Shown: positions 1-64,000 of the stretch, one piece after another
How the letters are laid out: each line of letters starts with the position of its first letter
Position numbering within the stretch: the first letter of the stretch is position 1
DNA from: Nannochloropsis oceanica
Lineage: Eukaryota > Sar > Eustigmatophyceae > Eustigmatales > Monodopsidaceae
Direction: 5' to 3'
Assembly (NCBI GenBank): GCA_004519485.1
Contig: CP038119.1
Span: forward strand, 62,001-126,000
DNA: 64,000 nucleotides
The notes under the pieces: model-generated
The model's input: only the letters and a program-made list of their open reading frames with translations
Database searches by the model: none
What the model was told of the DNA's origin: nothing
Program-made: the position numbers and the translations under genes

Positions 1-343
1 CAAAACACCTCGTGCAGCATACAGCTACGATACTTTTCAATCAAACGCCCCTATCAATTATCATTTATTTCATTAAATCATTTAATCGCCCTAAAGCATT
101 TCAGCTTACCAGTCAAGTTTGCAAGTTGTCCCTCGTCTAGCCCTCTATTTTCCCTATAGTTATCATAAGTTAACCTCTCGACCGGATCCCCCTCCGGGTC
201 AACGCGTCAATGGTGGTATCGCCCTCCTGAGAAACAAATTAAGCTTCGCCCTAAGCATGAATTTTCTGCGAAAGAGGCAATTACCTTGCGTTACGATCCA
301 TCGACTGAAAAGCACATCTCTTTTTTCATACCCGCGCTACATT
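1..343. other. Left-edge stretch without a recognised gene
   Basis: This stretch lies downstream of the Notum-like gene, whose stop is at 344. It is AT-richer than the exons that follow and shows no long open frame with protein-like composition. It may hold the 3' untranslated region of that gene. Nothing else can be supported. Confidence 0.5.
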
Positions 344-3300
344 TTAAAATGCATCCATCTCCATCTCCCCCCCCCTCTCCTCCTCCTTCCCCTCCTCTTT
401 CCTCTTCCCTTCTTCCTCCTCCCCCGGCAGCCTCTCTCTTTGTTGATCTTGCTCCAGCAAAACGGCAGTACCCCGTCTTCCCGCAATTGCACTCAGCGAC
501 CTCTTCTTTCTTTCAACCGCTGCTCCTGCTTTTGTCACTGCTGCTGCTGTCGCTGCTGCGGCTTTTTCCGCTGTTTGAGATGATATTATAGCCGCTACTA
601 CTACTGCTGCTGCCGCTACCGCTGCTCCTATGACTGTTGCTGCTGCTGCTCGTCTTCGTCGTCCTCCTCCTCCTCCTGCTGTGTCTTCTGCTTGGTCATT
701 TATTTCTGATTCACGGGGAGTAGTCGCTGCTTCCTCTTCTTTGGATGTGGGCGGAGGACCGAGTGCTTCCTCTCCTTCAGATTTGGGTGGAGAAGCCGCT
801 TCCTTCTCTTCAGACTTGGACTCAGCGTTAGTTGCTGCTCCTTCTTCCTCTTCTTCAGCACCTGGAGGAGTCGTCCTTCCTTCCTCTTCTTCGGACTCTG
901 GAGGAGTCTTTCCTCCTTCTTCTTCTTCAAACTCAGGAGGAGCCGTTTCTTCTTCCTCCTCTTCAGCATCTGGAGGAGTCGTCCTTCCTTCCTCCTCTTC
1001 ACTATCTGGAGGAGTCGTCCTTCCTTCCTCTTCTTCAAACTCAGGGGCAGGAAGAGGCGCGCCCTGTCCGTTGTAACAGCAGGCGTCGCACGGGAAAATC
1101 CCCGTATTATTGAGCCGGAAAAAAGACGTGGTCGATGGAGGGCCGTCAGGCAGGGAGGAGGAGGAAGTGGGGGAGGCAAGCGCACGGAGGGAAGAGGGGA
1201 AAGACCGCTCCCTTTTGAGTCGGCGTTGTTTTTCTGCCAAGATGTACGCCTCTTGATGTTCGAGGGCATGGGTATTGATACCTGCCATGGTAGCGTTTGA
1301 CGAGGCGCGGAGATTGGGGCCAATTGCATCATACCATCTTTGGAAGGCCTCCTGGAAGAAGGGAGAGAGGCAAGCAGGAAGGGAGGGAGGGGAGAATGAG
1401 CCGTCTGCTCGCACACTTTTATGCGCATCTCCTTCTGCGCTTCATTCCGACCACTATCCTCCCTCCTTCCCTCCCTCCCTCTTACCCTGCCTACCCCCCC
1501 GCACCTGCAACGGTGCGGAGGGCAGCTATAAAGGATGCCGCACACTCTTTTCTCCCTCTTCCTCCCTTCCTCTTCTCTTGCTCTTTCTGTTCCTACCTGC
1601 TGCGTTATGCCTTCCTCGCTCTGCACCTGTCCCCATGACCCACAGTGTCGTGTACAGCTGTCCAGGAGGTAGCCGTCTTTCGGGTTGCGACCAACCACTC
1701 GCCAAAAGACTCTCTCAAAGGCACGGCCAAAGGCGTTGTTCGCATCTAGGAGGGAGGGAAGAGAGGAGGGGTGAGGCAGGAGGGTGAAATGGCTATTTTG
1801 AATTGCGGATGCCGGTCCTTGCCGAAAGGAAACAAAGAAAGAGAGGCGGAGGGGGGAGAAGACCCAAAATAGAGAGGGAGGGAAGGAAGGAGGGAAGGAG
1901 AGGTGGAGGGAGGGACAGAATAATGTCATACCGTAGTCTCGGTAGTTCCCGCAAAAAATCGACTGTCGCTGCCAGTTGTCATACCGCGACTGGATGAGGA
2001 AGAGCGGTGTCTTGACATGAGGTACAACATATTCCGCGAAAAAGAAGCACTTTGAGGCAGGAGAGTGGGAGGGTGAGAGGATGGGACAGGGCGAAGGAGG
2101 ATGAGCGCTGAGGCGGTCGTGACGACGTCATGGATCATCATTATTATTATGGTACCCACTACCCTCCCTCCCTCCCTCCCTCCCTTCCTCCCTTCCTCCC
2201 TCCCTCCCTCCCGCCTACCTTCCAGGCGTCCTCCTTCAAGTTATCGATGCACTGCTGCGGCACAGCCCACTGTATGCTCGGCATGAAATCCCACAGCTCC
2301 CTCATGCGGTTCTCGTACCCCTGGCAGCGCTGAGGACCGTCGTAGTTGAGGAGGAAACCGCTATCCGGCACAGCCACCACCTAAGGGCAGGAAGCGGGAT
2401 AAGGAGGGAAGGAGAGAAGGAGGAATCATGTGAAGAACAACTTATCAAGATACATGTCAATATGACGTCAAATACGGGGCTGTGGAGGGGTGGGAATTAA
2501 AAAAGGAAAAAAGAGGGGAGCGGACGAACATTTTTGTTGTCGAGCCGTGCCCTCCCTACCTACCTTACGTATGGAAGGAGGCAGGAGGTCGGAGGCAGCC
2601 CAGTAGTCGACTTGCATGTATGCCATCATCGCCCCCGCCGAGCAACCCGCGAAGACCAGCTCCTCCGCGTGATCCATGCCTCTGTATACCATGGAATGAG
2701 ATATGGGGGAACAGAGGAGAACGAGGAGAAGAAGATGGGAAATAGATCACAGGTGCTGCTGTTGTAGAGCACTTTTACTTTCTCTTCTTTCATCCTCCCT
2801 CCCTCCCTCCCTCCTTCCTGCCTGTACGCACTTATTTTGGCTCAAGTCGCGGATAATGGCTTCTTGGATGTATTTCCCTCGGTAGTGCAGCGTCCGGCCT
2901 CGCACCTACATGGAGACATTCGGTGATAGAGCAGAGTATCACATTAATTTGGTTTATGTCTTTAGTCCTTTCCTCGCCCCTGCTTTTTTCTACTCCCCCC
3001 TTCCCTCCCCTTGCTTGTGTCTCTCCCTCGGTGTTTCTCGTACCGTGTCTGTGTCCATTGTGGCCGCGGACCACATATGCCCGTCGCAGTATTTCACAAA
3101 CACCACGTTCCAATTATGTAGTAAAGGATTCACGTCCGGGTTGCTGGTGAGCATCTCCCATTCCAGCGCTGTGAGTGTGTAGGAACAGATGGGCGGGTAT
3201 GTGTAGATGGAGGACATTTGATGAGCCTCCTGAGACTAGCGAGAGGAAGTGCAATCTGCTTTTACTCTATTCCGCCAATCTCTCCCCTGGGTGGACATAC

Positions 3301-4178
3301 AAATGCATCATCTCCCACATTCCTTCCTTCGAATCTTTGCTGCTTCCCCCGTTTTCCCTCCCCTTCCTCCCATGCCCTTTCTTCTACGCACCCTTGTCCT
3401 TGGGATAATTGTTGCTAGAGCCCAAGTCTGAGTACGATCGACCGCGGCACTCTTCCTTGTTCGGGCACCACCCACCGCCTGGATGATCATCATAAGGGAA
3501 AAAGGGAGAGATACAGGGCGCGAGGGTGAGAAGGCAAACGAGGACAAACGGGGAAGGGAAAGAAGTGATGAACAGGGAGGGACGGACCTTCGTAGTAGAG
3601 CATCCACTTGTCGGCCCCTTCTCCCCACCCTGGCCGGTGGTAGTAGACTGCGGGGGAGTGGGGGGAATGGGGGATGGCAATGATAAAGGTATAGACGTGA
3701 GAGAAAAATGTGAGCTCACGTCAGTTACCATCCCTCCTTTCTAGCTCCCCCCTGCGCTATTCACCCCTCCATCCCAAGTTATGTGTATCAGAAGCAAATG
3801 GGGAGAAATATGCAATTAGAGCGCCTTATTAACAGCTTGATTCCCTCCTTCCCCTCCTCTACCCACTCTCACCCTCATGCACGCTTATATCTCACTCAAC
3901 AGTGTGATCAGTCCGACCTCCCTCGATGCAACCCATCCATCCACTCTGCCCTTACCAGGAGGCGACCCGTCAAGGCATTTTGCCTTGTCGTCATGCACCC
4001 ACACCCCAGGAGATGACACCTGTGCATTTGCCATGCGTGGCCTCATCTCGAGAGCAAATAGGAGAAAACACAGCTGCAGTAGTGTGCATATGTTGCAGAG
4101 GAAAATTGCATTTCTTGGGAGATGCTGGCGCATGGTTGTGTGGGAAAAAGGAGAAAGCTGGGCAGCTAACACACGCAA
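344..4178 (-). CDS. Notum/pectinacetylesterase-like secreted hydrolase with acidic-repeat tail
   Basis: The protein is an alpha/beta-hydrolase of the pectinacetylesterase/NOTUM family (carboxylesterase acting on acyl or acetyl esters). Exons: 4178-3956, 3647-3588, 3478-3392, 3168-3044, 2905-2832, 2681-2564, 2380-2219, 2049-1932, 1745-1627 and 1351-344, giving 697 residues; phases all join. Family landmarks occur in order: AKCLDGSPP, WCPNKEECRGR, VFVKYCDGHMWS, nucleophile motif AGCSAG (Ser about 204), YDNWQ (Asp about 306) and SCTRHCGSWG (His about 356). Residues 16-53 form a signal peptide or anchor ending in ANAQ; an alternative start is at 4133. The last exon adds about 335 residues: repeated EEEEGRTTPP-type units, then a hydrophobic Ala/Val stretch and a charged end. 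The catalytic part is clear. The true substrate is unknown, because the family covers both polysaccharide deacetylation and protein delipidation. Confidence 0.9.
774..1060 (-). repeat. Coding minisatellite of the acidic EEEE-TTPP tail
   Basis: Inside the last exon of the Notum-like gene, a roughly 45-60 bp degenerate unit recurs about eight times. On the minus strand it encodes alternating Glu clusters and Thr/Pro pairs. The units drift in sequence but keep frame, which indicates that the tail is translated and has expanded by tandem duplication. Confidence 0.75.
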
Positions 4179-5254
4179 AATACCCTACAAGAGTAGCCTC
4201 CTGGGGGCGCTACCCTCTGCTTATGGGTTGTGTATATGTGTGTGTATGTGTGTGTATGTATGGGGGAAGATATAATGTGAGAAGAGGCCGAGCTATTTTC
4301 GGGGGTCAGCTGATAGTACTGAGAGAGGAGGAGGAAGTGCACGACGATAGCCACTACCAGTAAGAGCAGTCTTATGAGAACGCGGTTCTGTACTTTGTGT
4401 GTACTCTGTATATGTGTGTCTTTGCGTGCATGTATGATATGGCATGCGATTATGCATGAGCTATTGTCAAAAGCTGGCGCGCGAGAGTGAGAGGAGTAAG
4501 TGGCGTAGACCCCTGGTTTGGTGCTTAGAAGCGACGGCATATTTTCCTTGTTGGTCCCACGCCACACATACATACGCGCACCAATGCCTTGTATACGTTT
4601 TTACAGGGACAGGGATAATTTGGTTTTGTGATAATCCGAGAAGCCCGGTAACGCTGTTGGGCTCTGTCTTCCTCGGCTCAGGACAAGCTAGAGCGAAAAT
4701 GAGAAAGGTGGAAAGCCAAGCACATTCGTCCACCCAACCAGGAGCCCGATGAGATCGGGTGGGCGAGTGAAGAAGCGAGGGAAGAGGAGAATCAAAGGCA
4801 CATCAGAATCTGTGACTAAATGCTTGTGGAGACTCTTCGAGATCATCGAGCCGCAAGTAACCACAAGGAAGCCGCCGAGCAGAAAGGAGGGCACAGCCGA
4901 TATTCAAAATTTGAAGAACCGTTGACGTGCGCTGTGCACGTACCTTCGTTCTCACGTATATTGTGAATTTATGGGGATGTAAAATGTTCGAGGTTTCGAA
5001 ATCTCTCATTTACAGTATAAGGTCATTGTCGGGACTAAGAGTCGCTTCCTTTATCCTGGCTAAGCGAGACAACGGAATGCGAAAATCCCGCAAACAGGGA
5101 TATTCCTCCTGGTCTTGTGAAACAACCAAGAGCCGAAACAGCCTTTATTCAACCATCAAAAAGCAAGATACACAATAACCAGACAAATAAGCACATAAAA
5201 CTAAAATCTATGATTATTCACAACATAATAATCTCCCCCGCACGCCTATTGTCC
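4179..5254. other. Spacer upstream of the Notum-like gene and downstream of pyroglutamyl-peptidase
   Basis: This stretch should hold the promoter of the Notum-like gene (start near 4178 or 4133) and the 3' end of the pyroglutamyl-peptidase gene. It contains a TG dinucleotide run near 4226-4262. A 68-codon minus-strand frame at 4894-4688 is hydrophobic and could be a small gene, but nothing confirms it. Confidence 0.4.
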
Positions 5255-6289
5255 CTACCCACCACGCCCTCCTTCCCCTCCCACAGCCACCACCTCCTGC
5301 ACCGTCTGAGGAAAATGGCAAACTGCCATCTCCAAAACCCGTTCCAAAAACTTAAACTGAGCGTCTTCGGCGATGCGGCTAAAAGACGGCAAGTGCACAA
5401 ACAAGGCTGCGCTGTGGGCATGTCCACGGACCCGACACATCTCCAAAGAATTGAAGTAAAGGTAATTACACACAAACCGGCCGGGATTTGAGGAAATCGA
5501 AACCTCTTCGCGGGTATATCCAGGTCCTGAAGGACTCTCAGCGTGTAAGGCTCGAGCTATTGTATGAAGCGGCAAGGTCGAAAAAAGGGAGAAGGACGTG
5601 TCAGGGTTGGCGTGGGAGACTGCGGCTTTCCAAGGCTGGAAAGCCCGTTCATCCGGGAAATCAAACGACGCTTCATTGTACCCCACGCTTTCTAAACGGA
5701 AGCCTTCGATATCGTTGCGTACGCCTAGGTGCAGGAGCAAAAGGTTGTCTTCTTGCTGGAGGCCTTGGGTTCTCAAGGTGGTGTGAATTTGCTGCAGCTC
5801 GGTTAGGGAGCCGATGGCGGATGTTTCGAGAATGTGGGTGGAGATTTTAATGATATCTTCCGTCTTCTGGATCTTATGGATACGTGTGATTGATAGAAAA
5901 AAGAGGAGGAAGTTAGAGAAGAAGGGGAGAGCGCAAAGGATAACCAAAGATAAAAGACAGTTAGTCAGTTGAAAGGAGTGACAAATCCGTGAGAGGCAGC
6001 TTGGAAAGAGGATGTCAATGGAAAGAGACAGTTTACGGATATTCGAGCGGGGGGGAAATTTCACCTGGTCGCCCAGCCGCCGGACTAGGGTCTCGGAGGG
6101 GTTAGATGCCACGTCCTGGAATGGCCCAAAGGCTGTGACGACGACGCGGAGCTGGCAAGGAGGCTGAGGTAATGGAGGAAGAGGACAAGGAATTCGTTTC
6201 CGACTGCTGTTGTCGCGAAAACGTCTAGCCATGGAGCTTCGGGGTGAATTACCATCTTTTGCAGCAGAGGAGGAGGAGGAGGAGGGCAA
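5255..6289 (-). CDS. Pyroglutamyl-peptidase I (peptidase family C15)
   Basis: This enzyme removes an N-terminal pyroglutamate from peptides and is normally cytosolic. Exon 1 is 6289-6065 and exon 2 is 5872-5255 (280 residues); the donor is CAG|GTGAAA and the acceptor ATAAG. The family signature VVVTAFGPFQ with SNPSE lies near residues 49-64. The catalytic triad is visible as Glu about 136 (GFRLES), Cys about 210 (NPGRFVCNY) and His about 235 (LFVHLPSF), with the Cys-His distance usual for C15. The usual Asp of the S-x-D-P-G-R motif is Asn here. Bacterial enzymes have about 200-220 residues. The extra length here is a Ser/Arg/Pro-rich N-terminus of about 45 residues and a Gly-rich C-terminal end. 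It diverges from NTAQ1 across 774 bp. Confidence 0.93.
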   Translation of the reverse strand: MPSSSSSSAAKDGNSPRSSMARRFRDNSSRKRIPCPLPPLPQPPCQLRVVVTAFGPFQDVASNPSETLVRRLGDQVKFPPRSNIRKLSLSIDILFPSCLSRICHSFQLTNCLLSLVILCALPFFSNFLLFFLSITRIHKIQKTEDIIKISTHILETSAIGSLTELQQIHTTLRTQGLQQEDNLLLLHLGVRNDIEGFRLESVGYNEASFDFPDERAFQPWKAAVSHANPDTSFSLFSTLPLHTIARALHAESPSGPGYTREEVSISSNPGRFVCNYLYFNSLEMCRVRGHAHSAALFVHLPSFSRIAEDAQFKFLERVLEMAVCHFPQTVQEVVAVGGEGGRGG

Positions 6290-7063
6290 GGAGTTCCGGG
6301 TGGAGTGCGATACGAAAAAGGATGGAAAGTACTGGTGGACGGCCGAAAGAACAGCAGTAGTGGGGTTTTGGCATTTAAACCTGAGAGAATACGCAAATGG
6401 TTCTGCGTGTGAGTGCCCAACGCAACCTTTCTACGTAGTCCTTTGCGTTGTCGGTACTGCCTGAGAGGGCTTACCTCGAGATGGAAAGAGAATGTTGCGG
6501 CAGGGAATAAAAAGCATCAATCAGAACCGTCAGGGTCAGGAAAATGAGGAGTTGCAAGCGAATCTCCATCCAAATCGTGGCCGGCGTCCGCGTGACGTCG
6601 GATCGTACGAGGAAGGAGACCCGAGGTGGCGAAGTCCTTGACTTGGGTGAACGAGCGAATTCAAGCCCGGCTCGGAGCGGAGGGAGGGCTTTGAATGTAG
6701 CTTTATCTGCACAGAGCGGGGAAAGGGGGTAAAGATATGGGTGAGCTCGTCATAAAAAGAATTCGGCTCAGGAGAGTAAGGGCCGCTCGAGGAGAATTGA
6801 TCACCGCTGCAGCACCGGATGCGACAGCTCACACTCATCGATTGCCGCTTTTGCCGTATGAACAAGAAGATCGCCTCTCAAACGGCCGACGTTGCTGTCG
6901 TCCCTCGTTTTGCGTATCGAGGTGTTTTCAAAAGCGTGCCTGCTTATTGCTGTGATGACAACCTCAAAACCACACCGCCGATCACAAACAGACTACGGTG
7001 CAAAGGACGGGTGGGTTCGGACAAGGGGGCAGGAGGTTAAATTCCAGCGGCACGCCCAACACC
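6290..7063. promoter_or_regulatory. Divergent spacer between pyroglutamyl-peptidase and NTAQ1
   Basis: The 774 bp separate two start codons facing away from each other (6289 on minus, 7064 on plus), so both promoters must lie here. No clear TATA box or known motif can be named. Short open frames exist on both strands but have no protein-like pattern. Confidence 0.6.
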
Positions 7064-8556
7064 ATGCCCTCGCATGCTTTCCAGCGACAGCACCAGCACC
7101 AGCACCAGCACCAGCTACAGCAGCAGGAGCAACGAGAAAGTCCCCAGCCTCCGCAGGAGGCATCCCATTTACCTCCAGCATTGTCCTTACCTCGCGCTGC
7201 CTTCGTCTACACGCGGTGCTACTGCGAGGTGAGATAGAGTGAGAAGATTGTAATCCGACAGAAGCAGGACAACGACAACAGGCGAGACCCATGGCACAGT
7301 ATATCAGCACAAAGACGCCTGTACTCTCATGCCCATCCCCGCCGTCCATCCCTTTCTTTCAGGAAAATGTTTATCTACTTCTGGCCAAGCTCCAAACCCT
7401 TCTTATTTCATCAAGTTCTGGTTCACCAGGCCAGCTCTCGGCCCTCTTCATCTCCAACAAGATCAAAACTTGTCCAGTGTGGGGTCAACTGGCAGCAGGA
7501 GAAGACGGCTCAAAGAATGTAGAGAGGAAGGATGAACGCGAGTACAAGGAGACGGGACACAAGGAACATTTCGATGGTGACGATAACGACGACAACGAGG
7601 AGAGGGAGAGATCACCGGTCTTGTGGGACTATCACGGTGAGCTCGTGATGCAATGGTCGAGGAAAATGAAGAAAGGGGCACAACAAGCTACATTCTTTGC
7701 AAACTACATCGTCGAGAATTTTTCGAGGCATCTAGAAAATTCTGACCGTCTCCCTCCCTGCTTCCCTCCCTCCTCTAGTTGTCGCCCTCTTGGAGACCGG
7801 CGATAGCGCTGCCTTCATCTATGACCTTGACACTCGCCTAGAACCTTTCCCTTGTCCGGCGTCTGAGTATGTTGCGCGGGCTTTTAGGCCTGACATACCC
7901 ATGAAGGAGGAATACCGGCAGTGAGTGGGCACGTAGGGAGGGAGGAAGGGCGGAAGGAATGGCGGGAGAGAGTTTCCTATTGTGGTGTATTTCACACATT
8001 AACGCCTGGACTCATTTCTACTTTCTTTCCTCCTCCTGCATCTTTATCTGAAGACGTTTCCGACTAGTGCCCTTCGTGCCCATCTTCCGCGATAGTTTCG
8101 CCTGCGACCGCTCCCACATGCGGAGACCCGATGGCTCTTGGAATGCACCACCGCCGGCTTATCCACCCATAAGGTACGTTAAAAGTGGTGTTGAGGAGGG
8201 CGAAATGAAGGGGGGAGAAAGAGTGGGATTGCAAGGAAAAAGGAGAAAGAAAAAGAAATAAAGGTACGCATATTCGTTCATAACTCTATCGCGTCATCGA
8301 CGAGAGGTCTTTTCCTCACGCCAAGCCTCGCTTATTCTTCCTCTTCTCCCTTCCTCCATCTTACGTGAATTACAGAGGATCTAGGGCGGCCTCCCCAATG
8401 ACCCTCCCATTATTTTGGAACGTAGACGATCAAGGGGAAGAAAGAATAGGGGGAGGGAGGGGGGGAGAGCTGGGGGAAATTTTGTCTCTCGCTGACCTAC
8501 AGGCTCGCGTGGGTGCCGGGCGCGGCGGCGAGGACGTTCTGTATCAGCGGCGATAG
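7064..8556 (+). CDS. NTAQ1: Protein N-terminal glutamine amidohydrolase (NTAQ1)
   Basis: The enzyme deamidates N-terminal Gln to Glu, the first step that feeds Nt-Gln proteins into the arginine N-degron pathway. Exons: 7064-7228, 7363-7636, 7779-7920, 8054-8173 and 8376-8556 (293 residues); all phases join. Conserved blocks in order: VYTRCYCEENVYLLL (catalytic Cys about 54), ALFISNKIKTCPVW, SPVLWDYHV (His about 146), FIYDLDTRLEPFPC (Asp about 162), FACDRSHMRRPDGSW with APPPAYPPI, and the C-terminal GEILSLADLQARV. Human NTAQ1 has about 205 residues. The surplus here is a His/Gln-rich N-terminal leader, an acidic insert around residues 100-135 and a Gly-rich insert near the end. The leader could be a targeting sequence or simply disordered. 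Confidence 0.95.
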
Positions 8557-9142
8557 CAAAGGGAGAGAGAAAGCGCACAAAGATGACTGTAAACACGACA
8601 ATGAGACATTAAATAAGAAGTGGAAATGTAGCGAGTCTCGCGCCATAGAAATCCCAAAAAAATCTCACGCTTTGTGTGCATAATGTCCCTGTCTGTTCAT
8701 AGATTTGCTCGAACGAAGAGAGCATTGGAAATATTTAAAAAATAAAATATATATATAATCGAGTCCCTCGTACTGCTGTACATTGAAAATAGGAAATAAC
8801 GCGATAAAAGAGTGGTTTCATGCATGGCAGCAAATGCCTGCGGTCTCGCCCATACACCTAAATATGTTTTCGCATGAGAAATTTATATTTACGTCTCAGC
8901 TCATTTTGCTGTTTGTTGCTTTTCCCCCTCTTCCTCCTCTCTTGCTTCACCTGCTGCTTCTGTTCTTATTTTTTCTGCCTCTCGTTCTGCTGCCGCCCCT
9001 CCCATTCCCCCCGTCCACCCCTCCCCCCCTCCATCTTCCGTCTCCACCCATGCACATCCCCTCAAGCAAGGAGGAAAGGTTCGTTGCTGTTTATTTCTCT
9101 TGCAACCTCCTCGATTCCCCCTCGTCCTTTTAGTCCCCAAGT

Positions 9143-9203
9143 ACTGCTGCTGCTGCGGCTGCTCCTGCTGCCGCTGCTGCTGCTGCCGCTGCTGCTGCTG
9201 CTG
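9143..9203. repeat. CTG-rich trinucleotide repeat
   Basis: An interrupted CTG run of about 60 bp with CCG, CGG and CTC variants. It lies outside any supported exon. Confidence 0.85.
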
Positions 9204-9325
9204 ATAGTGGTGGAGACGGTGTCGGTTCTGGTCGAGGCCGACTCCATTCACCGCCGCGTCATCGTCCCTTGTCGGCGACGATAGACCTGATGAAAGATGA
9301 AATGACCTATCTGGTACTGCAGGCA

Positions 9326-9346
9326 CTGCTGCAGCTGCTGCCGTTG

Positions 9347-9388
<42 letters not shown>

Positions 9389-9397
9389 TTGTTGCCG
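9326..9397. repeat. CTG/GTT trinucleotide repeat
   Basis: About 70 bp: a near-perfect CTG core flanked on both sides by GTT triplets. It is outside any supported exon. Confidence 0.85.
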
Positions 9398-9555
9398 CTC
9401 CTCCCTCCATACCCGCCGGCCACTGCACTATCTCCCGCTTCCGCTTCTTGCCAGCTTAAATAACACGACAAGTAGGGTAAAAAAGGAAAGAAAGTGAAGG
9501 CGAAAAGAGAAGAGATGATAAGAAATGTCATACATAACCAATTCTATCAAAACCT

Positions 9556-10623
9556 CTATCCTACGCTACCAGCCTGTCTTCCTCTCCCCCACCCATCTGC
9601 CTCCTTCATTTTCTTCTTCTTACCCTTGCGGGCCTCGCGCGCGTGCTTACGCATGCTGAAGTAAAGAGCCCACTCGGGGGAGAGGATAAGCTGCTCCTCT
9701 TCTTCGTAGTATACAGCTACGGAAAGAAAGGGATGGGGGTTGGGAAACAGTGGGAGGGGAAAATGGAGGAATTCGTGTTGTGAAGCTTGAATGCACAAGG
9801 GGAGATGTACGGCTACAGTGGAAATGCTCGCAGTGTACTGCCACCCTAACCTACCTTCTTCTTCAACTTCCGTTTGCCATGCGCTCTCTGATACTGATGC
9901 GATATCAAGTGGCGCTCCCGCTTCATCTCGAGCATTTGTAACCGAGCAATCGCCTTGAGCTCCCTCCCAAACTTCATCGCCGTGTTGCTGCCGTTCATGC
10001 CGCTGCTGCTCACGTTGCTGCCGCCGCTGTTGCTGACGGCGTGACAAGTCATTTTGTAAAGAGATGGATGTAGAGGCAGAGGAGACGGAGGAAGAGGCAG
10101 GGGCGGCAGGACAGAGAGTCGAGAGAAGTTCTGTTTGAGTGATGGTGGTGGTGATGCGAGTGGTAGCATTAATTTTGTGACAACGTGAAATTATAATCCT
10201 ACGAGAAATTATAACCCAAGATTGATCTCGAGGCCCTTCACACTCTTCTGCTTTGTCCTGGAGCCATGAGCGCGCATGCACGCGGACATAAAGATGTGAG
10301 GTGTGTCTCCCAAGCATACGATCCCTCCCCTCCATGCCTCGCCACGGTTACTGCTCGCATAGGCGCGCACATACGCTCGTCCTAACCGTCTCCACGACCG
10401 TCTTCAAGCCCTCCCGCCTGCCCCTCTATCTTTCCATCCTTTCTCTTCCCCCCTTATTTAACTATGCCACATACAAACACTCACACACACGTACCCGGGA
10501 ACGGGAAGGGAGGCGGAAGAGGTCGATGGCGCGCTCGACAAAACGGGAAAGGCGGCAAATGAACGGCGTTGTCGTCCCCAAGTATGAGATCATGGCCTGA
10601 ATGGAAGGCGGGAAGAAGGGCAT
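9556..10623 (-). CDS. Unknown basic protein (189 residues)
   Basis: Exons 10623-10495, 10130-9851 and 9716-9556 join in phase. The frame of exon 2 was chosen because its codons end mostly in G or C, as in neighbouring genes, and because the donor GTTAGG gives the matching phase. The N-terminus holds an amphipathic segment ending in FVERAIDLFRLPSRSR. The middle is Ser/Gly/Asn-rich. The C-terminal half is strongly basic (KFGRELKAIARLQM, then HGKRKLKKK), followed by an acidic patch and SPEWALYFSMRKHARE with a Lys cluster. The basic, arginine-rich layout reminds me faintly of mitochondrial ribosomal protein bS21, but I cannot confirm it. A competing exon-2 frame exists. Confidence 0.5.
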
Positions 10624-11120
10624 CCATCTCTCTATGTCGTATCGTGAATCGTGTGGCTGTGGCAGTGAGAGGGGGGACAGGAGGTCAAAGAAGCATGGAT
10701 TTTCCTTGGAGACTCCCAGTGAGGTCCAGGCCGCAACGAACCATGTATCACACCGATTCACTGTCCAATCACAAAACGGACTAGCTACTTAGCAAAGCAG
10801 GCGCGGTCAAGGCTTCGACTTCCTCCCGCCACCATACAGATGCACTAGTTGCGTTCCTCGTCAATTGATGGGAAACGTCATTAGCATCAACCGACGACGT
10901 GTCCTTCCTTTCATCCTCCTTCCTTTCTCACAGGACAGCCCACGCCCAGCAAACACTCAGGGAGCCTCGATAGCAACAGAAACAGTAGGAGTAGTTGCAG
11001 TGGAAGGAGGCGATGGAGGTACGTGCATTGCTGGGTATTTTCTACCACCCCCCACCCCCCCCTCCTCTCCTCTGACCTCCTACCCTACCCCACACTCTGC
11101 TTGTGCTGTTCTGCCACCAT
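10624..11120. other. Divergent spacer between the basic protein and the ZZ gene
   Basis: This stretch should hold both promoters. An open frame from 10868 begins MGNVISINRRR and ends at a good donor (GTACGT at about 11021). It might be an upstream exon of the ZZ gene, but its phase does not join the next exon as read. Confidence 0.4.
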
Positions 11121-12703
11121 ATGCAGGGCCTGTTGACCTACCTTGACGAGGAGGAGGAGGAAGTCGGGGTAGAGGAGGGCAAAAAGGGTCATCTTTGGAG
11201 TTCCAGAAAGGAAGAGGGAGTCCGCCTGGAAGCGAACGAGGAGACGGAGCGGTCGGGACTGCACTCTCTTGCCTCCTTTCCTACTCTTGCCGCTTTCTCT
11301 CCTACCCTCCCTCAACTGTCTCTCCCTCCGGCTCCACCCCCTTTTCCGGTTGCCTATACAAGCAAGGATACCACTGTCAGGCCTCGTCGGGTGGGAAAAA
11401 AGTCAAGAAAGCGGCCACGGGATGGGAATGGAGGAGGGGGAGGAGGGAGGGGTGTGAGATGGGCTGATGCAGCATTATTGGAGGAAATTTTTCCATTCTT
11501 CACGGACCAACCAGTGGGTAGGTAAAGGAAGGGAAGGCGGCAGGAGGAGAGGAAGGAAAGATGAGGGAAATGCCGTGCAGCCAGGCGAAGCTGCGCATTG
11601 CTCCAGCGAGTACTTCTCATCCCTCATTGGACACATCACCTCTTCCATTCTCTTCCCTCATGACCCCCCCTTCCCTTTTAGACCCCACCGCTCCTCCTAT
11701 CGGAATGACACCCTCTGCATCCTCTTCCCGATCCTACTCCTTCTCAAGCGACATGGAGGAAGACGAGGAGGCGGCTTCATCCTCTATGCATGGCCCAACA
11801 TCCACAGGTCGCCCTTCCCTCTCCCATTCCTCTTCCTCCTCATCGAGCAACGGAGGAGGCGGCTTGAAGCACGCATCCTGGGAGACGGTAGTTGTGACCC
11901 GGAAGAAGAAAAACAAACCTTTGGTCTCCCTACCCCTCATGGAGGGAAAGTGGGCGAATTCTCCTCCTTCCTCTTCCTCGGAGGCAGAGACACCCGCAGC
12001 AGCTGCAGCAGGAAAGGGCAAGCTGTATGATCCTGCTGGGTTTGAATTTTTCTGTGACGCGTGTCACTATACGTTGGTGGAAGGGGAAGTAAGGTACGTG
12101 TGGATGCGGTGGGGCCCAAAAAAGGGAGAGGGGGATTGGACATAGTTGGGGCTTCGATCTTGTCTCTGTGGCTTTATTACTCCGTTGCCTTTCTGCCCTT
12201 CTTGCCTATCACTTCTATTATGCATTGTATATTATGCTCTTTATTTGTGCTAACTATCTTTACCACCCCTTTTCCACTTGTCGCTTCCGCCCTTCCTCCC
12301 GTCTCTTTCTCTCTCTCCCCCTCCCTCCTCCTCTTCTTTTATCCCCTTCTTGCTCCCCAGGTACGAATGCCAAGTATGTCCAAACGAGTTCTGCCTGTGC
12401 CGCTCATGCTTTGCTTCTCCGTCTTCCTCCTCTTCTTCGTCTTCAGCTATTTCTCACCCTCACCCTTGTGTGGCAAACACGCGGACGTACCACATTTCTT
12501 TCCTCGTCAAGGACAAGAGGGACGGTGGAAGGGAGGAGGAAGATGGGGACAATAACGGGCACGATGAAGAGCAGAAAAGAGCTAAGGATGCACAGGAAGA
12601 GAAACAAGAGGAGGAAGAAGAAGAGGAGGAGGATATAGGTCCTCTGTTGGGGTCAGGGGGAGGGCCACGATTTGGTGGACTTACATATGCAGGCTCGTTG
12701 TGA
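11121..12703 (+). CDS. ZZ-type zinc-finger protein
   Basis: Exons 11121-11521, 11581-12093 and 12361-12703 give 418 residues; the first intron is only 59 nt. A ZZ-like zinc finger spans the last junction: FFCDACHYTLVEGEVR in exon 2, then YECQVCPNEFCLCRSC in exon 3, followed by His/Cys pairs after a Ser run (SHPHPC, then a His in TYHISF). ZZ domains bind two zinc ions and usually read protein N-termini or histone tails. The rest is low-complexity: acidic and Pro-rich at the N-terminus, Ser-rich in the middle, and a long Glu run before the C-terminus. The start is uncertain; a 5' exon may be missing. The intron before the last exon begins GTACG and the exon after it also begins GTACG. Confidence 0.7.
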
Positions 12704-13318
12704 GGGAGGAGAGATGGAGATTCTAACTGTAGCTTCTTCGCACGTTATGCATTGCTGCCTTTTGATTGTCATATCTTTGCTTCTTCTCGTTGTTGTTGCC
12801 GAATAGATTTCGTTTGTTTGTCTTACATCTTTTTAGTGTCCCCTCTGGGAAGGCTGTTTATGGCGCATGCAGAAGCAGGCCGACATTGTCGTGAAGAGCA
12901 TCGTATCTCCCAGGGTAAGGTGCTTTGGTCTTGTGCACTCTTTTGCAATCGAGGCTTGTGTGGCCCTGTCACCCTCTTGCCTGATTGATTTATCGATTGA
13001 TTGACTGGTAAATTTATTGATTGCAAACCTCCTCATAACCCTTTTACCCATTTTCAAAAAATCAAAAAAAAATCAAAGAGGAGTACGTAACCTAACAGGT
13101 AAGTCTACCTGCCCCACCCGTCCCTGTGCATGCACATGCATGTTCAGATTTTTCAATTTTCGGTAGTACATGCGGCAAAAAGGTCAATCGAAAGCAAGCT
13201 AGGCCTCTATGCTTCACCAAAATGAACATCCCCAACTGACCACTTTCTCCTCCCCAGCCCTTTGCAAACACACACAAGGCCCGCTCCGTCCATGTGGCCA
13301 CAACTACGCCAACAAATT
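12704..13318. other. Spacer upstream of the lipase
   Basis: This stretch contains a sequence that looks like a 5' untranslated intron: AACAG|GTAAGT near 13099 and a pyrimidine-rich CCCCAG ending at 13257. If real, it lies just ahead of the lipase start. I see no other gene here. Confidence 0.4.
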
Positions 13319-14845
13319 ATGCTGCATATTCCGTTCTTTGTCGTTGTCTTCGATACCGCTGCCTTTGCATCCTCTCGAATGGTGCGGGGGAAATCTAATC
13401 CTTCCGCTGACACCACGCCAATCACCGTCCCTGCGATCAGCACTGCCGCTGCGACTGACAAGCTCCTCCTACTTAATGACCTGTCGCTTGAGCAGGCCTA
13501 TCTACACCACTCGAGTATGGGAGCAGTCCCGGGTGCAGTAGGGGGGTCATCGTCTTTAGCCCAGCAAGCCGCCCGTCTCGCTGCGGGTTCCTACTCAGGC
13601 ACAACGGGACAGGCCCTTGGTGGCTGGCGAGTGCAAGCCACGTACCAAAATATTAATTCTGTGGCCGTCATCTCAACGAGGCCCGGCGCAGACAGTGAAA
13701 AGCAGACCTGTGCCTTGGCTTTTCGGGGAAGTGACGACCGCCTAGATTGGAGGAATGATTATATGGCTCGACCATTTCCTATGCTGCTGTGCGGTGAAGA
13801 GGAGGAAGACAAGGAACGTTTCTTTTTGGATATACGTACGACACGTGCAGACAATGCGGAAGATGGATCACAATACACGGAAGAAAGTAGAAGACGACGT
13901 GGCCAACGCTGGCAACAGACATCATCACTAGTAGGCGGCCAGCAAAGAATGGAGACCGGGAACAGCACCAACGAGAATGAAAGCAGAAGAAGCAATAGCA
14001 GCAGTGAACAGATCAACGGCGGCGCATCCACTCTAGTAAACCTACGACAGCGTTGCCCCCGTCTTCTTAGCCTCCACGTGCTTCATTACGGCTTTTACCA
14101 ATCCTTCCGCCTGCTAAGCAGCGGCACCACCCTCGCCCAGGACTGGGGGAGGTACTTTCGGAACGGGACGTGCGACCCTGACATCTCCATTATCACGGGT
14201 CATAGCCTTGGAGGTGCTTTCACGATATATGCCTCGATTTTGGGCTGGCCAGGAGTGCCTATTACCTTTGCAGCCCCGAGGGCTGTGATCAATGGCTCGT
14301 GCCCCACAACTGCAGGAAGAGGGGCTAGAACTACGACCACCACTATGGTGGAGAGGAGTACGGATGAAGACGTACCTATTACGCGTATCTACCTCACCGA
14401 TGATCCGGTCCCGGCCACGCTTCCTGTGAATGATGCCGTACGTCTGGGGATCGGAGGTTCTTGGGTCCACTGCGGCTGTGCATTGGCGTTACAGCCGTCC
14501 GTGACCGCTGGGGAGGAGGAAGGAGAGGGGGGAAAAGGAAAGCAGGAATTTTTTGCGGCTAAGGCCATGGGCTGTGGTTCGAATGAGCCCTTGCGAGAGG
14601 CAACGCTGCTCCCATCTCTGCCATCCCTGCCTGTATCGGTGGCATTGCCCTCCCTAGGTCAAAATCGTGGATGGGGAGACGAGGAAGAAGTGGAAGCAGC
14701 AGATGCGAATCCTCTACTGCCAGGCGGTTTGTTAGCCCCTGAAGAGTTGAAGAGACATGTACACACACGATACGTCCGAGCGATGGATGAAGCGTGCCAA
14801 GGACCATTGGATAGTATGCGGTGTTTGTTCGATCACGAAGTATGA
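13319..14845 (+). CDS. Class 3 (fungal-type) lipase, secreted
   Basis: An intronless frame of 508 residues from ATG 13319; an in-frame ATG at 13292 would add nine residues. The first 19 residues are hydrophobic and look like a signal peptide. The nucleophile elbow is IITGHSLGGAF (G-x-S-x-G) in the middle of the protein. A likely catalytic Asp sits in YLTDDPVPATLP and a likely His in SWVHCGCAL, in the family order Ser-Asp-His. An upstream ALAFRGSDDRLDWRNDY block matches the FRGT-type oxyanion region of class 3 lipases. A roughly 80-residue polar, low-complexity insert follows it. The enzyme probably hydrolyses acylglycerols or phospholipids in the secretory route, but substrate is not readable from sequence. 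Confidence 0.88.
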   Translation: MLHIPFFVVVFDTAAFASSRMVRGKSNPSADTTPITVPAISTAAATDKLLLLNDLSLEQAYLHHSSMGAVPGAVGGSSSLAQQAARLAAGSYSGTTGQALGGWRVQATYQNINSVAVISTRPGADSEKQTCALAFRGSDDRLDWRNDYMARPFPMLLCGEEEEDKERFFLDIRTTRADNAEDGSQYTEESRRRRGQRWQQTSSLVGGQQRMETGNSTNENESRRSNSSSEQINGGASTLVNLRQRCPRLLSLHVLHYGFYQSFRLLSSGTTLAQDWGRYFRNGTCDPDISIITGHSLGGAFTIYASILGWPGVPITFAAPRAVINGSCPTTAGRGARTTTTTMVERSTDEDVPITRIYLTDDPVPATLPVNDAVRLGIGGSWVHCGCALALQPSVTAGEEEGEGGKGKQEFFAAKAMGCGSNEPLREATLLPSLPSLPVSVALPSLGQNRGWGDEEEVEAADANPLLPGGLLAPEELKRHVHTRYVRAMDEACQGPLDSMRCLFDHEV

Positions 14846-15334
14846 AATGGAGAGACGCGCAACGAAAATGAGAAATTACTGAAAAAGTGAGTTCTATGTC
14901 GCTTGCTTGAGTAGTTGAAGTTTTCTTGTGTTGCTTGAGTCCCATCTCTATGTTTTGCCCTATTCATGTTACAATTAATAATATATGCCAGAAAAGGACG
15001 CTGATGTCGAAAAAGCAGGGCATGAACTGACTTAACAATTATTGGTGATCCTCCGACTCTTTGCCTTGGAAATCAAAATATGTACCGATATTTTGGTTGC
15101 TCGAAATTCAAAATGCAATAGGTAAGCCGCAACGAAGCCAGTCGAGTGTGCCATGAGGTTGACGAGGAGTTTAAATGTATTCTTCGTCTGTATCCTGACA
15201 ATTAAAAGCAATTTAAATGTATTCAGTGAATGGCAATTTCTTCGAGCCTCACGCTACGCATCTCCATTGTTTCATTTACTTTTTCGTCATTCTTTTTTTC
15301 AATCATGTACTCTCATTACAGTCTGTATTCTGCC
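14846..15334. other. Convergent spacer between lipase and FAM133-like gene
   Basis: AT-richer than both genes; it must contain both 3' untranslated regions. I see no open frame with protein-like pattern. Confidence 0.5.
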
Positions 15335-16462
15335 TCAGTCACTTTCGCTGTCGGTCGCTTCCTTGCGGCCTCTCAAGAAGGAAGAAAGCTGCACAGGGCC
15401 TGAGCTGTCAGACGCTTCAGAGTCGGAGGAAGAGGACGACGATGAGGAAGAAGAGGAGGAGGAGGAGTCCCGTCGGCGCTGCCTCTTCTTCTTTTTGCTC
15501 TTTTTTTTGTCGTCTCTGGCACTGCCATCCCTACCACTTCTTTCTTCCTCCCCCGACGAAGAAGTCTTGTCCTTGTCATCTCCACTGCCGCGTTCGCCCT
15601 TATTCCCTCTGACTTTCTCCGTCTCCTTCTCCTTCTCCCCATTTTCTCCGTCAAGCTTCTCTCGTCCCTCCTCTTCATCCATTCCTTCATTCTCCTCCTC
15701 CAAAGACGACGATGACCGTCTTCGCTTTTTAAGCGGCCTTTTCTTGTCTTCCTTCTTGTGTTTCCTCTTTTTATTGTCCTTCTTCCGACTATCCTTCTTC
15801 CTCTTCTTCTTCTTGCTATCTTTCTTGCTGCTGCTCCTCTTCTTCTTCTTCTCCCCCTTTTCGTCCACCTTCTCCCCACGGTTCTGTGCCAATCTACGGG
15901 CTCGCTCCGCATCCAGCTGTGCCCTGTACTCAATCATCTTCCGGTCATCTGCTCCTGTCTGTGTTATTGTCGGGTAGTGTGGAAGGAGTTAAGTTGAACA
16001 AAAAGTAAAAACTCATGACTTTACAGACCAACTCTCCTCTCCTCTTCTCTCCCTCTCTCCCCTATCACGTACCAGATCAAGCTTATCGGCCTTGGCCTTT
16101 TTGTAATCCTCCCACGTCGGTCGATTCGGGTCATTAATACTATCATGAATTGTCCTCTGTCCCAACCCCGCTTCCATCCGTAGCAACGTATCAAACGCCG
16201 CGGAGGGAGGAGGTGCTCCAATCATCACGCCTGGAATAGCTTTTCCCCCTCCGTCTTTCCCTCCAGCTGCGGCGGTGGCTTGTTGTTGCTTTTTGAAGGC
16301 GAGCTCGCGCTCGTAGCGTTGGTCGTCTAGGTGTCTATCAGCCACCAGGTCTTTTTTAAAGCCACACCCGGTTCCGTCCGAGGATAGGGCACGCAGCTCC
16401 CGTTCCCGCTCCTTCCGCGAGAGTTTCTTTTTATGTTTATCGTCGGTTAGGGCGTCAGCCAT
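15335..16462 (-). CDS. FAM133-like Lys/Ser-rich nuclear protein
   Basis: Exon 1 is 16462-16073 and exon 2 is 15958-15335 (337 residues); donor CTG|GTACGT and acceptor CACAG join in phase 0. The block TIHDSINDPNRPTWEDYKK, followed by YRAQLDAERARRL, resembles the conserved region of animal FAM133 proteins (TIQDYLNRPRPTWEEVK followed by a helical segment). As in FAM133, the C-terminal half is Lys/Arg-rich with Ser and acidic runs, typical of splicing-associated nuclear proteins. The N-terminus carries a Lys/Arg-rich helix (KHKKKLSRKERERELRAL). Function is unknown; nuclear localisation is inferred from the basic tracts. Confidence 0.65.
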
Positions 16463-19086
16463 GGTTGTTGATAAAGGAAGATGTGAAGGGCCAGGCGAGA
16501 AGGGGAGTTACGGGAGGCTTCGAGAATAGGTGAGGGGGGGGAGGTCGACGATGCCTCGCGGGATAATATCTGCTTCGCAGCTGCCTTTGGCTGCTCCTCT
16601 ACTGCGTGCTGGTCGAATCCTTGACTGTGTGGACGTGAGTTTTGTAAAAAAGGAGGTGTGGCGTGAGTGCGCTGCGAGATACGCATTTCAGGAGAAATGA
16701 GGGCAGAGGCTAGCTAGCAACCGTTGCATTTACTTTTTCCCCCCCTTCCCCCACACGCGCATGCGCTATCCCGTAGCTGGAAAGCCCTTTCCTTGATGTA
16801 CCTAAATATTTGTGTATGCCAAGCGAACCAATGTGTCACTCAGCACATGAGACGATAAGGGCAGGCGGTGAGGCAAAAGCCGGGTACCCTGCCGCATGCC
16901 CTCAGGGAAGGCCTGGAGTGACTCCGAGGGAATCGCTGAACTCATCCAAGTTCAGGACCTGTGTTCGAAATCAGGGGATCGACAGAGAAAATAATCGAGG
17001 AGAACCAAAGTATCAAGTAGCGCTGCGCTGGAAAGCCATCGGAAAATCAATGCCTATCACAGATAATTAGAATTTGCGTCGAAAACACAATTGTGATCCT
17101 GAATGGCTTAGCATCAATTGTGCCGGACTCCCTCGTGGCATCAGTCGATTCCGCTGCTCGAATCCTTGGTGTCAGCCCCATGGACACTCTGGTTCCGGTC
17201 GAGTCCATGGCATCTGTTGAGGGGGGCGAAGTAATTTTGACAAGCATCCATCACTCGAAGCTCAAATACACTACAACGAGGGAAAAGTAGTGTGCAGCAT
17301 GAACACTACGCGAAAGTGCTTCATCAAGGAAATTGTCGATTACCCGGAAACCATCCGTGGCTTATTTTGATGCTCTTCATATGATAGAGGTAGATACCAT
17401 CATGCTCGTGGCAAAGTACGTAATGGTGATTAAAATCCACAAAAAATGAAAAGAACAAACAGGGATGGAGTATGATTTTTGCGAGCAGGTGGCGCGGGGG
17501 AAGCGGAAAAATGGATCGAGCTAAAGCCATTTTCCCCTACTACTTAGGACATTCATGGTGATGTTCATCGCTATAGCTTGAACATATCACAGCTTGTGAC
17601 GGAAGTAAGGCCATGTGCGGGAGGTTGCGGATGACGAAGAAACTCCAAATCAGTGCTGGTCTGTAATTGGTGAAGAAGAGGCACGTCTTATATGTGAACG
17701 GAGTAAGGCGCAAGTAGTGATTATCTGTATTACCGCAAGCATACCGGTGAATCAAGCTCTACAGAGAATTGATTTCTGTTGAAGATCTGAATGATCAGGG
17801 CCAGTAAGTATGTACATCAAGGAAGGTGGAGAAAGCTGCATTGGCAGGCATCATGAAGTAGTAGCAAATAAACTTGTTGAGCAAAATAGAAGCAGTGATA
17901 TATACGTTCTTGAAGTCCTTTTCGTTCTCTTTTTTCCTACAGCCTGAGAGGTGGGTAGGGTAAAAAATCTGCCACAAACCACCCACACCAGGAGAGAAAG
18001 GCGGAGGAGGAGGTGGAGGAGGAAGGGGAAGAGTCTTCAAGCGTTGTCATGTTGCTTTCTGTCTTGTTGCGTGTAGTATGGGTGTGGCCTGACAAGAGGC
18101 CGTGTAATCAAGCTGTGGAAGCACTGGCGGCCTGAACATGCGGATGAAAGGGGGAGGATTCAGGCCGTGAAATGAGGCCGTGAAATGTTTTCGCGGAATA
18201 ATTTGACGGCGGAAGATAAACACGCCTCCCTCCTGCCGTTTCAACCCCCTTGCTTATTCGAAGAATCCTCTTTTGCCGATGTGCGTCTAATGAGGAAGGA
18301 GAAAGCAATAGAAAGAGAGAGGTGGAAGGGCTCTCACAAATGTCGACCCGAAGGGGCAAAAATCATGGGAAAGTACAACCTTTAGCATTTTCCTCGTGCA
18401 GGTTTATGGAGGTTTCAGTTTCAGTCAAGAAAAGTAACTGCTCTCGACTGTATGTTGCGACTGTGTCAAGAAGGGTTGAAATTGAAAGGCTTACCAGGAC
18501 ATTCCACATGGCCTTAAAATCTAAGCTTTGTGTCCACAGGTGCCGCTCTGCTCTCCTTGCTATTTCCTCTTGTCCTCCCATTCCTCTACACACGGACATC
18601 ACAAAACTTTCACAAGATGGACATTTTTAAGTGCAAGAGATGTCCTTGACAACGAGTGAGAGCAGGCACTTGTACCGGCCAGGCGTGTTATTTGTCGAAG
18701 ATGGAGGTATAGAGAGGAGGTGAACCAATCAATGGGAGCGACTATCGCTGGCACAGGAGCATCACCATGGCCGTGTGCCTTACGGGCATGGGCCTTGGCT
18801 CTGGCACGTAAGCCTGGCAAGAGACGCGTACTATCAAAGCACATTCAACGCGAGACCCTATGTATCACTGCACAGTACGAGCCATGCAGCCACATAACCG
18901 ATCACACCAGCGACTGTCACCAAATTCTATCATTATCGTTCAAGCAAAAGGCGTGTCTGTTTTCAGCATCTGTCACCAGTTGCGTCCCTTCCGATGCATC
19001 GAAGGCCCAAAACGATCTTTTGATGGCTCTCCCACATAAAATCACCACAGGAAAAGTGCTGGACTCATTGAAGACAAGGGTGGCTC
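16463..19086. other. Gene-poor 2.6-kb stretch, start of a tract-free island
   Basis: No confident gene. Short frames on both strands lack similarity I recognise. The GGGA/TCCC tracts common elsewhere are absent. A segment at about 17340-17450 resembles one at 32830-32920 (see repeat entries). An open frame at 18720-19109 overlaps the start of the RffC-RffA gene in another frame; it could be an upstream exon or chance. Confidence 0.5.
17340..17450 (-). repeat. Dispersed repeat copy A
   Basis: Read on the minus strand, about 90-110 bp align with 32830-32920 on the plus strand at roughly three quarters identity by eye. Both contain TTTTAATCACCATTA near the start and TATCATAT near the end. Both can be read as NHHY, then CHxH, then YH. 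Its class is unknown. Confidence 0.6.
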
Positions 19087-21093
19087 ATGTTGAAGAGTTC
19101 ATTGCCTGATGACTGGGTACACCTCCCCTTTGATACATCAGCCCTCGGCGTGCGCACAGCTCTTTTGAAGAGTACAATTGAATTCTCACAGCTGCGCAAA
19201 GTCATCAACACTTGTGCAAAGCAAGGCCTGGAATTGCTGTACTGGACTCCTGATTCAGATGTTGGGACTGTAATTCATAACCAAGAATGGTTCACAGGCT
19301 ATGGCGTGGCCAAGGGAGTCGAGTTCAAGCTGCCGCTGGCAAACCGTCACAGCGGCTCCACTTCACAGATCCCTTTAGAAATGAGTCCTGATTTCTTCGT
19401 AGAGCCACTAGCTTCCATTGAGGAGGAAGATTTCTACGATCTCGTGGATTTGGCCCTCATCGCTGGGCATCATTCTCGGTTTCGCCTGGACCCAGCACTG
19501 ACTCACGCCCAATTTAAGAGCCTATACAAGGCATGGTTGCAAAATTCCGTGACTAGGCAGGTAGCTGACCAGATTTTTGTGGCCCGTCGCAAGGAAGATG
19601 GCAAGGCTACGGGATTCATCACCGTCAAGCTTGCTGTCGACAGAAATAGCGCTTCCATAGGCCTTTTGGGTGTCTCACCCTCATGCCAGCGTCAAGGATT
19701 AGGGGCAGCCTTGATTTCCGCGGCTTGCGAATTTACCCAGAGCGCAGACATCCCGCAAATCACTGTCCGGACGCAGGAAGATAATCATATGGCCATAAAC
19801 TTCTACGGTGCTCAAGGCTTTATGCCCCATGATAACGGCCCGAAAACCACTTATCACATCTGGCTCACGCACCGCGTTATAGACCGAGTACAATATAATG
19901 TCCCGTACCTCACTGGCGATGAAGGAAAGGAAGTGTCGCGCCTCATCAATTCTCAAAGACTGGACAGTTTGGGTAGATATACTGTCGCGTGCGAACACTG
20001 GCTGGAGACGAATCTAGGATGCTCAAAGGCATTGCTAACCTTGTCTGCCACCGCTGCCCTGGAGCAAGCAATATTGCTTTGTAAAATTGGCCCTGGCGAT
20101 GAGGTCATCATGCCATCCTTCACCTTTGTGTCCACAGCCAATGCTGTGGCCTTACGCATGGCCACGCCGGTTTTCATAGACGTTGGGGATGACTTGAACA
20201 TGGACATCGCTGCAGTATCAGAGGCTGTGACTTCCAAGACGAAAGCAATTATGGTGGTTCACTACGGGGGAAACGCTTGCGATATGGACAACATCATGCA
20301 CTTGGCAAAGGAAAAGGAATTATATGTCATTGAAGATGCTGCGCAAGCATTCCTCAGCAAGTACAAGGGCCGTTGCCTTGGTACAATTGGTCACTTGGGA
20401 TGTTTGTCATTCCATTACACAAAAAATACGGTGTGCGGAGAAGGTGGGGCTCTACTCGTGAATGACCCTCGTTTCCATTCCCCAGCAGCAATAATCCGAG
20501 AAAAAGGCACTAATCGTGCAGACTTCATGCTCGGCAGCGTGAGCAAGTACGAATGGATGTCCTTGGGTTCTTCTTACGTACCGTCGGAATTATGCTCCGC
20601 GTTTCTTCTACCACAGCTCTTGGATGCAAACGAATCCGCTTATCGACGGAAGAGAGTCTGCGATGCCTACAGGGTATTATTGGCACCCTTGGCCGCGCGC
20701 GGCTGTTTTCGATTTCTAAAGGTCCTGAGCGACCGGAATGGGGCTGCTATGCTGGCCGATACATGTGGAAATGGGCACTTGTTTCCCATTATTTTCCCCT
20801 CGACGGACAGTAGGAAGATGGCCCAGACGGCCATGACCACCAAAAATGTACAATGCCTGACGCATTTTGTTCCCTTGCACCTTTCCCAAGGTGGCATGAA
20901 ATATGGAAAAGTGTGGCCGCATGCCTCTCTTGAAAGTACGATAACTGCATCGGCTTGTCTATTACGCCTTCCGGTATGGCCTGGAATGCGATTTGGACAT
21001 ATCCAGTACGTCGTCCAGGTTCTGTACGAACACTTTGGCGAAGATTGTCCTTCCGTGACCACCGCTATGCATCTCTTCATGCCCACTACCTAG
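19087..21093 (+). CDS. RffC-RffA (WecD-WecE) fusion: dTDP-Fuc4N N-acetyltransferase + transaminase
   Basis: A single intronless frame of 668 residues. Residues 1-85 match the N-terminal domain of bacterial RffC. Residues about 95-265 are a GNAT acetyltransferase with HSRFRLDP, IGLLGVSPSCQRQGLG (acetyl-CoA loop Q-x-x-G-x-G) and VRTQEDNHMAINFY. Residues about 270-655 are a DegT/DnrJ/EryC1 aminotransferase with GDEVIMPSFTFVSTANA, VIEDAAQAF and SFHYTKN, where Lys446 is the expected PLP Schiff-base lysine. REKGTNRADF and GSSYVPSEL also match WecE. In enterobacteria these are separate adjacent genes of the enterobacterial common antigen cluster: the transaminase makes dTDP-4-amino-4,6-dideoxygalactose and the acetyltransferase makes dTDP-Fuc4NAc. 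One polypeptide would do both steps. No targeting peptide is seen. An in-frame stop at 19069 limits the 5' end. Confidence 0.95.
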   Translation: MLKSSLPDDWVHLPFDTSALGVRTALLKSTIEFSQLRKVINTCAKQGLELLYWTPDSDVGTVIHNQEWFTGYGVAKGVEFKLPLANRHSGSTSQIPLEMSPDFFVEPLASIEEEDFYDLVDLALIAGHHSRFRLDPALTHAQFKSLYKAWLQNSVTRQVADQIFVARRKEDGKATGFITVKLAVDRNSASIGLLGVSPSCQRQGLGAALISAACEFTQSADIPQITVRTQEDNHMAINFYGAQGFMPHDNGPKTTYHIWLTHRVIDRVQYNVPYLTGDEGKEVSRLINSQRLDSLGRYTVACEHWLETNLGCSKALLTLSATAALEQAILLCKIGPGDEVIMPSFTFVSTANAVALRMATPVFIDVGDDLNMDIAAVSEAVTSKTKAIMVVHYGGNACDMDNIMHLAKEKELYVIEDAAQAFLSKYKGRCLGTIGHLGCLSFHYTKNTVCGEGGALLVNDPRFHSPAAIIREKGTNRADFMLGSVSKYEWMSLGSSYVPSELCSAFLLPQLLDANESAYRRKRVCDAYRVLLAPLAARGCFRFLKVLSDRNGAAMLADTCGNGHLFPIIFPSTDSRKMAQTAMTTKNVQCLTHFVPLHLSQGGMKYGKVWPHASLESTITASACLLRLPVWPGMRFGHIQYVVQVLYEHFGEDCPSVTTAMHLFMPTT

Positions 21094-22150
21094 AATGCAA
21101 CATGTGACGTACGACAACGACTTTTGTGGGGCGGACTCATTATTAGGGCTTTTTTTGCTATAGATTTATTTGTCCACAAGCTGGCGTTTCAAATAAAATG
21201 AAATTACATAAATGAAATGAAACTATATATATATATGTATATGTATGTATATATATATATACACACACATATATAGTAATAGAGCTTTTTGTTTTTAGAT
21301 ACATGGTCTGTCGTATTCTCAGGGCTTACTCACTTCGCCAACATCACCCAAATGCACGTCCACTGATCTACATGTATCTTCGCACTAAGGGTTTGGAAGG
21401 TATCGTTGTATCACACGCAAAATCTACAACTAGGGCGGATGGATGATATACAAGTGAGAGATCATTTGAATGAAAGGTTGTGGAAGAAGTTTAAAAGAAA
21501 AAAATGCCAGGAAGATACATTTGTTATGTCATCATTCTAGTTCTATTTTAAGGGAACCGCAGTACTCCTCCTCCCTGCTGCCTCGCTTCATTATTAGCGG
21601 TTTGACCTTCTCCAACACGGTGCATGATTCTGTCGTCTCGTCTCGCCTTTATGAGGGTCACTATTGACAAGAGATTGAACGCCCAAACACCGGCTTTGTT
21701 TAAACTGACGAGAATATTTCTTCAATCATTTCTCACCTTTGTTCTGTTTTGTATACTGTGTGACTATGCTTTCAGGTTTGTAATCAAAGAGCAAAGACAG
21801 GCCAAGGCCAAGACGCTGCACCACGCCTGTTCCTCGACGCTTTATACCTATTATCAGTACTCTTTCTTATTGTTCTTATATCTCATCGTAGTATCACAAC
21901 GCTCGTCGCATTTGTATGCCAATATATACACATACATGCACGCACGTTCGTAATTTTATATTTTATTTTGAATTCTTGAAGCATCCTTACCCTTTCTCCC
22001 TTCTCTCTTTTCTCCCCTCCTGCTCCCCAAAATCTTGAATCTCCCCTCTTCTTGAATCTTTTTTGAATCTTTTTTGTGTGTGTGTGCCCTCGCCCCTGCA
22101 CAAGAAACACACGGCTATATGTTAGGCGCCAAGTCTTCGTTCACGCTTCT
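21094..22150. other. Convergent spacer between the fusion gene and ABCG gene
   Basis: AT-rich DNA with TA/TATG repeats around 21223-21276. A 109-codon plus-strand frame at 21624-21953 has a hydrophobic stretch but poor codon pattern. I support no gene here. Confidence 0.5.
21223..21276. repeat. TA-rich dinucleotide repeat
   Basis: Alternating TA, TATG and CA units about 150-180 bp downstream of the RffC-RffA stop. Confidence 0.8.
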
Positions 22151-25100
22151 TTACACTACCTCTCTCTCACCATTCAGCGCTGCGGAAGAAGAGGAAAAGG
22201 GAACGGCAGACGCACCGGAGGAAGCAGATGAAGGCCCGACCATCTTCATATACTTTCGGCTATTCATCCTCAAGATAATGTAGCCCAAAATGGAGAAAAT
22301 GGTGGTGATTCCCAGCAAGGCCAAGCCGCACTGCCACACCTCGTATTCGTCCATCGAGTACAGGGCCAGGATCTCCTCGCCTGTCGTCAGGCAGCCCTTG
22401 CCCTCGGCGTCGGGGCAGGAGAAAGTCATGCCCTTGAACTGGTTTTGGGCATACGCATTGAAGCTCCACTTGATGAAAGACATGTAGGGGCACCTTTAGG
22501 AGAGACGGGAGGAGGGAGGGAGGGACGTGGTGGTAAGAGTGTTGGGTAAGGATAGACTTCCACCATGGGCTCCGACGGCGTCACACGTACGCTTCATGCC
22601 CCATTCCCTCCCTCCCTCTCTCCCCTCTCCCTCCCTTCCCACTCATCCTACCACTGCGCCCCTGTTGGCAAACTTTTCACATTGATAAACACGCCTGAGA
22701 AGAGCAAGAACACGATCGTGATGGCGGGAGAGAGCGCCGTGGCTGTTGGTACATCGGGGGCCACTGCGCTGATGACCAGGCCGAGGGAGACAGCACAAGT
22801 TGCTTCCAAGAGGCAAAAACAGACGAAGGTGAGGAAGGGGGAGAGGGAAGGTTGAAGCCCCACGAGCCAGTAGGCGATGCTCGAGAAGATGAGGGGCCCT
22901 AGGAGGGTAAAGGGCAGTTCGGAAAGGAGCTAGGGAAGGAGGGAGGGAGGGTGAGAAAAGAAGACAAGGAAGAAGGAAGGATGAGAAGAGAGAGGGAGGG
23001 AGGGAGGGAGGGAAGAGACGTGCCTTGGCAAAGTAGTAGGCGGAGAGATGGTAGGCTTTCGCGGCACGCTCTTTCTGGACGATGTACTTCTCCAAGGGAA
23101 AGACCTGGATGACGGATTGAAGGTTGCCAAAGGCTGGGGGAAGGGAGGGAGGGAGGGAGGTGGGGTGAGGAGGAGGGAGGGAGGAAGGGGGGGGGAGGGA
23201 GGGGTGTTACCTTGGTTGATGGCGACGAAGAAGAGGGCCCCGACAAAGTTTTGAATAGACGTTTGGCCCGGGGTCGACCTGTGGGGAAATGCGCGAGAGG
23301 GGGAGAAGGAGGAAGAGGAGGAAGAGGAGGAAGAGGAGGAGGAGGAGGAGAGGGAGGAGAATATGGGTGAAAGTGGTGAGTTGATGAACGAAATATGTCC
23401 TCCTTCGTCTTGCCGTTCCATCACAAAATCGTTCGGGAAAGGGCAAATACAGTAACGTCAACCCTTCCTCCCTCCCTCCGCCGTTTCTTCCCTCCACTTC
23501 CAACCTCCATCCCTCTTTCCCTGCCTGTCTTACCCCTCCCTCTTCGAGTAGATCGCTCCCAAGATTAAAGCAAAGAACGCATTGCTCAGGATCTTCACCA
23601 CCAACGCAAATTTGTTCCGCCGATTTTGCTTCAGCCCGCGAAGGAGGAGCATCCAGAACTGCCGGGCCCACGACGACTGGTAGCCTTGGGAAGGAAGGAA
23701 GGAGGGAGGGAGGGAGGGAGGGAGAGGGGGAAGGGTGAATACTAATTCAAGGCAAGGCACTTTAAAACTATTGGTCGGGGTGTGTCCTTCCCTTCCCTCC
23801 CTGATGGACCCCCTCCTGTCCCTTCGTCTTTCTTCCACCTACCCTTTTCAATTTCCTCGCCTTTTATCTCCATCGCTCCCGCTCCCGCTCCCACCGCCTG
23901 CAGCACCCCTCCCTCCCCCCCTCCCTCCCCTGCCTGCCTCTCGTGCCAGGTCCTGTCCAAGTGCTCAATACGACTCCGGGTCGCTTTTTCGAGGGTGGGC
24001 GAGCGGTAGTCCATGGAGATGACCTAGGGAGGGAGGGAGGGGGGGAAGAAGAAAGGGAGGGGAGGAGAGGGAGGAAAATGAATGGAGGCCAGATATACGC
24101 ATGTAAGTAAAACAGATGGGGTTGTTAAAAAATATAAGCCGTTACCCTCATACTCCTTTCCTCCCTCCCTTCCTCCCTCCCTCCCTCCCTCACATCCAAG
24201 AAGAAGTCGCTGGGGCAAAATTGTGGAGGGCAAGTGAGTCCTTGGGAAGAGAAATAAGCCACTGCTTCCCGTGCCTTGCCTGCACAGTCGAGAGAGACGT
24301 GTGTGTATATGCGTATGTGTATAAGTGTGTATGTAAGTATATATATATTTACATATATATATATATATATGTGTGTGTGTGTCTGTGTGCGCGCTTATAT
24401 GTGTGTGTGGTGTGCGTGTGTGCGTACTCTCCCATCCCTCCCTCCCTCCCCCCCTCCCTACCGGAATAGACGATCCTGCCCTCCGAGACAAGCACCAGCA
24501 TATCCAACAGATCGAAAATGGAGGAACGGGGTTGGTGAATGGCTGAAGGAGGGAGGGAGGAAGGGAGGGAGGGCGTGGGGGTGGGTGGGAGAAGATAGGA
24601 AAGAAGGAAGAAAGGGAGGAGGAGGTGATGAGTCGATCAACTAAAAACGGCCACCCCGAGCCCAGCCGAACTGTTTCAAACGACACAAAAGAAGCAGGAG
24701 GCAATCCTCTTCGTCCTTTCCTCCTTCCCTCCCTCCCTCCTTCCCTCCCTCCCTCCTTACCTGCCACGACGGTCCGGCCGCTCCGGGCAAGGGATCCCAT
24801 GGCACTCATCACACTCTGTGCTTGGAAGGAGTCCAGGCCTAAAGGGAGCGAAGAAGGGAGGGAGGGAGGGAGGGAAGGCGTGAAGAAAGTGAGTAGAGGC
24901 GATCGTTTCCATTTCTTCGGTGGGCCCGCCATCCAAACAAAGACGGGAATAAAGCACAGGCACCCACACCTACAGACAAACACCCCTTCCCTCCCTCCCT
25001 CCCTTCCTCCCTCCCCCCCTCCCTCCTTCTCACCCGAGGTAGGTTCATCGAGGAAAAGCAAGGAGGGGTTGCAAATGAGCTCCACCCCCACCGACACCCG

Positions 25101-26719
25101 CTTCCGCTCCCCCCCGCTCACGCCCCTGACACGCGCGTCGCCTTGAGGCGAAAAAAGAAGGAAGGAAGGAGGGAAGGAGGGAGGGAGGGAGGGAGGGAGG
25201 AGAGAGGATGAGTCACAGACCGACACAGTGGACCATTGGCATAGGGGAATGGATGCTCGAGCAATAAGATTGAGGTCAGCAACAGTTGAGGAATTCCTCC
25301 CTCCCTCCCTCCCTCCCTCCCTCCCTCCCTCCCTCCCTCCCTCCCTCCCTCCCTCCCTCCCTCCCTCCCTCCCTCCCCACCTATGATGGTGTTGGCGGCT
25401 TTGGCCAGACCCAGCGCATTGATAACGTCACGGACGTACGCCGCCTTCGCTCCATCCGAGAGAGAGTCAGGGAGGTAGAAGTGCGTCGCCAGCGTCAAGG
25501 TTTCATGCACGGTCAAGAAGGAGTAGAGTACGTCGTCCTGGGGACGGAGGGAGGGAGGGAGGGAGGGGAGGGGGGGGAGACGGATGAGATAATGGACGGC
25601 CAGCGTTGATGATTCTTGAACGGCCAGGACGGAGCAGAGCATACTGTCTTGGCGCGAACAGCAAGGGAAAGAGGGAAAGAGGGAAGTATAGAGGATGAGC
25701 TACATATGCCCTCCGTCCTTCCCCCCCTTCCGTCCCTCCCCTCCTCCTGCCCTCCCTCCCTCCCTACCTGCACGACGTAGGCACACAGCCTCCGCACCAC
25801 GCCATACGCAACCGGCGCACCATTGACTAGCAGCTCTCCCTCCAGTTTGGCGCCCTTAATGAAGCTGACTCGGCCGGCCAAAGCATTCAGAAGTGAGGAC
25901 TTACCCGAGCCTGAAAGGAGGGAGGGAGGGAGGGAGGGACCAAGGGAGCGAGGGAGGGAAACAGGGACGGAAGGGGTCGTGAGAAGGAAGTGGTTGATCA
26001 TTATGAATAAAAATCAACTGAAACAACTATGATAACAAACGGAAAACAATGTGTTCACACCGGGGCCACATCCTCACCCTCTTCTTCCTTCTCTTCCTCC
26101 TTCCCTCCCTTCCTCCCTTTCCATTACCGGTGGGCCCCATAATAGCAGTCACATGCCCAGCAGGCGCGGTGCCAGAAATGTTCTTGAGGATCTCCTTGGT
26201 CTTGCCCTTGTTATTCTTTCCCTTTAAGGGAATGGAGAGCGAGACTATGGCGTGGACGAAGAAGGAGGGAAAAAGTGGAGGGGCCAGAGGGGGAAAGGGG
26301 GGGCTTAGCACGCTCCTCTGATGCGCAAGAGAGCACAATTTGTTTCAAGGATCAAGAAGGACAAACATATCCTCTCCCATCAAATGCCACCTCGTGGGCA
26401 TCTCGTCGCTCTCCTCTCCGTCCAGCCCTCGTCCTTCCTCCTCCCTCCTTCATTCCCTTGCCATGGGGCTCACTTACCCCCTCTCCAGGCGAGCCCGACG
26501 GATTTGATCGGCTTCAAAGCCAATTGGTGGCCTGCCGTCTCCGCAGCAGTATCTACGATATTGAAGGGGCGAAGAGATAAAGAGGTATGCGTGTGAGATC
26601 TAACGTTGCTCCTTCTTGCAACCTCTCCATCTGCCTCCCTCCCTCCTCTGTCTGAACGCACCAAATCCTTTGTGAAGCAGCGGTTGCTCCAGGTCGCCGC
26701 CATCCTCCTTGTGCTCCAT
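22151..26719 (-). CDS. ABCG-family half-size ABC transporter
   Basis: Fifteen exons give 677 residues: 26719-26662, 26552-26478, 26244-26128, 25910-25768, 25537-25381, 25141-25034, 24838-24761, 24542-24462, 24279-24194, 24023-23843, 23684-23534, 23278-23211, 23133-23024, 22929-22652 and 22493-22151. The nucleotide-binding domain comes first, then the membrane domain, which is the ABCG (White) order. Walker A GPTGSGKSS (Lys about 87) is split by an intron. The Q-loop is [10 protein letters not shown], the signature [12 protein letters not shown] (about 191-202), Walker [14 protein letters not shown] and the H-loop IHQPRSS (His about 248). The C-terminal half shows six or so hydrophobic segments, with the extracellular loop before the last one holding CPDAEGKGC. 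Half-transporters work as dimers, usually exporting lipids or small hydrophobic compounds; the substrate is not readable. Intron 13 has a GC donor (AAG|GCACGT). Confidence 0.94.
24297..24424. repeat. TG/TA compound dinucleotide repeat in an ABCG intron
   Basis: TGTG and TATA runs of about 125 bp lie between exons 8 and 9 of the ABCG gene. Confidence 0.8.
25296..25378. repeat. Long CCCT tract at an intron 5' end
   Basis: About 83 bp of perfect CCCT on the plus strand lie just inside the donor of ABCG intron 5. In the transcript this reads as GGGA repeats. The other end of the same intron (about 25165-25200 plus strand) is GGGA, which reads as TCCC in the transcript. Confidence 0.9.
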
Positions 26720-27707
26720 GTATCGTGTGGGTTTGTAGCTGTAGCTGCTGCGCGTTTCGGACGAGGCTGTCTTTCTGGATTGTTTTAATATGTCCGAGAT
26801 GGTTTGTCCTCGTGCCTGCGGGTTGGAATGGGAGTGTGAGGAGGGATGAACATATACATGGTCTTGCGAGATATTGCCCGCATTTCTCAATAACTGGGTG
26901 TCAAGCAGGCCGCCTCATGCCCACTAAACTTGCATGGTGTTGCTGATCCATGCTTTACGTGGGCTTCTGGTGCATGCTGTATTGCCCCGTCTGTTTGCCC
27001 AGAATTATTACCGTCATCGCCGGGGTACGTGGCACCTGGCCCATGTTCGTGGGGGGGAGAACGAAAAAACTAACAAGTGAGCGATAGCAAGCACGCTATG
27101 ACCTATAGTATGGTGATCATAAGTCATGAAAGCAGTTTCCATCAGATGCAGACATCCATACGTGCATACATCTTTTTTAACTCTTTTTTTTCTCATTCTG
27201 CCTGTAACAGAAACACATGACGTGCGGGCTCGGACTACAATCCAACTCCCCTTCCTCATCCGTTTAATTCATCACCCTCTGCGACATTCTTCCTATTTTA
27301 AACTTCATTTTTATACAACCGTCCGCTTTTCCCACCACTGGTCTAGTGCTGCTGGCAATGCTACTCCTCTTTGTGGTCCTCCTCCTCTTCCTCCTCTTCC
27401 TGCTGCTGCTGCTCCTGTACATGATGTTGTTCCTGCCCTTGTATCTATCAGCTTGCCCTGGTCCTTCCTACCATCCCCAGCACATATTTATCCCGCTTTC
27501 CCTCTTCTCCTGGTACGGGCCTCGTCCGCGTACCCGTCCGACCATCTCCTCCTCCCCCCTTCCCTCCATTCATCCCTCCTTCCCTCCTCCACACCCAGCC
27601 TCTCTCTCCTGCAGTCATCATTCCTCTTTTCTCACCCTCCCTCCCTGCCATTTCCCTTCCCTCTCCCTTTCCCTCCCTCCCCTTCTTCTCCCCAGATGGA
27701 ATACGTT
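26720..27707. other. Spacer between HPPD end and ABCG start
   Basis: This stretch holds the ABCG promoter and the HPPD 3' end. A minus-strand frame continues upstream of the ABCG ATG at 26719 without a stop to about 26890, so an earlier start through an unseen exon is possible. No other gene is supported. Confidence 0.5.
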
Positions 27708-30700
27708 CTATACATTAAGCGTTTTCTCATACTCCTCGATCGACTTGAACAGCTCGCTGAAATTTCCCTTTAGGAAGGGGGGGAACGAAAGGCGGGAATG
27801 AAGCATGGTTGGAAAACATGTGAGTGTCTTCAATGTGGATGACCTCCCCCCCTCCCTTCCTCACTCCTTCCTCCCTTCCTCCCTCCCTCCCTCCCCTACC
27901 TTTCCAAACCCCCCACATCCCGGGGCCTGCTCCGCAAGTGCCTTTCCCGCCTTGTCGTGCGTGCAGCCGAGGCGTTGGATGATTTCGAGGAACAGGGTGG
28001 GCCGATCTCCGACGGGGCGGGTGAAGATCTTGGGGAGGGAGGGAGGGAGGGAGGGAGGGAGGGAGGGAGGGAGGGAGGGAGGGAGGGAGGGGAGGGATAG
28101 ATGATAAGCATGGCTTCTCTTGACGTTTTAATAATGACGGAAGGAAGGAAAAGAGAACAAGAAGGGAGGGAAGGAGGGAAAGAGGGAGAGAAGGAGGGAG
28201 GAGTGTTGTGCGGTGAGGGCACGTGCCTGCAGCAAAACCCCCTGATCATCTTTGTCCACCAGCAGCCCCAGCTCCTCCACCCGCGTCAGCTGCTCTTCTA
28301 TCGCGATCCGTGAGGAGGGCAGAAGGGTAAGGTAATGAGGAAGAGGGATAGCTGAGCTAAAAAATACGAAAAATCGAATAAAGAGACAAGCATAAATGAA
28401 GCATGAGGGATAGAGGTGGGGGAAAGCGGGAGACAGACGAGAAACTTTTGAATTAAATATTTGGAACAAAAACGGTTAACGCCCCTGCAAACGTCATGCT
28501 CCTCTCTCCTCCCTCCCTCTCTCCTTCCCTCCCTCCCTCCCTCCCTCCCCCTCACTCCCTCCTTCACTCCTTCCCTCTCTCCCTTCAATCCCCCCCTCCC
28601 TCCCTCCCTCTCTTTCTTCAATCCCTCCCTCCCTCCCTCCCTCCCTCCCTCCCTCGACCCTTACCAGTCAACACTCCAGCGCCTATCTTCTGAGGAAGGC
28701 CACGATAATACTCGGGAGAGGCCTTGGGCATGAAGTCGAAGCCTAAAAAGAGGGAGGGAGGGAGGGAAAGAGAGATGTGAAGGGAGCAAGCGTCGAACTT
28801 GGACAAGAAGAGGAATGGGAGAAAGGGAAGCAAATAACGTGGGAGGGCGGCACAAAAGGAAGCTACGAGGGAGGGAGAAAGGTGAGGGGAAAGAAGGGAG
28901 AAGGAGGGGCAGGGTGGATGAATTATATAGAGGTGGAGAAGGAAGAGAGAGAGGGAGAGAGACGAAACGGGAGGACGAGGGGGCCAAAAGCAAGGAAGCA
29001 GGGAGGGAGGGCGGGAGGGAGGGAGGGAGGGCGGGAGGGAGGGAGGGAGGGGTACTTACCTCCTACGTGCGTCCTTCTTTTCAGCTCCTCCATGGTGGCG
29101 AAAATATCGTCTGTCTTGAGCGCGATGTGTTGGACCCCTGGCCCCTGATTTTGCTCTAGGTAGGTTTGGATCTGAGGGAGGGAGGGAGGGGGGGATTGAG
29201 GAAGGGAAGGAGGGTGGAAGGGAGGAAGAGAGGGAAAGAGGAGGGAGTGGGAGGGGAGAGAACGGAAAGACAGGGGAAGAGGGGGGGGTGGAGGGGCGTA
29301 CTCACCTGACTCTTGCGCTTAGTGCCAAAGGTAGGTTCATTGACGGGCATTAAGACCTTCTCGTTGTTAGACGCCAGCACGAGGCTGTTCAAGCCGCTGT
29401 CGACGGTGCCCACGTCCGCGGCCGTAAACTCCGCGAATTCATGCATCCCCTGCAAGGGCGGGAGGAAGGGAGGGAGGGAGGGAGGAAGGGAGGGAGGAAG
29501 GGAGGGAGGGATGGAGGAAGGGAGGGAGGAAGGGATGATGAGGGAGTGAGCTGAGGTTGAAGGACATCGATGGAAGAGATAGGGTTGTAGCCCATCGCCC
29601 TCCCTCCCTCCCTCCCTCCCTGCCTTCCTCTCTCCGTCCGCCTATCGCCCCCCCTCCCTCCCTCCCTCCCTCCCTCCGTCCGTAGCATCCATCAAGTGAA
29701 TAACGACTGGCAGCAGTTGGAGCACATCCAACACCAAGATATCATAATCATCATCATGAGAGGGAGGGAGGGAGGGAGGGAGGGGGGGGGTCTCACCGTC
29801 ATGCCCATCAAGTGATTAGCAACCGGCAGCAGATGCCGCACGTTCGAAACGACGTGGTCGATTCGCTGCAGCCCGTAAGAAAGAGGCGGGGACGGCGTGG
29901 ATTGGTAGTTGGGCAGGAAGGGGCCTAGGGAGGGAGGGAGGGAGGGAGGGAGGGAGGGAGGGAAGGTGGGGGGGCGTGTCCATTGCGATCCAAACGAATA
30001 CACCATTCCTCCTTCCCTCCCTCCCTCCCTCCCTCCCTCACCTTTGAACCCCCCGCTCACAAAGCGCAGCACCACCTCCCCTTCCTCCTCGGGATATGCC
30101 ATGACCTCCGACATCAGCATTGACTGCCCTGTTTCCACGTCCTTCAGCAGCTAGGAAGGGAAGGAAGGTAGGTAAGGGTGAGGGACGAAGGAGCAAATAC
30201 AATCATCTTCCCTTCCCTACCTGCGAAGCCAGCACACACCCTTTTCTCCATGCCACACACTTGTCGTTCGTACACTGCGAAACCTTCTCACACATCCTAC
30301 CCCCCCCCCTCCCTTCCTCCCTCCCTCCCTCCATCCCTCCCCTACCTGTGCAGGCAGCACACCCTTCCCTCCATGCGCCACACACTTTTCGTAAGCTACG
30401 TGGGCATCCTCTACCTCAATTCCGACCGCTTTAATGGCCAGCCCATGGCGAGTAAAGAAACCGGCGGCGTCGGTAGGGGAGAAAGCAGGGTGAGGGATGG
30501 AGGAGGAGGAGGAGGGGGCATCGGCAATATTGGTGATGGGCACGGCATGTCGCGGAGAGGAGGAAGGGAAGGAGGAAGAAGGAGGTGCATAAGGCGCTGT
30601 GAAGACAAAGACGAGTTCTTGGCTCTGAAGGACGTAGGAGGCGTAGAGCGGATTGCCGGTTGAATGGTCCGATTTGGCCACTTGAGCCAGGCCCAAGCCC

Positions 30701-31132
30701 CATGCAAAACGACGGGACGTGTTGGAGGCGTCGCCACAGTATAGCTCAAGATGGTGAAAGCGTTTGATCTGTAAGCGGAAGGGAAGGAGTGGTTGGGGTG
30801 TGTGTGACTGAAGGGGTGTTGCTTTCCAACGAAGTGGGGTGAGGGGTGTGCAACTTCTCTGTCGAGTGAGATCGTGAAGCATCCTCTTCCCACCTAATTC
30901 ATTTGTCTCACGACGTGCATCAAGACAAACGCGCTGACGAGAATATCTGAGCGTGAGTGTGGTGCGCTGCGGCAATCCGTCCCTATGTACCCCCTCATTC
31001 GGCCCCCCTTCAGTCGCTTCAGCTTTTCCTCACCTCAAACTGGTCGCTCATGGGGTTCACCCGCACAAAGTTCTTGTGGCCGACAAGCTGGCTGATCATC
31101 GCTGGCGAGGTGGTGGTCAGTGTCCCTGGCAT
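27708..31132 (-). CDS. HPD: 4-hydroxyphenylpyruvate dioxygenase
   Basis: The enzyme converts 4-hydroxyphenylpyruvate to homogentisate, the step that links tyrosine catabolism to tocopherol and plastoquinone synthesis. Ten exons give 450 residues: 31132-31034, 30768-30346, 30150-30042, 29924-29797, 29449-29306, 29171-29060, 28742-28665, 28297-28227, 28028-27900 and 27767-27708. The iron ligands are His234 (QRIDHVV), His316 (GVQHIAL) and Glu403 (LFLEIIQR), with the spacing of plant enzymes. The N-terminal block GHKNFVRVNP and the C-terminal GCGGFGKGNFSELFKSIEEY are plant-like. No transit peptide is evident, so cytosolic action is likely. Intron 8 uses a GC donor (CAG|GCACGT). A copy of the end of exon 2 with its donor lies inside intron 2. 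Confidence 0.97.
28032..28097. repeat. GGGA tract next to an HPPD acceptor
   Basis: About 65 bp of nearly perfect GGGA on the plus strand, reading TCCC in the transcript. It directly precedes the acceptor of HPPD exon 9 and so doubles as its polypyrimidine tract. Confidence 0.9.
30215..30272 (-). repeat. Duplicate of HPPD exon-2 end inside intron 2
   Basis: On the minus strand this segment matches 30340-30399, the last codons of HPPD exon 2 plus the donor. Both read a CVA-type codon run, then GCAG|GTAGGG or ACAG|GTAGGG. The copy lies about 125 bp downstream of the real donor and keeps a usable-looking donor. Identity is about three quarters by eye. Confidence 0.7.
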
Positions 31133-32979
31133 AACTGGTGTGAAATGCCTTTGCTGGGCGTCTGTGTGCGTTTGGTGTCTGGAGGAAAGAAAGATGGTTT
31201 GTTTTTGTCGTCAGTGCCCATGCATGTCCGCAGACCCCACCTATCCCAAGGTCATGAGGCGCACCAAGAGGCAGTGCGCGCCTAGGCACGCAAGGAGTGG
31301 GGACAGATAGTATTTGCGTTGAGAACGACCGTGACACTCTGACATGTCTGTTCTTTTACGTCAACTTGGCGGCAGAACAGGAGGAATTACGCTCCCAGGG
31401 AGGAGCTTCATTTGCCTCATACAACGGGCTATGAAAGGCTCAAGGCGCTTTTTATTTCCATATTTCCATGTGCAGGTGATTGTGGACGGAATAGTCCAAC
31501 TGCGACTGTCTGCCTCCATCTCTACTCCCCCTCCGTTCTCCGTACGCTCCGCGACGTCTTGATTCTTATGTCATCCTCATCGATATTCGATATGTAAGTC
31601 TGGACATACTGCATATTTCAAGGGAGTTAGCCTCTTTCTCCACGAAAGTAAGGAGTATCGCGACACCGCGGGATGATGCTTACCGCCGTCCCAACCCCGA
31701 CAATATATTGAGGCCGCGTGGTCCCCTCTAGCTTTCTCAAAAACATAATAATCGAACTTTTGTCCCATCCATTCCATCCTTTCGATTCTACCGGGAACGA
31801 ACCACTCGTACTATGAAGTCGTAATCATACTTCAGAGAACTAGGTCTTTCGCATAATCTGAGATACCTAGCCTATTGTTCTTTGTCCTTTGGGGGAAGGA
31901 GTGTGAGAGCTTGCTTGCAACCCCTCGAAACTGGCCAAATGCCAGATGATTCGGTCGCGTTGCGATCTCGATGGATGAACTTTTTACAAGTGTAGACTAC
32001 TTTGGGCACAGGAGCATCATTAGATCCTCGCATTCCATCGACACGACGCATCAAAACATGAGCATGATCTTCACCGCGGGCGGCCCTTTTTGTGATGCCG
32101 CTTCTACCGAGGCCTGTCAGTGTTTTGTGGGTAATTGTTTTTGGGAACTTGTCCAGCGGGGATGATGTCCTGCCATCGCAGTCGAAGGATGGTAGGAGGT
32201 GGACGACACGATCCCGATGATATGCTTTGTCCTTCGTCTGTCTCCTCCGTTTTTGGTTCCCTTGACAATTCCGGGCGTTTCGAGTCTCCCATCTGGGGGC
32301 ATTGTTTTCTCATTGTGTTGGCTAATTTAATTTGATCATGTTGATGCGACAACTGCGAATCCCAACTTCGCATTCATTTCCCACCACACTCTCCACATCC
32401 CATATTCTTGTTGTTCGGGCCTTAGAACCGTGTGCCGTTCAATGACAGTGTGCCCCGTGAGAGGATCGATAGTGTCTGTCGGTCGATTGTTTGTTTGTCT
32501 GTTTGCTTCTTCTGCCTTATTTGAGCATTTATCTTTCCCCCTTTAGACTGCGCGCGCAGATAATCGGTTCGGGCTATAGTCACGTGTGTTTTTTTTCCTC
32601 TGCTTTATTTGAGCAATTGTTTGTGTGTGTGTGTGTGTGTTTTTTTTCTGGTAGATTTGTGTCCCGCCCAGAGACTCTTTCTCGGTTTCGAGTTATGGTC
32701 ACATGTGAATGGTGTCCTAAGAGAATATATAAGTGGTTGGGATGTGATGGACGGGTGGTGGTCGAGGATGTGGGGGAGTGGCCCGTGATCCGAGATTTTG
32801 GGGGACTATACAGAAAGTTATGTAAGTTTTTTGCTCTTTTTTCGGGTTTTAATCACCATTATGAGCCTTGCCACCGGCATGGTGACATCTCCTTCTATCA
32901 TATTTTGAGCACCAAATTAAGCCCGCCCCGCATGACAGGGTAGCTGCCGGCATCAGGCCACTGGCGTTTTCGCGGGACG
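31133..32979. other. Gene-poor stretch upstream of HPPD
   Basis: This stretch contains the HPPD promoter and no confident gene. Frames at 31344-31562 and 32491-32943 (plus) and 31577-31777 (minus) are short and unconvincing. A TG run lies at about 32622-32641. The region lacks GGGA tracts. Confidence 0.5.
32830..32920 (+). repeat. Dispersed repeat copy B
   Basis: Partner of the 17340-17450 segment, in opposite orientation. Similarity is strongest over TTTTAATCACCATTA and the TATCATAT part, and fades on both sides. Confidence 0.6.
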
Positions 32980-33244
32980 ATGACGCCATCCCGCTCTAAA
33001 CAAGCCGCTCGAGGAATCTGCCTGTTTCTGGCAGGGCTGGGCACGTGCCTTGCCCTGTACCGAGGAGTGAGTGGTATTTGTAAGTTCTTGGGGTGTCTGA
33101 AGTTCCATACGTGATGCTCACTAATATTATGCTTCCGTTACAGGGACCATGGAAATAGAAAAGCGGAAGATGCAGGGGACGTCGGGAGCAGGGGAGGGGG
33201 AAGAGGAGTCATTGCCATCTGTGAACAAAGTAAAGCGCGCATAA
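32980..33244 (+). CDS. Putative small single-pass membrane protein (66 residues)
   Basis: Two short exons, 32980-33079 and 33144-33244, join across a 64-nt intron (TATTT|GTAAGT to TTACAG). The product begins with polar residues (MTPSRSKQAARG), then a single hydrophobic segment (ICLFLAGLGTCLALY), a charged helix (MEIEKRKMQ) and an acidic tail ending VNKVKRA. This is the layout of small mitochondrial inner-membrane assembly factors, but no family is recognised. Evidence rests on the clean intron and the frame closing exactly; chance cannot be excluded. Confidence 0.45.
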
Positions 33245-34067
33245 GGCGAGACGATCACAACTGAGGGACCGGAGGCTGAGGTGCCGGGTGGGGGCGAGGA
33301 CCCCTCCCCCTAAATAGAGCGAGTCGGGATGTAGGCGTTCAAGGCGACCTCCCAAAAAAGTATCACTGTTCTAAAATTTGGAAATAACAATTTTTATCTT
33401 GGCTGGATGTTCTTTACCATTTCATTTCCATCCCTTCGAGGAAGTTACCTAGTAATATTCTGGGGCAAGCGAAGCAACAAGTAGCGGGCTGGTAGCAGCG
33501 ACGAGACACTGAACCGCATGTCAAAGAGTCTATGTACCATTTCTGTTGCGTGACACAGCTTGGGATGTACGATACATATAATGTATATAACATGTATCAT
33601 AAATAAATTCGTGTTATATGATATTCCTTTTTCGGGGATGGGATTGGCATTGAGTCTAAATGGCAGGGTAATAGTTATGTTCGTGTGTTTGTTTCCATTT
33701 TGGAATTCATTTGTTCCATTCTGACTCCACACTAGGGCTATACTTGGGTACAAAAGGCATTTAAATAATTCCAACAACGATCATTTTATTCATATCGTTT
33801 TGTCCAATGGGCCTGGTTGGAAGAGGGACGCAGTGAATCAGTGGGACGAACAAAGAGGCAGAAAAATATTATTACCTCCTCTCCGTTCAAAAGTCCCTTT
33901 TGTTATGGACAAAAGTATCGCAAATAAAAAGCGCTGCCACATAGCTCAAACAAAAAAATACATAAGTAAGCTTCGGAAGGCATTTCATCCCATGTCTTAA
34001 AAGGCCAACCTGAATAACCAACCTCCCCTCTGTTACCTGAAAAGAAAAGCGTTTCGTGGCCGTTGCC
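33245..34067. other. AT-rich spacer before the CFAP97-like gene
   Basis: AT-rich DNA with short frames only. It includes the promoter region of the CFAP97-like gene. A start codon further upstream in an unseen exon is possible. Confidence 0.45.
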
Positions 34068-34859
34068 ATGCCGCAACGCCACCCTCTTTTCCTTTCCGCC
34101 TTGCAGCGCTTTACCTGGCATTATACAGCTTCAAGGCGCGCACGTAGATCGATCATACATTCTACAAATTATGTGGCACATTTTGTCGCTGGCCATACAA
34201 GAACAGAAGCGAACGGGATGCGTGCCCACCAACAGCGCTCCCCGTGGGCGGCAGCCTCTCACAACGAAACTTCCCTCCTGGTGATGTGCGAAGAAATAAC
34301 CACGACCCGTGAAATGCGCGCCCGTATCGCCCAATTCAAGCCCTACGTCGATATTGTACCACCCAAAACCATGGCCATGCCCAACTTGACCTTGCAAGGC
34401 AAGAAAGTACAGCTCAAAGAGCAACGGGAAGAGGAGATCATCCGTGACAACATAAAGCTCTTGGACAAGATTTGGACTATTTCGCAGGCTGGCAACGAAC
34501 ATGATACAAAAGATGGCTCGATTTTGCACTCCTCCCTTATAACGAGCATGACATGCGCTCCAGTCTCATTTGCCCTGCTTCACCGGTCCAAGCATGAACG
34601 CATCCGCCGGCAAGCCGACCTGAAAGTTGTGCGTGAGAACAAAGCCTTGCTTGCCCGCCTGGAAAGAGCAAGACCCTTCGTCGATGTAGTCAAGATGGAA
34701 GAAGAATACATGCACCGAACTGCGCAACGTGCGCCTCATTCAAGGAAATCCATGCGGGCCAAGGTACAGGCGCAGCTTGAGGACGAGGAGAAGGAGGAGG
34801 GACGGAAGGGAGTGGAGAAGAGGATGGCTGTGGAAGAGGCCACAGCTGTGGTCCGATAG
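34068..34859 (+). CDS. CFAP97/Hemingway-family protein
   Basis: A 263-residue intronless frame from ATG 34068. Residues about 85-240 follow the CFAP97 (KIAA1430) domain pattern: an FKPYVDIVPPKTM block, a Leu/Lys helix reading KVQLKEQREEEIIRDNIKLL, then a second unit ADLKVVRENKALLARLERAR followed by PFVDVVKMEEEY. The same order (a KP-x-VDT segment, an ENxxLL helix, an ENQxILKRL helix, then a KPxYD segment) is seen in CFAP97D1/D2 of animals, where the family is tied to axonemes. The first 65 residues, rich in Arg and Ser, are unrelated and could be a leader. The C-terminus is a Glu/Lys-rich coil. The N-terminal start is uncertain. Confidence 0.75.
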   Translation: MPQRHPLFLSALQRFTWHYTASRRARRSIIHSTNYVAHFVAGHTRTEANGMRAHQQRSPWAAASHNETSLLVMCEEITTTREMRARIAQFKPYVDIVPPKTMAMPNLTLQGKKVQLKEQREEEIIRDNIKLLDKIWTISQAGNEHDTKDGSILHSSLITSMTCAPVSFALLHRSKHERIRRQADLKVVRENKALLARLERARPFVDVVKMEEEYMHRTAQRAPHSRKSMRAKVQAQLEDEEKEEGRKGVEKRMAVEEATAVVR

Positions 34860-35580
34860 TTAAAAATGGGAAAAAGTATTAATGTTTGTTCGAAAAATAC
34901 AGAAAAGGAAAAGAAAGGAAGACGGGGAGGGAGAGGAAGAGAAGTCTGGAAAAGGAACTCGAATACAAACGGTGGAACTTGAAAGCAGAAGGAAGAGAAA
35001 GAAAGAGGGAGGGGAGAAGTTGAAGTTTGAAAGGAGGTGGTGCTGCTGTGGGAGGAAGGCTATATAACTGGAAAAAGGAGAGAGGAGTAAGAGAAGGTAG
35101 GTGGCGATGACCTGTCGATAGTCAGTGTGGAATCAAGGAAGACAAGACATAGATGTGCACAAGAAAAATCCAGAATTCAAGAGGTATATGGACATTTATA
35201 CCGTCGCGTTCACTACAAATCTTTCTTTTTCCTTATCATTTATATTCAATGAGCAACGCTTCTTATTCCCTGCTCAAACTCTCAACAGGCAGCGGATTAT
35301 TGAGTGTACTTTAGGCATTTGGACGAGCAATCAAAAAGCACATTCCTTTACCTGGTGACGGCCATATTTTTCATGCATCCTTGTCACCTTATACAGCATG
35401 TCTAAGAAACAGTCTGGCCATGCGTGTACCCATACAAAAACATAAATTCAATCAATATAATTAGGACCCTCACTCCTTTTCAACGAACCTTTGCATCTGT
35501 TTCTCCTTTTGGGCCTTTTTGTGGGTACAATCACCCTGTCGCCTTCCCTGTCCCAACGATCTACACAATCTAGCGATAGA
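34860..35580. other. Convergent spacer after the CFAP97-like gene
   Basis: It starts with a purine-rich stretch (about 34880-35060), then AT-rich DNA. No gene is supported; it should contain the 3' ends of both flanking genes. Confidence 0.5.
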
Positions 35581-38500
35581 TTAGACATACATGGAAGGCC
35601 CGTACAGCTTACGTCGACGCGCCCCCTTCTCCACGGTAAAGACGGGCGAGAAGTTGTAAATGCCCGAAGCGACCTCCGTAGCCTTGATATAGTAGTCTCC
35701 CTCCCGATGGATCAAGGGCTGAAAGGTGACTGCGGTTTCCCCCGCCCCATTCTCGTCTACGCTCACCGTGGCCAAGGGCCAAGAGGCCTCTTGCCCCACA
35801 ACACCACCCCCGACACGGACCAGGCGCAAGCTCACCGATGCCGACGGCGGGAAATGTGCGAGGATCAAACGGTACTTGTTGTCGGAGCCGTAGTGCGCAT
35901 GATTTACGGGCACAGCGGGCTGCGCAGGGTCCTGCAGCGCAACAGAAAAGGCACCCATGGCGCTGGTCTGCCCCCCGGGAAAGTTCTGGTCGTTGTCGAG
36001 GAGCCCATTGGTGTTGTAGGCCGGAATGTAAAGCATGCGGTCGTATAGGAGTTGAAGGGTCCCCACGTCCACGCCTTCATCATCATTCAGGTACGTCTTG
36101 AGGTCGTCTTGCAGAGGGGAGGCAACCGACGCAGATGACGGCTTAAGCATATTCAAAACCGAGTTAGATCGTTCCCTGCTGGTCGCCACCACCATGATCT
36201 TGAAGCGCTGCGTCAAGTCGTGCGTCTCGGTGGCCATGGCCCTGTGAAAGGCCAGCCGGCGCTTTTCGTGCTCGGCAGGGAGGCCATCGGCGAAGGTAGC
36301 CTTCAACAGTGAGTCGGGCGTCGTGTCAGACACCGTCACATGCAAGGTCTCCAGCGCATCCCCGTTTTCGGCCAGCAAGGTAGCCATCGCTTCCTTCACT
36401 GTGGTTTCACTAAGACCCCCCGATACTCCCGGCATGGTCACGTCCAAGTCCGCCAAAATCACGTAGTGCTCCTTGTAGTCCTCAAAAACTTCCGTGTCCT
36501 GGACCACCAGCCCTCCGGGACTTGACAGCCGTGTTTGGATCTCTCCACACGCCTTTGTCTGATCGCAAGACGACAGGCCCGGCCCGCTCACACTATCCAC
36601 GTTGCACAAACCACAGTATCCTTCCCGGGCGCCATTAATGTACATCATAGTCTTGTTCGAGGGAGAAGAGTCAGAGGAGAGCTTCAGGAAAGCCTGCGCA
36701 GCGTCTGCCACACCTTGCGGGAATGTATCAGCCAGGGACTGTAATTGCGCCGAGTCGGCGACGTTGACTCTCTTCTTGGTCATATTGAACGCCAGCAGAC
36801 TGATGTCGCCCGAGGCAAAGCTTTGGAGGAGTCCCCGCACGGCTGCTGGGTCTGAACCAAGCGTCGACGACACCACGGCCTGCTGTCTCCGCCGTGTTCT
36901 AGAGCGAGTTTCATTATGATGGTCATGATCATCATGATGATCATCTTCATCACCATGTTCGTGATCTTCGCAGCCCATCCCCGGTGGAACGAAGAAAGGT
37001 GAACCCGGCGCCCATGCAGCGTGTTCAGGCTCGCACGATCCTGCGATCCAAAAATCAAAATGCTCGTTCACCAGTGCAATTATTTCAGTGTGGGAAGAAT
37101 ACCCTAAGACAGCCCCCCCTATGCCCACATACAATGTTCCACCCAGCCCTTTAAAGTACTCAATGGCCGAAATCTCCACAAAAGGACACCCGATCATGAC
37201 TAGGAGGCCCGACGACACCCCAATGTACTCTCCAATCGCGAATGTTGTCCAAATCCCTGACACGTCTACAATTGGTGCACCGATCATCACAGCAATCCCC
37301 GTGGCCACGTACCCCAAGCACCCACTCCCAGTTACCCCTCCGATAGATGAGTAGTCGGCAATGGGCGCGCCGTGAGCGGAAAAGGAGCCCGCACCGACGA
37401 AGAAATAGTCGCCCGCCACGCTGCCCCAAATCGGCCCACTCCACGCATTCAAAGTCGCACCAGTCAGCACCAGCACACCGGCACCCACGCAATAGTCGAG
37501 CCCAGCGCCAAAGTAAGCAAACACGCCATACCATTCCTGCCACGCCACGCCCGTTACAATCTGCACGCCGGCCAATACGGTCATTTCTCCCGTCCCAGCA
37601 AAGAATTGGGTCGCGGAGAAGTACGAGAACGAGCAGCCCGTAATGATCTGCACACCACCTACTACAAGGAAGGCCTGCCCAGCGCCATTGAAGGCGGCGG
37701 CCGCATTAAACTCCTGGAAAGCACACATGGTAAAGACCGCCACCCCCCCAAATACAACGGTGTTGAAGCCCATCCCATTCTCTGCGCCGAGGAGGGTAAT
37801 ATAAAACCAGGAGCACCCCGTGAAACGGACCATCCCTGCAAGCACACACACGTCGCCCCCAAAATAGATGCGATCACTGAAAGGCGTCAGCAATTCTAAA
37901 TCGTAGAAAATGCAGCCATTGAACGACACGTCTCCACCGGCCACCAACACGTGCCCACCCCAGATACGGAGGCCGATAAGGTTCACGGTAAGCCTAATCG
38001 CCGCTTGAATGTCGTCCCAGCTGGTCTGGTCCGAGGTGAAGTATACGCCTGTGTAAGGGAGGAAGATAAGGAGGGAGAGGTTAAAGGAGGAACGGAAGAG
38101 AAATAGCCGACATAATTGCGCAACATGCTCAAGCTTGATTATCTCACAGCCTGCCCGCGGCGTCGTATTCGATGTCAAACCCGAAGAATTGAACCCTCGA
38201 ATCAGATATTAGCCCGCAGGGGCGTATGTACCTATACAGCCCCCTCCCCTTTTTCATTCCCTTGCGTACCATTAAATGTCCCACCCACTGCGCCCGGCTC
38301 AAAGTAGACTGAACCGCCTCGGATATCAATTACTTCACCAGGATTGGCTTCGGCATCTTGCCCGCCTAACTGGAGTGTGCGGAGAGTCCGGTGCTCATCC
38401 TCTGTCTCCGGCTCACGCCAGTCATCCTCCTATTTGTGAAAGTGAAAGAAGATTTTTTTTTTGAAAGCAATAGAGATTGAGGCTTCATGCGGGTCGAGGA

Positions 38501-39940
38501 ATAGAAGAGACAAGGAGACAACCAGATAGTGTGCTACAGAACGGAAAGACATCCGGAAACGCGTCGCCTCTTCTCTACCCTGTCCGTCTGTCCATCCCTC
38601 CCTTTCTGCTCACCTCCTCATCCAACACCACCTCCTCCCCCTGTAAGTTCCTTCGGGTCTTCTGTTTTCGGAATAGGCCCCATCGCGGACGCGCTACGCC
38701 CAGTCCAATGTTGATCCGCACAAATTGCAAGTCTAGGTACCCGCCTGGCACCACACGGAACCCGCGAACAACGTCCGAGCAATCAATGAACGGCAACAAA
38801 AAACTGTTTCCCATTACTACCACCGGGCGTGAGATCACTATCTCGGTAGTTAGAATATAAGCCATGCGTTCGGATGATGTGAGAATGACGACGGAACAGG
38901 TCTTGGTCGTAATGGCGTCCTCGAGCTCTACAGCATTGGCCACCCGGCACGCGTCTTCCAGACTGTTGCCTGCGGCCTGGGCGAGGACTGCAGCCCCTCC
39001 CAGGATAGTTTCACTGATTGTAGGAATGACACCGGGTGGTTGCTGTGCGTGTGAAATGGAGAGGTAGGGAGGGAGAAGAGGTATGAGTCGTGACGGTTGG
39101 CGGTCTGTAGGACGGTCTAAGGTTGAAGCTCACTCATAGTTATAGAAAAGCACCGGTAGTAGCATTAGCCAGGGTAACAGGAACACTGTTTTAAATCATA
39201 AGTCTTTCTCTCATTTCAATCCGCGTGGACACACACATTTTCTCTTTTCCCACCCCCACGGCCCATTACGTACCAAGCCAAAAAACCCTTCGTCACTGCT
39301 ACTGCTGCTGTCTGCAGTCGCCTTCGCCGGGGGCGTCTTCACTGACTGAGCAGGAGTGGACATTGTGGTAGCAGGTGCCTGACATTTGTATAGGAGACTC
39401 GATGGTGAGCGCACTAGAAGGTCACCTTTGTCCGAAGGCGTCCCAGGCTACGCCTGCTTTGAATCACTCTTTTCCTATCACTCGCCCTGTCCCACCCCGC
39501 TTAAAAAACACCCCTCCAAGCGTGTACGCTCAAGAAACTTACCTTGATGACCTCATTCTTCGTAGCGGTGACAGCGGGCACAGATTCAGTGGTCACATCT
39601 TCGCTTGGTGGAGTGATAGACACCGAGGCGACCTGGGTGGGGTCGATTGGGATGAGATGCCAGGGACAAAACACGGGGGAAAGAGCAACAAGAGACGCAC
39701 ACTGCAGGCCACATATTAGTAATAAAAATGCAGAATGGCTCATCTTTGAGTACAGAACCACCACATCCAACCAGGTCTCGGTATGATTCTTACCTTTTTC
39801 TGCCTATGCTCAACGCCCAGCATGATCGCGGTAACAAGGACGCCCAGTAACACCAGGATCGCGGCTCCTAGCTTGAGCCAGCGTTTGAACCTATCATTGC
39901 TACCCCGAGCGGTATTAGCAGAGGCCTGATCCGTGGCCAT
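35581..39940 (-). CDS. Membrane-anchored protein with 30-residue Gly-rich (beta-helix-like) repeats
   Basis: Six exons give 1132 residues: 39940-39794, 39632-39543, 39378-39274, 39042-38614, 38429-38270 and 38048-35581. An N-terminal cytosolic tail (RFKRWLK) precedes one membrane segment (LGAAILVLLGVLVTAIMLG), so a type II topology is likely. A Thr/Pro/Ser linker follows, then a region with alternating hydrophobic strands. From the start of the last exon come about nine tandem repeats of 29-31 residues of the type (V/I)xTGCxFxxF, then a turn, GxGxxxxVGAGV. This suggests a right-handed beta-helix. After it lie CEP and CED motifs and a His/Asp-rich run (DDHHDDHDHHNE) that could bind metal. The C-terminal 500 residues hold N-glycosylation sequons and a Cys-rich GYCGLCNVD segment. 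The family is not recognised; a cell-surface or wall role is inferred. Confidence 0.75.
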
Positions 39941-40841
39941 GCTGTCTTGTTGGCGGAAGGAACGACGACGACGACTGTCTTCTCCGGAGGCGTGGGTACT
40001 GCGTCTTGTGGTTGCGACCGCAAGGCTTCCCCACCCTATGCGTATCGGAAGGTCGACAAGGGGAGGACAAGGTAAACAATTGACATTTCTACTTTTTGGG
40101 AGTGTATTGAGAGCCTGACAAGGACATAGAAGCAGACAGCGGGAGGAAGGTAGAGTGGAGACGGTAAGGCGCGGGGGCATGACCACAGTGTGGTGTTTCA
40201 AATGTGTCGGATTTGAGGGGCCACAAGCCCCAGATCCCGGTGCCAAGGTCGCATACTAGCACAGGCATTAAAAAATCGTTGACAATACAAAAGTACCTTG
40301 AGCAACACGCCGCAGTCAAAGGGTGGGGACATGCGTTTTAGGCGAGGACTTTGTAAGGTTGTAAGCCAACGAATCATCCGGCGGCGGCTTTGTCCGGCGG
40401 CTGCAGCATCGTTGCGGTCACCGTCGGAGTCTCGTTCACCACGTGACTGCGCGAGACCGACTGAGACTTGATTATATTTCCTTGTCTCTTTGGATTCGTG
40501 TCTTTGTCGTGGACATGTGCGATGTTGCCTTATCGTGTACGACCCTTCGCTGATGAAGTGGGGTTGGCGAGACGGGCCGAGCATATTCAATTTTCCCCTT
40601 TGGAAAACCGCGGAGCCTCGAGAGGGGTATACCTTGTGCAGCAGTTCCGACGGCGCGGTGCCCTGTGTGTCTTGTGGCATGTTCTTGCATATCGCAGGCA
40701 TAGGCGACGGGTCTATGTGTGTATGTTATGTGTCCTTGTGGAGGCCCAGAAGTTGTAGTAATGTGGACGGTGTAATGGAGACTCAGAATCCCCCATACTC
40801 ACGGCGCTCCCCTTCCTCCCCTTGCACCCCCCCGTTAAAGC
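39941..40841. promoter_or_regulatory. Divergent spacer between the repeat protein and the secreted orphan
   Basis: The 901 bp separate two start codons facing away from each other. Open frames exist on both strands (for example 40701-40198 minus) without recognisable pattern. No promoter element can be named. Confidence 0.45.
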
Positions 40842-42742
40842 ATGCATGCCTCTCCTTTACGACCGTCCTCCTGTCTCCTTGTCATCATCCTAGCATTCGC
40901 CCTTGTGGTTCTTGTCCAGGGACAGGAGAAAGCCCACCAGAATGAGAAGCCCACTCGGCCCTTCAGTCGTCTGCAGTCCACCACGGGCAGCGGTAGCAAA
41001 ACTGACTCTGCACAGTTGCCGGGCAATCAGGAAGGTGAGCGTGAAGGATAGTACATTCGTAGTGGATTCGAAGCACGGAGGGTATAGATACATAAAGTAT
41101 GTGGATGACTTGCGGCAAGTCGCATAGGTGCACAGCCGCACAGCCCTCCCTTGTCCCCTTGCTGCCCTCCGGCTTATGTCGCGTCGCACACAAAGCAACC
41201 GTATTTCCCCGCCCCCCATTCACACCTCATCCCCTTTACGCAAACGACAGCTGAATTTACCAAGCCCACGAACCGCGTCGGCTACCTCCTAAACCTCACC
41301 AAGAACGGGCTCAACCCTGTGCAAGCTTTCCGCGATGCCATGAACACTGAGGGTACGCTTAAAAGAAGAAAGGGCGGGGAGATAGACGGGCGAGGAAGCA
41401 TGTTGTAAGCTTTATAGTTTCACAAGAGAGGGGAAGAAACAGGAATTGAAGATGACAACAAGAGGATTTGAGTTACGCAGGCGGACCGAGGAAGAAGACA
41501 CGACACCGAGCCTCTCCTTACATTCCCTCTATCCCCTCCCTTCCTCCCTTCCTTCCCCAATTCCCCCACCCTCCTAAGGATTCAAGGCAATTTTGGATAA
41601 CTCAGAGATCCAGCACCGCGTCCTGAAGGAGCTGCCTCTTTTGGGTGCCATCGAGGGTTTCAGCAAGATCAAGGACAACCGCCGGTTGAGCGCGGAGGAT
41701 GTAAGGAGGTTTGGGGATAAAGAGACAGTAAATAAATTTCGTTGCATGTTCCCTTACGTTGCTCTATACATTCACCCGCAGACCAAGAAGAGCTTCGCTA
41801 CGGGGATGGATAACCTGCTGAACCTGGCCAACGATGCCTTCTTCAATAAGGTAAACAGAAGATTCCCAGCCATATTCTCAAAGTATTCTCCATTCATTGC
41901 CTACTAAATGCCCGATTCTAATCTATTTGTCAGCACACATTTACATTACCACTGTTTGACCACTCCCTCCTGCCCTTCCTTTCTTCTCAGGTAAACGACC
42001 CTGCCAAGGTTTCGGAGACGGTCGCCAAGATGGCCACATCACCAGATCCTTCGATTCAGGTAGGAAAAGGGGAGGCCCAGAAAGAGGGTGAGAAGGAAGG
42101 CAGTATCTCCGTCCTGCTTGGTCCAACTCTTTTTTCTTTCACTGACTTCTCACGACACGTTCGTTATTTCTGTCCCTCTCCCTTCCTCTTTCTTTCACAA
42201 CACACGCAGGCCCTTTTCCAACGGGCGCAATCTGGCGAGAAGGAAGCCGTGGAGGCCCTACAGGACGAGTTCACGAAGCGGCACTACACTGGTACGTCCA
42301 CTTTCCCTGTCTCCTTTCCTTTACTGTCGAGTATGCGATAAGTGTTGTCAAATTTGCTTACCGCCCCCTTCCCCCTCCCCTCCTCTCTCCTCCCTTCTCT
42401 CCCCCTAGGCCTGGATGGAAAGGCGTTTCGGGAAATATCCATGGAGCAGACTGCGAGCAAGATGGAGCAGTTGCCGGAGATGATGCACTTTATTGAAAAG
42501 GACCCCAGCCTGGCACAGGTTTTCAAAGACCGTGAGTTGAAAAGATAGCGAGCAAGAGAGGGGGGAATAGGACAGTAAAGCTGATGTAGACAATTTTTAA
42601 CGCTTATTTATACGCTTGCTACTATATATATACACGCACACACACTCACACACACGCACACGCACTCACACACACAGTGGCGGGCATGAAGGGGGGGAAC
42701 TTCCCGCCCACTGAGGAAGCCATGATGGCATCGACAAAATAA
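40842..42742 (+). CDS. Orphan protein with signal peptide (274 residues)
   Basis: Eight exons join in phase: 40842-41034, 41251-41352, 41579-41700, 41782-41850, 41991-42059, 42210-42291, 42409-42531 and 42678-42742. The N-terminus is a classical signal peptide (LRPSSCLLVIILAFALVVLV, then QG). The mature part is helical and hydrophilic: RVGYLLNLTKNGLNPVQAFRDAM, GAIEGFSKIKDNRRLSAED, MDNLLNLANDAFF, VSETVAKMA, GEKEAVEALQDEF and MEQLPEMMHFIEKDPSLAQV. The end is GGNFPPTEEAMMASTK. I recognise no domain. In a stramenopile, a signal peptide could lead to secretion, the ER or, with a further transit part, the plastid; no ASAFAP-type motif is seen. Intron 4 begins with the same GTAAAC that starts the exon after it. 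Confidence 0.8.
42624..42677. repeat. CA-rich dinucleotide repeat
   Basis: TA then CA-rich run at the 3' end of the last intron of the secreted orphan; it ends in the acceptor CACACAG. Confidence 0.8.
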
Positions 42743-43662
42743 TAGTTGGACGATGAGGGGCGAGATGGCGAGCAAGGAAAGATGTCGAGAAATAAGAGGT
42801 GCAAAGCCTAAAGTAATACGAGCGTGTGGGAGACAGGATGAAGGAAAAGAAACGAGATGATGTGAGTGCATATGTTGATTACGAAGAAGTAATCTAAAAG
42901 CGAGAATTAAGCCGATATCAGCACGTTTGACACAAATGGGAGAATTCATTTTTGCCAAGTTTTGTTACTAACGTTTTATGACTACGCGGAAATAACGGCA
43001 TATTCTTATCACAGCACAACGAACTCAACTACTACATGCGAATCCGTGCGAGCTTCCGATTTTCAAGCTGGCCTGTTATCGAGCTTCAGATAAAATACAA
43101 TGATGTAGTTTCTTGGTATTGTTAGGACGACACCAGTTCTACTCGGTCATATTACCCAGCGCAGTTAACTAGTCTGGGTGTTGGGGCATTTCCAGCTAAA
43201 GGTACAATTTTATAAGAGACAATCAAATTGAAAGACTAGAGAAAGCCTTACTGCATCAATTCAACATACCAAGAACGGAGGCAATGCCAGAAGGGAAGCA
43301 AACCAAATCGAGTATCGAAAGTCAGTCAAAAGTCAAGGCACCCTGCTAGCAGACTCTCCACTTTCTTGGTGGTTGTTGCTTTGGTTTCCTTTACAGGATT
43401 AATTCAAACAAATACCGTCGCTCCCAAAAACAAGGGAGGCGTCAACATCATCTTTCAAAGCCACTGTGATGTCCGATTGAATATTGTTTTTATTTTAAGC
43501 TATGCTCACCTTTTTCTTACCAAGCCCAGAAGTCTAAACCTCCCCATGCCCTGCTCATCTTAGAAAAAATTCAACATCGCATCTACTTGTTTTTAACGCT
43601 TCATTCCCTTGCCGTTCAGCGACAAGACCAGCACTAGCATCTGCCAAAGCTTCTCACAAGTC
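42743..43662. other. Spacer upstream of glycerol-3-phosphate dehydrogenase
   Basis: AT-rich and without GGGA tracts. The only sizeable frame (43366-43563) has no recognisable pattern. It should contain the dehydrogenase promoter. Confidence 0.5.
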
Positions 43663-46600
43663 ATGGTGGATGGCGAGCCTCCTCTCAAGCAGCCCCGCAT
43701 TGGTCACTCCTCGTCGTTGATCGAGATGGAACCTGCAGAGCAAGCATCTGCGAAAGCGTTGCCATCTACAACGAAGGTACGGTGAGGGTTTTAAGTGTCC
43801 TCCTGTACGCATCTTACAATTCACTCTTACATGTCTGTAGCGTGTAGAACATATGTTCCAATGGCATCGTTTTCCTTTTGCTTGTCCGTCTAGTTTCGCA
43901 ATGCAACCATCCATAGGACGTCCTTTCCATCCCTCCCAACCTAAAGGTCGCAGTCATCGGCGGGGGTTCATTCGGCCTGGCCATGGCCTCAATCGTAGGA
44001 AGAAAAGGCATCCCAACGTGCATTCTCGTGCGGAAAGAGGAGGTTCGTGGGTGTAATGAGGGTTGGTTGGGAAGAGAAGGAGGGGAGAAAGGGAGAAGCT
44101 TAAGAATGCAAGGAGGAAGGTCTGGAATTGTAGCTTCATTTCTTTCAGCCCAAATAAAGACAGGTAAGTTTAATTTCCATGCGCAAAAAAATTCAAACCT
44201 CCATTTTAGTCACACCCTTCTTTGGTTGGTGCTATGCACAGGTTGCCGCGCATATCAATGCCCATCATTCCCATCCTCAGTACTTGAAAGACTTCCGCCT
44301 GGCGGACACAATTACTTCCAGCGCCGATCCCAAGGTAGAGGGTCACCACGGGGGGGAAGGAAAGAGAGATGGGGTGCGGGAAGAAGAAATAAATCGATGG
44401 TATAGACCCCCTTGTCTGAGGAAAGGAACGTATGCAGCAGATAAACCTGTCCTAGACCTACACAAATACTCTCTGCCCTTTTCTCCTCTCTTTCTACCTC
44501 TAGACTGCCTTCGAGGGCGTCAACTTCATATTGCATTGCATCCCTGTGCAATACTCGCGGCAGTACCTGCTTCAAATCGCTCCCTTCGTCCCCCCAGATG
44601 TGCCCATCATCTCCACGTCCAAGGTGAGGGAGGGAGGGAGGGAGGGAGGAAGGGAGGGAAGGAGGGGTGGACAGGGAAGTATAGCAGTAGAAACTTCCCG
44701 CCATATCCCTTGTACATCCAGTTATAGGTAAGCATCTCGACCATCAATCATCCTCCTTCCTTCCCTCCCTCCCTCCCTCCCTCCCTCCCTCCCTCCCTCC
44801 CTCCCTCCCTCCCTCCCTCCCTCCCTCCCTCCCTCCCTCCCTCCCTCCCTCCCTCCCTCCCTCCCTCCCTCCCTCCCTCCCTCCCTCCCTCCCTCCCTCC
44901 CTCCCTCCCTCTCTTTATCCCTCCTTCCCTCCCTCTCTCCCTCCTTTCCTCCATTTTCTGCAGGGAATTGAGAAGGGCACGCTCGCGATGATGAACGACA
45001 TCTTGCTTGAAACGCTGGGGGCTCGGGAGCTGGCCTTCTTGTCCGGGCCTTCATTCGCCAAGTAGGGAGGGAGGGAGGGAGGGAGGGAGGGAGGGAGGGA
45101 GGAGAGGGGAGAAAAGGGAGAGGAGGAGGCGGCGGTCCAAGGGATGGGACGTAAGAGACAGAACAAAAGGAGGAGCAGCAGCTCTAATGAGACTCCTTCA
45201 ATTTAACGGGCGAGCTCTTTCACCATCGATATCAACTTCCGTTGTTCTCTCCCTCCCTCCCTCCTTCCCTCCTCAGAGAAATAATGCAGGAGCTGGTCAC
45301 ATGTGTGGTGGTCGCCTCTGACAGCGAGGTCTTAGCCAACGAGGCGCATGACCTTATGTCCTCTCACTACTTCCGAGTCTTCACTTCGGGAGATGTGGTG
45401 GGGGTGGAGGTGAGGAGGAAGCGGAGGGAGGGAGGAAGGGAGGGAGGGAGCGAGGGAGGGGGGTCGGTCTCGGAGGGATGATCTTTGATCTCCATTCTTC
45501 AAAGCATGCCTCTCTTTCCTCAAGCTATTTCACTTCCTCTACTTTTGCGCGCTCTACATCCATTGGCCATGCATTCAGGTGGGCGGAGCGGTCAAAAACG
45601 TCATTGCCATCGCTGCCGGCATGTGCGAAGGCCTGGGTCTCGGTAAGCCCCCCCTTCCCTCCTCCTCTCATTCCTCTCCTTCCCTCCTTCCCTCTTTAAT
45701 TTCTAACTCTACTATCCCTCCTTCCCTCCCCCGCCCGATCTCACCTTTCTGCCTTCCCCCCTCCCTCACTCCCTCCCTCCCTTCCCCCCCCCCTCCCTCC
45801 CTTCCTAGGCATGAACGCGGCCGCTGCCTTAGTCACGCGGGGGCTGAATGAGGTGCAGCGTCTGGCCCTTTTTTTAGGGGCGCGTTCAACCACACTGACG
45901 GGTGCGTCATGGACGAAAGCAGCCACCCCCTCGTTCCCTCTGTTTCTTCCTTTCCTTTTTCCCTCCCTTCCTCCCTCCCCCCCTCCCTCTCGCCCTCCCC
46001 GTAGACACCTCCCTCCCTCCCTCCCTCCCTCCCTCCTTCCCTCCCGCCCTAGGTCTAAGTGGAGTCGGTGACACCTTTGGCACGTGTTTTGGACCTCTTT
46101 CGCGCAATCGCACGCTGGGCGTCCGCCTGGGGAAGGGGGAGGCGTTGAAAGACATACTGGAATCCATGGTCGAGGTGAGGGAGGGAGGTGAGGGAGGGAC
46201 AACGGGGAGGGGAGGGCCTTCCCAGCAGTAGTACAGAATCTGTCCGTGTGAGAGCGCTCCCCAAAGCGCCAAGACGCACACACCACCTACCTTCTCAGCC
46301 ACTCTTTTCCTCCTCCTTCCAACCCTTTCCTCCCTCGCCTTTCCCTTTTTCCCACCTGACCCTTCCATGCAAGGTCGCCGAGGGTTATGCGACTACCTTC
46401 TCACTCGTCCAGCTCATCGAGAAGCTGCCCCGTGCCCATAAACGAGAGCGCACGTTTCCGATAATTTATGCCGTTAAATCCATCCTAGACGGGACGCACA
46501 CGCCGCAGGAGGGGGTCAGGTGCGTCGAGCAAGAAGAGGGATGGAAGGAAGGAAGGAAGGAAGGGAGAGAGGAATACTGAAGGATGACCGAAAATGCCTT

Positions 46601-46669
46601 CATCTATACATGTGACGTCACAGGCGCCTCATGAACTCCAAGGGACGGGTCGAGCTGTGGAACCTGTGA
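43663..46669 (+). CDS. NAD-dependent glycerol-3-phosphate dehydrogenase
   Basis: The enzyme reduces dihydroxyacetone phosphate to sn-glycerol 3-phosphate, supplying the backbone of glycerolipids. Eleven exons give 374 residues: 43663-43776, 43947-44042, 44242-44334, 44504-44623, 44964-45061, 45277-45409, 45579-45642, 45809-45901, 46053-46174, 46374-46519 and 46624-46669. Family blocks in order: [15 protein letters not shown] (nucleotide-binding loop), [50 protein letters not shown] (catalytic Lys), [25 protein letters not shown] and [12 protein letters not shown]. The first 35 residues are polar and not transit-like, so a cytosolic form is likely. The gpsA-type length (about 330-340) is extended only at the N-terminus. 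Introns 4, 5 and 9 start with GGGA and end with pyrimidine tracts. Confidence 0.97.
44751..44911. repeat. 160-bp CCCT tract in a GPDH intron
   Basis: About 160 bp of nearly perfect CCCT near the 3' end of intron 4. The 5' end of the same intron (44624-44660) is GGGA-rich, so the two intron ends are complementary in the transcript. Confidence 0.92.
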
Positions 46670-47867
46670 GGGTCTTTTTTCAAAGGAAAGGGTGCGATGA
46701 TTAATTGATTGGAAGCGCGGATAACCTAATACACCACACCGGGGATTAAGAGAAACATATTGGAAAGAAGTTACTTCACACCCGAGTCTCCGAGGCCTCC
46801 TCCCCCTGCCAATCTGTCCTGGTGGAGATGACCTGCTGGCGAAGCCAAGAATCAAAGTAAAAGCACCGAGAGCCTCGGCTTCTTTGCGGTCTTGCTGATC
46901 GTATGGCTGGAGGGCATAGAGATTCTTTCAGAAGAAGAATGGTAGCATCTCCCTGGAAATAAGGAGGAGGCCTCGAAGGGGGAAATAAGAAATAGAGCAC
47001 AGTATTCTAGAGGGGATGCCCTCAAGCCTTCCCGGTATTTGTTGTCACCGACAGGACAGGATTATTTCCGTTTTCATCCAACCGTTTATTTGATTCGTTA
47101 ATTTGAAGTTGTCGTTTTTTTTCAATGGGAGGAAAAGAGAAAGAGGAAAAAACTTTGAGTGAGTAAAGAGAGAGAGAGGGAAATCGATGACGACGAAGTC
47201 CGAGGGACTCCAAGAAATAGCAATTTGTAGCTGTTAACTGCTTGTCTCCATGTGTGTGTGTCTCTGCTGCTGCTGCTTCTTTTGATTATCCATATTGTGA
47301 ATCTAATTCGGCAGGACCAGTCAAGGGAGGGAGGGCGTGAGGGAGGAAGGGAGGGAGGGAAAGACATCGCGCCGCCTTCCTGGCCCTCCAATCCCTTTGC
47401 CCTTGACGTAACCCTACCTCTTCCTCCCTCCCTCCCCTCTTTCCTTCCTTCACGCCCTGGTACTGCCTCGCCACCCCTTGTCTCTCGCTATTATTTTGCA
47501 CACACTCTCATTGATCGCATGCCATCCTGCCGCTACTGCTGTCAAGGTCGCTATCGTTATTTTTATTTCAAATCCTCCCTCCCTCCATCGCCTCGTTCCT
47601 CCCTCTGTCACTGCTCCTCTTTCGGTGCCTTTTTCCATTCCTCGTTTCCGTCTACATGTTAGTCAATCTAACTCGTAGTCACCCTCTCTTCTTCCTTCCT
47701 CCTCCCCTCTCTTTCCCAGCCCCTCCCTTCCCGTAAAACCTCCTTCACCCACAGCCAAAAATAAGCAATTTATAGACACTGAGCTCTTCATTTGCCCCCT
47801 CCCTCGCTCCCTTCCTTCCTCCTTCCCTCTTTCCACTTTACGGGAAGCGCTGGGTTCGCTGACGTTG

Positions 47868-47905
<38 letters not shown>

Positions 47906-47913
47906 ATTTGCCA
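46670..47913. other. Convergent spacer between GPDH and PDCD4-like gene
   Basis: I support no gene. It contains pyrimidine-rich runs near 47425-47460 and 47680-47840, and a CTG repeat at its right end. Confidence 0.5.
47873..47905. repeat. CTG repeat just beyond the PDCD4-like stop
   Basis: About 11 CTG units on the plus strand. The stop of the PDCD4-like gene lies at 47914, directly beside it. Confidence 0.85.
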
Positions 47914-50900
47914 TTATTTGCTGCTGCTGCTAGTCTTACCGTTGGACGCCAACTGAGACAGCTCCTGAGGAGAGAAGTCGGAAGGTAGACAGCCATCGGC
48001 CTTGGCCTGAAAAGAGGGAGGGAGGGAGGGCGGGTGAGATACGGAGATGGGAAAGTTTCTTAGGCTGCGGTCTGCGGGCTGCGGCGGGCAGGCCTCTGGA
48101 GAAGCCTCATTCTGGGAGAGAGGAGATGCCTGCCTGCTCCTAATCGGGAGGGAGGGAGGGAGGGAGGGAGGGAGGGAGGGAGGGAGGGAGGGGCCGTACC
48201 CGGACGACCATCCCTGCGAGGTAAACAGCGGCATTAGGTGCGTCTAGAGCCAGGTCAGGAAGCAGCTGATAGAGGCGTGTAAATCCTTTGCGCATCTGAT
48301 GCCCGGAGATGACCTAGGAGGGAGAGAGGGAAGGAGGGAGGGAGGGAGGGAAGGAGAGGAGGAAGGTGAAACCGAGGGTGGTGTTCGAGAGGGAAGAAGG
48401 GGAAGGCAAGAGTCAAGCCCGAGCATTTGGACCCCCATTAAGACTCCCTCCCCTCCCTCCCTCCCTCCCTCTCTCCCTTCCTCCCTCCCTCCCTCCTCAC
48501 CTCGTCCGCGAAGAGAAAGGCGAGTAAGGAGGAGATGGCTTGGCGTTCGCCCTCCTCCTTCTTGTCGAGGGCCAGGACCACGGCCCTCTTCACTACCTCG
48601 TGATGAAAGAGGGGGCAAGCCAGTTCTGAGGGAGGGAGGGAGAGAGGGAGGGAGAGAGGGAGGGAGGGAGGGAGGGAAGGGAGGGTGAGTGGGAGCAAGC
48701 CACTTTGGAAGGAGGGAGGAAGAGAAGAGGGTGGATGGGCGAAGAAGTAGACAGGGAAAAGGGAAAGGATGGAGAAAGGGAGGGAGAGAAAGCCCACCTC
48801 GGACGCAGCGAGCGGCTTCTTCGAGCTGTCGAGAGAGGAGGTACTCCTGGGAAAACGTCAACAGAGAGGAAGAGAGAGAGGGGGAGGATCCGGGTGAGTG
48901 GGAGGGAAGGAAGGAGGGAAGCAGGGATAAAGCGCTCGAGGAAGGGAGAAAGGGAGGGAGGGAGGGAGGGATAGAGGGCGTACCTGCACGAGCTGGTCGA
49001 TCGCCACCTTCATGTCGGGCACACTCCGGCCGTCACCCGGGCCCCAAATGTGCTCGAGGCTGTGGCGAGGGAGGGAGGGAGGGAGAGAGAGAGGGAGGGA
49101 AGGAGGGAGGGAGGGAGGCTTCAGACGTCGAGTGGTGACTCCATGACTCCAGTGTAATGCAACGGAGATGGTCCGGGAGGAAAGAGGAAAAGGAGAAGAA
49201 AATTGCGCGAAGCCTTCACAAAGACCCAAAACTAGTGGGGAAGAACAAGAGAAATGGAGGGAGGGAGGGAGGGAGGGAGGGAGGGAGGGAGGGAGGAGGA
49301 CGTACCGTGCTCCCATGTGATCCCGCGAGAGCAGCAGTTTAGCGTGCTCCACCATTTCCCCTCCCAGGCCGACGACCAGAGGATCAGAGAGGAAGGAGGG
49401 AGGGAGGAGCTCGTCCACCACAGCCCGGGCCAGGAAGGTGGCGATGTCACGGACGGCGCTGGAGGGAGGGAAGGGGGGGGCATAGAAGATAGTGGGCAGA
49501 GTAAGAGGAGAAGGAATGAGGGCATGCAAAAGGAAAGAGAAGGAAAGAGATCATGGATCAGGATATACAATATTCTCCTTTTTTTCCCTCCCTCCCTACC
49601 TGGGCACGTCCACCCGCAGGTCGTCAACGGTTTCAAACAGACGTTCAAATCCCTTGCCCACATCGGCGGTGGAGAGGAGGGAGGGGTAGAGGGTGGAAAG
49701 GAGGCGGGAGACTAGCTCCCGTTCGCGCTCTTTACCGTCCAGGGACATGGAGATGGCGCTGGGAGGGAAAGAGGGAGGAAGGGAGGGACGGTAATGTTTG
49801 GATGTTTGAATATGCAAAGTAGGGAGGGAGGGAGGGGGAGAGGGAGGGAGGGGGGGACGCACCGCTTGACGAGCTCGTAGTGGTAGAACCTGGCGTTAAG
49901 TTCACTGACGGAGCGGACCATCTCCTCCATGTCCTCCGAGACAAAGTACTCCTTCAGGGAGTCTGCGATGCGGGCCTGAGGGAGGGGGGGAGGGAAGGAG
50001 GGAAGGAGGAAGGGAAGGAGGGAGGGAGGGGACGACGACCGTGAAGAAGGGAAGGAAATAGAGGGAAGCTTTGTCTGCTGGGGCAATCCAACATCTCCTC
50101 ATCCCTCCCTCCCTCCCTCCCTCCCTCCCTTTCCCCGAATCACTGTTTCTCCGTTCCTCCCTCCGTCCGTCCGTCCATCCCTTCCTTCCTCCCTCACCTT
50201 GAAGGCAGTCAGGGACATGACAATATCCTCCTCCCGCACTCGCCGCCCCCCGTCGTAACGCGCCTCTTCCTCGTCCGCCACCAGCACTATGTTTTCGGGA
50301 TCGTCATCCTTTCGAACGGGCGGGTCGTCGCCGAAAAAGAGGAGGAGGAGGGGAGTGAGGAGGAGAAGGAGACGAAGAAGGAGAAGAAGAAGGAAGAGAA
50401 GAAGAAGGAAATTGTGATGATGGGTAGAAAGCAATAAGATGAGTGCATCGCCAGACCGGAGCCACAAGGAGAGACTTTACACCCTCCCTCCCACCCCCCC
50501 TCTCACTCTCCTTCCCTCCCTGTTTCCCACACGTACCGCACTATCGTAGTTAGGATCGTCCTTGTCGAGGCTGCCCTTCGTCACCATCAGGGTGCCGTCA
50601 TCAGTGGCAGCCCAATGTCCCTTATGGCCCCCACCTTGCCTCTTCTCCTGGTGTGAGGAGAAGGAAAGTAGAGAAGGGAAAGAAGGAGGGTGAGGGGACA
50701 ACGCATTAGAAAGCGGAAACACTATCGCATTTGGAGTGAAGTATTGTATTCCTTGTCTTCTCGCAATCCCTCTTCCCTTCCTCCTTCCCTTCCTCATTCC
50801 CTCCTTCCCTTACCCTCATGGGGTCCCGGCCCTTGCGCACGATGTTCCGCTTGGCCGTGCCATCTGCACTCACCGATTCCACCCCTTCATGTTTGGAAAA

Positions 50901-51096
50901 TAGGATGAAGATTAAAGGGGAAAAGACGTGAAGTGGTGAGCACACACGTAGGACATATTCACTTGTCAGCATACCCACCTTTTGCGACGCCCTTATGCGA
51001 CCCCCCGCTTCCACTTCGCGCCCGGGCCCGGCCCTCTGCCACGACCTCTGCTTCTGCCGTTGCCTCAGGATCCGCGGTACGTTGCCAATCGCTCAT
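47914..51096 (-). CDS. PDCD4-like protein with two MA3 domains
   Basis: Twelve exons give 430 residues: 51096-50979, 50884-50814, 50647-50537, 50308-50198, 49975-49863, 49758-49600, 49458-49306, 49059-48984, 48846-48798, 48625-48501, 48313-48200 and 48006-47914. The N-terminus has GTAKRNIVRKGRDP and GGGHKGHWAATDDG, blocks also seen ahead of MA3 domains in PDCD4 and plant relatives. The first MA3 domain (about 135-285) has SLKEYFVSEDMEEMVRSVSE, FYHYELVKRAISMSLD and DIATFLARAVVDELLPPSFL. The second (about 290-420) has EYLLSRQLEEAARCVRELA, HHEVVKRAVVLALD and GFTRLYQLLPDLALDAPNAA. MA3 domains of this type bind the helicase eIF4A and restrain cap-dependent translation. Animal PDCD4 also has two domains; plant relatives have four. 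Instead of stopping, the last exon could continue through a donor at AACG|GTAAGA. Confidence 0.93.
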
Positions 51097-52191
51097 GCTA
51101 TTGCTGATGTGGCCGATACGACGGCTGCTGTTGCTATAGCTTCCTGATATGAAGCTTAGAAGGTGATAAGGCTACGAGGTGATAGACGCGCAAGGTTACC
51201 TCCCCTGTATTTTATTGGGTGATTTCACAGTGTCGTGAGCCGGTGTCAACAACAAGAGGGGCGTGCAAGAGGGAGGGAAATGGCACTAGTGGCATCAACT
51301 GGTACGGCACGCCCGCGTCTTCTGCTTTTGATGCAATGAGGCAAGCCTCATCATTTCTCCCACTCCAACGCTATTTCCATTTCCCGTGAGACAAACTCAT
51401 CGTTACAGTGTCCGCCTCTTCATTTCTGAGCCATGACCAACGCCCCCAGGGCGGCGTGCCTGTGTGGGATCAGTTGGGCCTTGAGGTATCCTCTAGAAGC
51501 CGTCGTCTCTGACTCGTTATCATACCACGCCCTACAGCACATGTATGACTCGCAGACCCACCATGAGTTCAGATATGGTCTTCCTCTTTATTCGCATACG
51601 GTCAATCGTAATGGTTTGACACCAGAAGTGGACAACGTGATGGGAAAAGAAGGAAAGTGTCTTGCCCTCGGCGCCGTCTGTTGCGACTCGCTGTCGGCGA
51701 TGAAGTCAACTCAAGGTGCACCGTCGGCCTATCGGAGCGTCAAGATGACAAAACATTTGCACCTCAGCGCTCGGGAAGACGGATAATCACAAGCTGGAAC
51801 CTATTCAGTGTGTAATAAGCCCCTCTAAGTGTGCCTGAACAGCGTTTTTTTGAGTTTGGTGATTTCATAATTGACCAGAATAAGGGAAGGAGGAGGTTAT
51901 TGTTTAACGTAAACAAAAACATATCCGACGCACTAGGGGCCGATTCACTGTACTTGTCGATCCTAGATACATAATATCAAGGTGTAAGTAAAAATAATAC
52001 AAGAAATCACATCAGCGCAATTCATCTTGTTGTTTTTACGTCAAATTTCATCATCGCCTGTCTTTTTTTATATAATCACTACCCTTGCAGCATACTTCGT
52101 CAATCACCCAAAATCAAGCCTCTGCATGCATCCTTTTCAAATATAATGGACGAAAGGAGCTACAAGGGAAGAGAATCCGGAATATTTCCTT
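51097..52191. other. Spacer upstream of the PDCD4-like gene
   Basis: The PDCD4 promoter must lie here. A plus-strand frame at 51433-51786 (117 codons) starts in a fair context (GCCATGA) but has no recognisable domain and is not supported further. The rest is AT-rich and tract-free. Confidence 0.45.
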
Positions 52192-54261
52192 CTAGAAGCG
52201 TGGAGGAGCGACAATCTTCACTCCTGCGAGGGACACAGCATCCATCACCCCTAGCAAGACCTGGGCGTGCGTCTGTTTCTGCTCGGTCAATGTCGCGCTC
52301 ATCAAGGTGTAATTAACCTCCACATTTACACACCATCCCGTAAGATCCACGACCCCCACAAACCCGACCTTCAGCCTTCCTCCCTCCCTCTCCTCCTCCT
52401 CCTCCTCCTCCTTCTCCTTCTCCTTCTCCTTCTCGTGTTTGTCTCTGGGAGCTACACGAGTGAAAGAGAGTTTTTCAAGGGAGCGAATGACAGTCGCACA
52501 TACCATCTCCAATTGATCCGTGGTGACAGATTTATCTAAAGGAAGTGTAAAGGTCTTCATTCTGTCGCAGACGCGAGGGAACCTGCTCACTCTGCTCAGA
52601 GGGAGGGTGAGGAAGGGTGAGGAGGAGGGAGGGAGGGAGGGAGGGAGGGAGGGAGGGAGGGAGGGATGGCACGTACCTTCCACAGGCCATTTCTTTATTA
52701 CAAACAACCAATACTTCGCCCGAGACAGCACGCACAGTTGTGCTCTTTAACCCTATGCGGGTAACCATCCCCCTGAAGGCCCCTGTGCCCACCAGGTCGC
52801 CTGCACGGAGGATGGGAGGGAGGGAGGGAGGGAGGGAGGGATGGAAGGAGGGGGAAGGAGGAAGGATGAAGGGAGAGTTAGAAATCTTCTTATGACTGTC
52901 TTTGTGGATTCAAATTCCTTTAATTCTACGAAGGGAGGGACGGGGAGACGACAACGGAGGAAGGAAGGGAGGGAGGGAGGAAAGGAGGGAGGGAGGGAAT
53001 AAACGACAGACCTAATTCAAACGGCCTGTCTACCAACAGCGCCAAGCCTGCCGACACATCTTGCAGCACTGTTTGTGTCGAAAGGGCCATCGCCAGCCCG
53101 CCTACTCCGAACCCCGCAATGACCGACGTCACGTCCACCCCCACGGAATGGAGCAAGGTAAGGAAGGCCGCAAACACCGCGAGAGGCCTCGTGAACCCCA
53201 GGGCTGACACCAAGGTTGGATCAGGCGAGTAAGGGGAGGAGGAGGAGGAGGAGGAGGAGGAGGAGGAGGAGGAGGAGGAGGAGGAGGAGGAGGAGCGCCA
53301 GGATTTGAGGAGGAGGAGTTCTAGAAGGTCCCAGCAGAGGCAGACGGCCCATAGTCCGACCGCGACTGTGGAGCCTTTTTGGAGGGTAAGGGCGAGGGCT
53401 GGGGGGAGGGAGGGATGAGAAGGAAAGGAGAGGAAGAAAGGAGAAAGGGAGTCAGAGTTCGGAGTTTGCGCGTGTGCTTATCAAAAATGCAATAGACGCC
53501 TTATCTCACCGACCACTGCCCTCCTCCTTCCCTCCCTCACCCGGATAAAGCTCCTCCAAGTGCAACGGCAAACTCGACAGGTACAACGACGAAAAAATAA
53601 CGGCCAACCGTGGCCATCCATTCTGGCCTCGCAAATAATTTGCGATCAGCTCCAGGACTGCTTCGTCAGCGGTGGTGTGGGTGAGACTCGCGAGAGCTCG
53701 GAGGATGGAAAGGAGGGCAAATGCGCCGATTTGCCAGGCTAGACATTGGAACGAGATGGGAGGAAAGGAAGAAATTGAGGTGTTGTATGCTTGTGGATGA
53801 GAAAAAGACAAGAGGAATGCGCAATGCTCTGCTTATGGAAGATCCCTTTCATCCCTCACCGGCACTCACTTACCTCCCAAACACAGGAGCATCGTGTCCA
53901 ACGCGTGCTTCCACCGGTCTATGGGGATGCTTCCCCACCCGACTGCATCAAATTTCCATGCTGACGGTAAAACCACCAAGCGAGATACGACAAGGGACAG
54001 CCCTCCGAAAAAGAGTGGCCTGATGACCGAGGCGGCGGAGGACGAAGGGGTCGCAGGAGGGGGAGGAGGCGCGGGAGGATAGGAAGTGGAGCTGGCCGCG
54101 CGGCCAGCATCTTTCTTGCTGTGGACTCCCATGGATGCAAATGATGTTGTGCCTTGTGTTGAACGTATTGTCGGGAGAGTTGACTTTATTTGCTTGCTTT
54201 GGATAGGGTATGTGAAAGGAACCCCAGCGATGACATGTTCATGGTGCGTTTCGTGGCCCAT
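52192..54261 (-). CDS. MscS-family mechanosensitive ion channel
   Basis: Five exons give 498 residues: 54261-53874, 53738-53541, 53398-53012, 52800-52677 and 52591-52192. Hydrophobic segments occur around SVIRPLFFGGLSLVVSRLVV, IGAFALLSILRALASL, VAVGLWAVCLCWDLLELLLL and RPLAVFAAFLTLLHSVGV. The pore helix and beta-domain match MscS: SVIAGFGVGGLAMALSTQTV, then LQDVSAGLALLVDRPFELGD, TGAFRGMVTRIGLKSTTVR and VVCNKEMA. Such channels release solutes on membrane stretch; algal relatives sit in plasma, plastid or contractile-vacuole membranes. A poly-Ser linker encoded by a GGA/TCC repeat lies in exon 3, and a Lys/Glu run lies in the C-terminal domain. The start could also be at 54132. The exon 3 donor is GTCTGT, a weak form. 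Confidence 0.9.
53235..53294. repeat. GGA triplet repeat coding poly-Ser
   Basis: About 60 bp of GGA (TCC on the coding strand) lie inside exon 3 of the MscS-like gene and encode about 19 serines in frame. Confidence 0.9.
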
Positions 54262-54861
54262 TCGTCGGGGTTACGGTGGGCCAAGGCCCCCCCCCAAAAA
54301 GCGTCATCGTGGATAGATAATATTACTTTTAGTGACTGACAAACAACAGGAGAAAATGATTAGACCCATGGCTCTTGACATTAGGCAGGATGACTCGACT
54401 GCAGAGCTTCACACCTCCATGGACAGTGTGCTCAGATCTTATGCACTTGAACACTCTCGAGGCTTGTACGGCCCTGGTACATGTATGTATGCAAGCGGAA
54501 TTGTGGCACCTTTAAAAGCAACTTTGGATTAGAAGCAGCATGGATGGCGACTGTGCGATTCTTCTTTCGTGGTGAATTACTTTTTAGAACATATGATTTG
54601 ATCTTTATTTTTCTCACTCATGCAATATACTTATCCACACAAACATCTGCAAATGCTACGCACCTTCCGCCCTCGTCATTTTCTCTTGGTATCACAGCCA
54701 TCGGATTGACCATTGGCATGTGTATACATACTCCTTGCCCACTCCCTGTCCCTTTCAGCTTCCATCGATCTCGCCTTCAAACATTTTCTACGGCCTTATA
54801 CCTCCATTCCCTTCATGCAATGCGTCGTTATCAACCTCTCCGATGCCCCCGTCGCATCCTG
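54262..54861. other. Spacer between MscS start and BAHD end
   Basis: It should hold the MscS promoter and the BAHD 3' end. Short plus-strand frames (54332-54532) are unconvincing. Confidence 0.45.
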
Positions 54862-57800
54862 TTAACAAGACGCGTCCTTGACTTCCTCCCCTCCTTCCCC
54901 CTTCTTCACTGCCTTCCCTGCCCCGCCCGTCGTTGTTCCCTCCTTGGGAGCGTACTTATGAATACGTGCCTGTGTCATAAAATTAACACAAAAGCATGGC
55001 CGCCACGTGTCAGCACCTTGATTATCACGACCCTCCTCGCTCTCCCTCTCTCCCTCCCTCCCTCCCTCCATCCCTCCTTCCCTCCTTACCTGCAATTTGT
55101 CCGAGCAGACGCGGGCAGCGCTTGCCTTGTGCATGCATACACACACCTCCTTCCCTGCCAGCCCGTCAGGACCAGGGGCCGTGGGCATGACCAGGGCGAT
55201 ACCGGGGAACGGATCGAAATAAAAATCTGCCCGTGTGGCAGTGACACCGCAGAGGCCAAAGCCCATCCCACCGGGTTGGAAGCCTTGAGGGGAAAGGGAA
55301 AGAGGGAGGGAGGGAGGGAGGGAGGGAGGATGACAAGGAGGATAAGAAGGAGGGAGAAAGGGAGGATTGAAAAAAGCGAGGGAGGAAAAATAAGGGAGGA
55401 GGGAAGAAAGGAAGGGAAGGAAGGAGGCGGCGAGGGAGTCAGGATGTAATGATGTAATGGTGCCCCTACCGGAGACGTCGTCCCAGAGTAGAAGAGGTTT
55501 GCCTTTCGCCGCGTCCACCTGTGAATTACAGCATCATCACATGAGACGAACACAAATGAGAGAATGAAATTGCCTTTCGCCGCGTCCACCAGTGAATTAC
55601 AGCATAATCATATCGCCACAAAAACAAAAAAAATGAGCTACCGCGTCGCTTCCTGCCCTCCTTCCCCTGCTCCTCCCTCCCCTTCCTTACCATCAAGCCG
55701 AACTGCATGTTTCCAATCTTTCCGTCAGCGAGCGCCTTTTGCAGGTAGTGGGCTTCATCCAGGTATCCTTGTTTCGCCTCCTCGTTCACCACCACCCCCT
55801 TGCGGATCTTGAGTGCGAGGCGCGTGAGGGAGGGAAGAGCTTTTTCCAGCTGTACAGAGCGCTCCGGCTGTTCAGGGAGGAGGGGTGCGTCCACTTGGAT
55901 GCGTTTCAGGCCCACGCAATTCCCTGTTAATTTAATCAAATGAAGAGGTGTTAATTTAATCACAGTAAGAAACGATAGGGAAAATGTACCAACTTCGCCG
56001 CGCAACCTCCTTCTCTTCCCGTCTCTCCTTCTCTCCTCCTCTTACTTGATCCCTCCCTCCCTCCCTCCCTCCCTCCCTCCCTCCCTCCCCCCCTCCCTTC
56101 CTCCCTCCCTCACATACCGTAATACATGGGCCCAATCCCTTCCAAGGCCTTTCGGTAATTCACAATCACTGCCAACGAGATGAGGTCCGCGTCGGCCCCC
56201 CTCCCCCCCTCCCTCCCTCCCTCCCTCCCTTCTCCGCCGGGCGTGGCGATCAAAGGGGAGAGGATGGGCCACAAATGGGCGGCCAGGGCGTTGGAGGTGG
56301 AGACCCTGGAGGAGGGAGGGAGGGAGGGAAGGACGGACGGACAACCATGAGTTGATGGGCAGCAGCAATGACTTGGATATCCAATCCACCCCTCCTTCCC
56401 TTCCTCCCTCCCTCCCTCCCTCCCTCCCTCCCTTTGGTCCACCTACCAAATGTCGTCCCCGGCCTTGGCCTTGACGAGGGGTAGCATCGCCGCCGCCTTC
56501 AAATTCTCCAGCTCCTTGCCCGTAAATTTGAGCTAAGGGAGGGAGGGAGGGAGGGAGGGAGGGGAGGGGGCAAACGTTTGCGTAGCCGTATCAACCAACG
56601 AAACGGAGAGAAAGGCCACGTATATATTCCTATAGACCAACGACTTCTTGAATGTTCTCCTTCCCTGTATCCCTCCCTCCCTCCCTCCCTCCCTCTTACC
56701 TTGACAAAATCGTACTTGCTGCTCATGGCCATAAGGAGAAAGCGGCCCATAAAAAGGGCAGTACTCACGGTGCCCATCGAGCACAGCCCCGGGGGAAGGG
56801 GGAGGGAGGAGAGACGGGCAGATGCGATGGCGGGAGGAATCTACAGAGATAGCGAGGGACCGACACAAAAGGAAGGAATCATTTGAAATCACTTGATTGT
56901 ACCGCCTGCTAAAAATCATGCGGGGAATCATCACGAGGGCGCAGGAAGCGCGGGCCTCGATAATATATTAAGCGTTTACAAAAACGTGCGCGGCCTGCCC
57001 AAAATCCATCTCGGGGGCACTTCAGGCAGTAGCCCCCCCCCCTTTTTTTCACTCCCTCAATCCCTCCCTCTCTCCCTCCCCCCCTCCCCCCCTCCCTCCC
57101 TACCTGGCGCAAGGGCCCTCGGTCCATGACGGCCTTCGGAAACGGCTTCCCCATCGAGGCCATCGCCCAAGCCAAGAGAAAAGCAGCCACAGACCCGCCG
57201 TCAGCAATGTCGTGGGAGATGCTGCGAGAAAGGTGGGATGGAAGGGAACAAATAGATAGAAAGGAAGGAGCAAAAGGAAGGGAGGTTGGCATCCGACGTC
57301 AAGACAGAGACGGTGGATGGCGACCACCAGGCAGAGACGACCAAGTGAACGCCCCAGTAGTCACACCCCCTAAAACCCTTCTACTGCTCTTTTTCACTCT
57401 TTCAATCCCCCCCCCCCCCCTCCCCCTCTATACCCCTACTTACCACACACCGACCGCATATCGGATAGGCTTCCCCCACCCACCTTCCCCCCCTCCCTCC
57501 CCCGCCGCCTCGAAGCTGACATCATGCCACTCCTCATTCGGCGCTTCCGGGTAACATGAGGTGGCCATACACCCACCAAAGAGCCCGTTCAATAGCCCCC
57601 CACCTCCCCCGGTTCCTCCCCGCTCCTCCTCCTCGTAGTCGACCTCCGTGAGGGTAACGATCAAATTGCTCTCCCTCTCGTCATTCACCCCCATATTCTT
57701 CTTCCCATGAATAAACGAATGCACGTGTGTCTTCAAAAAATGATCGTCCAGCAAGGCCCCCTTCCCTTTCTCTCCTCCTGCCACCGTGGCGAGTTGCTGT

Positions 57801-58090
57801 CGGACCAACACCCCCTTCCCGTTCAACTCGATGTAATGCGTTTTCCTCCCCTCCTTTCGTTGCCGCCCCGCGAGGATGGGAAACTTGTCCAAGACCCTGG
57901 CAAGGGAAGACTTGAGGGCGTGCGCCGAGAGATAAGAAGGGAAGAAGTAGACGACTCGGAGGTTCATTCGTTGGAAGAGGACATCCACGCCTGCGAGCTC
58001 GACACGGGGGCTGGGAGAGACCGAGGGCGAGGAGGAAGCGGTGGTTGGACGGACGTAGCTGTCCTTGATCACCTTAACCGTGACAGTCAT
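54862..58090 (-). CDS. BAHD-type acyltransferase
   Basis: Nine exons give 588 residues: 58090-57444, 57222-57102, 56840-56700, 56532-56447, 56305-56118, 55923-55691, 55518-55470, 55283-55090 and 54969-54862. BAHD enzymes transfer acyl groups from CoA thioesters to alcohols or amines. The catalytic H-x-x-x-D-G is in ISHDIADGGSVAAFLLAWA. Upstream, SLARVLDKFPILAGRQ is the usual N-terminal block, and downstream STSNALAAHLWP matches the conserved mid-region. The canonical DFGWG motif is replaced by a RADFYFDPFPG segment, followed by VMPTAPGPDGLAG, the usual tail pattern. The acyl acceptor is not readable. Two oddities: exon 5 carries GGGA repeats in frame (REGGREGG), and exon 7's start is duplicated 71 bp upstream in the intron. 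Confidence 0.85.
55499..55612 (-). repeat. 71-bp-period duplication covering the start of BAHD exon 7
   Basis: Segments 55499-55541 and 55570-55612 match at about 40 of 43 positions. Each spans the intron end and the first codons of exon 7 (VDAAKG). The copy nearer the exon has the acceptor CACAG; the other reads CACTG and so lacks the AG. Confidence 0.85.
56048..56098. repeat. CCCT tract in a BAHD intron
   Basis: About 50 bp of CCCT on the plus strand just inside the donor after exon 5; it reads GGGA in the transcript. Confidence 0.9.
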
Positions 58091-60165
58091 GGCTTGGCCT
58101 TGGTGTGGATTTGTAGAAACTTATATATGCCTATATGTATACACACACCGATGTGCTGTTGAAGGGGAGGGCGTGGGGGTGATGGTCAGACTTGGTGCAG
58201 GACAGACGTATGCTTTCTTGGATGTGAGTGAGAAAGGCATGAGCTGCTAGGGGCGGTTTGACATGATTGGCGGCCACAGCAGGTCGTTTGGTCTGAAAGA
58301 GGCTATTGCGTGTTGTCAACCCTGTGCTTTTGTACTGCGTGAAAGGATGTGAACGCAAGGGGGAGTGTGGCGGCACACCCACATAATTTCGGGAAGAGCT
58401 CTTGGAATAGGCATGGCGACACGACAGTCAGGTCTACAGCACAAGAACATGCATACGGCCTTGACCACAGCTCATGCCACAAGGGCATCAGTTGGTTATC
58501 TCTCCTGATTCTAGTGGCGCTTAATCCCTTAGACTGGTGCTACTATTCTGCCCCTTTCGCCATCGATTAAACCACGAGTTCTACCGTCGTGGTGCTCTCT
58601 GTGACGTCAGGCCACCTGCATTAAAATGGGCCATAACCATGAGTTCCACGGAGATCTTGGAGTATGAATGCAGAGACACGGTATAATTATAGGCGACGGT
58701 AAAGCAGAGGATTAAAGCAGGGTATCGCAGGATGGTTGTCCAACAAGAGACCAAAAGGATGATGTCCGTACACATGTGTCGTATCCCGTGGAAGAATTCC
58801 CCTCCCTCGCATTTTTTGTGGGGGTCACAGGCAGAAAGTTCTTTCACCAATGTACTTGGCATTCCCTTTCGAAACACATTCGATTGTTACAAATTGGTTT
58901 GCATATGGCAAATCTTGTATATGAATTATGCCTGAAGCATCACCCGACTCGTCCCTGAAACCCACTTTTTGTATGCCCGTCGAAGCTTTGGTCGATCCAT
59001 CCACTCCAGAGTGCTGCGATTGAAGCTGCCCGACACGCATTAGCTGTGGACCGGACAAGACACCTAGAGGATAAACGGTACCGAAGCAATATTTTAGCCA
59101 TTATTCTAGGATGATGTGGGCTTTTATTCACGGCTTAGGTGCTAGAGTTGAGGATACTAGGGGCGAGAGAGGGCGTGGCAGCACGACGGTAAGGAGGCCA
59201 AGCGCCTGTCAACAAATGAACAGTAATGCCTTGTTCACGTGTGTATGTAGAAGGCTTTACATTAAATGAAAAATTCAAACAGTCCACGTTCAGGACAGGA
59301 GAGAGCGGATAGGGAGGAATGTTGGCTGGCGCGGGCGTGACGATTTAAAGACGGTCGAGTTTCCGTGAATGTGTCTAATTTGATCTTGCAAGAGCCCGCG
59401 CCTGCGGAGTGACGATACCAGCAGGAGCGTTGGGAATTAGATGCATGCGACCGAAAATGCCTGTACCAAGAAGGATATCTCTGCATGTTCTCTCCCGGCT
59501 AGCAAATCTGCTCGCCCGTGTATGTTGTGTGGTTGATGGGCCAAGGGAGGATGAGAGGCAAGGATCACCGTTTTCGCAAAGCAGACTTCAGGTCCAGATT
59601 TTTGCCTGAAGAAGTATAATGGAAAGAAGTGATCCATCTTCTTAAGAGCCTGGTCACTTTCAGTTCCAAGCACGGTGCCAGCAGGGCATGACTTTTTTGC
59701 GGCTCAGTAGGGTAGGCATGTCTCGCCAAATAAATCCGGCGACAAATATTCAGACGGCAGCATGCCGCATTAAAGCATCTCTTTTTCGAACACCGACATG
59801 GCCTTTGTTGGTTAGCGGATGCTGTTGCACTTTTCATACAAAGCAAAAAGGGCTAGATCAACCTCCTCCCGTGCGTCCTCTGACGTCTCTCAGCATCACC
59901 AACAAGCAACGGCAGGAGTGAGAGTCGAGCGTCCCGCCTGGGTCCGCCCCCCACGCGCTCAATTTATGTGTTTAAGTGTGCGACACACCCGATGCAATAC
60001 GCAGGCGCTCTTTCTTACCGCTTTGTAACGATCCATCTGTTGCCGCACCACATTTTGCGGCGCAGACATGCTTCTCTCTTCGCAACAACCACCTAAGGTA
60101 GTTCTCACCCTTTCTTCCTCCACCCCCTCCACAAACGACCACACACAGACACTACACGCCGAGAA
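58091..60165. other. Divergent 2.1-kb spacer between BAHD and coiled-coil genes
   Basis: It contains both promoters. Many short frames occur on both strands, none recognisable. GGGA/TCCC tracts are absent. I see no terminal repeats or transposase fragments. Confidence 0.5.
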
Positions 60166-60502
60166 ATGGACCCCCGGGACAAAGAAATCGAATCGTTGCG
60201 TGCCGAGATAGCGTCCTTAAGTCGTTCCGGTGCCGATGCTGTCCATGCCTACAGCCGCAAGAAGGAACGCTGCGACGAACTCATGGAGTCGCTCATTGAC
60301 CTCCAAGCGCGCTACGATGCCGTGACCGCCCAAACTCAGACCACCAATAGTGAGTCTGCTCTCTCTGCGTCGACGTCCTCCTTAGAAGAACGTATTGCAG
60401 AGCTGGAGCTGGCTCTGGCCGCCAAAGACAGCCTTCTCCAAGGATTGCAAGCGGCCTGCGCTCAGAAGGATGCTGCGCTATTGGAGGCAATGCGGAAGCA
60501 AG

Positions 60503-60551
<49 letters not shown>

Positions 60552-62031
60552 TACGGAAAAAGATGGCAAAGAGGCCAACAACACACAGCACCAGCAGGTC
60601 ATGGGGCTTGTCGAGCATGCTTTTCAGCTTCTGGAGTCTCACCCTCCCACGGCTACAGCGCAAGCAGTAGCAGCAGCGCCGTCCTCCCCCTCTCTCTCCT
60701 CCTCCACCTCGACCATTACCGCCTCGACAAGCAATGATCTGAACTTGACCAAGTGCGGCACTCAAGTCGGAACGCCCGCCATGGAAAAATACCCGGAGCA
60801 GCACGCTTGCTCGGATGCCACCATTCAATCCCTCCTTGAGGACCTTGCTTCGGTGAAGGACTTCGCCGGCCTCGAACTCGCAGTCACGACGGAGGCCCTC
60901 CAGGAAATGCGACAAGAAGGTTTGGAACGCGAAAAAGCACTGTCGGATGAAATGGGAGGGATGAAGGAGGAGCTAGGGAGGGTACAAGCTATGATGGCAG
61001 CTGTAAGGGCGGAGGCGGAGGAACAGGCAAGGAGAGACAGCCAGGCCATCCAAGAGTTGGAGGTTACTGTGCAGTTGACCGAAGGCGCCCTTCTCCTCGC
61101 CAAACAACAAGAACAACAAGCAGCAGCAGCAGCGGCACTGCTACCGGAGGGTGCATTGAGCCCTGCGTCGACGGCGAGGCTACAGGGAGTGATGGCTGGA
61201 TTGCGTAGCCAGCTGCAAGATACAGAAATGAGGGCACAAGAAGCAGAAGTGGGGCGAGTGAGATTGATGCAGGAACTGGAAGGGATGGAGGATCGCTTGG
61301 GAAAAGCGGAGGAGAGCCTAGCGGCTGCTGCTGCTGCTGCTGTTGCTGAATCTGCTCCTGTCGAAGAGCCCGAAACGACAGCAGCAGCAGAGGAAGGGAT
61401 GGGCGGCATTCACACCCCTGCAAAGGTGAAAGCCAGCACAACTTCCACCGGCACCAGCATGACACCTCATACCCCTGTCCCTGCAGCAGCAGCTGCTGCT
61501 GCTGCCCCTTCCTCATCCGCTGTTGCCATGCAGACCACTGCCGCCCTCCGTCGTCTCCAAGCGGAGCTTCTTCAAACCAAAGCGCAGCTAGACACAGCCA
61601 ACACCAACACCACGCTTCTACAACGTTACATCGCCACTCGTCGGCTTCAGAAAACGGATACAATGACAGCATCAGTCGCGGCAGTTAATACTTCCTCACC
61701 GGGAGGGAGTGAGGAGGAAGGTAAGGAGGGGCCAGCGAGAGCGGCGGCTGAGCCGTGTGCTTCTCCTGCCTCGGTGTTGGCGTCCAGCAAGAGTAGAGGA
61801 CGTTTGCTCTTCTCTCCTCCTTCTTCCTCTCCCGCTGCGAGTGCATGTAGTGCCACCGCAACGATAGGTGGCGACAGGGTGACTGAAACGCCTTCCCCCT
61901 CCTCTTCGTCCTTGTTTTCCTTCGAGAAGGCTGTCAACTTCTTCTCCTTTGCTTCGTCTTCCACAGCGGCAGCAGCAGCAGCGGCAGTAGCAGCCGCACC
62001 GGTGGGGGATGAGACACATGTGGGGATTTAA
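60166..62031 (+). CDS. Ala-rich coiled-coil protein (621 residues)
   Basis: An intronless frame starting MDPRDKEIESLRAEI in a fair start context. Long heptad-like segments lie at about 1-45 (RKKERCDELMESLIDLQARYD), 70-120 (ERIAELELALAAKDSLLQGL) and 225-330 (LEVTVQLTEGALLLAKQQEQQ). They continue at about 345-385 (RLQGVMAGLRSQLQD, RLMQELEGMEDRLGKAEE) and 455-495 (RRLQAELLQTKAQLD). Poly-Ala runs from GCA repeats separate them. The Ser/Ala-rich C-terminus includes SLFSFEKAVNFFSFASS, a possible hydrophobic anchor. Architecture suggests a cytoskeletal, golgin-like or tethering scaffold, but no family is recognised. Confidence 0.8.
60505..60550. repeat. GCA triplet repeat coding poly-Ala
   Basis: About 15 GCA units encode Ala in frame within the coiled-coil gene. 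Confidence 0.9.
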
Positions 62032-62683
62032 AGAGAGGTTTGCAAGGAGGAGAAGAGGCGATGGTGACGTATGTACATTTTTGAAAAGGCAGGCCGATGA
62101 GAAACAGAGAAGTGAGAATCGAATCGAAGAATGCGTTTAGAGCATCGTTACAGGAGGCGATGATTTCCTTTCATGTTAATTCGTTTTCATGGATCCTTTT
62201 GTTGCTGCTGCTGCTGCTGCTTCTCCCCGGTGGCTCTTTTAAACTTGGCCTCATTTCCCCCGGAAGAGTTTTTGTTCGCATCCTATTTCATCGATGTTGT
62301 ACGGCGCGAATACCACCTAAAAAGCCTTTTGTGAGGACACTTCTACGTCTATTTTTCTCCTTCCCTCCCTCCTTCGTGGTCTCAGCTCTCACCCACTTGC
62401 AATCTCGCCCTCGCTTCCTGAAAGTACATTCCCAATCACACCCACGCACAGGCGTGACTTCTTGCTTTTTAACTGTCTCCCCTCCACCCAGACTTTCCTT
62501 AGATAGCTCGTTCGAAATATTTCCCGCTTCCATTTCTTTATCCACTACTTCCTTCCAACCCTCTTTCTTCCGCTTTTTTTGCTTTCATCTTTCATGAGAA
62601 GAAAAGTATACAACCTGCAAAGCCACCCCTTCTTCCCTCCTTCCCTCCTTCCCTCCTTCCCTCCTTCCCTTCTTTCGTTCTTT
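62032..62683. other. Convergent spacer before the right-edge gene
   Basis: It holds the 3' end of the coiled-coil gene and of the right-edge gene. A CTG run lies at 62203-62222 and CCTT repeats at 62635-62670. No gene is supported. Confidence 0.5.

Positions 62684-64000
<1,317 letters not shown>

Follow-up and report, generated by a model that had tools for sequence, protein, structure and literature searches.

Fuc4NAc counts as a sugar of bacteria. Does the single gene that unites two bacterial-type enzymes for it, in a 64,000-nucleotide stretch of Nannochloropsis oceanica DNA (hereafter the window; contig CP038119.1, positions 62,001 to 126,000), encode a genuine two-step enzyme of this alga, and where did it come from? 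The gene is a real, conserved fusion of two bacterial-type enzymes. We consider it likely that it is a nuclear gene derived from one old fusion of adjacent bacterial genes, and that its product is a bifunctional, probably cytosolic, sugar-nucleotide enzyme making NDP-Fuc4NAc. If true, it would offer a clear example of two bacterial genes becoming a single eukaryotic protein, and the glycans of algae may contain an amino sugar to which analyses of neutral sugars are blind; a published analysis of N. oceanica CCMP1779, perhaps a relative, covered seven neutral sugars, determined as alditol acetates (PMC3499364). No report of a eukaryotic WecD-WecE fusion or of algal Fuc4NAc was found among the titles and abstract openings listed for open-licence papers.

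A fused gene in a eukaryotic genome

The gene and its parts are as follows (window coordinates).

19087..21093, + strand: fused gene, 668 amino acids; single intronless open reading frame, full-length in P0002 and P0003
19087..19881, + strand: WecD/RffC-like N-acetyltransferase half, residues 1-265
19804..19806, + strand: codon of Tyr240, the counterpart of E. coli WecD Tyr208 (alignment)
19888..21036, + strand: WecE/RffA-type PLP aminotransferase half, residues 268-650 (NF008687, PDB match, trees)
20416..20418, + strand: codon of Tyr444 (FHYTKN), mark common to the fused group (residue count)
20422..20424, + strand: codon of Lys446, PLP Schiff-base lysine, K181 in E. coli WecE (alignment)

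The frame runs from its ATG with zero internal stops, and five codons separate that ATG from the stop before it. Pfam places a GNAT domain at residues 153-245 (E 4e-14) and a DegT/DnrJ/EryC1 domain at residues 277-646 (E 6e-76), in agreement with the preliminary description, which had proposed an RffC-type GNAT domain joined to a WecE-type aminotransferase in exactly this frame. The motifs it had called intact are all present, namely the PLP lysine (K446), the acetyl-CoA loop (QRQGLGAA) and the ED-AAQ motif (IEDAAQ, residues 415-420). P0002 and P0003 share 75% and 72% identity with the protein over 99% of its length; since both keep the frame unbroken, selection appears to maintain it as a single protein.

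The gene is located on the 723-kb contig C21 in a genome of 29.26 Mb and 32 contigs (G000), and is the only long DegT match genome-wide; the four others span 57-130 residues, with E values of 6e-6 or weaker. Its codons had been described as poor in G/C at the third position and its surroundings as a tract-free island. The GC3 value, 0.543, lies towards the bottom of the range but not outside it: nine of ten other hand-picked open stretches of the genome are higher (0.548-0.766) and one is lower (0.533). The island is real, as the 2-kb bins starting at 18 and 20 kb contain 17 and 0 tract bases; those at 32, 36 and 58 kb, however, are equally clean (19, 0 and 0). The low-end GC3 fits a foreign past of the gene and does not in itself show a recent transfer, which is disfavoured because the trees argue against it. 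Neighbouring open frames resemble lipase class 3 (13.2-14.8 kb) and an ABC transporter (24.0-25.4 kb), both barely above the cut-offs, and tRNA and Rfam searches of the window gave zero matches. An 875-residue open frame with glycine/valine-rich stretches (35581-38208, - strand) had zero Pfam matches at E 0.01.

The aminotransferase half is of the WecE type

Against the NCBIfam WecE equivalog NF008687, the aminotransferase half scores 422.7 bits and passes the cut-off of 375. It misses the stricter subfamily TIGR02379 (ECA_wecE), with 385.6 bits against 434.85, so we file it under NF008687 and not under the ECA subfamily. Its best PDB matches are 4piw/4zah, with an E of 1.4e-85, in addition to 6blg, all of which are dTDP-4-amino-4,6-dideoxygalactose transaminases. 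K446 and the PLP-ring aspartate D417 align with K181 and D152 of E. coli WecE, and K446 is invariant in an alignment of 18 proteins. The position two residues before the PLP lysine is Tyr in all 37 fused-set proteins that reach the motif (38 examined, including the window's own and the fragment P0021; P0121 is truncated), compared to none of 155 stand-alone WecE proteins (154 Glu, one Val) and one of 81 ORFs from bacterial and viral loci (76 Glu). Because TIGR02379 is missed and Tyr stands in for Glu near the lysine, the stereochemistry of the product could differ. Altogether, the sequence strongly suggests that this half converts a 4-keto-6-deoxyglucose nucleotide to the 4-amino sugar.

The acetyltransferase half is WecD-like

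The N-terminal half alone scores 77.1 and 50.7 bits against the WecD equivalogs NF008212 and TIGR02382, below the respective cut-offs of 219 and 195.1 bits, and we therefore name it WecD-like rather than a WecD equivalog. The bacterial L074 protein, which adjoins a wecE, likewise stays below the WecD cut-off with 76.4 bits, and the stand-alone P0124 and P0125 also fail. Tyr240 aligns with Tyr208 of E. coli WecD, which we take to be catalytic; the Tyr is conserved in at least 90% of alignment A3, and L074 has Phe at this place. The WecD model is matched at E 1e-5 by 33 of the 40 members of alignment A4, which includes 31 fused and two acetyltransferase proteins. In the predicted structure, WecD is the best solved relative of this half by fold, and the model follows the WecD fold over both WecD domains. 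The half is less conserved than its partner, with 64-65% identity to P0002 and P0003 compared to 78-82% for the aminotransferase half. The similarity to WecD suggests that it would acetylate the product of the aminotransferase half.

Distribution of the fused proteins

Both domains are found together in 36 proteins, the window's own among them, and with the partial P0121 in 37; with 36 further proteins carrying the two domains in full or in part, a chance fusion is excluded. They include Tetradesmus obliquus hypothetical protein OEZ85_003258 (P0019), encoded on a 6.7-Mb contig, and the EukProt entries P0032 and P0126. P0021, from Nannochloropsis oceanica, is a fragment that begins 37 residues before the end of the acetyltransferase half and covers most of the aminotransferase, with 67% identity to the window's protein over the aligned aminotransferase part; at this distance the two would be different species, or one label is wrong. 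Many of the remaining two-domain proteins come from metagenome-type sources, and a bacterial host may be among them. With a profile of the fused proteins, 35 two-domain proteins outrank every stand-alone one among the 120 matches listed (P0036 is not among these), and a search of genome contigs with the single protein gave zero relatives. P0122 and P0123 carry the acetyltransferase only; as their alignments end inside the domain, at residues 233 and 219, they look like fragments. From this distribution, the fusion looks like an old eukaryotic enzyme that had gone unnoticed, older and more widespread than the preliminary description had supposed.

Bacterial and viral relatives

None of the 81 aminotransferase ORFs from bacterial and viral loci is fused; they come from the 80 top-ranked loci out of at least 586 in GTDB plus one viral contig, and a few loci, L041 for example, are truncated upstream. 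On this sample a fused bacterial ancestor was rejected, though a rare bacterial fusion may exist. The pair itself is familiar from bacteria. In E. coli, the acetyltransferase gene rffC precedes wecE as a separate gene 4 bases away; in L074, separate acetyltransferase and aminotransferase genes stand side by side in the order of the fused protein; and in a 38-kb IMG/VR contig (L104:3779-5553), a weakly WecD-like acetyltransferase gene overlaps the WecE gene by 4 bases. The results bear out the earlier view of the protein as bacterial-type RffC and RffA halves, in bacterial gene order, joined in one chain in a eukaryotic genome. In such neighbouring pairs, fusion would need only the loss of a stop or a short frame change. 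A viral origin was also considered and rejected: in two scans of viral contigs the one relative was L104, whose two genes overlap but are separate. Phage records gave 27 matches to the aminotransferase half alone (8 among the matches listed), all below 60% identity, and so speak neither for nor against fusion.

The sole locus ORF with the Tyr motif (FHYTKN) belongs to a Planctomycetales MAG (L099) and passes both WecE cut-offs. It lies in a row (L099:187-4961) of an rmlB-like frame recognized by eye, an rmlA passing its cut-off, the WecE-type gene, a family-2 glycosyltransferase and a formyltransferase, which is possibly a 4-formamido sugar pathway. WecE-type genes in L024-L103 span many phyla, including Bacillota, Chloroflexota, Planctomycetes, Desulfobacteria and others (among the matches listed). 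This spread is hard to square with a survey that covered 12,939 genomes of archaea and bacteria and assigns Fuc4NAc to Gammaproteobacteria only (PMC7725333).

Phylogeny points to one old fusion

In all four trees of the aminotransferase half, the fused rows form one side of a branch: 32 of 89 rows (SH-aLRT 99), 26 of 72 (support 100/99), 31 of 188 (support 92) and 23 of 64 (support 100/96). Fragments or short proteins (P0010, P0021, P0028 and P0036) were excluded beforehand, and P0121 and P0126 were not entered. The 89-row tree holds every second locus plus ten named loci, as well as alternate members of a set of 24 stand-alone proteins; 18 further rows, including L104, were dropped for the 72-row tree; the 188-row tree uses every locus but L104 whose alignment exceeds 330 residues, together with even-numbered stand-alone proteins; and 26 rows were dropped for the 64-row tree. 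The fused clade of the 72-row tree lies inside bacterial WecE and apart from ArnB, with a soft root due to the very long ArnB outgroup branch. L099 joins the fused clade with a support of 97 in the 188-row tree and 99/94 in the 64-row tree, and is possibly, among bacterial proteins, the one closest to the fused aminotransferase.

The acetyltransferase half gives a similar but weaker picture. Here 32 fused proteins together with P0122 and P0123 form one side (34 of 57 rows, support 78/86); once long-branch rows are left out, 29 fused proteins with the same two do so (31 of 45 rows), and the support falls to 73/75. The nearest neighbors of the fused halves are P0124, P0125 and L074. These trees lend modest weight to a single origin of the acetyltransferase halves, and taken alone would allow two. 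The simplest reading of both halves is one old fusion of neighboring bacterial genes. The preliminary description had the alga gain the pair by transfer and fuse it as its own event. Its bacterial origin stands, at least ultimately, given that rooted trees place the aminotransferase half within bacterial WecE; the event private to this alga does not, as a green alga and EukProt also supply two-domain proteins and a single old fusion fits the data. A fusion unique to this alga was accordingly rejected.

Proposed pathway and the sugar nucleotide

We propose that the C-terminal PLP aminotransferase half would aminate NDP-4-keto-6-deoxy-glucose at C4, probably with glutamate as amino donor, to yield NDP-4-amino-4,6-dideoxy-galactose, and that the N-terminal GNAT half would then combine this amine with acetyl-CoA to yield NDP-Fuc4NAc. 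We infer both activities, their order and the galacto configuration from homology, which strongly suggests this function for the fused enzyme. A cytosolic location is probable, judging by eye from the lack of an obvious targeting extension before the conserved start.

A search of the genome for dTDP-glucose synthase and 4,6-dehydratase, suggested earlier as a check, bore out the second in part. RmlB/UGD-like matches occur in exon-like pieces at C1:489.7-490.9 kb and C5:1003.9-1005.2 kb, and all RmlB-type dehydratase matches in the genome are below the TIGR01181 cut-off. The best PDB match of the C5 exon is 6vlo, which we take to be mimivirus R141, with 101 bits compared to 78 for the next; these RmlB/UGD-like proteins would presumably be UDP-specific. 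Two equal-scoring RmlB-type matches lie 5.2 kb apart at C16:593637-594044 and C16:598886-599293, which suggests a recent tandem duplication; a comparable pair came up in a second search. The genome also contains two strong UDPGP-family genes (UDPGP matched in none of 14 prokaryote controls) and an RmlD/Epimerase-family frame at C4:280.7 kb, presumably NRS/ER-like. NRS/ER is reported from 42 of 47 stramenopile strains in the accessible part of one survey (PMC6556577). As for the synthase, searches of the genome for RmlA (TIGR01207, TIGR01208, PF00483 and two RmlA proteins) gave zero matches except for a sole weak one (E 0.03-0.06) that looks like an eIF2B-type exon; RmlC and a WecF-type transferase (PF07429) also gave zero matches. 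PF00483 nucleotidyltransferases had zero matches at E 0.001, and eukaryotes are expected to carry GDP-mannose pyrophosphorylase and eIF2B subunits; introns probably hide these genes from the search. The RmlA and RmlC negatives are weak for split genes, as a yeast GDP-mannose pyrophosphorylase control, expected to match, also found nothing.

Because UDPGP, RmlB/UGD-like and NRS/ER-like genes are found and RmlA and RmlC are not, the latter a weak negative, UDP, drawn from the UDP-rhamnose route, is the preferred, putative nucleotide in this alga over dTDP, with the mimivirus synthesis of UDP-Vio4NAc as a precedent (PMC10117803); dTDP is favoured for the ancestor, as L099 adjoins rmlA and an rmlB-like gene. 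A broader proposal, that eukaryotes including eustigmatophyte and green algae share an old bifunctional enzyme making UDP-Fuc4NAc from the UDP-rhamnose intermediate after a once-only wecD-wecE fusion, is speculative and on balance unlikely.

Alternative explanations

That the enzyme uses dTDP-sugars exactly as in enterobacteria, with dTDP-Fuc4NAc as product, is possible though somewhat doubtful. It would accord with the pass against a WecE equivalog named for dTDP, with the place of the bacterial relative L099 in a run with an rmlA that passes its cut-off, and with the statement, in the accessible text of PMC8987622, that NDP-rhamnose starts from dTDP-Glc in bacteria and some microalgae; the zero matches to RmlA and RmlC beside RmlB/UGD-like and NRS/ER-like genes speak against it, not firmly given that the yeast GDP-mannose pyrophosphorylase control also found nothing. 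The Tyr in place of Glu near the PLP lysine also raises the C4 epimer NDP-4-acetamido-4,6-dideoxyglucose (Qui4NAc/Vio4NAc) as product, as in mimivirus, a virus of eukaryotes in which UDP-Vio4NAc is experimentally validated according to the accessible text (PMC10117803). Yet by sequence the aminotransferase half resembles WecE (E 1.4e-85) far more than mimivirus L136 (E 2.7e-10), and we regard this product as improbable.

It is more improbable still that one half alone is active, the other having turned into a scaffold or taken up an unrelated amine as substrate. The faster change of the acetyltransferase half, its weak WecD family score and the grouping of the acetyltransferase-only, though fragment-like, P0122 and P0123 with the fused proteins would be in line with this, whereas the conservation of the Tyr across alignment A3 and the WecD matches across alignment A4 argue for a working enzyme. 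Bacterial contamination of the assembly, which an intronless bacterial-type gene with low-end GC3 might bring to mind, was rejected as extremely unlikely: the contig is 723 kb of a 29-Mb genome in which matches to other genes are broken up as if by introns, the closest named relative is from Nannochloropsis oceanica, a fused relative sits on the large Tetradesmus contig, and none of the 81 bacterial or viral ORFs is fused. We therefore retain the bifunctional NDP-Fuc4NAc enzyme as the preferred reading.

Comparison with known systems

The fused protein has the same domain types and gene order as E. coli WecD (RffC) and WecE (RffA) of enterobacterial common antigen synthesis, with the PLP lysine and the WecD tyrosine aligned. 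By contrast, the E. coli enzymes are encoded separately and the window's protein is one chain, with 43% identity to WecE in the aminotransferase half and the Tyr-for-Glu exchange two residues before the lysine. The Tetradesmus obliquus protein shares the fused architecture end to end, with 47% identity over 98%, although it is named only as hypothetical or N-acetyltransferase domain-containing and its EDAAQ motif reads EDNAH. In mimivirus, R141, L136 and L142 make UDP-Vio4NAc along a route in which UDP-4-keto-6-deoxyglucose, also a precursor of UDP-rhamnose, is aminated and acetylated (PMC10117803). There, however, the aminotransferase L136 is separate and only distantly related, and the acetyltransferase L142 is instead fused to a glycosyltransferase domain. 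The RmlC/RmlD fusion of Prymnesium parvum, as given in the available part of PMC6556577, likewise joins successive bacterial sugar-nucleotide enzymes in an alga, but the enzymes are different and the sugar is rhamnose.
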